64,000 nt of DNA, taken from contig NC_056001.1 of NCBI RefSeq assembly GCF_018446385.1, forward strand, positions 7,459,600 through 7,523,599, in the 5' to 3' direction. Shown here piece by piece: positions 1 to 64,000 of this stretch. A program made the position numbers and the translations under genes. The DNA is from Zingiber officinale (lineage: Eukaryota > Streptophyta > Magnoliopsida > Zingiberales > Zingiberaceae). Position 1 is the stretch's first letter; each line of letters opens with the position of its first letter. Below the pieces are notes generated by a model. That model was not told where the DNA came from. It made no database searches and saw only the letters and a program-made list of their open reading frames with translations.

Positions 1-103
1 GTCGGCGCGGCTCTCGATCTTTAACGACGGAGCTCGTCGGCGCGGATATTTATAGCCGGTCGGCGCGGCTCTCGATCTTTAACGACGGAGCTCGTCGGGC
101 TTT
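1..103. repeat. 58-bp tandem repeat, about 1.8 copies
   Basis: The block starting GTCGGCGCGGCTCTCG at 1 restarts at 59. Each unit is partly self-complementary through GACGGAGCTCGTCGG. Confidence 0.8.
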
Positions 104-149
104 TAGGCCTAGTTTGGACAACGTTTACCTGGCCGAACGGCACAGGGTC

Positions 150-720
150 TTCGGAATTGAGCCTTTAGCTCGTACAATATACCTCCGGCTGAGCAGCTCG
201 GGGCCTTCAGATACTATACCTCCGGCTGAGCAGCTCGGGGCCTTCGTCGTCGAGCGCTTGGCTCAGATAATTTACCTCCGGCCGAGCGGCACGGGGCCTT
301 CAGATACTATACCTCCGGCTGAGCAGCTCGGGGCCTTCGTCGTCGAGTGCTTGGCTCCTATAATTTACCTCCGGCCGAGCGGCACGGGGCCTTCGGATAC
401 TATACCTCCGGCTGAGCAGCTCGGGGCCTTCGTCGTCGAGCGCTTGGCTCGGATAATTTACCTCCGGCCGAACGGCACGGGGCCTTCGGATACTATACCT
501 CCGGCTGAGCAGCTCGGGGCCTTCAGATACTATACCTCCGGCTGAGCAGCTCGGGGCCTTCGTCGTCGAGCGCTTGGCTCGGATAATTTACCTCCGGCCG
601 AGCGGCACGGGGCATTCAGATACTATACCTCCGGCTGAGCAGCTCGGGGCCTTCGTCGTCGAGCGCTTGGCTCGGATAATTTACCTCCGGCCGAGCGGCA
701 CGGGCTTCTCATCGAGCCTT
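150..720. repeat. 93-bp tandem repeat inside gypsy LTR
   Basis: The phrase CCTTCGTCGTCGAG starts at 241, 334, 427, 557 and 650. The spacing is 93 bases except for one step of 130 that carries an extra partial unit. Because 93 is a multiple of three, one frame stays open as a 31-residue protein repeat (114-545). There is no sign that it is translated. Confidence 0.85.
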
Positions 721-1030
721 TGGCTCGGCTGATATACTCCTGGCCGAGCGGCACGGGCTTCCCATCGAGCTAGGGGCTCGGGAAATATATTCCCCGGCCG
801 AACGGCACGGGATCTTCCCATCGAGCTCGGGGCTCGGTTTATTTACTCCCGGCCGAGTTGCACGGGATTTATCCCATCGAGCCTTTGGCTCGGTTAATAT
901 ACTCCCGGCCGAGCGGCACGGGATTTATCCCATCGAGCCTTTGGCTCGGTTGATATACTCCCGACCGAGCGGCACGAGATCTTCCCATCGAGCTCGGGGC
1001 TCGGTTTATTTACTCCCGGCCGAGAATGGG
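721..1030. repeat. Degenerate 55-60 bp tandem repeat
   Basis: Units of the form CGGCCGAGCGGCACGGG, CCCATCGAGC and GGCTCGG with TATACTCC recur about every 55-60 bases and drift gradually from the preceding 93-bp array. Confidence 0.7.
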
Positions 1031-1766
1031 AGTCCCCATTTAGCAGAGTCAACGCCACGTGGAGGTCGAAAGGTAAAAGGCCAACCAGAAGCTTGGCCAA
1101 GCGGATAATGATGGTGACGACCAGATGAAGCTTCCGAGCGGAAGCAATACACCCCGGCGGGAAGTCGGGGTTCCGACGCTCATGATGAACAGTATAGTAG
1201 TGCCGAGCGGATGGCCCGCTCGGCCGAAGGAATAAAGTATCAACACTGCGAACAGTCCAGAGCACATGACCAAGAATACCCCGAACGGACGTATACCTTA
1301 GTCCGGTCGGACGTGATGGGACTGCCGAGCGGCATGCCGCTCGGTGCGGAAACAGAAGGGCTAGAATGACAAGATAGAAGATTATGCTGTCTCATCAGAA
1401 GATTATGCTGTCCCATCAGAGACGTGCTCGGACTGTAGCAGTAAGGGGTCAGGCAAGCTCCTTTGACAAGCCCATACTGGGTATGGGCTGAGGACACGTG
1501 TGTGCCTCGGTGTATGTGCATCAGCCTCCCCAGAGCTCTATATAAGAGCCCGCAGACTTCGCCGGAGGTATGAAAACTCTGATCTTCGGAGCTATTTCAT
1601 CGTCTTCTTCTTGCCTGACTTGAGCGTCGGAGGGTCGTCGCCGGGGACCCCTCCCCGGCCCGACTTCTGTGCAGGTTCGCCGGAGGTCTGTGCAGCTGGT
1701 CGGAGATAGAGGAGAGCGCCACGTGCCCAGCGTCCTTCGATTCAGCGACTCGGACAGGATCAAGTG

Positions 1767-2492
1767 TGTTAGTCTCCCTGTGTTTAAGATGTTGAATGTC
1801 CACTAATTAAATGAGTTAGCAACAACTCACTTAATTAATATCTTAGTCCAAGAGTAGTACCACTCAACCTCATCGTCATGTCGGACTAAGTCCACCTACA
1901 GGGTTTAACATGACAATCCTTATGAGCTCCTCTTGGGGTCATTCTCAACTTAGATTACTAGAACACAGTTTCCTTCTATAATCAACAACACACACTATAA
2001 GTAATATCATTTCCCAACTTATCGGGCTTATTGATTTATCAAGCTAAATCTCACCGATTGATAAGTCAAAGAAATAAATACTAAATATATGTGTTTGTTA
2101 TTATATTAGGATTAAGAGCACGTACTTCCATAATAACTAAGGTCTAGTTCTTTTATCAAGTCAGTATAAAAAGAACTTACCTAAAATAGTCCTACTCAAT
2201 ACACTTAGAGTGTACTAATGTAATTTATTAGTCAAGATAAACTAATCCCTAATCACATTACGACTTTATCAACGGTTTGTTTCTTTCCATCTTAGTCGTG
2301 AGCAACTGTTTATAATTTATAAAGAACTGATAGCATGATCTTCTGTGCGTGACACCACACACCATGTTATCTACGATATAAATTAATTGAACAACTACAC
2401 TTAACATAAATGTAGATATTTTTGACCAATGTGATTCTTATTTCTAAATAAATGTTTATACAAAAGTTAGGCTTTTAATATACACTCTAACA
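1767..2492. mobile_element. 3' part of a long LTR-like repeat (same family as 6416-15964)
   Basis: About 725 bases match 15239-15964 along their whole length, ending in the same TATACACTCTAACA. The left edge coincides with the end of the gypsy LTR (GGATCA), and the few bases just left of the shared start (AGTG) also match. The simplest reading is that the gypsy element inserted into an older copy of this repeat, whose left part lies outside the window. Confidence 0.7.
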
Positions 2493-4175
2493 CACGCTCC
2501 CAAAAATAGCCAAGAACATTAACTATACTACCCGAAATTCACAAATTATAGAAACCAACTAAAACATTAATAAGGTAGGGAAACACGCCTTCAATCTTTA
2601 GCTACTAACTCCTTCTTCTTGTCTTCCCTTGAAACTTTAGAACCAATGGAGAACAATGAGGAGGGGGAGCTCTTTAGGCCAATGGCAACACATCAAGGGG
2701 TGAGACTTTTGAAGGTAAGGTTTTTAAATAAAAGAGGGAGCTTAATTAGGACTTTGTCTAAATTTTATTATTCTTATAAATTTTATATAAAATCTTATAC
2801 TAAGTCCTTATCTATATCCATGATTATATAAATTTCATACGTACACTAAGTCATCAATTTGAATCAAATTTCACATATCTATATATATAATTTGTATGTG
2901 ATAATGTTTTAGTTCTTAGTTATTATATACAATAAATATTTTACATGTTATATATATACACGTTAGGTATATATGTTGATATATTAATTCTTATATTTTA
3001 ATTTAATTTTATGTATATTATATAATTTATGTTTTATTTCTACATTGATTAGATGAATAATCTATATAAAAATTTATACACTAAGTCTTTATAAATTTTT
3101 ATATATATTTATATCCTACTATTTACTTAATATAATTGATTAATCCAACTTTTATAATAAATTCTTAATTAAATCTAAGCTACTTCCTCTTAATTGAACA
3201 ATTGGAATTTCGAGCACTACACTCATATCTTAAAACATCTAGAAATGCAACAAATTACTATTAATATGGCAATGTCTCTTGCATCAGGCAAATGATATTA
3301 GTGCAAAAAGCATAAATTTAAAATGACTTGAAAATAATTTCTTTAAAATATTCTTCGGTAAAGGTGATATTAGTATGTTGTATTGCTCTTAGGTTAAAAA
3401 TGCATAATTATAGCACCCTAAAAAAAGAAAATCAAGTTGATGTAGTTGTCCTTTCAGTCTTCCAAATGATAACTAATTGATTAGTAATAGTAATCACACA
3501 TACAGGCATTTAAAAAACTGCATCTATAAGTGTTGTTTATTGTGTTGGAATTTGATAAAATAACACTTAGTCATACTTCTAATTGTTGTAAACCAAATAA
3601 TTCTTATTGTGAAACTAGTCAATATTTGGATTATTGATCCATCTTCTAGCTAGTTGTAAAGCTAAATATTTGTTGAAGATCAGTTAGATTCTACTATGCC
3701 ATTTATGAAGTTGATGTCCTGCTATCACTGCTTCCATAAGTAACTATCCTCTTCTATTCATGATATTTATCTATTAAATTTTTTTGTATCAACTAAGTGT
3801 TCTATAACTTATGCTACGTAGTTGATGTATTATCAGGTGGTGGAAATGGTTACAAATGGAAGACTCAGAAGCAATTGCAGAATTTTCATCTTCTAATCTT
3901 AAAAAAAAAGAGGTACTTTTGGTGAGCATCTGTTGTAGAACAATAGCATAGAGGATTAATGAAGATGTTTAGCTGTTAAAAGATGTTCAATATTTCAAGT
4001 AATTTCATTCTTATACAAGTCATATTAGAGAGTTTGCGAGCATCATCTCTTTCACCTTTAGGGAGGCAGTGGATGATGTAGAGTGTAAAGGTATTTAATT
4101 TCTTTAAACATTAATTGTAACTTCATTTGTAGCATTTAAAGGGATTAGAGAAGTGTTAATGGATTACTTCTGTAG
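2493..4175. other. AT-rich interval without a supported gene
   Basis: The interval is very AT-rich with many short TATATA runs. I see no long reading frame and no recognisable repeat edge. Exon-like scraps with plausible splice signals (for example a short piece near 4053-4081 after CACCTTTAG) are too short to call. Confidence 0.5.
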
Positions 4176-4277
4176 GATACCCTTTATTTTGTTTGTGAGA
4201 TTAATAGGAAGAAGTACTCAAATAATATACTAAAAGATCTGACCATGCCAAACAAAATGAGACCCATATTACATGAG
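4176..4277 (+). pseudogene. Exon-like remnant of an unidentified host gene
   Basis: After the acceptor-like TTCTGTAG, 34 codons stay open, starting DTLYFVCEINRKKYSNNILK and continuing to RPILHE just before a GT. The composition looks protein-like, not random for such AT-rich DNA. The nested retroelement begins five bases later, so the insertion hit this locus. I do not recognise the protein. Frames to neighbouring exon-like pieces do not join simply, so I call it a remnant. Confidence 0.3.
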
Positions 4278-4282
4278 GTTTT

Positions 4283-5324
4283 TGTTGGGGATCGTATGAT
4301 CAGCTAGAAGGGGAGTTAAATAACTCGATATCTTGAATCATTTGTTTCTCTACAAATCATTAGTTGCATAGCGGAATAAAAGTAAAATAATGAAAGTAAT
4401 AAGAATGAAAACAATCAAATTATAACACATTTCTTTTTACGTGGTTCAGAGATTGTTTGCTCCTACTCTATGGCTTGTCCTTGAGGTGGACGACCTCTTA
4501 ATCCATAGGTGGATTAGTTCTCGACAATCTTCAGCTAGAGCTTACTCCTTCTAGATGGAGTATAGCCTCTCACAAAGTTCTCTTCCTCTTTACAAGATGA
4601 AACTTAAGTTTAAGAGGAAGAGAAAGGCTTAGAAGCCAGAGGGATGATTTAGGAGTTTTTCAACAAAAATCAATAACTTCTTTCATCTCTCAAGCCTCCT
4701 TTAAATAGAGTAGAAAGAATTGATCATAAGACAACTCATTTCCTACACCAGTCAACTAGTTCATACACCAGTTGATTGGTGTAACCATTGGACACAGCCA
4801 ACGGTACTCCGTAGAATTTGGAATTCTACCAATAGATACTAACAACTTTCTACCAGTTGACTGGTGTCACTACTAGCCGACTAGTCTTCACAACTGTCGG
4901 GCATGGAACCATTCTGTGCTCTCATGAATTTGGACCAGTCGATTAGCCTCAATACCAGTTGACTGATATCTTATATTCACTTACACTTATCTTCTCCGGA
5001 GTCATCCATGAAACCCTCTTCCTCAGCCTTCGTCCCTCAGATGCAGTTGATTCCATGGCTCCTCTCCATGTCATCCTTCACGTTACGTTGAAGTCCGCTT
5101 CCCTCGGTCCACTCCTTTGATCCTCATCTGGTAGTCCTTCAGATGCACCATCCTTCACCGATCTCAAGGACCTGAACCGTAGGATGAGATTTTGCACATG
5201 TGTTTCACCAAGTCCTACATGACTCAAACACATATCAAAACAATATGAAAGTCTAACTTAAACTCTTTGACACATATCAAAACGATGATTGTACCAAATC
5301 AAACCTAGGTTGATTGCAACCATA
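4283..5324 (-). repeat. 3' LTR of the outer Copia element
   Basis: It starts TGTTGGGGATCG and ends TTGCAACCATA. It aligns along its length with 16502-17512 and contains repeated short CAGTTGACTGGTGT-like inverted motifs (about 4750-4970). Confidence 0.8.
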
Positions 5325-6415
5325 ATCTCTCCATTTTTTATGTATGACAATATGTTTAAGTTAAACATAAATAACAACTTGAAAATTACAAGCATAGTAT
5401 AAACATGAAGCATAAGATCCAAGCTCCCCCTTAACATATGCTTTATCAATTTAACTTTCAAGTTTCTTACACAAACATGGAGAAATAAAAATTTCTAACT
5501 TAAACCTTCATATTTCTCCCCCTTTGACACCATTAAAAAAAATTGCTACCAAGAATCATTCATACTATGGTATCAATTTTGACCAAAATTTGACAAAAAT
5601 AAAATTTGGAATTCATAATCAGAATGCTGAAAACATAGCTACCAATCAACTGCCCTTTGACAGTTGATTGATACATGTTCGGTCCAAATTTTTATTTCTA
5701 AAGTCAATTTTGAAAATGCATAAAATTTTTTAGAAAATTTAAAAAATCATGAACTTTTGAAAACATATATCTTTTAAGTTCTTTTAACTAGGAAAAATAT
5801 TTTTTTTCATAAAAATTCAATGTATTTTTGAATTTTTGATAAAAACTCAAAAACTTTGAAAATCACTCAAGTTTGTATCAATTTTAAAACTTGTTTTAAA
5901 TTTATATGTTTTTCAAAAACTAAGTCACTGTTTATAAGACATATAATTATTTTCAAAACATTTTAAATGTTCAACTATGATCTATAGTTGGTATTATGAT
6001 TGCTAAAATTGATACATTTGATAACTCATCAAAATGTCATAAGCATAAGTGAATTAAAAGTATCATTCTATCATCTCACATGTATATATAGAAATAAAAA
6101 ACAAATCATTATGAGATGTAATGATCTAATCTTCCCCCTTTAGGTCTTAAGTCAACCATTTTTTAAGAATTTGGAATATCATCAGTGGTTGACTAAACCT
6201 TCTTTCTTTAACCCTTGAGAATTGACTTTGGTATCCAATAGAAGTTCTTTCTAATTAGGTTAACCAAGTATTCCTTAGTGATTCATTTTTTATCTATGAT
6301 TTTAGTCTTGAATTGCCCCTAGCAAGTAGACAATGGCAAGCTTTCACATTGTTGGGTTCATTGTATCCTAACCCCCTTTTGTTGAAGTTAGTCTTTTGAC
6401 TTCCAATGATCATGT
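5325..6415 (-). other. Non-coding 3' internal region of the outer Copia element
   Basis: AT-rich DNA follows the polypurine tract on the minus strand. No gag or pol frame is visible. It ends where the catgt duplication marks the next insertion. Confidence 0.6.
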
Positions 6416-8277
6416 TGTTGGTTGGTCCTAGGAAGATCGTACTAGTTCCACTGTACAAAAATTTTGTACAAGTGTCGAACTTTCCCTAACAACATATTGT
6501 GTTCTTTAGAAATTAAATTAGGAATCACAAATGGAATTTAACATTATTGATTCCAAATTTAACTTATCTATTCTTAATGGTTTAGATTTGGATCGCAAGT
6601 AGAACTTAACACTATTGATCCAAATCAACCTATATTACAAATTCAATTAAATATCTATTTTGGAAATCGGTTCCCAAGACAAACATGGCGAGGCACATGA
6701 CCTTCTTGGGTATGGGAGCATCCACCACTACCTCGACAAAACCTCTTAACGAAATTAAATATTTAATTTCCTAAAATAACATTAGGTTTAACCAAAAAGA
6801 ACAATCGAATCACAAATTCGAAAAACAAAAAAAAACACAAACTCGAATCACAAATTCGAAACTCTAGAATCATATGCTTCTTGTGTTTGGAATTCATACA
6901 AAAGAAAAACTAGTATGATGCGAAAAATAATTACTAGTTATACCTTCTTTTGTATACAACGACCTCTTGATCTTCTACCGTATTCCTCTTCTTATCTCGG
7001 ACGTTGTGTGGGCAACGATCTACCGAGATGAGAACTACCCAAGCTCCTTCTTCTCCAAGCTAGATTCAACCACCACCAAGTCTCCAAGAGATGTAGAGCT
7101 TCGGCTACCACCACCAAGCTCCAAGGGACGCAAGAGCAAAGCCTCCTTTCTCTCCTTATTCTCCTAGCTAGAACCCGCCACCAACAAAAGCTCCAAGAGA
7201 AAGATGATCCGGCCACTAAAGAAGAAGAGAAGAGGAGGGAATAGGGCCGGCCACACTAAGGAAAAGAGGAAGAACTATAGAAGGGATGTTCACCCCGTGA
7301 AGGCACCTCTACCCCCTCTTTTATATTCCTTGGTCTTGGCAAATAAGGAAATTTAATTGTTATTAAAATTTCCTTATATTCCTTGCCTTTGGTTATTAAG
7401 GAAAAATTAATTAAATTTTCCTTTTAACCATGCTATGGCCGACCACACACCAATGCTCCAAATAAGGAAAGTTTTAAACACAAAATTAAAACTTCCTTAT
7501 TTGTTCTGAAAATTTTAAAATTAAAATTTCTCTAATAATTTGTCCCTTCATGGTTGGTTATAAAAGGAAATTTTATAAATTAAAATCTTTCTTTTAAACA
7601 TGTGGATGATTTCAAAAAGGAAAAGTTATCTTTGTTAGGATCCTTCGTACGGAGGCTAGAGAGGGGGGTGTGAATAGCCGACCCCAAATCGTCGCGTTTC
7701 TAAAAAATGTGTTAGCGCAGCGGAAAATAAACACAGAAACGAAAGGGAAAGAAGACAAACCTCAAACAAACCGATGTAACGAGGTTCGGAGATAAAATCC
7801 TACTCCTCGGCGTGTCCGTAAGGTGGACGAAGCCTATCAATCCGTCGGTGGATGAGTCCCCGGAGAATCGGCTAATAAATGCTCCTTGTGGGTGGAGAAA
7901 CCTCGCCACAATACTTGTAACAACAAGAAAGGAGTACAAAGAAAGCAAGAAGCAAATACAAACAACAATATGAATGCAACACTCGCTTGCCTTCTCTGTC
8001 GATCGGAGGCGATGAAGCAGCAACTTCGCAACCCAAACGCAGCAGCTGATCGACGACTGGAAGCTCACGCGAAGCTTCGGAAGCGAGCTCAACAAAGCTT
8101 AGACCCTCAGAGCACAGAAGCAAAAGCTTCAATCCAAGGAAGAAGAAGAAGGAAGAAGTTGTTGTTGCGATCACTGTAGACTCCCCTTATATCCTCTGGT
8201 ATCTCCCTGCACCCTGCGAAGAGGAAACAGAAGCAACAGACGAAGCAGAGACTAGCCGTTGTGTCACAACGGCTAGT

Positions 8278-8665
8278 GCTGGACCGATCAGGCTCCATCC
8301 TGATCGGTCCAGGAGGATCCTGATCGGTCTGTGGACCGATCAGGCAACGATCAGTGGCCTACTGATCGTTTCCTGATTGGTCTTGTGGACCGATCAGGGA
8401 TCCTCCTGATCGGTCTGTGGACCGATCAGGCTTCCTCCTGATCGGTCTGTGGGCCGATCAGGCTACGATCAGTGACCTCCTGATCGTTTCCTGATCGGTC
8501 TGTGGACCGATCAGGCCCTAGGTTGATCGGTCCCCAGACCGATCCCCAACTCCTGGATTGCCTTGATCGTTTCCTTCTGCTTCGTTACTGATCGGTCTGG
8601 TGACCGATCAGCTAATCCCAGGTCTCACTGGATCGGTCACCAGACCGATCCAGATGACCACTTAG
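8278..8665. repeat. Array of GATCGGTC...GACCGATC hairpins
   Basis: About nine perfect or near-perfect palindromes share an 8-bp core stem GATCGGTC/GACCGATC with a 4-5 base loop (TGTG, CCCA, TGG). Flanking stem bases vary in pairs: CTGATCGGTC with GACCGATCAG, and CTGGATCGGTC with GACCGATCCAG. Confidence 0.9.
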
Positions 8666-8689
8666 AGCTTCCCATCAGCCCTAAAGCCT

Positions 8690-8950
8690 CGAGAACGAGC
8701 TACCAAGCCCTTTCCGACCTTCTCATCCGGTCTAGAGAACGAGCTCCCGAGCCCTCTCTGACCTAGTCCGGAGAACGAGCTTCCGAGCCCTCTCCGACGT
8801 CTGGTCCATAGAACGAGCTACCGAGCCCTCTCTGACCTAGTCCGGAGAACGAGCTGTCGAGCCCTCTCCGACTTCCACGTCCAGTCCAGAGAACGAGCTA
8901 CCGAGCCCTCTCTGACCTAGTCCGGAGAATGAACTACCGAGCCCTCTCCG
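8690..8950. repeat. GAACGAGCT...GAGCCCTCTCCGAC tandem repeat
   Basis: About seven units of roughly 36-50 bases contain GAGAACGAGCTACCGAGCCC and CTCTCTGACC, with slight drift. The right LTR has the matching array at 13738-14002. Confidence 0.85.
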
Positions 8951-8957
8951 ACTTCGC

Positions 8958-9195
8958 ATGCCAAGCTTCCAAACTTGGACTTCTCCCGTGCCAAGTCTCC
9001 ATACTTGGACTTTTCCGTGCCAAGTCTCCATACTTGGACTTTTCACCAGATGTCTGGTCAACCTTGACCTATCTGGATTTCCCTTGCCTTGCTTCACTCA
9101 CCAGGACTTTCCAACTGCCTGGCTTCACTCACCAGGACTTCTCCGACTGCCTAACATCCCAGTTAGGACTTTTCACCAGTCAAGTATCCGGTCAA
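8958..9195. repeat. Variable-stem hairpin array
   Basis: Successive units have the form TGCC-stem-loop-stem'-GGACTTTTC. Stems seen here are CCAAG/CTTGG, CCAAGT/ACTTGG, CCAGAT/ATCTGG (with an inner GGTCAA/TTGACC stem), CCTGG/CCAGG and CCTAAC/GTTAGG. Confidence 0.85.
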
Positions 9196-9411
9196 CCTTG
9201 ACCTACTTGACTCTTCTTCATCCAACCTGATCAAACCCTGATCAGTATCTCTCCGCATGGACAACTGCACCTGCATTGTCCATGTCTACATGTCTTTCTG
9301 TTCTTGTCAAACATCGTCAAACATAACTCGTCAAACATCAAAACACAACTCGAGTCAAGTCAACTCGAGTCTGGTCAACCAGGTCAACCTTGACCTAAGG
9401 TTGCACCAACA

Positions 9412-9425
9412 ATCTCCCCCTTTTT
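9412..9425 (-). promoter_or_regulatory. Polypurine tract of the first gag-only element
   Basis: Read on the minus strand, AAAAAGGGGGAGAT abuts the LTR start TGTTGGTGCA, as expected for plus-strand priming in plant Copia elements. Confidence 0.85.
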
Positions 9426-9845
9426 GATGTTTGACAAAATCCATAAACAAGTTAGATTAAACTAACTTAGGTTTTCCAAAACATTCTCCCATTCTCCCCC
9501 TTGGGACATCTCTCCCCCTTTTTGACACACATCAAAATGAGGGAATTAAGGTCAAGAGTTGCTTCCCAATGAAAGTCCCATACCTTTCATTGAAACACTT
9601 AATTTCCCCCTTGATACTAAACTCAACACTCAACTTAGTGACAATTCCATATCACTAATCCTCAAAAGTCTTAAGGAGTAAAAACTCCCCCCTTGACTAA
9701 TAGGTAAAACTCCCCCTAAAGGTCAACTCCCCCTTGACCATTGCACCAACAATGTCTTGGAGAGTTTCAATCCTTTAGATATCTGAAACTCAACTCCCAT
9801 AAACTGAAATTTCAGACACCTGCTGAAAATCAGAAATTCGGCACG

Positions 9846-9977
9846 CACTGATCGGTCCCCAGACCAATCAGAAACCCCTTGGATCGATTCCCAAATCGAT
9901 CCTCGCTTTCTGGATCGTCACTGATCGGTCACCAGACCGATCAGGACTTCTCTGGATCGGTCCGGTGACCGATCCAG
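9846..9977. repeat. GATCGGTC-type hairpins in the internal region
   Basis: Five or so palindromes of the LTR type also occur just inside the element, including a variant core GGATCGATT/AATCGATCC. The second element has the equivalent at 47008-47150. Confidence 0.8.
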
Positions 9978-11172
9978 CCTCTGAAATCATAGATTTCTGA
10001 TTTTTCTCCCCGGGAGAAATTCAGAAACTCACAGAAAATTACAGAAAATTCCAAAAATCGTAAAATTTTGAGGATACATTCCTCATACCATATACTATCA
10101 TGGAAAAATAATTTCAGATGAAAATAACTTCCATTTTCAAATCTTGATACAAAGTTCAAAAGACTTTGAAATAGTTCAAAGTTAAGTAAACTTTGTATCA
10201 CAATGTTCAATGATAAATGCTATCACTAGAATGGCTTCATCAAGGTTTTTCAAATCAATTTTGAAATGATTTTTAACCCTTTAATTTAGGACCATAATCT
10301 TAGGACTATATGTACATGACTTGTACACAAGTTTTTCCTATGATCCTCCTTCTTGAATTAGTCTCATCTAGGTACAAGAACTATGCACCTTGATCCTAAC
10401 TCATGATCCTAATATCTCACACACATCTAAAGTGTATCAAACACATCCAAGTCAATTTTGATGTGAGATATGAGTTTAGGTTATCTTAGGCTAAGTTCTC
10501 ATGCATTTTCTAAACACCAATTTGATCTCAATATCAAATTATGTTTTTATCCTTAAATCAATTTCATTGATTATTAATGCAAGAGATGATGACATGGCAT
10601 GAAATAATATCATAAATAGAAGCATGTGCCAATGTCATGATGTTATGACATAAAGTTTGAAACTTAAATAAACATGACATAAATCTAACCTAAGCATTAT
10701 CATGACATTTCAAAAGATAAACTTAAATATGATGTCATGACATGTGAGGGCAAACAATCATGGCAAGATTTAGCATGAATAAGACATACCTAGATTACCT
10801 ATCTAAGTATCCTTAGCCTTAGCTAATACTTAAGCTTTAACCCTTGATTGCCCTAATATGCCAAAATCCTAATTTTGACACTTCTTGAACTCTAGATTCA
10901 TTCATGCCACTTAAAGATCAAATTTATCCTCAAATCTTGGCATGTTTCATTTTCTTCAAGAGTTCTCTAGATTTTCCCAAATTGTGCCAATTGAAATTAA
11001 CATCATCACTTTCCATGATGGCATATTTTACTCTTCCAAGGAGTAAATATTAATGATTGTTCCATTTCATTTTCAAAGGTTCCCAAAAACCTTGAAAATG
11101 CTCCTTGAGTGTCAATTTCCTCAAAGTTGGGTTAACTACCCTTCTAATCGGAGTTGACACTCTCTAACCCAT

Positions 11173-12648
11173 CTATGGGGTAGAGAAGATGCTCCTAGGT
11201 ACCCAATACCTATTTGAGCTCATTGGGTTCACTAAATATTCACTAGGGATAACTTCCCTAGCAACCCTCCTAATGACCCTCTTAGGCTTTAAAGCCTTGG
11301 TCATTTGGGACTCATCAAGATCAACTCTAGGGGTGACTCCCCTTGTGACCTTGGTGGTGGTCTTCCTAGCCCTAGATTTTCTTCCATAATCGAATGGAAC
11401 ATTATGATAAGTGGGCTTGACCACTTGGGACTTAGGTTTGTGACCCAAACCTCTCTTGTCCTTTGACTTGGGTTTTTGACCCTTAGACCCTAGAGTTGAC
11501 TTTTCTAAGTTCTTAAGAGCCTTTTCCAAAGTATCAAGTCTTGACCTCAAGACTTGATTCTCCTTCTCTAATACCTCAAGTTTTAATTTATCATTATTCC
11601 TTGAGGTATTTCTAGGCATATGTCTAGATGATTTGGGATTTCTACCTAGGTTCTCCTTAACCTTAGATGAGTTAATCCTAGTGTTATCATTTCTAGCATT
11701 GTCCTTACCTAGACTAACATGCTTGGCACCTAAGCACATATATCGATTCCTAAGATTATCATGCTTATCATTCTTGACAATTGCAATAAAACTACTAGCA
11801 TGAGTCTTATTATTATTGCAAGAATGTGCCTTAAATGTTACCTTAGGGTTTGCCTTAGCTCCCCCTATCGACGTGCTCGGTCTCTTGTCCTTGTGAGATT
11901 GCCTCCCCCTCGGACATTGACTCCGATAATGTCCCCTTCGCTTGCATTGGAAGCACACCACGTGTTCCTTGCCCTTGCGTGTCGGGACTCCGGCTTCCTT
12001 GACCTTTGGCGCCGGTGGAGTCTTTCTAATCCTCTTTGGACATTTGCTCTTGTAGTGCCCAAATTCCCTACACTCAAAGCACATTATATGCAATTTATTT
12101 GAACTTAAATTGCTTGAGTTACCTAGGGTTGAGGATGGATGAATGCTCTCTTCTTCATCCCTTCCGGAGGTAGAAGCTTCTTCCTCTTGCTCCATTCTTG
12201 AAGAAGAACTCTCCTCCTCTTCTTCCTTAGATGTTGAGTAACCCTCAACTTCTAATTCCTCTCCTCCATGATGTGAGCTGCTTGGCTCACTTGACTCCTC
12301 TTCATGGCTTGAAGTGGAGTTTCCCTCATGGAACTTTGCCAAGTTGTTCCACAACTCCTTGGCATTGTTGTATCCTCCTATCTTACACAATATATCATTA
12401 GGTAAAGAAAATTCAATGATTTTCGTTACCTCATCATTGATGGTTGATTGGTGGATTTGCTCCTTGGTCCACTCCTTCTTCTCTAGGGTTTCTCCTTTCT
12501 TGTCCATCGGAGACTTGAAGCCTAATTGAACACAACTCCAATTTTCAAGATTAGTCATAAGAAAATACCTCATTCTTACCTTCCAATACGCGAAGTCGCA
12601 GCACTCGTAGAATGGTGGAAACGTGATGTCTTCTCCGAGTCGATCCAT
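11173..12648 (-). CDS. Copia Gag protein (retroelement)
   Basis: An uninterrupted 491-codon frame encodes a Copia-type Gag. Residues 1-110 resemble the plant retrotransposon Gag N-domain (FAYWKVRMRYFL, then NNAKELWNNLAKFHE). An acidic serine/glutamate-rich linker spans about 115-170. Two CCHC zinc knuckles follow, CFECREFGHYKSKC near 190 and CFQCKRRGHYRSQC near 232. A basic region, a heptad-like coiled coil (LEVLEKENQVLRSRLDTLEK, about 360-390) and a conserved basic tail ending RYWVPRSIFSTP complete it. Gag packages the element RNA into virus-like particles in the cytoplasm. The start codon lies about 50 bases beyond the PBS. No protease or pol domain follows before the stop. Confidence 0.9.
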   Translation of the reverse strand: MDRLGEDITFPPFYECCDFAYWKVRMRYFLMTNLENWSCVQLGFKSPMDKKGETLEKKEWTKEQIHQSTINDEVTKIIEFSLPNDILCKIGGYNNAKELWNNLAKFHEGNSTSSHEEESSEPSSSHHGGEELEVEGYSTSKEEEEESSSSRMEQEEEASTSGRDEEESIHPSSTLGNSSNLSSNKLHIMCFECREFGHYKSKCPKRIRKTPPAPKVKEAGVPTRKGKEHVVCFQCKRRGHYRSQCPRGRQSHKDKRPSTSIGGAKANPKVTFKAHSCNNNKTHASSFIAIVKNDKHDNLRNRYMCLGAKHVSLGKDNARNDNTRINSSKVKENLGRNPKSSRHMPRNTSRNNDKLKLEVLEKENQVLRSRLDTLEKALKNLEKSTLGSKGQKPKSKDKRGLGHKPKSQVVKPTYHNVPFDYGRKSRARKTTTKVTRGVTPRVDLDESQMTKALKPKRVIRRVAREVIPSEYLVNPMSSNRYWVPRSIFSTP

Positions 12649-12696
12649 TCTCTAGCTTGTGCTCCTCCGGATGTTAATCCGATGAAGAGCAACCTC

Positions 12697-12708
12697 GCTC
12701 TGATACCA
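12697..12708 (-). promoter_or_regulatory. Primer binding site (initiator-Met tRNA)
   Basis: The minus strand reads TGGTATCAGAGC two bases inside the 5' LTR, complementary to the 3' end of plant initiator-Met tRNA. Confidence 0.9.
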
Positions 12709-12710
12709 CT

Positions 12711-14574
12711 TGTTAGGATCCTTCGTACGGAGGCTAGAGAGGGGGGTGTGAATAGCCGACCCCAAATCGTCGCGTTTCTACAAAACGTGTTAGCGCAGCG
12801 GAAAATAAACACAGAAACGAAAGGGAAAGAAGACAAACCTCAAACAAACCGATGTAACGAGGTTCGGAGATAAACTCCTACTCCTCGGCGTGTCCGTAAG
12901 GTGGACGAAGTCTATCAATCCGTCGGTGGATGAGTTCCCGGAGAACCGGCTAATAAATGTTCCTTGTGGGTGGAGAAACCTCGCCACAATACTTGTAACA
13001 ACAAGAAAGGAGTACAAGGAAAGCAAGAAGCAAATACAAACAACAATATGAATGCAACACTCGCTTGCCTTCTCTGTCGATCGGAGGCGATGAAGCAGCA
13101 ACTTCACAACCCAAACGCAGCAGCTGATTGATGACTGGAAGCTCACGCGAAGCTTCGGAAGCGAGCTCAACAAAGCTCAGAACCTCAGAGCACAGAAGCA
13201 AAAGCTTCAATCCAAGGAAGAAGAAGAAGGAAGAAGTTGTTGTTGCGATCACTGTAGACTCCCCTTATATCCTCTGGTATCTCCCTGCACCCTGCGAAGA
13301 GGAAACAGAAGCAACAGACGAAGCAGAGACTAGCCGTTGTGTCACAACGGCTAGTGCTGGACCGATCAGGCTCCATCCTGATCGGTCCAGGAGGATCCTG
13401 ATCGGTCTGTGGACCGATCAGGCAACGATCAGTGGCCTACTGATCGTTTCCTGATCGGTCTTGTGGACCGATCAGGGATCCTCCTGATCGGTCTGTGGAC
13501 CGATCAGGCTTCCTCCTGATCGGTCTGTGGGCCGATCAGGCTACAATCAGTGACCTCCTGATCGTTTCCTGATCGGTCTGTGGACCGATCCCCAACTCCC
13601 GGATTGCCTTGATCGTTTCCTTCTGCTTCGTTACTGATCGGTCCGGTGACCGATCAGCTAATCCCAGGTCTCACTGGATCGGTCACCAGACCGATCCAGA
13701 TGACCACTTAGAGCTTCCCATCAGCCCTAAAGCCTCGAGAACGAGCTACCAAGCCCTCTCCGACCTTCTCATCCGGTCTAGAGAATGAGCTCCCGAGCCC
13801 TCTCTGACCTAGTCCGGAGAACGAGCTTCCGAGCCCTCTCCGACGTCTGGTCCAGAGAACGAGCTACCGAGCCCTCTCTGACCTAGTCCGGAGAACGAGC
13901 TGCCGAGCCCTCTCCGACTTCCACGTCCGGTCCAGAGAACGAGCTACCGAGCCCTCTCTGACCTAGTCCGGAGAACGAGCTACCGAGCCCTCTCCGACTT
14001 CGCATGCCAAGCTTCCAAACTTGGACTTCTCCCGTGCCAAGTCTCCATACTTGGACTTTTCCGTGCCAAGTCTCCATACTTGGACTTTTCTCGTGCCAAG
14101 TCTCCATACTTGGACTTTTCACCAGATGTCTGGTCAACCTTGACCTATCTGGATTTCCCTTGCCTGGCTTCACTCACCAGGACTTTCCAACTGCCTGGCT
14201 TCACTCACCAGGACTTTCCCTTGTCTGGCTTCACTCACCAGGACTTTCCTTTCACCTAGCTTCACTCACTAGGATTTTCACCTGGCTTCACTCACCAGGA
14301 CTTCTCCGACTGCCTAACATCCCAGTTAGGACTTTTCACCAGTCAAGTATCCGGTCAACCTTGACCTACTTGACTCTTCTTCATCCAACCTAATCAAACC
14401 CTGATCAGTATCTCTCCGCATGGACAACTGCACCTGCATTGTCCATGTCTACATGTCTTTCTGTTCTTGTCAAACATCGTCAAACATAACTCGTCAAACA
14501 TCAAAACACAACTCGAGTCAAGTCAACTCGAGTCTGGTCAACCAGGTCAACCTTGACCTAAGGTTGCACCAACA
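12711..14574 (-). repeat. 5' LTR of the first gag-only element (1864 bp)
   Basis: This is the partner of 7633-9411. It carries the same three arrays (13356-13702, 13738-14002, 14004-14346), with more units in the last. Confidence 0.9.
14004..14346. repeat. Variable-stem hairpin array, expanded copy
   Basis: It has the same unit plan as 8958-9195 but more copies: an extra CCAAGT/ACTTGG unit and five CTTCACTCA-loop units against two in the partner LTR. One of the five has the stem CCTAG/CTAGG in place of CCTGG/CCAGG. Confidence 0.85.
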
Positions 14575-15964
14575 ATCTTTAAAATTAAAATCTCCTTTCA
14601 ATCTACAAATAAGGAAATATATCAAATCTTTTCTTAATCTTTTGTAGAAACTTATAAAAGAAAATATTTAATTTTAAAACTCTCTTTTTAAATCATGAAC
14701 ATGGTTACAAAAAGGAAAGTTTTCTCAAAATTAAAATCTTCCTTCCAATCTACAAATAAGGAAAGATATCAAATCTTTTCTTAATCTTTTGTAGAAAGCT
14801 ATAAAAGAAAAGATTTAAATTTTAAACTCTCTTTTAAAACCATGGAACCCATATAAGAAAATTTTAAAATTTAAAATCCTTTTAAATTGATTAGGGCCGA
14901 CCACTTATGCTTGGGCTCCAAGCATTGGTCGGCCCCCTTACTTGGCTCAATCTTTGGGTCATGGCCGGCCCTAGCTTGGGCTCCAAGCTAGCTTGGCCGG
15001 CCACTAAAGAGTGGGTAAGAAGATGGGTATAGGTGGGTATAATTCTCTCTGTACAAGAGGCTACGATAGAGACCGAGATGAGGAATTGGTTTTTGTCTCC
15101 CGATGAAATTAAGCTTCTTGTGTTCGCCCCGAACACCCAACTTAATTTCATCAATAATAATTCATACTACTAAAGAATTATTATTGAACTACCGCACCAA
15201 TCCCAAATTACGTTTTGGGCTCTTTCTTATTATGAGTGTGTTATTCTCCCTGTGTTTAAGATGTCGAATGTCCACTAATTAAATGAGTTACTGACAACTC
15301 ACTTTAATTAATTTCTTAGATCAAGAGTAGTACCACTCAATCTTATCATCATGTCAGACTAAGTCCACCTAGAGGGTTTAACATGATAATTTTATGAGCT
15401 CCTTTTGGGGACATTCTCAACCTAGAGTATTATGACATAGTTTTCTTCTATAATCAACAACACACACTATAAGTAATATCATTTCCCAACTTATCCGGCC
15501 TTTTGATTTATCGAGCTAAATCTCACCCTTTGATAAGTCAAAGAAATAAATACTAAATATATGTGCTTGTTATTATATTAGGGTTAAGAGCACACACTTC
15601 CATAATAACTAAGGTCTAGTTCTTTTATTAAGTCAGTATAAAAAGAACTTACCTTAAATGGTCCTACTCAATACACTTAAAGTGTACTTGTGTAATTTAT
15701 TAGTCAAGATAAACTAATACCTAATTACACTACGACTATTCCAACGGTTTGTTCCTTTCCATCTTAATCGTGAGCAACTGTTTTTTATTTATAAAGAACT
15801 GATAACACGATCTTCTGTGTGTGACACCACACACCATATTATCTACAATATAAATTAATTGAACAACTACACTTAACAAATAAATGTAGATATTGATCAA
15901 TGTGATTCTTTTATTTCTAAATAAATATTTATACAAAGCTAGACTTTTAGTATACACTCTAACA

Positions 15965-16501
15965 CATGTTTAGGCTCTTGGAGCCAATTTTAAATTTTTC
16001 AAGGGCTTTGGTAAGGTATTCTACCTTTTCCCTTAAATCCTTATTTTCTTCTTCTAAACATGATACATTTAAGCTAGAAGAAGAAGCATGCATACTAGAG
16101 GAATTTTTCACCTTAGATTACATGGATTCTAATTTTTCTTCTAAGCAAATAATATCTTTTTTTCAAAGACTTACTCTTTCTTTTTACTTTAAACAAATCC
16201 TTGTTTGTACTTGTAATAATCTTGGCTAAAGTTTGAGTGGGTAGATTGTATACCTCACTTACTGAGAAGTCCAAATCTGATGTTTAACCTCCTCCTTCAC
16301 TTGAGCTCCCTTCTTCTTCACTTGAGCTTCCTCCTTTTTCATTTTCAGATGAAGTGGAGGCTAAATCATCAACTCCCATTAAGACAAAATGGGAGAAGTC
16401 TCCTTCGAATTTAGGTGGATGGATGCTTGAACCGACTATATTAATGATATTGCTCTTCTTGACAATTAGTCCGTTGAAGATGTTCTCTCTCTGATACCAC
16501 T
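15965..16501 (-). pseudogene. Decayed gag-like end of the outer Copia element
   Basis: Glutamate/serine-rich and coiled-coil-like coding texture on the minus strand leads up to the PBS (about 16488-16499) of the right LTR. It is a fossil and I cannot define a reading frame. Confidence 0.5.
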
Positions 16502-17512
16502 TATTGAAAATTATATGGTCGGTTAGAAGGGGAGGTTGAATAGCTTGTTATCTCAAATTGTTTTCTTTTCTACAAATCATTAGTTGCGTAGCAAAATAAA
16601 ACTAAAACAATAAAAGCAGTAAGAATGAAAACAATTAAACTCTAATACATTTCCTTTTATGTGATTCAGAGATTGTTTGCTACTATTCCACGGCTTGTCC
16701 TTGAGGTGGACGACCCCTCAATCTATCGGTGGATTAGTTCCTGGCAATCTCCGTCTAAAACTTACTCCTTCTCGATGGAGTACAACCTTTCACAAAGCTC
16801 TCTTACTTTTTACAAGATGAAACTTAGGTTTAGGAGGAAGAGAAAGGCTTAGAAGCTTAAGAGATGACTTAAGAGTTTTTCAACAAAGATCAACAACCTC
16901 CTTCATCTCTCAAATCTCATTTAAATATAGTGAAAAGATTTGATCACAAAACAACTCATTTCCTGCATCAGTCGACTAGTGTAGCTGTTGGACATAGCCA
17001 ACGATACTCCAAAAAATTCGAGATTCTACCAATAGCTTTCTACCAATCAACTGGTGTCACTACCAATCGACTGATCTTCACAACCATTGGGCATAGAATC
17101 ATTCTGTGCTCAGAATTTGGACTAGTCGACTGACCTCGGTATTAGTCGACTGATCTCTTATATTCACTCACACTCATCCTCTCCGAAGTCACCCTTGAAG
17201 CCTCTTCCTCGGCCTTCGTCCCTCATATGCACTTGAGCTCGTGGCTCCTCTCCATGCCTTCCTTCGCGTTACCTTAAAGTCCATTTCCCTCGGCCCACTC
17301 CTTTGCTCCTCGTCCGGTAGTCTCTCGGATGCACCATCCTTCACCAATCTCAAGGACCCAAGTTATAGGATGAGACTTTGCTCATGTATTTTATCAAGTC
17401 CTGCATGACTCAAACACATATCAAAATAGTATGAAAGTCTAACTTAAATTTTTTGATACACACATCAAAATCATGATCGTATCCTATCAAACCTAGGTCG
17501 ATTGCACCCACA
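16502..17512 (-). repeat. 5' LTR of the outer Copia element
   Basis: It aligns with 4283-5324 throughout and ends TTGCACCCACA, followed by the target duplication gtttt. Confidence 0.8.
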
Positions 17513-17673
17513 GTTTTGTTCCAATTAAATAAGTCATAACACCTCCACTGAAAGATTACTATCACTTGTGCAACTATAAAGTTGTTCATTTAAATTATAA
17601 TATAATAATTTAATATATTGATTATGTGAGCTGCTTTATCTTAATTATAATGTAATACTTTTCTTTCTCACAG

Positions 17674-17782
17674 ATGAATGTGGAAAGAAACTGAAAGTGA
17701 GTTTTCTGTTTTACCAAGAAAGATACTCATATATTTTCGAGAAGATGCAATATTACCAGAAATATTCAATCCAAGAAGCAAG
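17674..17782 (+). pseudogene. Exon-like remnant of an unidentified host gene
   Basis: A pyrimidine tract and TCTCACAG precede, and AAG then GTATATTG follows. The third frame is open throughout: ECGKKLKVSFLFYQERYSYI, then FEKMQYYQKYSIQEAR. It looks like a real exon, but I do not recognise the family. It lies just past the nested elements and may belong with the piece at 4176-4277; the phases of the two do not fit directly. Confidence 0.35.
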
Positions 17783-18239
17783 GTATATTGAAACTAATAT
17801 GCATGTCTAGTACATAGGGTTTTTACTTTTATATAGACTTAATATGAATCCAAAGTTTATGAATTATATCTACATATTTTTATTTGAATTGTATGACACA
17901 TTTTTTGTTCAATAGTAAGAAAATTGATCAGTTATACTTTTATGATATTCTAATTAGTATTATTTATAAGAGTTTAGTTAAGCAATTCATGGTGTAAATA
18001 TAATAGACAACGGTTTTGTAGATAGAAATTTATAAAAAATGACAATGATTTTTAAGCGTTGCAAAGCTTTATCTTTGCAAAAAAAAACAATGTGTTTTAA
18101 ACATTGTCTTTGAACGAATTTTTAACAACAGTGCTTTTAACAATACTTTTTTAGCCACATATATAAATAATACATAAAAAGTGTTATCTTTTAGCTTTTT
18201 TTTTCTTATATTGGTGGTGTGGTATTTGTAGAAAACTAA
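17783..18239. other. AT-rich interval, nothing recognised
   Basis: There is no open frame or repeat edge that I can support. Confidence 0.4.
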
Positions 18240-18780
18240 AGGGCATATGCTTACATATCGAAGATTAGATTTCTTGGACGTGATTGGATATTTGGACTTT
18301 GATTTTTCCGGATGCTTAGATAATAGGAGGTCCACTTCAGTCTACATTTTCATGCTCATTGGAGGATCGATATCTCGGAAGAGCATCAAGCAAACGCTAG
18401 TAGTCACTTCCACTCTAGAGACAGAGTTGATAGCATGCTATGAAGCATACAATCATGACATTTGGTGACAAAACTTCATCACATCACTAAAGATCATTAA
18501 TGGTATTGATAGACCATTATGGATCAACTCTGATAATAAAGACGGCAGAACTTCATCACATCGCTAAAGATCATTAATGGAATTAATAGATCATTATGGA
18601 TCAACTATGATAATAAAGCCACGAAACTCTATGCCAAGAAAAACCATAGTTCATCAAAGTCCAAGAATATCAACATCAAATTTCTGACTATTAAACAAAG
18701 AGTTTAGAGTCGTCAGGTCATGATAGAGCGCATCAGTACAGATTCCATGTTGACAGATCCCCTTACCAAGGCTTGATACT
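18240..18780 (+). pseudogene. Copia RNase H domain relic
   Basis: The translated texture IGYLDFDFSGCLDNRRSTS followed by GGSISRKSIKQ and ETELIACYEA matches the end of Copia pol (RNase H: D-x-DFAGC, RKSTSGY, SWKSKKQ, E-x-E). DSMLTDPLTKA near the end is the usual Copia pol C-terminus. It is a broken fossil with several breaks and is unrelated to the gag-only elements. Confidence 0.8.
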
Positions 18781-20103
18781 TAAGATGTTTCATGCATATA
18801 TTGTAGATATGAAAGTTATTCTTATGGAAGAAGAATTTATCTAGTGAGAATATGTATTTTCTTTATTGCTCTATATTTTTGTTAATAAAGATAAACACTT
18901 TATTTTAATTATTATATGTACTTAAAGTTCAAAATATTAATGAGAATTTTGTTTATTTATTTGACACTCTGAAATAAAGTATCATGATTTACTATTATTA
19001 TTTAACATTTAGTGTTTATAAATATGATATAGATTCACTTGGAATCATAAATCTTGGATCATGATTTGCTAGTACATGGTTTAGTATAAAGTTTTAGCAA
19101 ATATGATTAGACCCTTTTGGGTCACTTCAAGACCTATTGAAAATTTACATGTACTAATCATATTTCATATAATTTCTACTCTATACATCCACATCTTGAT
19201 CTATGTCATTAATGACATTGGTATTGTGATTATTGTTAGGATTTGTTACATGCATATATAGTAGGTATGATCTCTTTAGTCCTATACTAATGAAGTTAAT
19301 GAACCAAATTATTTATTGAGATATTTTATACACAAAACTTGATATCAACTAAAGTTATAATTGTATTTTATATACAACTCACATGTAGCTCAAGTGGAAA
19401 ATTATTTGATATTATTATTCCTTTTGGTGGACTTAATTATAAGTTGTGAATACGAATATGAAATATTTAAGTGATCTAATTTGATATTATTGGGTTTCGA
19501 GTTATTTATGTGAGTTTAAAGTATAGAACTCTTTAACTCGATCAGTTATCATAGGGTTGATAATAGATTGGAGTGTCGATATAAGGGAAAGGTCCCCAAG
19601 GAGTTAGGCATTTTGACATAACCTTTGTTTCCCATTGACGAAAGTTACATGATGTTATCAACCTAATTCCCTTGAAAGGTTTTTCTTATTGCTTCCGTTT
19701 CTTTTTCTTTTTCTTTTTCTTTTTTCTACAAGATCATTGGATTCTAAGACGATACGGCAAGATAAGGACGATAACTCTACAATCAAATTCCTTATCACTT
19801 TTAGTTTATACTTTTACTTTACTATATCATGCGTTCATTAAAGTAAAATCATACACATATGTTGTATTTCCTATTTTGAGGTTTTTTTCAGTTCCTAGAA
19901 TTTGTGCGACTTACGATGTAAAAGTTCTTTCAACTTTTTGGTGAGCTTTCAAATGAATAAACCCAAGTTTCAAAAATAAGCATTCTTATGATAAATTTGA
20001 TCGACCAGAAGCAATAAGATTTAATCAAAAGCATCGAGCACAAATACGTTGCTTATATGCCACTTAACTCTGACTCCACTAGAAATAGCTAAATAAAATC
20101 AAG
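18781..20103. other. Probable 3' end of the Copia relic, then AT-rich DNA
   Basis: AT-rich DNA follows the RNase H relic. An LTR-like start (TGTTAGGATTTG near 19235) is possible but has no partner here. A (TTTTTC)n tract lies at about 19692-19720. Confidence 0.4.
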
Positions 20104-20111
20104 GATACATC

Positions 20112-20400
20112 AGGGATAGATTATTTATAATTATGATTATATTATAGTCACAATCCGATTATAATTAATTACGATCTCTTCCTAGATTCTTTAAGTTATA
20201 ATTTGGATCGGACGGATGACCGAAGGCCACTGACAATGGACAAGTGACTAGACAGCTTGACGCCAAACAGGGGTGGCCTCCGGTCATCCGTCCTGATCCA
20301 AACTATAATATGGAGGGACAGTAAATCTAGAAAAGGATGATAATCAATTACGATCAAATTGTGACCATGATTCGATATAATTATAAATAGTCTATTCCCT
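20112..20400. mobile_element. Hairpin MITE, hAT-like
   Basis: The two halves (about 20112-20232 and 20271-20400) are inverted copies over roughly 125 bases, ending AGGGATAG and CTATTCCCT. Near-identical 8-mers flank it (gatacatc at 20104, gatccatc at 20401), fitting the 8-bp duplication of hAT elements. It has no coding capacity. Confidence 0.75.
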
Positions 20401-20414
20401 GATCCATCATTCAT

Positions 20415-20624
20415 TGTAGCAAAAGGTGAATACGCTCGCCCCCAGCGCTCCCGCCAACTCGTCCTAAGGCCAACACGAAGGAGGTAAATCACGGGCGGCT
20501 ACTAGCCTTTGGAATAGTGACTAGCACATAGGGAGGTATTTACCTTGGCTTTGCCGAGATTCGAACCCCAGACATCATTATGGCAACACCTTATGCGCTA
20601 GCCACTAGACCCATCCGAGGAGGC
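20415..20624 (-). mobile_element. tRNA-derived SINE
   Basis: On the minus strand it begins GGGGCCTCGGATGGG, with an A-box-like TAGTGGCTAGCGCATAAGG and a B box GGGTTCGAATCTC 30-40 bases later. The sequence gatccatcattcat flanks both sides (20401-20414 and 20629-20642), a target duplication of at least 14 bp. Confidence 0.85.
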
Positions 20625-20779
20625 CCCTGATCCATCATTCATGGACCAAGAGAAATGAGCTCAATAAAATCATACAAACTTTTTCTGGCAAATTTGTCAA
20701 AGATCATACATTCATCCAAGCATTTCACACAATCGATTTCACATTTATTTAAAAAAATAAATAAATTAGAAAATTGAAC

Positions 20780-21440
20780 AAATCATTAGGGCTATAAATG
20801 AACTAAACGTTCGTGAATAAGCTTGGTGTTCAGCTTGATAAGAGTTTGCTTATGTTCGTTCAATATACATATGGTTAATTAAATAAACAAGCTTGAACAG
20901 TTCGTTAAACTAAATAAATAAGCTTGAACAGTTCGTTAAGCTAAACAAATAAGCTTGAACGCATATGTGTTCAGCTCGTTAATGTTCGTGAACAATATTC
21001 GTGAACAATGTTCACGAACCATATTCATTAATAAAAATCTTTTTAATATGCTAAATAAATAATAAAATAAATAAATTTAAATTATCAAGCTCACTAATTA
21101 ATCAAACAATTAAAAGTTTCAAACAATCAAACAAGCTTGAATTGAGAGCTTAATAATATCTAAACGAACTAAGCTCAAACCAAGCTCGAACCAAGCTCAG
21201 ACCAAGCTTGAATTGAGAGCTTGATAACATCTAAATGAGCCAAGCTTCAAACAAGCTCAAGCTCATAAAAAATAAATCAAGCCAAGTTTGAACACTCATT
21301 TCAAAAACTTGTTCATTTTAAACTCGGTTCGGCTCAGCTTGGTTACCTTATCAAATAAACTTGAACACCACAAAACTCAACTCGGCTCGACTCGACTCGA
21401 CTCGGCTCGGCTCGGCTCGGCTCGGCTTGTTTACAATCCT
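20780..21440. repeat. Dispersed GTTCGTGAAC/AAGCTTGAAC-rich repeat with (CTCGG)n
   Basis: Short phrases (AAGCTTGAAC, GTTCGTGAACA, CAAGCTCGAACC) recur in both orientations. It ends in a pentamer tract of CTCGA and CTCGG at 21381-21427. This resembles a common plant dispersed repeat; I cannot name the family. Confidence 0.6.
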
Positions 21441-23567
21441 ACAAATCATCATATGAAAAAGTATTTCTTTGAATTTATCAGCAATTATCAATCCATATCA
21501 TTTGATAATTCTCCCATGCGGTGACAACTCAGTTAAACCCGGGGGCCTCTCAAATTCTTTAGAGATCTTGGTACCTCGAGTATTAAATCATGAAAAACTA
21601 TTAAAAAAATTCACGTTGCTGATATAAGAGTGAGAGCTCTTAATGTGTAAAATATTTCGATTAAAAAAAAAAAGAAGACTTTTAGGCTGAAACATCTCTT
21701 ACTATTTGACGATACTTATACAAAAAAAAATTGAAATATAAAGCTAAAGCATTAAATTGTATTAAATCCTTTTTACATCCAATTTTCAGTCGTTCCCAAA
21801 ACTAATCATACATCTTTCTCCTTGTGAGTTCTTTTCCTCCTTTGGGCTGGATATTATAACAGAGTTTGGCCCGTGGCCGCGCTTTTGGAGCTCCAGCTTC
21901 ATTAACATCCTCACCATAAATTTCATAATTCCTTTAAAAAAAACCTTAAAATTTTACAATTTATCAAAACATTATTATTATTTTTTTTTACTTTTCTCCA
22001 CAAAACAAGTTCTTTAATGGATGATTTTAAATCGTTATTCTAAAATAAAATAAAGGTGATGAATACCAAGGATTTATTAATGGCGGCAAGATGACTTTAA
22101 ACGAGGGCTCAAAGGTGGCAAAGAAGAAAGTGAGAAAAGAGAAGTGTGGCGATGGTGAAGGACTGAAGGTAGCAAAGATTGAAACGAAGATGACAAGGAT
22201 TCTAGAGGTAAAAGTCATAGACATCAAGAGAGACTAAGTTGGGAAAAATGGCAGGCCTGAAGGACAATTTAGCAAGTGGTTCAGCCATAGAATGAATAGG
22301 TTAAAGACATGTTGATTGAAAGGATGGACAGCCAGTTGCCAAAAAAAGGACTCCTCACAACTAATCTATAGACAGAGGCAGCAAAAACAGAGCTGTAAAT
22401 CACAATCCCCATTAAAAAAAAAAAAGGGAATTCTTCAAGGATACAACACAAAAGTAATCTAGAATTGCCAAAGTTTTCCAAATCCTAAATTAGTCACGAT
22501 ACTTTCAAATGAGCCTCAAAGATGCACGTCTTCTTTTTGAAACATGCATGCCTTGGTTTGGCTGTCATATTCCATGATCTAGCAAAAAAATGATATCCCT
22601 TACTTCAGTGCAACCCAACAAGGATTTCCATCATCTTAATGTACAGTGTCAGAGTTTGGTCAGATTGAATCGGATCCTATTCAAAGCTACCCCTGCTGAA
22701 CCCAACCTAACCTAGCTAGGTGACCTCAAGCATAAACCCTATCCAAATCTTCTGAGGTGTATACCAATCGTTCCAATCTGTTTCTTTCAATAATCATGAT
22801 GATGTTGATGATGATGTAGCAGGATAACTACAATTGCAACAGCAAATGATCAATAAGGAAAACAATCTAAATACTACTTTCTTTCATCATTCGGTTTACT
22901 TTTCCAATAGAAGTTCAGTTTGTCTTCAATATTATAGTGAACACAACCCCTAGGAAGATTCACTAGTCAGCGTCGAAGTATAAAAACCATATTCAAATCC
23001 AACAGTACAAAATTTTGACAAGTCTCTTGACCAAACCAATACTTTCAGTGTCACAAGGAGAAGAAGGTACCCCAAACCATCACCTTAAAACTCTAAAAGA
23101 AAGCTATTTTTTTTTCTTGATAATTCAGCAAGCTTCTTTTTTTCTGTACTCTGCATGATTTCCAGATAGCAACCTACCTTTTCTGACCTTCATGAAACCC
23201 CTCTGTGATGCAAAAGGTGATTAGATTTTCTCTTCAGGTACTCTGTCAAGAACACAAGTTATGTTTCTGCAACAGCGTGGAATTGGAAGCTAAGTCAATC
23301 CGGCTGGCATTTCCATGTGATCGTTGACTACTCCGGCCATATTGTTTAGAACTCAAGTTAAATTGACAATGGTAAATCTTTTGCAACTCTATCCGATCTC
23401 ACAAAGCGACAAAGGGGCAACACCAAAGCCAAATACATCGGCATCTTTGTTTATTTTATGTTTTTTCATTTCTATATTTTAAATAGTATAATTCCAATCT
23501 TCTCGCCAAAGTCAAGAAGTATTGGCCGCATTTGGTGCGAGTGCTCTGTCTTCTTCCTCCTCTGTCC
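21441..23567. other. Intergenic region upstream of the acid phosphatase gene
   Basis: I see no supported gene. Short A/T tracts are common. An AT-rich TATTTTAAATAG at about 23477 is a weak TATA candidate for the gene starting at 23568. Confidence 0.45.
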
Positions 23568-24530
23568 ATGGTGGCTATTTGGGAGTTGCTACTTCTCGTG
23601 TTGGCCAACCACCTCTTGAGAGCATCCGAGGCTGGAGCGAGGCCGTGCCTGAGGTCAGCCATGGGCCTCGACCCGAGCTACTGCCTGAGCTGGAGAGTGG
23701 CGGTGGAGGCCAACAATGTCCGCGCGTGGCGCACCGTCCCGGCTCAATGCGTCCGCTACATCGAGGAGTACATGGTCGGCGGTCAGTACTGCCGGGACCT
23801 CGACACCGTCGTCGACCAGATCTTGGCTTACCTCAACGGGATCACGGCCGCCGCGGACGGCTTGGACGCTTGGATTCTCGACGTCGACGACACTTGCCTG
23901 TCCAACACTCTCTACTACAAGGACAAGCATTTCGGGTAACGCGCGCAGCGCGAATCCATTCATATATTTTAAAATCAAGCATGCTTGCCCGATCGAGAAG
24001 AGTAAATTCATAATTTTGTCAATTCGCGATTCTGTTAGCGGAGATCCATTTGATCGGATGGCATTCAAGAGTTGGGCTCTGAGGGGGACCTCGCCCGCCA
24101 TTCTCGCGGTGCTTCATCTGTACAGGAAGCTAATAGAGAGAGGTTTCAAGGTGTTCCTGATCACCGGAAGAGATGAAGAGGTGTTCTGCTCGTCCACGAC
24201 ACAGAATCTTCATGCGCAGGGCTTCACGGGGTACGAGAGGTTGATCATGAGGTGACGATAAGAGTTTCAATACGATTGAAATTTGGATTCCCCTTCCGAG
24301 AAGAAATAGTAATAATAATAATAATAATGAATTAATTGTGAGATGTGTGCAGAAGCGCAGAGTTTAGAGGGGCAGGAGCAACAGCCTTCAAATCTGAGAG
24401 GAGGAAGCAGTTGGTGGCTGAAGGATTTAGGATTCGAGGCAACGTCGGCGACCAGTGGAGCGACCTCCTGGGCGATTGCGCCGGCGATCGCATTTTTAAA
24501 ATCCCGAATCCCATGTACTTTGTTCCATGA
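23568..24530 (+). CDS. Acid phosphatase, HAD class B / vegetative storage protein type
   Basis: Three exons (23568-23935, 24039-24251, 24353-24530) with GT-AG introns give a 252-residue protein, the usual family length. I chose the first ATG, which starts a signal peptide (MVAIWELLLLVLANHLLR, then ASEAG), so secretion or vacuolar targeting is likely. HAD motif I is ILDVDDTCLSN (nucleophile about Asp105, partner Asp107). Motif II is FLITGRDE (about Thr165). Motif III is the lysine of FKSERR. Motif IV is GDQWSDL. The C-terminus NPMYFVP is typical. Family members hydrolyse phosphate monoesters at acid pH or act as storage proteins. Both aspartates are kept, so activity is likely. The second intron carries a (TAA)n microsatellite at 24309-24329. 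Confidence 0.92.
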
Positions 24531-26372
24531 ACAACAATTCTTAGCTCCTTTACATGGAAAAACAATAACAACAACAACAACAACAAAAGGGAAGTTGTTC
24601 TTGATTTCTGACTTTTGCTTGGTCGATAGAAATAATATGTACCAACGAAGTTCTCAAGTGTAAATCTTATGTAGTTTTAAATTATGAAATTTGAGAAACT
24701 GAACAGCTTATTGAACTGGACGAAGAGTTTAAGCTGCAACCGACTTTAAAAGGATAAACTTTATGATTTTCCGATCATATTCGACCGTAGAAACTTGAGA
24801 AACAGACTTCCACTTAACTCAGAGCAGTTTATTTTGTTCAACGTCATTTTTGGCACTAGCAAGAGAATTCATTTTGTTGCTTAATGGAGAATAATTCTAT
24901 ATTCATTCCACATAGGATTTGTCATTACACCACATCCGTGGGGAGAAAAATTCCTCTTACTTTATTGTATAATAGTGTAGTAGATGAGTATGGTTTGGTT
25001 GTTGTATATTGATATTGTAGGTAAGTTTATAGTTTAACTATAGTAAGCCATATATTAGGTGTTAGATTTTGATTAAGGTGCTATATTAACCTAATAGATA
25101 TGTATGAGAGTTTAATTATAATAGAAGCTAAAGTTTCATATATGAAATAAAACTATTTTAAATTAGTCTTACATGTGTCAATACATAATAATTGCCTTCG
25201 TTAAATATTTAGGTGTGAGAAGGCATTCATATAAGCTTTATCCTATTTATCTTAGCTTTTAAAAAAAAAGTTATTTATCTATTTGGATTATTTTCCTTCA
25301 CAATTTGATCGAATATTTTTTATCATGCTATACCACATCCATTAATGAAGTTAAACACTTCATTAGGTCCTCTAATGAATAATTAAAAGATTTAAGGTTG
25401 AATATCAACTATGGGTCTAAGAATGCTAACCGTGGATAGTTTTTATGAGCGAGAAATCTCGATTTACTTAGATGGTTAGTGTAAAATTTCTATAAAATCA
25501 GATTGATCATTCAAAATTAATAAGTTCGAAAAAATACTAATTATAAAAAACACTTAAAACTATTTAAGCATTAGGAAAACCATTTCATAAGGTGGATGAT
25601 GGTGAAAAAGAACGGAGGGACAATTGAAACTTAAAAGAATTAGCTATTGATTCCCCATTATAGGTTTAAAGAAACGTAGCACAAGTTGAGGAGCATTGAC
25701 TTAGGAAAGAGATTATTCGTGAAACTTTTAGGGTTTCTACTCTTTGTCTACCAAAGGAATCAATTCTTGCTCTAAGAAGCAAAAGTCATATGCATATTAA
25801 GAAATCTAGCTAAAGAATATATCTTGCTAATGGTGCCAATGTTATCCATGGGAATCTTTGGATTAAAACATTCACCTCGTTGTCCATTAGAAGTTCTATT
25901 AGACATGCCTAACTTATATATGTTTTATTAGTTCTTTGCATAAACGTATCATCTATCTTCCTAAGAAGACATTTTCTCATCATAGTGCTCCATCGATCAT
26001 ATTATTCTAAAATAAAAGTGCAATTATCTTTTTCAGTTAATAAGGCTTTTATTGCACGAGTAACTGAATTGTGATTCAAATTGAAAACTTTGAATCAAAA
26101 TTCTTACCCCTGCACAAGTCTGTTTGGGAACGCAAGAACAATCAAAATATGTTAACCATCACACGATCAAAGAAGATGCAACTGAAAACGTCAATATAGA
26201 AAAAAATTCAACTGAAAATTGCAACTTCTAATCAAGGGCAAGTGTCAACTACCAATGTATCATGCATCTGAACTGCAGATACTACAAACACCAATCAACT
26301 CAATAATCACCAAAGCAAAAGCATCACTAAGTGCTCGATGTGTTTGTGCGCACAGAGTAACTTTGGCTAAAT
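24531..26372. other. Intergenic, nothing supported
   Basis: A (CAA)n tract lies at 24560-24587 just after the acid phosphatase stop. The rest is AT-rich. The last few hundred bases are likely the 3' UTR of the eS10 gene. Confidence 0.45.
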
Positions 26373-28407
26373 CTACTGGAATGTAGCAGACGCAGAACCA
26401 CCTCCATATCCTCCACCTCCGCGGCCAAATCCAGGCCGCCCACCACCTGCACCCTGCATAATTTGACAATTTCAGTAGTCATAACATCAAATTCAAAAGA
26501 AACCAAAATGTTGACAATAGTTTACAAGGTGCAGTTGACATCTTTGAGCTCATTCTTGAATTTCAGACTTTACCATACGTTACGGATTGCAGTCTCCCCA
26601 ATGAAATAGCCTCATAAACAAATAGGAATGCAGGAACATAGTTTCTATAGAATTTATATACGAGATTCTATTTAAGCTTTTGTAAATAATTGTGGTAGTA
26701 TATGTCAATCTCTATCGCAAGAATACTAAGAATACAACTATTGAACATCATGGCTGTGTAAGATACAAGGGAAATACATAGGTAAAAAGAGAGGAGATTG
26801 GAAATTTTATAAGACAGAGATAGTGGAATTTTTCACTAGATTGTGTTGTGTTCTATATGAGGGAAGGAAATTAGGAGCGTGACATTTGTTTTTCCACATC
26901 TTCTTGGAGAGAAGGAAAAAGGGAAACATAAATCTCTAAAATGTTTTTTTTTAAATTGATTCGGCAAAAAATAATATTTTATTAAGTGGATTTAAGGCTT
27001 GGTTTTCATGGAAACCAGAGAAGGGTCGTGAAGTTCTTTCTCTAATTACATTTCCTTGTGTTTCCACCCAAGGAAACACGGCATAAAGGATTGCTTTATT
27101 GAGCCTCAGGTAGAAAGATGGGGAGGGAGGAGGAATAAGGTTATAGTCTTAAAATTGCACATGGATCATGGGCCACATGTAAATTTCTGTTCCTTTCCTT
27201 CTATGTCCCCCCTATACCCTCCTAGTTATCCATCAAGTGAACTAAGCCTAAGGAAATTTCACACCTCAAATAATCCACCATATGTATTCAACTTGTGAAG
27301 AAATCCTTGAGTTTATTTGCGACCATAATATGCTAAATTATATAATTTAGATTCCACCATCAAATTGAGCTCAATAAGAGTTCATTTGAAAAATCAACCT
27401 TTAACATGATATTTTTTAGGTGAGCTTAAGCACAACAAGAGCCAAACTTAACATGCTTCTTGAAAATGATTGATATTTAGTGTGTATGATATGACATTTT
27501 TTACTACGTTACTTAAAAGATTACCATTAGAAGCATATGAACAGTATATTTATCCATGATAATAAGAAGTTGTGACTCGGCTCCAATAACAAAATTGCAA
27601 TCACAAACAATTCAGAGTGGAAAAGTATACCCTGAAAGAAGGTTGGAATTCAGGCGGCGCACCGCCCTTGTCACCAGCTTCACCTGGGGGGCCTCCAGGC
27701 CGAGGTCCTCCACGGTATCCATCCCTATCTCCAAATCTTGGTCTATCACCCTCAAACCGTGGTGGCCCTCTGGAGAGAACGGTATACCAAATCAAATGAT
27801 AACCAAGACTCATTAAGAAAGAAGAAAAAATGAACTTAAGCTTGGAGCAATTTGCACCACCTTGGGCGGTCACCAGGAGGGCCAGATCCAAATGGACGTG
27901 CAGGCGGTCTTGCAGATTTTTTCAAGGTTGCAGGGACAATTTCCGAGGGAAGATTAAGATAGGTTCTTAGGAACTCAATGCCATCATTGGTGAGATACCA
28001 ATAGTAGTGCTGCCACGCAAAGGTCTCCCTCACGTACTCTCTCGACTTGAAGCTTTGCATCAGTTTGATCACCTGAAGGTTCGGCACGTCGATCTCCGGG
28101 TGCTTGGCGAGGTTATAATCCTTCTTCGCGTAAAGCACCCCCTCTACGAGCACAGAGAGATGCATCAAACCGCATCCAATGTGATAAAAATTGGATCTTC
28201 GACCAAAAAAATTAATAAAGGAGCAAACTTTATGCATTAACAATCGTAATTAGAAGGAGATATACCCTGGAAGAGGTACTTGCAGATCTCATGACGGTTC
28301 TTCTTGGGAATGATCTGATAGCGAAAAAACAACACGGTGAGATCAATCAACGAAGAATAAAAGAAGTAGAAGTTTTTTTTTTCCTCCTTTCTTTTGTCTC
28401 TCACCAT
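26373..28407 (-). CDS. RPS10: 40S ribosomal protein eS10
   Basis: Five coding exons read from the right: 28407-28405, 28314-28266, 28143-27861, 27769-27631, 26453-26373, all with GT-AG introns, giving 184 residues. Exon 1 codes only the start Met. The protein begins [20 protein letters not shown]. The winged-helix S10 domain fills about residues 3-95 ([19 protein letters not shown], then [20 protein letters not shown]). The tail is rich in Gly, Arg and Pro ([33 protein letters not shown]), as in plant S10. It is part of the 40S subunit at the beak near the mRNA entry side. It is divergent from eL19 with 380 bases between the start codons. Intron 4 is long (1177 bases). Confidence 0.95.
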
Positions 28408-28787
28408 GGTTGCTCACGATTGAGCGCGGCTTCCGAAGGTGAAACTACAAGATGAGACCGAGTGAGCGAAGCAAAACCCTAATTCGACCAATCTTAACTG
28501 ACTTAAATATTGATGTTAGGCCAATGGGCCTGGGCTAATACAGGCCCATCTTATTTTGTAAAGGATAATTTCATTTTATTTCATATTTTTGTTTTGTTTT
28601 AGTATTTAAAAAAAAACAAAATGATGACGTTGGGTACTTTGACTGTCGGCCCATTGGGCTGGCGATGTGAAGTATCAAATAACCCATAACGAAACCCTAG
28701 GGTGACCCATATACATATATATGTTCTTCCGCTACTTACTTCCCTTTGATTCATTTCTTCCCGGACGACTGCCTAAAAGCAAAGGGA
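28408..28787. promoter_or_regulatory. Shared divergent promoter of eS10 and eL19
   Basis: The 380 bases between two start codons hold two telo-box motifs (AAACCCTAA at 28474-28482 and AAACCCTAG at 28692-28700) and several site II-type GGCCCA/TGGGCC motifs (28526-28548, 28648-28659). Both motif classes are known to drive plant ribosomal protein genes in dividing cells. A TATA-like ATACATATATATG lies at about 28710-28722, placed for eL19. Confidence 0.8.
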
Positions 28788-30833
<2,046 letters not shown>

Positions 30834-31659
30834 AGGCAACTAAATTTATCTGCTTCTAAATCTAAAGATCCCAATTAGCTCCAAGCTTTACTCACATAAT
30901 CCGTCTTTGTACATTTTTGATTTGGTCGTGTATGTGTCCTTTCAGCGGTGTTGTTTTATCAGAAAGTGCTGTAATGCTCGTGCGCTGCACTATTTTTTAA
31001 TTTTTGTTTTGATAATGAGGTTTTAGAATCCCGCTTATTGATTGGAACGGAATTATTGTCTCACTACGTATGTTATTAACTGCTCTAGTTTTTTGGGCTA
31101 TGGTTAACTAATCTTTTTTCTTAGTGCAAATGTTTGATCGGTTCTTCATACCTGTGGCACCACAGATGTCCAATTACAGGTTGAAAGTATAATGTGACTT
31201 TTCATGTCAAATTATAAACAAAGTAGATCCGTATCTTAAATTAATAACATACGAAATAAACTTAACTTTTTTACCCATGCATAGACAAATAAATTCAAAC
31301 AAAACCATCACAGCCTCCAATCCATCTTCACCTTAATAATATTTAATTAAAGAAAGAGAATTCTAAGCTGTCGCAATTGTGTCAAGAAGAATTCTGTGGT
31401 GCAAGCCTCCTCTGTCCAATATTTAAGAGTTAGCACTTAGCTGAGTTGGTAGTTGGATGATGGTTTATTACTTGAGGTCGAGTGGTTGAACTGTGGGATT
31501 GGTAGAATGGAATTTTTTATCATCTCGTATAACTCAGTGCTTCAACTACTTCCTTACAATCTCGTATAAGTTTTGAATGATTTATCTTCTTCATGTTAAT
31601 CTTAAAATGGATTAATAGGAGTGTTGGACAACTGAATCATCTTTCACCACTTATTTAGG
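30834..31659. other. Intergenic; possible decayed tRNA-like SINE
   Basis: The first 200 bases are probably the eL19 3' UTR. At 31432-31500 there is an A-box-like TTAGCTGAGTTGGTAG but only a poor B box, so a decayed tRNA-derived SINE is possible and not certain. Confidence 0.35.
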
Positions 31660-31830
31660 ACTTACTACTGCTGGTGTTGCCCAACCACCTCTTGAGAGCC
31701 ACCGCCGCTGGAGCAAGGCCGTGTCTGAGCTCCGCCATGAGACCTGAGCTACTGGTGGAGGCCAGCAATGTCCGCGTGGAGCACCGTACTGGCTCAATGC
31801 GTCCGCTACTGCCTGAGTTGGATCGAGGGA
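31660..31830 (+). pseudogene. Acid phosphatase exon 1 fragment
   Basis: The DNA matches the start of the acid phosphatase gene (from about 23594) through the signal peptide and following region: CTGGTGTTGCCCAACCACC, GAGGCCAGCAATGTCCGCG, GGCTCAATGCGTCCGCTAC. The gene's CTACTGCCTGAG block appears after CTCAATGCGTCCG instead of before it, so parts are shuffled or deleted. There is no start codon context, no DxDxT motif and no later exon. It is a dead, dispersed duplicate about 8 kb downstream of the intact gene. Confidence 0.85.
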
Positions 31831-33640
31831 TCTGGGATGGATTCAATTGAGGCACAAAGTCGTAACTTCCATAAGGGCAGAGAGGTAACCGCCTCAGGGC
31901 CCAGCTCAATGAAGGGTCCATTTTTTTTAATTATACTAAAAAAAATGAGAGTCATGGATCTTAAATGGCCGTTAAATCTATTCTCATGGCTCCGAGGCAT
32001 ACACCGACGCATGACTCTTCTTTGCATGCAATTTCTTCTCCGGTGTTGCTCTTCTTTGCACGTGATTTTTTCTACAACGTTCTTTCTACCAAGGCACGAA
32101 TTTACGAAATAAGAGGTAATCATAATCTTCTTCTTCGACCATCTTCTTCGTCTTGCAACACTTGACACTAATTGTAATCTAATTGTGCAGCAAGGATCAT
32201 TTGTGCGACCTAATCGCATCGATTCTCGCAGTGGTTATCTCACTCGACGCGGGTTGGCGGTTGGCCTTTGCTCGCGTGACCTAATTGCGTAGCACGGGGC
32301 TGTCGCACGCTACCCCAGTCGCTTGTGGCAATTGCAACCTAATTGCATGGTGGTCACTACTTGTCGTCTTGCTACTTCTTGCGGTCACTGCATTGGTCTC
32401 AGTATTACAGGATACACTAAATGGGCTATCAATATTATCGATTGAGAAAGAAAGAGTCCGACAATTGAATTATACAGATTTAATAAATATTTTTATCGTT
32501 AAAGCATCTAGACGAGTAGTGTTTATACAATTATTTTAAATATTTATTAACTTTTTATTGATGTAATATATTTATTTTTTGTTTATTTATATATTTAGTA
32601 TATATGTTATTGATAAATTAAACTTTATTATTAGTTATCGTAATAAAAAAGTCATTTTTTAATATGCGCTTTTAGGTCTCGTCGAACATAAGTACAACCC
32701 TGTAATGAGACAGTTGATCGTAAATTGAAAGAGTTTACACACTGTTCAATTTTCACCGGATTGGACTAGTTTGATCCAAGTTGAAAAGAAATGAGAAAAT
32801 TATCTATAAAACCATTCCATACGTAAATTTTGTCGAGTTATTTCTAATGTTATTTTCCTAATCAGATTTTAAAATGGAAGAATAATATATATTACAAATT
32901 TTATATATTCTAATAAATTTGTTAGATTTTTGTTCCAAAATTAATAAATCTATTATTCTTATTTTTTGTTAAATTATTATTCAGTGGAGCTCCAGATTTA
33001 TCTATTGCACCTCTTGACGCCATTGCCGACACTCAAGCATCACCTCATTTGTCCGTCGACGGCGTTTCCATCGCACGACATGGCAAAATCAATATAAAAA
33101 CTTCATATTTTATATTAATTTCCATCAAGAACATATTTGGTACCAAAAAAAATATAGATTATTAAGAATTAAAATGACATTTCATTATCAATATAAATTT
33201 TAATGGCAATATTTTTGAAATTTTTCCATTAAAATGAAACAAAAAAACAATTTATCATTGGCACAATTTATTATAAAAAGAAAAAGGTTTTCTTAATTAT
33301 AAAATCAAACGAAAACCTGCAAGAAATCCTACAGACGAATAAGATGAACAAGAAAAAAGAGATTTCTAGGATACTCAATCGACGTGCAATGAGAATATAT
33401 GCCATTAAGATATGTTCATTAAACTACAACTTGTATAGAGAAAGCCAAAAAACAAGCATCTTCACCAGGTACCCAACAAACAACAAAGCGAAATAGACCC
33501 TAACATGCAAGACAAGGATAAAAAATAAAAAACAAAATAAAAAGACAATTTTTTTTGTTTTTTTTTTATTTCTTAAGCTAATTTCTTAAGAAATTTTATT
33601 AAAGAGGGATCGACGGGACGGTTATTCGAGCATCAGAACA
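31831..33640. other. Intergenic, nothing supported
   Basis: The interval is AT-rich apart from a GC-richer stretch near 32190-32400 with repeated CCTAATTGC phrases. I see no gene. The last few tens of bases are likely the 3' UTR of the SRPP-like gene. Confidence 0.4.
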
Positions 33641-34754
33641 TCACTGAGCAATGGCCTCGCCCGAGAAAACGCGGCTGATACGCTCCGTGGGGAACAGGGG
33701 GAGGTAGGCGGAGAAGGCGTAACCCTTCGCTGCGGTGTAAGAGACGGTTTGGTTGTACTTCTTGGCGAGGTGGGCGGCGGTGGGGAGGACGATGTGGGCC
33801 GCCTGCGGCACAAGAGGCAGGCGGTTCACGGACCGCCAGAGCGACACAGCAGCCTGCTCCGCCGCCGGCTCGTACTTGGTGTAGACGTAGCGCGAGAGAC
33901 TTGTCGCAGAATTGACCAGACCGTTGCGCTGAATCTCGCCAGCGGCCGACCGGGCAACCGCTGAGGCATTCTTTAGCGACGGGGGGATGTGGTGCTCCAA
34001 CTTCTGTGCCGATTCTCCAACCTACACAGCAAAGTGAGACAATTTTCTATACTGCAGTTCTTGTTTTAATTCAGTAAAAAGATACATAGGATTTACATAT
34101 CTTGACTGCAATTTTCAGGATTGCAGTTTAGATTTTCGCTAAACAATCACATCGGCATATCTTTTGCTTGCAAGAGCAATAAATTTACCATCTTCAGTAA
34201 GCGACCTTTCAAACTTTGTAATGAAAGAAACAAAATACTTCTCAAGGCGTCGACAAAATTCTCTATGGATAATATTTTAGCAAAAAGAAAAATAAATCAA
34301 TTTTGAGCGAGGTCGTGACAGAGTAGCCCACCAGGGCAGCAGTTAGAGAGAAAAAGAAAGAGATCGCAAACGGAGCAAACAGAAAGGGGGCGAACCTTTT
34401 GGTCAACGAACTTGAGAAGCTCGAAGGGGACGTCATGAAACCTGTCGTAGACTGGTCCAACGACTCCTTTCACAGTGCTCTCGACGCTCTGCACGCGGGG
34501 CTTCAGAGGCCCCGATCTCTCCTTGGCGTAACTGTAAATCCTCGCCACGAAAAGTACCGTCTGAATCGCTGCCACATGCAAGAACTCCAGGTATCTCAGC
34601 CTATCTCTCTTCACCGACGCTTTCTCCTTCATCCCAACCCAACAAAGTTCGTCAGATCTCGAACAATCCAGAGAAAAACCGAAGGAAAACAGATCAATAT
34701 ACTCACCGATCGAGCAGGTTCAACGATTTGGGGGACGGATTCGTCGTCGGCCAT
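33641..34754 (-). CDS. REF/SRPP-like small particle (lipid-droplet-associated) protein
   Basis: Three exons (34754-34707, 34626-34396, 34021-33641) encode 219 residues: MADDESVPQIVEPARS, a core, and a long helical C-half. The core carries the family signature RYLEFLHVAAIQTVLFVARI and SGPLKPRVQSVESTVKGVVG, then PVYDRFHDVPFELLKFVDQK. The C-half ends with SAYLPLFPTERIS. The REF domain covers about residues 20-215. Members coat lipid droplets or rubber particles and are stress-induced in non-rubber plants; they have no signal peptide or clear membrane span. The exon 2 acceptor is less pyrimidine-rich than usual but keeps phase. A TATTAAAA motif lies about 80 bases upstream of the ATG. Confidence 0.92.
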
Positions 34755-34833
34755 CGTTGGAACAATCGTATTGGGAAGATGAGAAGAACGACTAGGTTTT
34801 TTGTTTGTGGGATAAGAAATGGACTGGAAGCGG

Positions 34834-34841
34834 TTTTAATA
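34834..34841 (-). promoter_or_regulatory. TATA-like box of the SRPP-like gene
   Basis: The minus strand reads TATTAAAA 80-87 bases before the start codon, a plausible TATA position for a short 5' UTR. Confidence 0.5.
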
Positions 34842-36004
34842 GAGAGGGTCGATCGGATCGGACGGTGGGGAAGCGATATGATGCGAAATTTTCGTAAATA
34901 ATTTACTTCGTATTTCCTCTGTTTTCTTTACTTCGTATTTCCTGCACCTTCTAGCGGTTTCCTGTCGATCGAATCATCGATTGCTGGGTATTCGAGAGAC
35001 GATCTACGAGGCCCCACCACAACACGTCGACAAGTCTCAACCATAAATCAGACCGGCCCCCGCATGGCACCGACCCACCACCAGCCTAACGGCACGAGAA
35101 ATAAAAATTTTAAAATCAGAAAAAAAAATTAATAAATCTTACTAATCATTATCTAAATTGTTTTGCTCGACAAATTGTATAATTAAGAATTTAAGATTAG
35201 ATTATCGATCATATATTATAATCACAACGAGCACACGACTGGTGAATATTCAGTAACTTGCTGGAAATATTTTGACACTTTTTTTAATTTAGATTTGGTT
35301 GAATTTCAATTTGAGCCAAATACGTCTCTCTTTCAAAACCATTGATGGAAACGTGGAGTTGCATTTAATGCAACCTCAACATATAGAAAATTTCCACTCT
35401 AACACTGATTTTACTAATCTTGAAGTCTTTTAATTTGGCGTTACGAAATGTTTCTTTTATTTAAAAAATATTAATATCTTTTTAATTAATATAACTTAAT
35501 TTATTTATTTTGATTTCCATAGAGTGACGCCCTCTTTGTCCAGTATTTTTAGTCAACCCTACTGTCTCTGCTTGTCTCCTACTGCAACCCCTCGAGCTGC
35601 ACGCAATGTACGAAGGCGACGAGTTTGGCTCTGTTTTGGTTCGATATTATACTTTACATAATTCTCTCTTTTTAATTATTTATATGGCAAGTAAATTTAG
35701 TGGCCACTTAAATCAGTTCATTCTTTTCTTAAAAAAATAAATAAATTATCTAGCCAGGAAGAATCAGAGCCGGCCCATGATGCTGCTCCGGCCCAACAAA
35801 ATCCCTGAACCTTCTCACTTCGGCTAGCTCCTTTATCTCTCTCTGTTCTTGATTTGTTCAGGTTTCCTTATCAGGTAACCTTCTCTCTGACCTCTCCATC
35901 ATTGAATTAGACCTCATCATTTCACTAATTTGGATAAGCAACAAAATAATAAATGAAAACTATAAAAACACTGCCAAAGACCTTTAATCCTCCAACTAAA
36001 CGAG
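34842..36004. other. Intergenic between SRPP-like and bHLH genes
   Basis: I see no supported gene. A CT-rich stretch at 35820-35910 (CTCTCTCTG, TTCTCTCTGACC) is probably the bHLH 5' UTR, possibly with a small intron (CAGGTAACC at 35872-35880). Confidence 0.4.
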
Positions 36005-36603
36005 ATGCATGAGAAAGGCTCGCCCTCAAAAAGCAAGCAGCAGCCTCTGCATGATGTGCTCCACATGGAGCGCAATCGGAGGGAGAAGATGATCGAGTTC
36101 TACTCCGCCCTGCAGTCTCTCGTTCCGAATCTTCTCCCAAAGGTACTCGTCTCCAGCATCACAACTCAATCGACCTCGATCGATCGAAAAGTGTATTATG
36201 TAACGGCACACATTACTCCTTTACCTGTTTTCTGTAGCCAACGAGGACAAGGATAATCGACGAGACGATATCGTACATCAGGAGCCTCGAGGCCCGCATC
36301 GCATCGCTCGAAGCGAGAAAGGCGACGACCATCGCAACCGTTATGGCGATAGAGGTGCAGCGAAGCACCACCGTGGATGTTGTGGCTGTGTCCGGCAATG
36401 CATCCTTTTTCTCGATGCGCTTCACGTCGAGTCGGGTCGGGACGGTCACCGAACTGCTGCGGGTGTTCGAGACGCACGAGGCGGAGGTCCTGTGTGTCAC
36501 GGTGGTGCGAAACGAGGGAGATGCGACCACCAATGTCACTGTGACGGCTTTGGTTGAGAACGCCGGCGCCGAGAGGATTAAAAGGGATCTCATGAAATTT
36601 TAA
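36005..36603 (+). CDS. Small bHLH transcription factor
   Basis: Two exons (36005-36142 and 36238-36603) encode 167 residues. The basic region and helix 1 are HMERNRREKMIEFYSALQSL with the loop VPNLLPK. Helix 2 is PTRTRIIDETISYIRSLEAR. An ACT-like C-half follows (TVDVVAVSGNASFFSMRFTS, then VTELLRVFETHEAEVL). Size and layout match the plant bHLH118/120/126-like group of short proteins. Glu22, Arg25 and Arg26 keep the E-box contact positions, but the usual histidine four residues before the glutamate is Val18. The protein should act in the nucleus as a dimer; targets cannot be read from sequence. The single intron splits the loop. Confidence 0.88.
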
Positions 36604-37841
36604 TAGCCAACTATCATACACTTGTTTCGGGCTTTAATTTCCGGTGTATGGGATTTATGCTTGTTAATGGGATTATTTAGGTCAGTTTTGTGTGATAATT
36701 TACTCGAGGTTAGATCAGTAATTGAGTATTCATTTTTTTAATCTATTTATCCAACTTTTACCATACTAATTTATGTGGGACAAAAGGTCTGACTCACTCA
36801 TCCCAATTATTTCTCACCGTTGGTCCTATATATAGCTAGATGAAGGAAATAAATAACAATGATCGAACAACTTCTTTATATGAGAAGAATTTTATTCTTT
36901 AAAATTATTCTTCAAACATTCTATTGATATTAACTATGCTAATTCATGGGGCCTCAGCTCGGTTAAGCACTTTATAATAACCAATTTGGTTATATCCTGA
37001 GGTAACTCAACTCATTTATGCATTATAATATAATAAAATGTGATTACACTCACTCCTAATGGTTTTTACAATATGTCTCTAAATTATATGAATAAAAATA
37101 ATTATAAAATTAATTTATAGTCGATCACTAATTTGATAAAGGATGAGAAAAGTTCAGAAAAAGCTCCAGTGATTTAGAGTAATTCCGGAGGAATTTTTTT
37201 ATAGTGTGTCCGAGGTCAACTCGGTTATGCATGTTACTGTGTCAGGTTGTTTGTTCTTCTCATAATTGCCAATCGGAACTGTCAAGCTTTTACTTTTATT
37301 GCTGCTTGTTGGGCAAGTGAGAAGTTGTTAATGTCTATATTTGCATATATAATTACGAAAGAAGCTTTATGTACTTCTGTTAATAAAGGTTGAATGCTAT
37401 TTATATTTACGCAAAAAATATACGAGCTTAAAAAAAAAAAAAAAACAAATTTTAGCACGTTATGTTCTTTTTTAGGATTTTTATTATTATTATTTTTTAA
37501 GTTTTTAAACCACTACTCTAGGGCTCGACGGGGGCTAAATTTCCACCGGATCAGGACTGACTTAATTAACAAGGAGAGGACCTACTATACGATCTATTAA
37601 ACCCGGCCCATAGAATAATTTCCTATAAGCCCATTAATAATACCAAAATTTTCTTACTTCGACTCTTCCCGGCAGAAACCCCATTCCATTTCTACCCTTC
37701 CGACATCTGCTTTTATTTTTTTTTTTAAGTTGCGCCGGGTATCAAACTAATCATGGCAAGGTGTAGTTACGTGGGGACCATGGCGCGACCGCCCCTGGAA
37801 TTTGAAAAAAAAAAAATACATTGGAAAAAACAATTAAAAAA
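36604..37841. other. Intergenic, nothing supported
   Basis: AT-rich sequence with A/T homopolymer runs (37429-37445, 37716-37730). No frame or repeat edge is convincing. Confidence 0.4.
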
Positions 37842-39365
37842 AGGGCTACTTTTATATTACAAAATTCGACTTTTTTTAAAAAAAAAAAACAAAACAAAAA
37901 ACAGCGACGTTTCTTTATTTACTTAAAAAAACACCCTGATTTAAAACTATAAAAACGAGTACACAAAATAATACCTTTTAAATCCTACGCTATTTTTCAA
38001 TGCATACCTCAAACTCAAGTTGCCCTAATATGGAAAATGTTAGGCCCAGACTGAGCTTTATATAAAAAATATCAGGTCCAATTTGAATCTGATATTGGAC
38101 CATATCAGGTCCAAAATAGACTTGATATGTGAAAATATCAAGCGCACCATGGATCTGATATGTGATCATATCAGGCCTAACGATTGATCTGGATCTGATA
38201 TGTGATCATATCAGGCCTAACGATTGATCTGATATGAGAATATATCAAACCATTTTAAATCTTGGATAGAGGGGATCAGACCCGGCTCAAGGCATAGGCC
38301 TTAATGGCCTATGCCTAGGGCCCCCAAAAAATTAAGGCTCATTATTAGTTAAAAATAAATAAATATATTTAATATCTAATATTTGCATTTAAAAGATATA
38401 CTGTGAAGTCCTAAACTGCATTATGCACGCATGCATACATATTTTGCTTTAATTTGACTTGATTCGATTTCCGTTCTAGTGACATATTTTGCTTTAATTT
38501 GACTTGCTTCAATTTCTATTCTAGTGCTCTCTATATTTTGCTTTAGATTTTGCATTGATTCCAATGCAACGATTTAACTTGATTTTATTTTATTTCAATT
38601 TTCACTGTGCTCTTCAATTAATTTCAATGACAGTTATATTTAATTACATATTAATTATAATTATTATATTCTCTAATCCTAAAGTTATAATATAACTATA
38701 TAAGATCTTACATCTAATTTCTTTTCTTTAGTCTCATTTTATAATTAATTGAATATCTACTAATTCTCTCATTAATGTTCTATGTATTTTTTCCTCTTTC
38801 ATCATTGGTTCTCTAAGAAGACATCCTTCTCCTATTATACTCGGTAATATTCTTTTTACTCTTTTTTAAAAAAATTATGGAAGAAATGGACTATGAACCC
38901 AAATCTAAATTATTAGCGATTGTATCATAATTTTTTTATATATTTGTGCCGATAATAGTCAAATTTTGAAATATCATCAAATTAAAATTACACGACATGA
39001 ATTTTTAAATCTAATTTATTTTTTTAAAAAAATCGTCGTTATCGATTCCAAGTCCGAATAAAAAAGAATAAAGAAAATTTTAATTTTTTTAAAAACATTA
39101 TTAAAGATTTTTTTTTTGCCTAGGGCCTCGTGGAACCTTGAGATGGCCTTGAGGGGATGCATTGGAAAATGGAGAGAGAGAGGATTTAGAAGGTTGACGG
39201 GAGAGGTAAAAAGGGAATAACACTATTTTGTGGCTTTTTTTATAGTTTTAAAATTAGGATGCTCTTTTAGGTAAATAAAGAAACGTGATTGTCGTTTTGA
39301 TAAAAAATCATACCAAATTTGCCGGATGTTTTTCTATTTTTTACAAAAAGTCCAATTAAATTCCA
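37842..39365. mobile_element. Non-autonomous element with long terminal inverted repeats
   Basis: The left arm (CGTTTCTTTATTTAC, TTTAAAACTATAAAAA, ACAAAATAATA at 37909-37975) is repeated inverted at the right (GTAAATAAAGAAACG at 39271-39285 and beyond). Weaker pairing extends outward to about 37842 and 39365. The interior holds CTGATAT/ATATCAGG palindromes, then an AT-rich insert bounded by GGCCTATGCCTAGGGCC (about 38310) and GCCTAGGGCC (about 39119), probably a second element. No transposase is seen and I could not find a target duplication. Confidence 0.65.
38060..38255. repeat. CTGATAT...ATATCAGG palindrome cluster
   Basis: It alternates forms of CTGATATGTG and ATCATATCAGGCC. A 40-bp block (GATCTGATATGTGATC, ATATCAGGCCTAACGATT) is repeated exactly in tandem near 38151-38230. 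Confidence 0.8.
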
Positions 39366-39706
39366 CAAGCAAATAATTTTTCGACTTCCAAGCCAAATTT
39401 ATTTTTTCCCCTCTCTTTCCATGTTTTCTTCTACCTCTCTAATTTAACCCTCAAAATTCTCATCATACATCATTATTTTTACCGCCCATATCACTGTCAC
39501 CACATGCTAGTGTCGTCGTACGCTATTGCTATCAGCGCCGCCATCATTTGTTGCTAGTGCCACATCATCGCTTAGTCAACGCTTCACAAAATATCTTTTG
39601 ATTGAAGTGAAGTTTTCTTACTTAATCTCTTTCGATTGCGGATTTAGGTGTTGAAAAAAATATAGTGTTAAATTTTTAGATATTTATGTTTTTTTGGCTA
39701 GTCAAG

Positions 39707-40360
39707 TATGTCATTATTTATAGATATTAAGGTATTCGGTCCATTTGATATTTATTTTATTATATGAAGATGATCAATTTTATAGTTTTATCAATTTAAT
39801 TATATTATTTATTGCATTGATAGATTTATCGTATAATTCATTACAAGAAAATATATAATTAATGATGAAATTAAGTTTTCATCACTATTTTAATTAAGTA
39901 ACGGAATTAAGTTTCCTTCGCTAATTAACTTTCTAAACAAGATTTTCATTTCTGATTTTTTTTTCATGCATGTATCAACGGATCAACCTAAAATATACTT
40001 CTCCAATCGACCACCTCTTCGGGCTTCGACACACTCCTGTATTCTCCACTTTGATCTCCAATATTTACATGCATCATATCGGTATGCTCAATCCTTTCCC
40101 ATTATTTCTCCTCTCTTAGTGACAGTTTGGCAGCGACCTCACAGCAGGGTCTCGCCTTGGCTGCGACCTCGGAGTAAGGTCGTGAGGTCGAGCGCTACAT
40201 CAACAACATGCCCTGGTGGCTTGAATTCACCTCTTGATTGAAAATCTTGCTACGCCACTAAATCTTAAGATTATTAGTATTGCTCTATGGAAGCGATCAA
40301 TGGTGAAGCCAACCCGGGTGACTACCCGGGCTGATTCTAGGTTGTGGGCAACGACTGTCA
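39707..40360. repeat. Duplicated block, copy A
   Basis: Sequence from ATTTATAGATATTAAGG through ATGCTCAATCCTTTCCCA and TTGAATTCACCTCTTGATTG to GGTTGTGGGCAACGAC matches 41645-42235 in the same order and orientation, diverged by many substitutions and small indels. Confidence 0.8.
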
Positions 40361-40559
40361 ACCTCGACGACGTCGCCCCGGGCTAATTCCTTATTCCCTC
40401 ATGTTTTTCTTTTTTTTCCACTGTAAATTGAAGATTTTATCTTATTCGACATCGTCAGCCCCCGAGGTACAGCTCGGGTAAGCCATAACCTAGCTTTGCC
40501 CTTGTCAGCGATTAAGATAAATCATAAAATGCTTACAAACGGTCCATCAATTTAGTATG

Positions 40560-41643
40560 CTTAAGTCAATCTTCATATTTATCCAGCCTGATAGCCCACT
40601 GCTTATGCTACGGGTGCATGTACTTGGCTCTCAGACAGCGCCTGCTGCTGTTGTTGCTCCACTATTTTTGCTACTTTGGCATGTATCAGCATATCCAGCT
40701 CTTCCTTTGTTAAAGTCATCGTGGTGAGTCGTCCAGCGTCCTCCATCTTCACATATCGGATGCAGGTTACATTCCCATAGACGACGTCAATATGATCCTA
40801 TCTAAAAATCGGGAAGATGGCTAGATGGGGATGTGGCCGCTGCGTTGACTAGATGTAGACCCCGCTCCGCTCTGCAACACGAGATGCATCAGTGTCAAGC
40901 CAGGGAAGAGGTCCCCGGCATTGGCCCTTCGACACTCAAATCAGTCAATGGAAAGAGGAAAGAAGATGGAGCAACAGTGAGCATAAGCCTGAATAGTGAA
41001 TAATATGTACCTCCACCGGTGTATAGGCCCTCCCTTTATATAATGCCCCAGCGGACAACGTGCATGCTCCTCGAGGTGTGGGCACATTCTCCAATTTGTC
41101 CAATGAAAGGACCTATCAGGAAATTGCTTCTGACACCATACCTTAACAGAGCATGCATATCCCTAACAAGACAGTAGAAGTTTTCGTCGTACGATCCGTC
41201 TGTTGACTATGCCTTGTGTCATCGATATTATCTCCCAGAAATATATTAAGAGATACATCAACGATCCCTTTGCTCGGCCGAGCGGGATAGCCGCTCGGCT
41301 GGGAACTCCTCCACTCGGTCGAAGTCGACTGCTCTCCCCTGCGATGACTCAACTCAGTAGCTTCTTTCCGCCCAACCGGACTAACGCTCCGGTCGTCCCA
41401 ACGTTTCTCTGCTCCATGATGAGTGCCTAATGATCTTGGTTGTACGGGCATTCTATTTGAACCAGTCCTTTGCTGGTTGGACGGTTCATGCCCGATTGGC
41501 CACTGCAGGAGAGCTCCGCTTAGCCCAACTTTGGTGAGCCCGTTGATTCTCTGACGTTGACCTCCTTAACTTTGACCTTCACATCGACTGTTATCTCCGT
41601 CCTTTGACTTGCACTTAGTGGGGCCCCCTTTATCACCGCATCA
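40560..41643 (-). mobile_element. Ty3/gypsy LTR with leader and gag start
   Basis: On the minus strand the LTR runs 41643-40793 from TGATGCGGTGATAAAGG, with a TATA box (TTATATAAAGGG near 41040) and the family leader, to GGATCA. A PBS-like TTGACGTCGTCTATGGGAA and a gag-like start (MEDAGRLTTMTLTKEELDML, then glutamines) follow to about 40610. It is a broken fossil fragment of the family seen at 1-1762 and 51823-52731. The Tat-like assignment is inferred from the PBS region. Confidence 0.7.
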
Positions 41644-41644
41644 T

Positions 41645-42235
41645 CAGTATTTACAGATATTAAGATATTCTGTGATTTTTATGTTTGTTTTGTTATATGA
41701 ACAAGAAAATCTATAATTAACGACGAATTTAAATTTCCATCACTATTTAACAACCGAATTTAGTTTCTTTTGGTAATTAACTTTCTAAATAGGATTTTCA
41801 TTTCTGAATTTTTCTTCATGTCAACCTAAAATCTACCTCTCCAATCCAATGTTCTCCGATCGACCTCCTCTTCGACCTCTGACACACTCCTCTATTATCT
41901 TCTTTCATCTCCAACACCGACATGCATCCTATCGGTATGCTCAATCCTTTCCCAGTATCTCTCCTTTCTTAGTGATGGTTTGCCAGCGACCTCACAGCGG
42001 AGTCTCGCCATGGCCACGACCTCGCAGAAAGGTCGCGAGGTCGAGCGCAACATCAACAGCATGCCCTGGCGGCTTGAATTCACCTCTTGATTGAAAATCT
42101 TGCTACACCACTGAATCCTAAGATTATTAGTATTGCTCTATGGAAGTTTCTTATCGGCGATCAATGGCGAAGCCAACCTGGGTGATATACTCGGGTTGAT
42201 TCCAAGTTGTGGGTAACGACCACCAACCCACAGAC
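41645..42235. repeat. Duplicated block, copy B
   Basis: This is the partner of 39707-40360, lying just past the gypsy LTR start. The pair therefore flanks the gypsy fragment as direct repeats. Confidence 0.8.
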
Positions 42236-42254
42236 AAATACTTCAGAAATGTTT

Positions 42255-43780
42255 TACTTCAGAAATTAAAAAAAAATAGTTCATGTCTTCAATATTTTAC
42301 TTCAGAAATGTTTCATCAATCAAATGTATTCATAAACATGTATTTTAAATATAAATGAATACAAACAAATACTTATGTTGGATCAAAAGTATTATTTTTA
42401 TTTTAAAATTGTAACAAAGAAATATAATAAATTGACATAAAATTGTGCAACGAAGAGGAATAGTAATTAGGACCCCTAGTTGTGTGTCAAGCAGTTTAGA
42501 TCAGTGGTATCCTGGCTGCGCATGCGTAAACGAATCAAATAAGTATGTCATCTACTTTTAAGAAGGTCATCTAGTTTGGGTACGCACACCAATCTCTGCA
42601 TTGTGCATAATATATGTTTCAGATTTATCCCATAAACGAATCAAATAAGAAAGTCATCTACTTTTAAGATTAATCCACTTTAAAGTGTGCATATATATTT
42701 CTATAACTTTTATCTATCACACTCAACTACACAAGTATGGATTTTTCCTAATTAGTATTCCTCTTTACAAAGAAGATAATGAAATGTTACAATTTAACCC
42801 CTTGTACTCTCGCAGTTGCAACATTGACTATTAATCTAAACTGCTTACATGTGTTTCTCAACTCACGAGCCAATCCAAGCCCATCGCGGGCCGACCCGTG
42901 CGGGTCGTGGGCCTAGGCGGGTAAGCTCGCGATGGAAAAATCATGAAAAATATGTTCTTTTCTGTAAGCTCTGTCCGATAAAATCCAAAAATAATTTGTG
43001 ATTTTACTTTGGATTCTCATTCCTTGGCCGCAAGCTTGTAAGTAATATGCATGCATTACAGAAATAACGTGTCATATGTATATAATTGGAGGCTTGATCC
43101 TTCACTTGCAAGAGTTGCCACTATAATGCCTTTCCATACCAGTGTGCTTGACCATTTAGTTGGTGCCCAGAGATTTGGCACCAAATTGTACAATAAATTT
43201 AATATATCTCTAATTATTATTGATCATGTTTGGAAGCGATGGATCGTTGATGAGTTGGCCTGGAGGTTGATTGGGAATAAGATTTTCGTTGAAGAACTCC
43301 AGGAATTACTTGCAAATACTAGCAAAGGGGGAATCGTTAGTAAGCAGGTCAGGGAGTCCCTAATATAGCTACTTCGATGATCAAGTCAGGATTTGAAGGA
43401 AAATGAACTGGTGGCATAATGAAGGAAATACGTAGAGCCGTCAATTTGGATTGGGTTCGTCGGGTTGGCCCGCCCCACCAAATAATTTAAATGGATTGAG
43501 TTAAATTTTATCAACCCAAGCCCACCATGGATCGACTCGCTTAGGCCTGCAACCCATGCAAGTCAGCTGCGATGAACTTGGGTTGACCCGTGGGGTTGAG
43601 AAACATATGTAAGATAAGTTTTATGTCAATTTATTATTTTTTGTTATAATTTTAAAATAAAATAATATTTTCATCAAACATAAGTACTTGTTTATCTTCA
43701 TTTATATTTAAAATACCTATTTATAGATACATTTGATTATGAAACTAAATATTTTATACGGTTAAAATAAAAATATACTA
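42255..43780. repeat. Inverted pair of hAT-like element ends
   Basis: The left arm (42255-42455, resuming 42843-42950) and right arm (43460-43780) are inverted copies, for example AAATTGACATAAAA against TTTTATGTCAATTT and ACATGTGTTTCTCAA against TTGAGAAACATATGT. The GGGTTGGCCCG-type GC-rich part near 43465 resembles ends of common plant hAT elements. The left arm is split by about 390 unrelated bases. No transposase frame is seen. The middle piece (43231-43400) matches 51640-51800. Confidence 0.55.
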
Positions 43781-44039
43781 TTTATGATTTTTCTTATATG
43801 GTTGATATGTAAAAAAATATTCTAATTTTTATAAATATAAAATCATTTCAAATTATTTTTCAAAATATAGAATTAATTGATAAAAATTATTTCTTAGAAA
43901 ATTAATTTCAATAAAAAGGCATATTACTGAAAATTATGTTTTGTGCCCCTATAAAAAATTTCAATATTTTCTAACTATTTTTCGTATTTTTCTTTAATAT
44001 GTTTTTGATATGATCAAAGGGAAAGAAATATAGATTAAG

Positions 44040-44620
44040 TGCTAACTTTCTTTTAGGGCTATACACCTCCCTCCTCTAGTAGACTTATATGGGATCAACA
44101 AAAACGTTCGACACTTGACTCCATCTGTATATTGGTGTAGCAAAGCGACGTTCTTGAAACCCTGGAGATGGTCTTCAAGATTGGTGAGCCTCCGTATTCT
44201 CCGATTGGTAGAGATCAGAAATGCTTGGGCAATTTGACTTCTAGAATCTCTTAACTGAAGGGTACACTCAATCGCTTAGGGGGGCTCATTTGCAGTAGGG
44301 GTCTTTCCTCGCCTAGAATCATGGGGAGTTGAATTCGTAGCAGAAGAGGTTTGGGATCGATTGGCTTTGGTTGAGTCCTCCACGAGCGTTCGTAACAAAG
44401 CCTTGGCGAACTTCACCTATTGCCTTAGCTTGGATCTTCTGTCGGTGGCTTGTTGCCCTTCAAACGATGCTGCTGGAGCCTTGGAGAGGGACGACCCAGC
44501 TGCCTATTGCTTTTGCGCCAACACTTGTGCTTTGGTCATGATTAGCATATCTAAATCTTCTTACGACAAAGTAACAGTTGTAAACTTGTCGGCACCGTCC
44601 ATCTTTATGTTCTAGATCAG
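44040..44620 (-). pseudogene. Gypsy gag relic
   Basis: The minus strand carries a gag-like start resembling that at 40610-40710 (MDGADKFTTVTL, DLDMLIMTKAQVLAQ) and Ser/Arg-rich coding texture beyond. It is a broken fossil. The second gag-only Copia element inserted just upstream of it, and its leader continues at 51589. Confidence 0.6.
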
Positions 44621-45209
44621 GTGGATGTTAGGATCTCTTCGTACGGCTAGAGAGGGGGGTGTGAATAGCCGACCCCAATCGATCGCGTTTCTTCCTACGA
44701 TTAGGTTAGCGCAGCGGAAATACAAAGTAGAAAGAAAACAGGAGAAGAAAGACAAACCATATAACGAGGTTCGGAGATGAACTCCTACTCCTCGGCGTGT
44801 CCGTAAGGTGGACGAAGCCTACCAATCCGTCGGTGGATGAGTCCCCGGAAACCCGGCTAATAGATACTCCTTGTGGGTGGAGAAACCTCACCACATTCTT
44901 TGCAACAGCAATAGGAGTACAAATAGGAACAAGAAAACAAGAACAGAAATGTAAACAACACTTGCTTGCCTTCTTGAAGTCAGCAGGAACCCTGGTGAAG
45001 CAGCAGCTTCTCGGATCCAAGCCTAGCTAGAAAACCAGCAACAGGAAGAAGCTCACGCGAAGCTTTAGCACCCAACGAGCTCAACAAAGCTCAGCAAGAA
45101 GAAGAAGCAGAAGCTTCAGGCAGAAGAGAAGAAGAAGAAGCAGTAGAATCACCTTTACCGCAAAGAAGAAACAGCGAAGAAACTAGTCGTTGCGTCGCAA
45201 CGGCTAGAA

Positions 45210-45535
45210 CCCTGATCGGTCTGCAGACCGATCAGCCTAGGCGCGTGAAGCTTCTGTTTGTCACCTGATCGGTCCCCAGACCGATCAGGTGTCGCGATCG
45301 AAGCCCTGATCGGTCCCCAGACCGATCAGGCCCTGCGCTGATCGGTCCCCAGACCGATCAGGCCACAGCTGGATCGGTCCACAGACCGATCCCAACTCGC
45401 TCTTCCTTCCGCGACATCGTCTCCTGATCGGTCGCCACGGCCGATCAGGGAAGCTCCTGATCGGTCCACAGACCGATCAGATACCGATCAGTAGCACACT
45501 GATCGGTTACTGATCGGTCACCAGACCGATCAGAT
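45210..45535. repeat. Array of GATCGGTC...GACCGATC hairpins
   Basis: About eight hairpins with the core stem GATCGGTC/GACCGATC, mostly CTGATCGGTC-CCCA-GACCGATCAG, plus CTGGATCGGTC forms and a GCCACGGCC-loop variant. Confidence 0.9.
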
Positions 45536-45540
45536 AACTA

Positions 45541-46160
45541 GTGACTTGGTTTTTGCCCAAACCAAGTCCCAAGCCTTCCAAACCAACATTCGGTCAACCT
45601 CGACATGTTGGTACTTCATTCCTAGCATCTGGTCACTCCCTTGACCTGCTAGAATTTCCCGCCAAGTGTCCGGTCAATTCCTTTGACCTACTTGGACTTT
45701 CCAACACCAGAAGTCCGATTATCCCTGATCCATCTGGATTTTCCCTTGCCTGGCTTCACTCACCAGGACTTTCACCTGGCTTCACTCACCAGGATTTCCA
45801 CACTGCCTAACATCCCAGTTAGGACTTTCTCACTGCCTGGCTTCACTCACCAGGACTTTCCACACTGCCTAACATCCCAGTTAGGACTTTCCACTGCCTG
45901 GCTTCACTCACCAGGACTTTCCACACTGCCTAACATCCCAGTTAGGACTTTCCCAGTGCCAAGTCTCCATACTTGGACTTTTCCAGTGCCAAGTCTCCAT
46001 ACTTGGACTTTTCGCGTGCCAAGCTCCCTGCTTGGACTTTTCCGTGCCAAGTCTCCATACTTGGACTTTTCCAGTGCCAAGCTCCCTGCTTGGACTTTTC
46101 CGTGCCAAGTCTCCATACTTGGACTTTTCCAGTGCCAAGCTCCCTGCTTGGACTTTTCCC
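45541..46160. repeat. Variable-stem hairpin array
   Basis: About 17 units. Stems in order include CTTGGTTT/AAACCAAG, CCAACAT/ATGTTGG, CTAGCA/TGCTAG, CCAAGT/ACTTGG (inner GGTCAA/TTGACC), CCAGA/TCTGG, CCTGG/CCAGG, CCTAAC/GTTAGG, CCAAGT/ACTTGG and CCAAGC/GCTTGG. Most end GGACTTT. Confidence 0.9.
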
Positions 46161-46408
46161 GAATCAGGTCAACCAGGTCAACCTTGACCTACGGTTGCAC
46201 CAATAATCTCCCAAACATCTATTCTTGTCCCACATCAAGAATAGAACTCTCTCACGAGTGTCAAACATCAACATGCAACACAACTAGGTCAACCTTGACC
46301 TAAGGTTGCACCGACAATCTTCCCAGGTCAAACATCAAAATACAACTCGAGTCACGTCAACTCGAGTCGGGTCAACCAGGTCAACCTTGACCTAAGGTTG
46401 CACCAACA

Positions 46409-48270
46409 ATCTCCCCCTTTTTGATGTTTGACAAAACCATAATCAAGTTAGGTTACCAATGTTCTTCCTTGAACATTCTTTCCAAACTCCAATATTCTCC
46501 CTTGAACGTTTCTCCCCCAAACTTAGGTTAACCCGATAACCTAACTTGGGTTCCCCAATAATTCTCCCCCTTTTTGACACACATCAAAAAGAATTCCAAT
46601 GTTCTTCCTTGAACATTCCTTGACATTCTCCCCCTAGCTTAGGTTAACCCGATAACCTAGCTTGGGTTCCCCAATAATTCTCCAATGACTACTCTCCCCT
46701 TTTTGACACACATCAAAAAGAAAAAGGAGGGTATCAAGGTCAAGAGTTTCTTCCTAATGAAAGTCTCATACCTTTCATTTGAAACTCTTAATTTCCCCCT
46801 TGATACTAAACTCAACAATCAACTTAGTGATAATCTCATATCACTAATCCTTAAAAGTCTTTTGGAGTAAAAATTCCCCCTAAAAGTCAACTCCCCCTTG
46901 ACCATTGCACCAACAATGTCTTGGAGAGTTTCAAACCTTTAAAAAATCCACAAAACCCAATTTTCAGCTGAAATTTCAGACCAACAGCTGAAAATCAGAA
47001 ACTGGCACGCACTGATCGGTCCCCAGACCGATCAGAATCCCCCTGGATCGGTCCCCAGACCGATCCACGCTTCACTGATCGCACTGGATCGTCACTGATC
47101 GGTCACCAGACCGATCAGAACTTCCCTGGATCGGTCCGGTGACCGATCCATACTCTGAAATCAGAGATTTCTGATTTCCCTTCCCGGAAATTCAGAAACT
47201 CCTAATAAATTCCAGAAAATTCCAAAAATCGTAAAATTTTGAGGATACACTCCTCATACCATATACTATCACGGAAAAATAATTTTCTATGAAACTAACT
47301 TCCATTTTTCAATCTTGATACAAAGTTCAAAAACTTTGAAATAGTTCAAGTTTAACTCAACTTTGTATCACAATGTTCAATGATGAATGCTATCACTAGG
47401 AAAGCTTCATCAAGGTTTTTCAAATCAATTTTAAAATGCTTTTAAAACCATTTGAATTTAGGACCATAATCTTAGGGCTAAATGTACATGACTTGTACAC
47501 AAGCTTTCCCTATGATCCTCCATTTCTTGAATTAGGCTCATCTAGGTACAAGAACTATGCACCTTGATCCTAACTCATGATCCTAATATCTCACACACAT
47601 CTAAGGTGTATCAAACCACATCCATGTCAATTTTGATGTGAGATATGGGTTTAGGTATCTTAGACTAAGGTCTCATGCATTTTCTAAACACAACTTTGAT
47701 CTCAATATCAAAATGTGTTTTTCATCCTTAAATCAATTCAATTGATTATTAATGCAAGAGATGATGACATGACATAAAATGGTATCATAAATGAAAACAT
47801 GTGCCAATGTCATGATGTCATGGCATAAAGTATGAAACTTAACTAGAGCATGACATATAATAACCTAAGCATTATCATGACATTTCAAATGATCATAAAT
47901 TAAATATGATGTCATGACATGGCATATGGCAAACAACCATGATAAGTTAACACAAATAAAATACCTAAATTCCCTATCTAAGTATCCTTAGCCTTAGCTA
48001 ACTTATAATCTAACCCTAGATTGCCCATATATCCCTTAGAGAAAACCAAAATCCCAATTATGGTATTTCTCTAGGTTTTCTTAAATTGTGCCAAATAAGA
48101 TTGAAATCGATATTTTTCAAATATGGCACAATTTACTCTTTTAAGGAGTAACTAGTAATTCTATTTCATTTTCAAAGGTTAACAAAACCTTGAAAATGCT
48201 CCTTGAGTGTCAATTTCCTCAAAGTTGGGTTAACTACCCTTCTTATTGGAGTTGACACTCTCTAACCCAT
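46409..48270. other. Non-coding 3' internal region of the second gag-only element
   Basis: It starts with the polypurine tract. Several GATCGGTC hairpins occur at 47008-47150. No pol frame is present. It aligns with 9412-11172 of the first element. Confidence 0.75.
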
Positions 48271-49746
48271 CTATGGGGTAGAGAAGATGCTCCTAGGAAC
48301 CCAATACCTATTAGAGCTCATTGGGTTCACTAAATATTCACTAGGGATAACTTCCCTAGCAACCCTCCTAATGACCCTCTTAGGCTTTGAAGCCTTGGTC
48401 ATTTGGGTCTCATCAAGGTCAACTATAGGGGTGACTCCCCTTGTAACCTTGGTAATGGTCTTCCTAGCCCTAGGTTTTGTTCCATAATCGAATGGAACAT
48501 TGTGATAAGTGGGCTTGACCATTTGGGACTTAGGTTTGTGACCCAAACCCTTTTTGTCCTTGGACATTGGTTTTTGACCCTTAAACCCTAGAGATGACTT
48601 CTCCATGTTTTTAAGAGCCTTTTCTAAATTATCAAGTCTTGACCTCAAGACTTGATTCTCCTTCTCTAGTACCTCAATTTTTGATTTGTCATTTTTCTTT
48701 GAGGCATTCCTAGGCATGTGTCTAGTTGATTTGGGATTCCTACCTAGGTTCTCCTTAACCTTAGATGAGGTAATTCTAGGGTTGGCTTTCCTAGTGTTAT
48801 CCTTATCTAGGCTCACATGTTTGGCACCTAAGCATGTGTATCGATTTCTAATGTTATCATGCTTATCATTATTGACTAGTGCAATAAAATTTCTAGCATG
48901 CATCTTACTAGTATTGCACGAATGAGACTTAAATGATACCTTAGGGTTTGCCTTAGCTCCCCCTATAGAAGTGCTCGGTCTCTTGCCCTTGTGAGGTTGC
49001 CTCCCCCTCGGACAATGACTCCGATAATGTCCCCTTCGCTTGCATTGGAAGCATACCACGTGCTCCTTGCCTTTGCGTGTCGGGACTCCGGCTCCCTTGA
49101 CTTTTGGTGCCGGTGGAGTCTTCCTAACCCTCCTTGGACACTTACTCTTGTAGTGCCCATGTTTCCTACACTCAAAACACATTATGTGTAATTTGCTTGA
49201 AATCACAGTGTTTGAGTTACCTAGGGTTGTGGATGGAGATGAGCTTTCTTCTTCAACCCTTCCGGAGGTGGAAACTTCTTCTTCTTGCTCCGAACTTGAG
49301 CAAGAGGAACTCTCCTCCTCTTCTTCCTTGGATGTTGAGTAGCCCTCAACTCCCAATTTGCTCCCTCCATGATGTGAGCTACTTGGCTCACTAGGCTCCT
49401 CTTCATGGCTTGAAGTGAAGCTCTCCTCATGGTACTTGGCCAAGTTATCCCACAATTCCTTGGCATTGTTGTATTTACCTATCTTACACAAAATATTAGT
49501 AGGTAATGAAAATTCAATTGTTTTAGTTACCTCATTGTTGATCGTGGATTGGTGGACTTGTTCCTTCGTCCACTTGTTCTTCTCTAGAGGCTCTCCTTCT
49601 TTATCCATTGGAGGAGAAAACCCTTCTTGTACACAAAACCAGTTCAACATATTAGTCCTAAGAAAATACATCATCCTTACCTTCCAATATGTGAAGTTGT
49701 CGTTGTAGAATGGTGGAATCGTGATGTCTTCTCCGAATTGATCCAT
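48271..49746 (-). CDS. Copia Gag protein (retroelement)
   Basis: An open 491-codon frame, starting MDQFGEDITIPPFYNDNFTY (first ATG; six further codons upstream lack an ATG). It has the same domains as the first Gag: N-domain, acidic serine-rich linker, CFECRKHGHYKSKC and CFQCKRRGHYRSHC zinc knuckles, coiled coil (VLEKENQVLRSRLDNLEKAL) and the same tail RYWVPRSIFSTP. The two proteins differ most in the acidic linker and least in the knuckles and tail. It packages element RNA. No pol follows. Confidence 0.9.
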   Translation of the reverse strand: MDQFGEDITIPPFYNDNFTYWKVRMMYFLRTNMLNWFCVQEGFSPPMDKEGEPLEKNKWTKEQVHQSTINNEVTKTIEFSLPTNILCKIGKYNNAKELWDNLAKYHEESFTSSHEEEPSEPSSSHHGGSKLGVEGYSTSKEEEEESSSCSSSEQEEEVSTSGRVEEESSSPSTTLGNSNTVISSKLHIMCFECRKHGHYKSKCPRRVRKTPPAPKVKGAGVPTRKGKEHVVCFQCKRRGHYRSHCPRGRQPHKGKRPSTSIGGAKANPKVSFKSHSCNTSKMHARNFIALVNNDKHDNIRNRYTCLGAKHVSLDKDNTRKANPRITSSKVKENLGRNPKSTRHMPRNASKKNDKSKIEVLEKENQVLRSRLDNLEKALKNMEKSSLGFKGQKPMSKDKKGLGHKPKSQMVKPTYHNVPFDYGTKPRARKTITKVTRGVTPIVDLDETQMTKASKPKRVIRRVAREVIPSEYLVNPMSSNRYWVPRSIFSTP

Positions 49747-49792
49747 CTCTAGCTTTGCTCCCACGGGTGTTGATCCGATGAAGAGCGGCCTC

Positions 49793-49804
49793 GCTCTGAT
49801 ACCA
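49793..49804 (-). promoter_or_regulatory. Primer binding site (initiator-Met tRNA)
   Basis: The minus strand reads TGGTATCAGAGC beside the 5' LTR. Confidence 0.9.
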
Positions 49805-49806
49805 CT

Positions 49807-51583
49807 TGTTGGGATCTCTTCGTACGGCTAGAGAGGGGGGTGTGAATAGCCGACCCCAATCGATCGCGTTTCTTCCTACGATTAGGTTAGCGCAGCGGAA
49901 ATACAAAGTAGAAAGAAAACAGGAGAAGAAAGACAAACCATATAACGAGGTTCGGAGATGAACTCCTACTCCTCGGCGTGTCCGTAAGGTGGACGAAGCC
50001 TACCAATCCGTCGGTGGATGAGTCCCCGGAAACCCGGCTAATAGATACTCCTTGTGGGTGGAGAAACCTCACCACATTCTTTGCAACAGCAATAGGAGTA
50101 CAAATAGGAACAAGAAAACAAGAACAGAAATGTAAACAACACTTGCTTGCCTTCTTGAAGTCAGCGGGAAGCAGAAGCTTCTCGGATCCAAGCCTAGCTA
50201 GAAAACCAACAACAGGAAGAAGCTCACACGAAGCTTTAGCACCCAACGAGCTCAACAAAGCTCAAGAAGAAGAAGAAGCGAAGCTTGAGCGAAGAGTACT
50301 TCCGAAGGAAGAAGAAGAAGCCCAGAGAATCCCTCACCTTTATACCGCAAAGAAGAAGCAATGAAGAAACTAGCCGTTGCGTCACAACTGCTCGATCGGT
50401 CCGCAGACCGATCGCCTAAGCGCGTGAAGCTTGTTTGTCACCGATCGGTCCCGCACCGATCAGGTGTTGCGATCAAGCCCGATCGGTCCCCCGATCGGTC
50501 GACGAGACATTCATGCGTACTACGATCGATGCGGACCGATCAAAGACCGGATCGGTCCACAGACCGATCCCAACTCGCTTCCTTCCGCGACATCGTCTCC
50601 TGATCGGTCGCCACGACCGATCAGGGAAGCTCCTGATCGGTCCACAGACCGATCAGATACCGATCAGTAGCACACTGATCGGTTACTGATCGGTCACCAG
50701 ACCGATCAGATAACTAGTGACTTGGTTTTTGCCCAAACCAAGTCCCAAGCCTTCCAAACCAACATTCGGTCAACCTCGACATGTTGGTACTTCATTCCTA
50801 GCATCTGGTCACTCCCTTGACCTGCTAGAATTTCCCGCCAAGTGTCCGGTCAATTCCTTTGACCTACTTGGACTTTCCAACACCAGAAGTCCGATCATCC
50901 CTGATCCATCTGGATTTTCCCTTGCCTGGCTTCACTCACCAGGACTTTCACCTGGCTTCACTCACCAGGATTTCCACACTGCCTAACATCCCAGTTAGGA
51001 CTTTCTCACTGCCTGGCTTCACTCACCAGGACTTTCCACACTGCCTAACATCCCAGTTAGGACTTTCCACTGCCTGGCTTCACTTACCAGGACTTTCCAA
51101 CTGCCTAACATCCCAGTTAGGACTTTCCCAGTGCCAAGTCTCCATACTTGGACTTTTCCAGTGCCAAGTCTTCATACTTGGACTTTTCGCGTGCCAAGCT
51201 CCCTGCTTGGACTTTTCCGTGCCAAGTCTCCATACTTGGACTTTTCCAGTGCCAAGCTCCCTGCTTGGACTTTTCCGTGCCAAGTCTCCATACTTGGACT
51301 TTTCCAGTGCCAAGCTCCCTGCTTGGACTTTTCCCGAATCAGGTCAACCAGGTCAACCTTGACCTACGGTTGCACCAATAATCTCCCAAACATCTATTCT
51401 TGTCCCACATCAAGAATAGAACTCTCTCACGAGTGTCAAACATCAACATGCAACACAACTAGGTCAACATTGACCTAAGGTTGCACCGACAATCTTCCCA
51501 GGTCAAACATCAAAATACAACTCGAGTCACGTCAACTCGAGTCGGGTCAACCAGGTCAACCTTGACCTAAGGTTGCACCAACA
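49807..51583 (-). repeat. 5' LTR of the second gag-only element (1777 bp)
   Basis: The partner of 44626-46408. Its variable-stem hairpin array is at 50717-51335. Its GATCGGTC array (50390-50710) has an irregular stretch near 50390-50560 compared with the partner. Confidence 0.9.
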
Positions 51584-51588
51584 GTGGA

Positions 51589-51822
51589 GAGGTGCCACAG
51601 ATGACGTCAAATTTGATCTTGTCTGGAAGAGGTGGGTCATGGAGTGCCAGTGAGCTGCCCTGGAGGTTGACTGGGAATAAGACTTTTGCTCAAGAACTCC
51701 AAGATTCGCCTGCAAATATCAGCAAAGGAGGAAGGGAAATCGTCAATAAATAGGCTAGGGGGTCCCTGGAGCAGCTACTTCGATAATCAAGTAAGGAATC
51801 AGAAGAAAAGGACTATGGCGTA
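51589..51822 (-). mobile_element. Gypsy leader/LTR fragment
   Basis: On the minus strand AAGATCA followed by a PBS-like TTTGACGTCATCTGTGGC parallels the LTR end at 40793, and it joins the gag relic at 44620 across the Copia insertion. It is a fossil fragment. Confidence 0.5.
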
Positions 51823-52731
51823 TGATGCGGGGATGATAAGGGGCCCCCGCCCCCGCTGCCACGGTGGAGGTCAATGGGTTGACGGTGTCAATCGGTCGGC
51901 GAATCATACTTCGACCAAGGATTAAGCACCAACCCACCGACACAAGGAATAATCAAACTAATGCTCAAGGGACACACAGAAGTCGAGCCGAACGGTTCCT
52001 CCACTTGGCCTAGCAGTAGATTCGACATCAGCCGAACACGCGGACAGTGAACTGCCCGCCGAGCGGTTATCCCGCTCGGCCAAGCAATAGAGCATGTGGA
52101 CAGTGGGCTTTCGACCGAGCGGCCATCCCGCTCGGCCCAGCAACGGACGACAATTGGACAAGTGGACTTTCAGTTGAGCGGCTATCTCGCTCGGTGTGAC
52201 AGCAGATAGCGCAGGGATAGCAGAATTTCAACCGGGCGGTCATTCCGCTCGGCCAAGCAACAAACACAACATGATATCTTTGGACATCCTTTTGAGAGCT
52301 AGGGCCGCTAACAGACAGCATGGTCAGACAGAAGATCGTATGACAGAAGCTTCCACTATCACTTCAGATATATGCTTGACCCGTTAAGGTACTGTATCAG
52401 GGATACTTTACTGACACGTCTTTTCATGAAAAATTTTGAGATGCATGCTCACCTTGGGAAGCGTGTATGCGCACTTCCGAAACTCTATATAAAGGGGGTC
52501 CAAGAATCGGTGGAGGTATGCTTTACAAGCGATTTCCACTGTTGTGCTATAGTTCTTGCTTCTTCTTGCTTCGCCGGAGACTAACTTGAGCGTCGGAGGG
52601 CCATTGCCGGGAACCCCTTCCTTGGCTCGGTGCTAACGTGACTTGTGTTGTAGGCGGGAGCGAAGTCCACCGGAGGTCCGCAGGAGCGTCACTTCCCCAG
52701 CATCCATCTCTTTGACTTTCGGATAGGATCA
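51823..52731 (+). mobile_element. Ty3/gypsy solo LTR
   Basis: It starts TGATGCGGGGATGATAAGG and has several CCGAGCGG/CCGCTCGG palindromic phrases (52050-52260). A TATA box (CTCTATATAAAGG near 52484) and the family leader (GAGCGTCGGAGGG) follow, and it ends GGATCA. No internal region follows on either side in the right orientation. Confidence 0.7.
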
Positions 52732-53419
52732 GTGTAAATGAAGGAAGTATGAGAAAAGGTGCACACGTACCTGTACCAGCGGAGAAGGATTCCTTTTTAT
52801 GATGCCTCTCACATTCCCCGCAATTAATGATGTCTCATCTGACTACTAGACAATCTGTCCCATCATTATGCTTCACTGTATCTAGCAGTCACATCGTGAG
52901 TATGGGGAGGATGTGTTGTGTATCTATACATAAATAAAATCTTTTATCTCTGATAAGCCCACGTGTTGTATTAATGGTGAAATGGGTTTGTGGACTAAGA
53001 GGCCTATTGGGCCGTTATTAGAAGATGGGCCCGACATAGGGGTCCCACTTTCTCAGGAGGTCTAAATGGGTCATGATAGTATCCCGAGAGAGAGTGGATC
53101 AGTGGAGCTTTAGAAGCTACTGACAAACTACGGTGATGTACGAGAGAATCCAAAATTAGATATATTTTTTTAAGTAGTTATCCGTTAATTAAGTTTAATT
53201 TATTTTTTATATTTAATTTTGTCCTAAATCTTAGAAATCGAATCTTGATAGTTAATTTATCCTAAATCTTAGGGAATAAGTCTGGTTGGTTATTTTTTTG
53301 TTTAGATATTTTTGAAAGTTTTGAGAGCTATATAAAACTATCTTGAGCTACTTCTTATTTCGTTATTTCTCTCTTGTTTCTTCTTAATCCCTCTATAACT
53401 TCACGCCCCAGAATAATCT
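52732..53419. other. LTR-like, TATA-bearing repeat of unknown family
   Basis: There is a GAGCTATATAAAACT TATA box at about 53327 and an imperfect repeat CCTAAATCTTAG at 53223 and 53270. It has no coding frame and probably forms the edge of another LTR element. Confidence 0.4.
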
Positions 53420-54377
53420 ATATTCTGCTCGGCGTCAACTGACCTGTTGAGAGCCCGTCCAATTGACTTGGTTGATCGAGAGAGAACGAGGAGCAGAATC
53501 CTGCAAGTATTTGATAGAGCCGGGAGTGGGGCCCTTTGAGGGCATGCCCGATCGACTGTAGCTGATGGGGGAAGAACAAGGAGCAGAATCCCACGAGTAT
53601 CCGGTTGAACCGGGGAGTTGGGCTCTTTGAGGGCTTGTCTGATCGGTTGTAGCCAATCGGGGAAGAACGAGGAGCAGAGCCCCGTGGGTGTCCGACATAG
53701 TTGGAGAGTGGAACCTTTGAGGGTCTGTCCAATCGACTATAGCCGATCGGGAGGGAATGGGGAGCGGATCCCCCTGGTATCTAACAAAGCCAGAAAGTGG
53801 GGCCCTTTCCAGCCTTCCAGAGAAGAACGTGGAGCAAAATTCCGTGGGTATCCGACAGAGCCGAGGAGTGAAGCCCTTTGAGGGTCTGTTTGATCGACTG
53901 TAGCTGATCGGGGAAGAGCGGGGAACAAAATCCCTTAAGTATCCAGTAGAGCCGGGGAGTGGGGCCTTTTGAGGACCTGTCCGATCGACTGTTGCTAATT
54001 AGGGAAGAACAAGGAGTAGAACCCTGCGGGTGTCCAGAAGAGTTGGGGAGTGGGGCCCTTTAAAGATTTGTCCTATCGACAGTAACTGATCGAGAAGGAA
54101 CGAGAAGTGGAGCCTCTCGAATGTTCGGTAGAGCTGGGGAGTGGGGCCCTTTGAGGGCTTGCACGATTGGCCGTAGGAGGGAACGAGGGAGCAAAACCTC
54201 GTGGATGTCCGGCAAAGTCGGGAGTGAGGCTCTTTGAGAGCATGTCCGATTGACAATAAGGACCAGTCTGATAGCTGATCAAAGAAGAATAGGGAGTAAA
54301 GCCTCATGGGTGTTCAACAGAGCAGGAAAGTGGGACCCTTTGAAGGCCTGTCCAATCGACGATAGTTGATCAGGAGG
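53420..54377. repeat. 90-bp tandem array
   Basis: Units contain GAACGAGGAGCAGAATCC, GAGCCGGGGAGTGGGGCCC and TTTGAGGGC, then a GATCGACTGTAGC/GATCGGG inverted pair. The GAGCAG phrase starts at 53491, 53581, 53672 and 53762, then about 53832, for roughly ten units in all. Frames through it are open by composition only. Confidence 0.85.
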
Positions 54378-55521
54378 TGATGATCCTACTAGACCAGGTA
54401 TTCGATCGTTGACTTACTTTGGACCTTGACCGTTGATACGGTGCGTAAAAGAGGGGCCCGATAAGGCCAGGAGGTCAATAGTTAAGGGGACATGACAGTC
54501 AAAATTCAAGAGGGTGTGACAGTCAATAGTCAAGAGGAGGAGATAGTTAGACCACTTCACGTCATCAGCCGCATAATTCCTGGTCGGTCACAGTCAGGGC
54601 AGGTCCCCAGATCTGAGACATAAGATAAAGCTTGGAGTAGTTCCTGACTTGCCCCCGACTGATCGGACTTCCCCAGCTCAGGCTGTGCAGATGGGCTTGG
54701 TACTTTTACTAAGACAACTCCCGGTCAGCTCTTCAACGATCAAGGTGTGAAAGATGGATCCCTCAGTACAGTCTCAGATAAAACTCAGTCGGTTCGCCAT
54801 AGCTCATCCTCCTCATTAAGGCTCGAGCCTGGTGGTACATCTGAGCGATCATCCCGAGCTGTCTGTAGCTAAACCCGGGCGGGACGGAAAGCGCTAAGCA
54901 ACAACCATGTCAGGGAATTGTAATCTCCTGTTAAAGAATAACTGTCATATGTCAGGGAATATTCCAGTGGTCTACTATTACCTATGAATGGAACCTTCCT
55001 TCTACCAATAGAAGGTCACCGTACATCCTCTCTCACCCAACAGGCATTGACACCCGACATTCTCTAATAATAAACAAACTCTGAAGGTATGCAATGTCAT
55101 ATAAAAAAGTACAGACCTTGGAGTTTCACGTGGGAATTAGCTTTTGGGACGTACATACACAGAGTGCGTCAAAATCACCTCTCCATCAACACTAACGTCA
55201 TCTTTATCGACCTCCATCTAACTCAGATTTCGTACAGAATCAATCGTCATATATTTCGGCTCGTTGACCCTAGGCTCTACTGAACGGCCTTCTCGTATTC
55301 CAGCCTTTTGACCTACTTTAGATATTTACCAGCCACTTATTCCAGCTCGTTGACCCTGGGCTCTACTGAATGGCCTTCTCGTATTCATTGTATCAATTAT
55401 ATTCTCTATCGCGCAGTAGCGAAGGCAAGAACGGTTTAGCACCGAGAGAAGAATCCATCCTCGGTCACTAGTTAGTTATTCCTTTTCGAAGAATCGTCGA
55501 CTCGAACATGGTCTCGGATCA
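54378..55521 (+). mobile_element. Probable gypsy LTR of another family
   Basis: It starts TGATGATCC and ends CTCGGATCA, with a TATA-like CATATAAAAAAG at about 55097 and an 86-bp tandem pair (GCTCGTTGACCCTAGGCTC at 55260, GCTCGTTGACCCTGGGCTC at 55346). I found no target duplication, so the boundaries are tentative. Confidence 0.45.
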
Positions 55522-56542
55522 AATCCACGTGATAAAGATGTGTTGGTGAGGGACCGGTTCAGGTCCTGGTCGCGCTTTGGACGGGAGGTGGTTCACGGGG
55601 AGTCTGTGGCTACATTGCATTGGCCTTTTTTTGAGGCAAAAGCACATGGTTTGCTTAATTAATTGTGAGCTCTCAACAACTATTGCACCCACATGATATG
55701 CTTTAATTTGTGGCCGTCGCCCTGCAAAAGACATGACACTGTTGGTCCATATATCGTGCATGCACGATGCTGATCTATCATTCAAATTTGTTTTTGTTTC
55801 CACCTAGCTACTGCTCAATATATTTCTCTTTATCGTTAGAAGTTTCTCAATGAGAAAGAGCCGTGTGTGAAGATCGAACGCGTTACATGCACATTTACTT
55901 GAAACATGGTCAAAACGTTTGGTTATAGCATCTAGCATCCACCCTTAAATAGTGTAGGGCAGATAATTTAAGCATGATCCATAAGAGAGTTCATTCAATA
56001 TCATAAGCTATATATCTTCATCTTATCTATTTTTTTTTATTAGGTTAGGTTACATAATTAATTAACAACAACGTCATATTGACTAAAAAAAGTATATTCA
56101 TTTAAAAATACTTTCATTGGCATAAACATTACACAAAGGAAGGGCAAAAATAAAAATGATCCATGCTCAATGATCTAGCTACTTTAATTTGTTGTCATTG
56201 ATAAAACTCTAAACAACATGTAATTGAGAAGGAATGGAAGCAACGTTAACTGAAACTAAACCATAGGACTTTAAGTTCATATAATAAATTATAACAACAG
56301 TAAGATGTACAAAATGGATATTTATAATAATCTAGGAGAGTAATTAAGAATAGTCAACGAAGAACAGCTAGATAGGGGAAAAAAAACTTGAAATTAACTT
56401 TCATCATTTCGTGACGAATATACACAGAAAGGAAGAATCAATTAATAGGACTTCTTGAATTGAGTTAACACATTTATTACCTTCTTGAGTTTCCTCTTCA
56501 CACAGGCATTCTGCCAGACTTTTCGTCGTTCTGTTGGTGAAT
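55522..56542. other. Intergenic; 3' part of the pri-miR167 unit at its end
   Basis: No gene is supported. The MIR167 transcript probably ends within the right part of this interval. Confidence 0.4.
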
Positions 56543-57010
56543 TGAGGGATTGAAACTGCCAGATGATCTGATGAAATGAAAACAAGGAATTCCTCCTCTT
56601 CCCTCTCTTGATTTAATTAATTGATCAATCATTGTTAGACTTTTAGATAGAGGAAAACAATCGATAGATCAATAAGTTAAAGTTTCTTTATCCTTAATTC
56701 CTGAGAAATCAAAACTTGCACTATTTCTTCCACAGGTACCTCCAATCACAAACACTAATATATTTTTTTTTTGTTTCTTTTCTTTTCTAATAGAAATCAG
56801 ATTGAAACCCTGCAGAATTCATTTCGAAGATTTAATATAGAGATAACAAGGAGAGAAGAAGGAGAAACTTAAAACTAGTTACGACGTGAAAAAAGAATTG
56901 ATGCGATTAAACACTCGAAAGATGACTCTCTTTTTTTTGTGAAAAACTTTCAAAGAAAAAGCAAGCAGAAGGAACTACATGACCAGATCATGCTGGCAGC
57001 TTCAACCTCT
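56543..57010 (-). ncRNA. MIR167: MIR167 microRNA precursor
   Basis: On the minus strand 57004-56983 reads TGAAGCTGCCAGCATGATC followed by TGG, the miR167d form. The opposite arm 56570-56551 reads CAGATCATCTGGCAGTTTCA, the star-like sequence. The duplex extends outward (TTGAAG against CTTTCAA, then GAGG against CCCTC) and inward (TCATGTAGTTCC region against GGAATTCC). The loop between the arms is about 410 bases, longer than most plant precursors, so either the loop is truly long or it holds an intron. miR167 directs cleavage of auxin response factor ARF6 and ARF8 mRNAs in flower, root and stress programmes. A TATA box lies about 215 bases upstream of the mature sequence. The interval contains no open frame. 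Confidence 0.92.
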
Positions 57011-57218
57011 TCATTCCAACAATTTAATCATGCAGGTAAGAAATTAAGTCAAAAATAATAGAGCAGAAAAGCATGTATTTAAGAACCAAAGAGAACGGAA
57101 GAAGAAGAAGAGGAGGAGGAGAGAAGAGATGTGGCTAATAGTGAATGTAGATGGTGAAGCATAAAGAAGCCATGCACGGCAGTGGTTGTGATAAGGAGGC
57201 CCTCCCTCCCCATCTCTT

Positions 57219-57226
57219 CTTATATA
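57219..57226 (-). promoter_or_regulatory. TATA box of the MIR167 gene
   Basis: The minus strand reads TATATAAG, followed by a CT-rich leader (TCTTCTCTCCTCCTCCTC) typical of a plant 5' transcript end. A start site near 57190 would place the mature miRNA about 190 bases into the transcript. Confidence 0.7.
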
Positions 57227-58774
57227 GTTGTACATATATAATATAAATGCATCTGTCAGCATCATTTATTGTGGCTCGGCTGGTGAGAGTTTCGGTCCCA
57301 ATTGCTACAGCTAACTAGTGATCGTGATTTTTGTCGTCTCTCTCGTTGATTGTCAGGAAGATAAATTGGTTATAAATTGCATCTAAGAAAGGAATTAAAC
57401 CAAATAATGTTAAATTGAAGCAAATCCTAAATTACTGTATTTCCTTGATTACAGCCCATATAGTAACAATTAATTGACTCATGTAAACAGAAGAACAATG
57501 GATACCATAATATTTTCGCATTTTATCCTTCTCTATGGTTGAGCCAGTTCAATCTGGCCTGGTCCATATTTAAAAAGAGTGGTGCAAGCATGAACCTGTA
57601 AGATTGTCCTTTCCTTTGGGTGGTACCAATGCCATGGAGTTGACAACCAATTGAGACTAGACAAAGCTAGCCCTCAGAAAAGAGGGACCATTTGTCTCTG
57701 CATTTGGATTTAACAGATAGACATGAGGCCTATGGCTGCCCCTTGTACTGTATCCAACTCATTCCTTTCATGTTCATTTATGGTTTGATAGTTCACTGGG
57801 CTCAAGTTTTGTGGCAAATAGTGTCCATTCATTGCATGAAGCTCGTCCATCAATTATCTGTGTCTCAAGGAATAACTCCCCTAACTGCTGGGGAAATGTC
57901 TTAGTACAATTCGGAGGAAATGATTCATAGGTTAGCAAGAAGAGAAAATCTCATCCAAGTGAATGGTTATTTTGGATCGATGAGCATCTATTTTTATCAT
58001 CGTCTGCTAATTATACGAACAATAGCACATTTGGAGCTTTAAATGGACATAATGACTTTGATAAATGTACGTCTTTACCATGTTTTATGCAAAGAAAAGA
58101 TTTTCCAAGAGACCCCACATTTAAGCAAAAGAATACAGATAGGGGTTGCGATGGTCGATGGACACCATCTTTTGGATTATTAGAAGACATAAGAACATCT
58201 TAAACAAATGGCATTCAATCAGCAAGCTGTAGACCAACATTTCTTTCTCTCTTTTTTTTTTTAATAAAAAAAACTAATAGAAAGCCAGAGTTTGCTCATC
58301 TCGACTCTGGAAACAAGAGTGAACACAAAATAAACCTACCATGTCAAAAGGAACAAGTCACAACTTGTTCATCAAAATATTACGATAAACCTTAGCTAAT
58401 TTTAAAAAACACAATCCATCTAATTGATTAAAGCATCCATACTCTTCATGCAAATTGATGCCATCATTATCTACTTTATCTAACTTAACCATGCATGAGG
58501 TACTTCTAATTGCTCATGAATGCTATTTTTCATTTTCTCACATTATAATCTCACACATTCATCTCAAGATTCTTCAAGAGAAGAGTTGAGGAACAAAGAA
58601 GTTTAATAACCAAGTAAATATACTCATCTTGACATCACACATGGATTCACAGATGATATAAGAGTTGGAAGTACAACCCTTGCAGGTTTAATCTCGAGGC
58701 CTAGCAAGAATGGAAAGCAACAATTTCCTATCTAAATTGCTCTACTAATTTTTTGAAGGTAGGCTGAATAAAGG
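57227..58774. other. Intergenic between MIR167 and porphobilinogen deaminase
   Basis: No gene is supported. Both neighbours point left, so this holds the MIR167 upstream region and the 3' UTR of the deaminase (right end). Confidence 0.45.
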
Positions 58775-62024
<3,250 letters not shown>

Positions 62025-62111
62025 CTACATGGCCACGACAACTAACATTAAATACACATCTCCAACAAAAAAATAATGGCAATTTATCAAAAGACCCATC
62101 TATATTTCCGA

Positions 62112-63432
62112 ATTAACCAAAAGGCGTATGCTACTTTAATATTTATCAAAGGGCACATTTAATTTTGTACTTTTCCTGTTTTATCCTTCTTGCCAAATAT
62201 GATTTTCTATTTTCTTTCCTCTCTCCTATCCATGCAATCTCTCTTCTCTCTCTTTTTTGCATTTCTCTTTCCTCTCTCTCTTTTTTTTGCATGCATGCGT
62301 AAATACCAGACCCACGTTGGGTCTGATATGATTATATATCAGGCCCAACGTGGACCTGATATGGATATATATCAAGCCCATGTTGACGTAATATATAATC
62401 ATATTAGGCCCAACATGGTCTGATATATATTCATATCAAGCCCGCATTGGGCCTGATATGAATCATATTAGACCCACATTGGGCCTGATATATATCCACA
62501 TCACACCCAATGTGGGTCCACGTTGGGGTTTAGAACCGATTCTTCCTTTTTACATTTTAACATCTCTAAAGAAGTCAACATTAGCAATAGATGACACCAT
62601 TGGACTCCTTGCAGTCTTAAAAATATACAGGACCTAAAATGGATCCAAACGGACATGTCTAGGTCCATCAGTGAATTTTGGTCAAAATCCATTGATAGAA
62701 CTAGACATATCCGATTGGACCCATTTAAGGTCCTATGGATTTCTAAGATTGTAAGGAGTCCAGCGGTGTCGCCCATTGCTTATTTTGACTTTTCCGAGGT
62801 GTTAAAATGTAATTGGGAGAATCGGCTCAAAACCTTAGCATGGGCCTGATATGAATCTTATCGCGTTGGGCCTGATATGATTTTATATCAAGCACAACGT
62901 GGGTCTAACATGGGTTAAAATTCATTGATGGACCTAGACATGTCTGATTGGACTCATTTCAAGTCTTGTGGATTTTTAAGATAGCAAGAAGTTCAACGAT
63001 GTCATCCATTGATTATTTCAGCTTATCCGGAGGTGTTAAAATATAATAAGGAAGAATCGGTTATAAACTCAATGTGGGTTCACGTTGAACCTGATATGAT
63101 TCATATCAAGCCCACACTGGCCTGATATGTATTAGGTCCATATTGGGTCTGATATAGAATCGTATCAGGCACAATGTAGGTCTGATATATATCCATATCA
63201 GGCTCACATTAGGTCTGATATTTATACATGCATGCATGCAAAAAGAGAGAGAGGAGAGGAAAGAGAAATGCAAAAAGAGGGAAGAAAGACAGAGCGGAGA
63301 GGAAAGAGAAAAAAAGGCAGCATGGCTAGGAGAGGAAAGAAAATCAATTTGGCAAGAAGGGTAAAATGGGAAGAGTACAAAATTAAATGTGCCCTTTAGT
63401 AAATATTAATGTAGCATGCACTTTTGGTTAAT
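62112..63432. mobile_element. 1.3-kb foldback element in deaminase intron
   Basis: About 190-base terminal inverted repeats (62112-62300 and 63226-63432) begin ATTAACCAAAAG and include GGGCACATTTAATTTTGTAC and CT-rich/GA-rich arms. The interior (62300-63225) is a series of CTGATAT/ATATCAGGCCCA palindromes plus a nested inverted repeat (62550-62660 against 62700-62820, third copy 62930-63055). There is no transposase frame and no clear target duplication. Confidence 0.8.
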
Positions 63433-64000
63433 CTAGGGTTCATTACCTAAAATGACCCGAACTGTATACCAATGTACAATATTATCCCATCTTAAAACAT
63501 AACAAAGACAACCTCTAATTCAAACAATCACTTTACAATCAACAACAACCATCAACAGCTGCATAATCATGTTGATTAAGTATAATTGCAGTGTCGTGAT
63601 GATGCCATGTTAGCAACTAAAACAACATACAAAGACAAAAAATTTTCAGAGTTTTACAAATCTTGAGAGATATTATATTGAGTGAAAATAAACATTCTAT
63701 GGAGGCAGTCACATCTGTCACTAGCTAACAAATCAGTTCACAGGTCTATTAGGAATGTTCTTACACAAATGAGTAACGAACACCAAATTATGAGTTTGAC
63801 ATACCCTTATTAAGTGATCCACGAGTTAATAAAAACTAAAGCTATAAAATATAAGTATTAGCAGGATGACCAGAATAAAATAATTGAAAGAAGAGAATTT
63901 TAAGCAGTAGAACCTAAAACTTATGATTTCATAGAGAAATTTAAGCAGACTAAAGAATCACAGATTAATTTTTCATTTCATCAGACAGGATTACTTTTTT
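63433..64000. other. Intron DNA of the deaminase gene, nothing recognised
   Basis: AT-rich. I looked for the missing first exon (plastid transit peptide, then IRIGTRG) on the minus strand and do not see it, so it probably lies to the right of the window. Confidence 0.5.

Follow-up and report, generated by a model that had tools for sequence, protein, structure and literature searches.

The LTRs of a gag-only retrotransposon of ginger (Zingiber officinale) carry about 18 hairpin units, which have seven stem sequences on one plan, and the two arms of some of these stems have changed together. This was found in a window of 64,000 nucleotides at C16:7459600-7523599, by which we mean the whole stretch of DNA that was analysed. 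Based on our results, the array is probably the palindrome-rich U3 cis-region of a Sirevirus-like element, in which symmetry is kept during transposition and decays after insertion. Paired substitution was found at four or five orthologous pairs, in two unit types genome-wide and in two outer pairs of a second array. The initial annotation had read the array as hairpins kept for their paired shape, or rewritten from one arm to the other; this interpretation is partly supported, with a signal that comes from the four or five orthologous pairs.

Two gag-only elements and their Sirevirus-like features

The window holds two gag-only elements of like build (Table 1), the internal parts of which are 85-86% alike. 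Element A is flanked by a perfect 5-bp target duplication, GTGGA, at 44621-44625 and 51584-51588. Its minus-strand ORFs in 46417-48270 are all of at most 53 aa, so that no pol was found by the criterion of ORF size, nor was one found by ORF size in element B. The gag ORF is open in both elements, with a weak bZIP-like match near its C-terminus (E 0.04-0.07). A first Pfam search of gag at the default cut-off gave no match; a zinc knuckle is above the cut-off in the gag of element B only, and the Copia gag model PF14223 matches element B only, below the cut-off (E = 0.013). As evidence of Copia, gag is weak in both elements. The ginger element carrying the array is a defective retrotransposon and is very abundant.

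Table 1. Features of elements A and B in the window (strand left empty where none applies).
Feature	Position	Strand	Remark
Element A, gag-only LTR retrotransposon	44626..51583	-	self-BLAST, sequence, junctions
3' LTR of element A	44626..46408	-	94.6% identical to 49807-51583; TG...CA ends
5' LTR of element A	49807..51583	-	self-BLAST, junctions
gag ORF of element A, 497 aa	48271..49764	-	two zinc-knuckle-like motifs
PPT of element A, AGGGGGAG	46411..46418	-	then AT and the LTR's TG
Primer binding site of element A, TATCAGAGC	49793..49801	-	linker AGTGG to LTR end
Presumed TATA box of A's 5' LTR, TATAAA	50339..50344	-	~0.4 kb downstream of array in element sense
Hairpin-unit array, 3' LTR of A	45541..46160		248-867 bp inside LTR from PPT side
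Hairpin-unit array, 5' LTR of A	50717..51335		99% identical copy of 3' LTR array
Unit N1, ACCAACAT...ATGTTGGT	45582..45612		CCAAT...ATTGG in related LTRs
Unit N2, CTAGCA...TGCTAG with nested GGTCA/TGACC	45622..45652		sequence
Unit N3, CCAAGT...ACTTGG with nested GGTCAA/TTGACC	45662..45695		sequence
Unit N5, CCAGA...TCTGG	45707..45737		nested GATTA/TGATC; relatives GATCA/TGATC or GGTCA/TGACC
Fourteen short units	45749..46151		loops CTTCACTCA, ATCCCA, CTCCAT, TCCCT
Second palindrome array, GATCGGTC...GACCGATC, between units and TATA box	45200..45536		CGG-CCG signature (PMC2829016)
Element B, second gag-only relative, built like A	7633..14574	-	gag 11173-12648

Since no pol is available for placement in a tree, we file the two elements by their non-coding features, as Sirevirus-like (Copia), non-autonomous retrotransposons. 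Passages of Bousios et al. (2010; PMC2829016) give as Sirevirus traits a PPT with AT/TG, an inverted repeat that borders the PPT and has an arm in the 3' LTR, a poly-C integrase signal, a clustering of several PPTs close to the 3' LTR, a 5' LTR/PBS junction composed of CA, ATTGG or AGTGG, and TATCAGAGC, and a TATA box near mid-LTR. In elements A and B alike, we found the PPT AGGGGGAG followed by AT and the TG of the LTR, and a CA-AGTGG-TATCAGAGC junction at the 5' LTR. The PPT sequence has five internal copies besides the terminal one in element A, three of the internal copies lying within 0.5 kb of the 3' LTR, and seven copies including the terminal one in element B, five of them within that distance. 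Read from the letters, GTCAAACATCAAAA adjoins the PPT of element A, with a second arm inverted within the LTR. Near the LTR 3' end, the poly-C stretch CACCCCCCTC is present in 4/4 LTRs of A and B. The TATAAA of element A lies about 1.24 kb into the 1.78-kb 5' LTR, and ATATAAG was seen in element B; the remaining three LTRs of A and B have no match to TATA[AT]A.

The repeated motifs of Sireviruses are described as palindromic, in the upper half of the LTR and upstream of the TATA box, with most copies starting 200-400 bp inside the LTR; published motifs with a CGG-CCG signature include CGGTCTGACCG in Osr10 and CGGTCAGACCG in Osr8 (PMC2829016). The ginger elements resemble this description in their palindromic repeats upstream of the TATA box and in their PPT, attachment and PBS motifs. 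The CGG-CCG palindromes are matched by the second array, which carries CGGTC...GACCG as do Osr10 and Osr8; in contrast, the units of the main array are mostly without this signature. Further differences from PMC2829016 are the at least seven stem types in one LTR, some of them nested, the arms matched in change, and the gag-only host. In the passages of that paper on repeated motifs, we found no description of matched change within one array. The palindromes of maize Sireviruses are small-RNA hotspots (Bousios et al., 2016, via PMC10760457 and PMC5311732), and the ginger array is like them, as far as these two sources describe them, in being a palindrome-rich cis-region with clustered motifs and strong predicted secondary structure. 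The word stem "compensat" is absent from the main text of PMC10760457, and search listings and passages yielded no published account of matched arm change within one array. A palindrome array in U3 is thus an already known Sirevirus trait, which the initial annotation had not named, and the matched arm change is a new, testable detail.

Organisation of the hairpin units

Lying within U3, the array has its start about 250 bp from the LTR edge, and some 0.4 kb separates it from the presumed TATA box downstream. In each LTR of element A, the unit finder returned 17 perfect units (45582-46151 and 50758-51326) and missed the CTAGCA/TGCTAG unit (N2 in the 3' LTR) because of its tail. The initial annotation had counted 8-20 units per LTR, which agrees with element A; in element B, whose LTRs have 6 and 10 perfect units (8959-9176 and 14005-14339) despite being 92-98% alike by segment, it fits one LTR only. 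All seven stems that it listed are present (CCAAGT, CCAAGC, CCTGG, CCTAAC, CCAGA, CTAGCA and CCAACAT). The plan TGCC...GGACTTT is the commonest frame but not a general one, many units starting with CACC and many ending in GGATTT, GGACTTC or GGTCTT, and the nested GGTCAA/TTGACC stem described as constant also exists as GATCA/TGATC and AGTCA/TGACT, with both sides changed.

In the large units, a flanking stem encloses a nested GGTCA/TGACC-like stem, and the short units fall into five classes with the stems CCTGG, CCTAG, CCTAAC, CCAAGT and CCAAGC (1,124 instances in 97 stretches). To our reading, the short CCAAGT-CTCCAT-ACTTGG and CCTAAC-ATCCCA-GTTAGG units appear to resemble N3 and N2 minus the nested hairpin. 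The longest run of perfect units has a median of 10 and a range of 1-22, and reaches at least 8 in 89/135 stretches, the array being possibly truncated in some of them. The array itself is real and beyond chance: a flanking stem of at least 5 bp was found in 339 of the 482 nested cores (95 stretches), as compared to a mean of 87 and a maximum of 103 when the right arms were shuffled (50 shuffles). Furthermore, the comparison with shuffled sequence proposed in the initial annotation came out in favour of folding, the 620-base stretch folding better than 20/20 shuffles in each of three folds (z of -6.3 for the minus-strand sense RNA, -10.0 for the plus-strand RNA and -9.4 for the plus-strand DNA). 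An Rfam search at E up to 1 gave nine matches, none of which came near the gathering scores.

Sister LTRs are identical at insertion. Among 27 gaps of 16-149 bases between sister LTRs (L034/L037, which were compared for contexts, being left out), 7 measure 26-31 bases, 13 measure 47-65, one measures 87 and 6 are of other sizes. Because these sizes are mostly unit-like, most changes in array length are by whole units.

Some further observations concern the surroundings of the array. Its promoter-side end is closed by a longer hairpin, GACTTGGTTT...AAACCAAGTC, at 45543-45568 and 50719-50744. The LTR of element B has an extra repeat, GAGAACGAGCTACCGAGCCCTCTCCGAC, at 8691-8952 and 13737-13998, which is able to form a GGAGA/TCTCC stem and was not seen in the LTR of element A. 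Other tandem repeats of the window, at 176-1024, 38066-38247, 52059-52262, 62311-62503 and 63142-63221, also look hairpin-built, with wholly different sequences, and short perfect hairpins number 1,107 in the window, as compared to 230-281 in each of four Markov controls; the repeats of the ginger genome may often contain hairpin arrays. Finally, three unit hits lie on one strand of contig C1, 5.8 kb apart (17180060, 17185881 and 17191696), and are perhaps an LTR-internal-LTR-internal-LTR recombination product.

Matched changes in the stems

The sample comprised 135 distinct stretches, after 5 overlapping loci of 140 were dropped. An exact pattern on contig C1, requiring an intact N3- or N4-like unit, gave 86 of them, and the other 49 are nearest copies; because of this requirement, N3 was left out in parallel runs. 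Identical rows were counted once. Before the unguided test and the first stem-aimed tests, 5/75 blocks were dropped; in the larger set, 7/113 rows were dropped for gaps, which left 106, and another 28 with extra gaps were dropped as probably error-prone, which left 78 cleaner rows.

The covariation test proposed in the initial annotation did not bear it out: a home-made, R-scape-like version, unguided and run on 56 unique rows over all column pairs of N1-N3, found none that reached significance (E = 6.5 for the best stem pair), and subfamily structure made many unrelated columns covary. In the stem-aimed test, substitutions were re-placed at random on the tree for 48 stem pairs. Stem pairs showing two Watson-Crick types were no more numerous than under the null (4 vs 3.1, P 0.37), and the cells in the second Watson-Crick type numbered 59 vs 22-24 (P 0.02-0.03). 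Double changes on one branch were above the tree null in 6/6 versions run: 9 vs 1.1 on the first tree, 7 vs 1.5 with 106 rows, 6 vs 1.2 with these rows without N3, and 13 vs 1.3 on a tree from unpaired columns (0/200 simulations each), then 5 vs 1.38 with the 78 cleaner rows (3/500) and 4 vs 1.07 with these without N3 (9/500). Stems were picked as paired in the reference row, which raises the paired fraction and affects the double-change count less. The N1 outer, N1 inner, N2 outer and N5 inner stems each have one pair with two Watson-Crick types, and in the larger set so does the N3 outer stem; all five pairs differ by a double transition. Within the classes of short units, matched changes number 16, several of which are misalignments, vs an expectation of 4.2.

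Genome-wide counts, which are of copies of exact forms in a 3.09-Gb genome of 211 contigs and not of events, point in the same direction. For the CTTCACTCA unit there are 102,854 G-C, 53,808 A-T, 3,999 G/T and 6,952 A/C forms, so that 93.5% are paired vs 54.3% under independent arms; for unit N1 there are 8,992 C-G, 3,334 T-A, 172 T/G and 704 C/A forms, so that 93.4% are paired vs 59.1%. Mixed forms make up 6.5-6.6% of the exact forms counted. In the second array, the outer two pairs beyond the fixed core are Watson-Crick in 82/101 and 72/101 unique contexts (on average 40.7 and 47.6, and at most 55 and 61, in 1000 shuffles) and show three and two common Watson-Crick types, respectively; pairs 3-5 are at chance in the same contexts. 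The claim that the arms change together while loop and frame stay is supported, above chance, both by the stem-aimed test and by the genome-wide counts.

Probable maintenance and decay of the palindromes

A change on an internal branch has passed through transposition, and a terminal branch includes many changes that postdate insertion. Changes that break a pair are rarer on the internal (inherited) than on the terminal (private) branches, and most strongly so in the cleaner copies. Relative to changes in unpaired columns, they number 30:73 internal vs 77:90 terminal on the first tree (P 0.007), 59:109 vs 106:122 with 106 rows (P 0.024; without N3 55:105 vs 91:112, P 0.052) and 28:80 vs 85:84 with the 78 cleaner rows (OR 0.35, P 6e-5; without N3 24:78 vs 74:75, P 4e-5), counts in which few events can look like several through LTR recombination. 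The contrast on the tree from unpaired columns (P 7e-6) was given no weight, as a tree built in this way drives changes in stems towards the terminal branches. In the full set, the contrast lies only in C-to-T/G-to-A changes (P 0.020, without N3 0.013; other changes P 0.48, without N3 0.67), so decay of methylated cytosines could contribute; in the cleaner set, it is found in these changes (P 0.004, without N3 0.002) and in the rest (P 0.020, without N3 0.019).

A post-insertion baseline comes from sister LTRs, paired by spacing and strand (L026/L027, 9.6 kb apart, may not be one element). In the nested units of 22 such pairs, there are 59 stem changes and 63 others, and no double change. As compared to this baseline, internal-branch stem breaks are weakly depleted (P 0.03, without N3 0.06), and all stem changes together are not (P 0.16, without N3 0.22). 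Over whole arrays, 25 LTR pairs have 73 stem changes in 3,846 columns vs 232 in 10,227 others, and 4 of the 73 are double (two matched pairs), coming from two LTR pairs with error-prone members. Since rewriting during host replication should produce double changes between sister LTRs and none occur in the nested units, ongoing rewriting of one arm from the other in host DNA, one form of the template switching raised by the initial annotation, is disfavoured.

Entire units have been added or removed through slippage or recombination, as shown by the mostly unit-sized length differences between sister LTRs. We propose that the dyad symmetry of each unit is kept while the lineage transposes and decays after insertion, a step that we regard as supported, so that stems change mainly by paired substitutions, as shown for the orthologous pairs, unit types and outer pairs named above. 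The symmetry may be kept because the palindromes serve as a regulatory region, as has been proposed for Sireviruses, and the molecule that needs it could be double-stranded DNA, folded RNA or single-stranded cDNA.

It is also conceivable, if unlikely, that a few old types were simply copied whole and conserved as protein-binding sequences, with pairing unselected. As compared to spacers, stems are depleted in changes (outer OR 0.30, inner OR 0.35), and they could not be separated from the unpaired bases within hairpins (OR 0.60, P 0.16 and OR 0.70, P 0.44), so that sequence constraint could explain much. The unpaired hairpin bases are protected nearly like the stems. The loop CTTCACTCA is exact in 535/650 units found allowing at most one change, and in the short units the stems vary slightly more than the loops (0.031 and 0.028 vs 0.022). 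Protection thus applies to the hairpin unit as a whole, and it is the double changes and the counts that speak for pairing itself. Such a founder effect would also sit well with tandem duplication and LTR recombination, which would spread few hairpin types, with double changes that are few and recur at the same pairs, and with the negative unguided covariation and unexceptional number of two-type pairs. It is less easily squared with CCTGG and CCTAG stems that share several flanking contexts (e.g. 118:30 and 58:43), though the context before TCTT has nearly all CCTAG, with the outer two pairs of the second array, which take three and two Watson-Crick types while the next pairs are at chance, and with the excess of double changes per branch over the tree null in six versions.

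Mutation rather than selection could restore palindromy if fold-back template switching in reverse transcription copied one arm from the other, which we hold to be unlikely. Template switching is a one-step route to paired hairpin changes (Monttinen and Loytynoja, 2022; PMC8794818), shown in the passages of that paper for RNA genes and DNA replication, and it might likewise give rise to the paired changes of the ginger array. Such copying would suit the small share of mixed forms genome-wide, and the double changes, which favour internal branches (6 to 59 breaks vs 1 to 106 on terminal branches, P 0.012). However, the double transitions at all five two-type pairs are also predicted by stepwise compensation, and in neither of the two trees checked does any branch bear two double pairs, the power for multi-base arm rewriting being low. 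Mixed forms are also inherited: among the first 100 listed places of each form, a partner of the same state lies at LTR distance in 10, 28, 14 and 14.

It is very improbable that selection acts on pairing within the sense RNA in the service of packaging, dimerisation, stability or processing of the 3' end, even though U3 is transcribed near the RNA 3' end. With the TATA box downstream of it, the array is unlikely to act in the 5' leader of the RNA, and the packaging or dimerisation suggested by the initial annotation is therefore unlikely too; this argument assumes that transcription starts after the TATA box. Furthermore, folding stands out more clearly for the plus strand than for the sense RNA (z -10.0 vs -6.3). 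A strand test on wobble intermediates, which under selection on the sense RNA would be inherited more readily if they keep a G-U pair there, gave contradictory results across N1, the CTTCACTCA units and the tree. Mixed N1 units that would keep G-U in the sense RNA have a same-state partner at LTR distance in 28 vs 10 of the first 100 listed places (P 0.002), several of the 28 possibly coming from one subfamily, whereas the CTTCACTCA units show no difference (14 vs 14 of the first 100 listed) and A-C to G-T changes on the tree are 20:14 on internal and 45:28 on terminal branches (P 0.83). The genome-wide excess of mixed forms that are G-U in sense RNA (704 vs 172 for N1, 6,952 vs 3,999 for CTTCACTCA) was set aside as strand evidence since, at least for N1, it is confounded by the CHG context of one arm, as read from the letters.

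The assembly analysed is most probably the haplotype-resolved, 3.1-Gb one described in PMC8342452 (Nanopore with Illumina polishing). Short deletions number 0 to 24 per compared LTR pair, copies differing greatly, and in some copies they cluster at CAG/CTG and C runs in hairpins (50400-50560; L065, L071, L076, L109, L127 and others); such clusters probably reflect Nanopore errors at methylated positions, and the dating of repeats in this assembly may suffer from them too. Variants such as the matched CCCGG/CCGGG were set aside as probable errors of this kind. That errors at methylated CAG/CTG in both arms fake the matched changes in general deserves next to no credence, since the main variants are of another kind and number thousands and the internal/terminal contrast strengthens when extra-gap rows are dropped, despite the Nanopore basis of the assembly (PMC8342452), the 56/232 short deletions between sister LTRs that fall at CWG (24% vs a 6.4% background) and matched variants, e.g. 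CCCGG/CCGGG, in copies rich in such deletions.

In conclusion, matched arm changes make it testable how Sirevirus palindromes, for which links to regulation and to targeting by small RNAs have been drawn, are kept. In the CTTCACTCA loop class alone, exact counts give about 157,000 paired units with two stem types and about 11,000 forms changed on one side, so that selection, fold-back copying and founder effects would be separable with modest data. The case also shows the extent to which subfamily structure can mimic covariation in repeats. Finally, it is conceivable but quite unlikely that Sirevirus palindromes are self-repairing, fold-back by the reverse transcriptase at each hairpin and copying of one arm from the other keeping palindromy with any stem while new stems keep arising; if this were true, the cis-region would stay palindromic while its sequence moves on.
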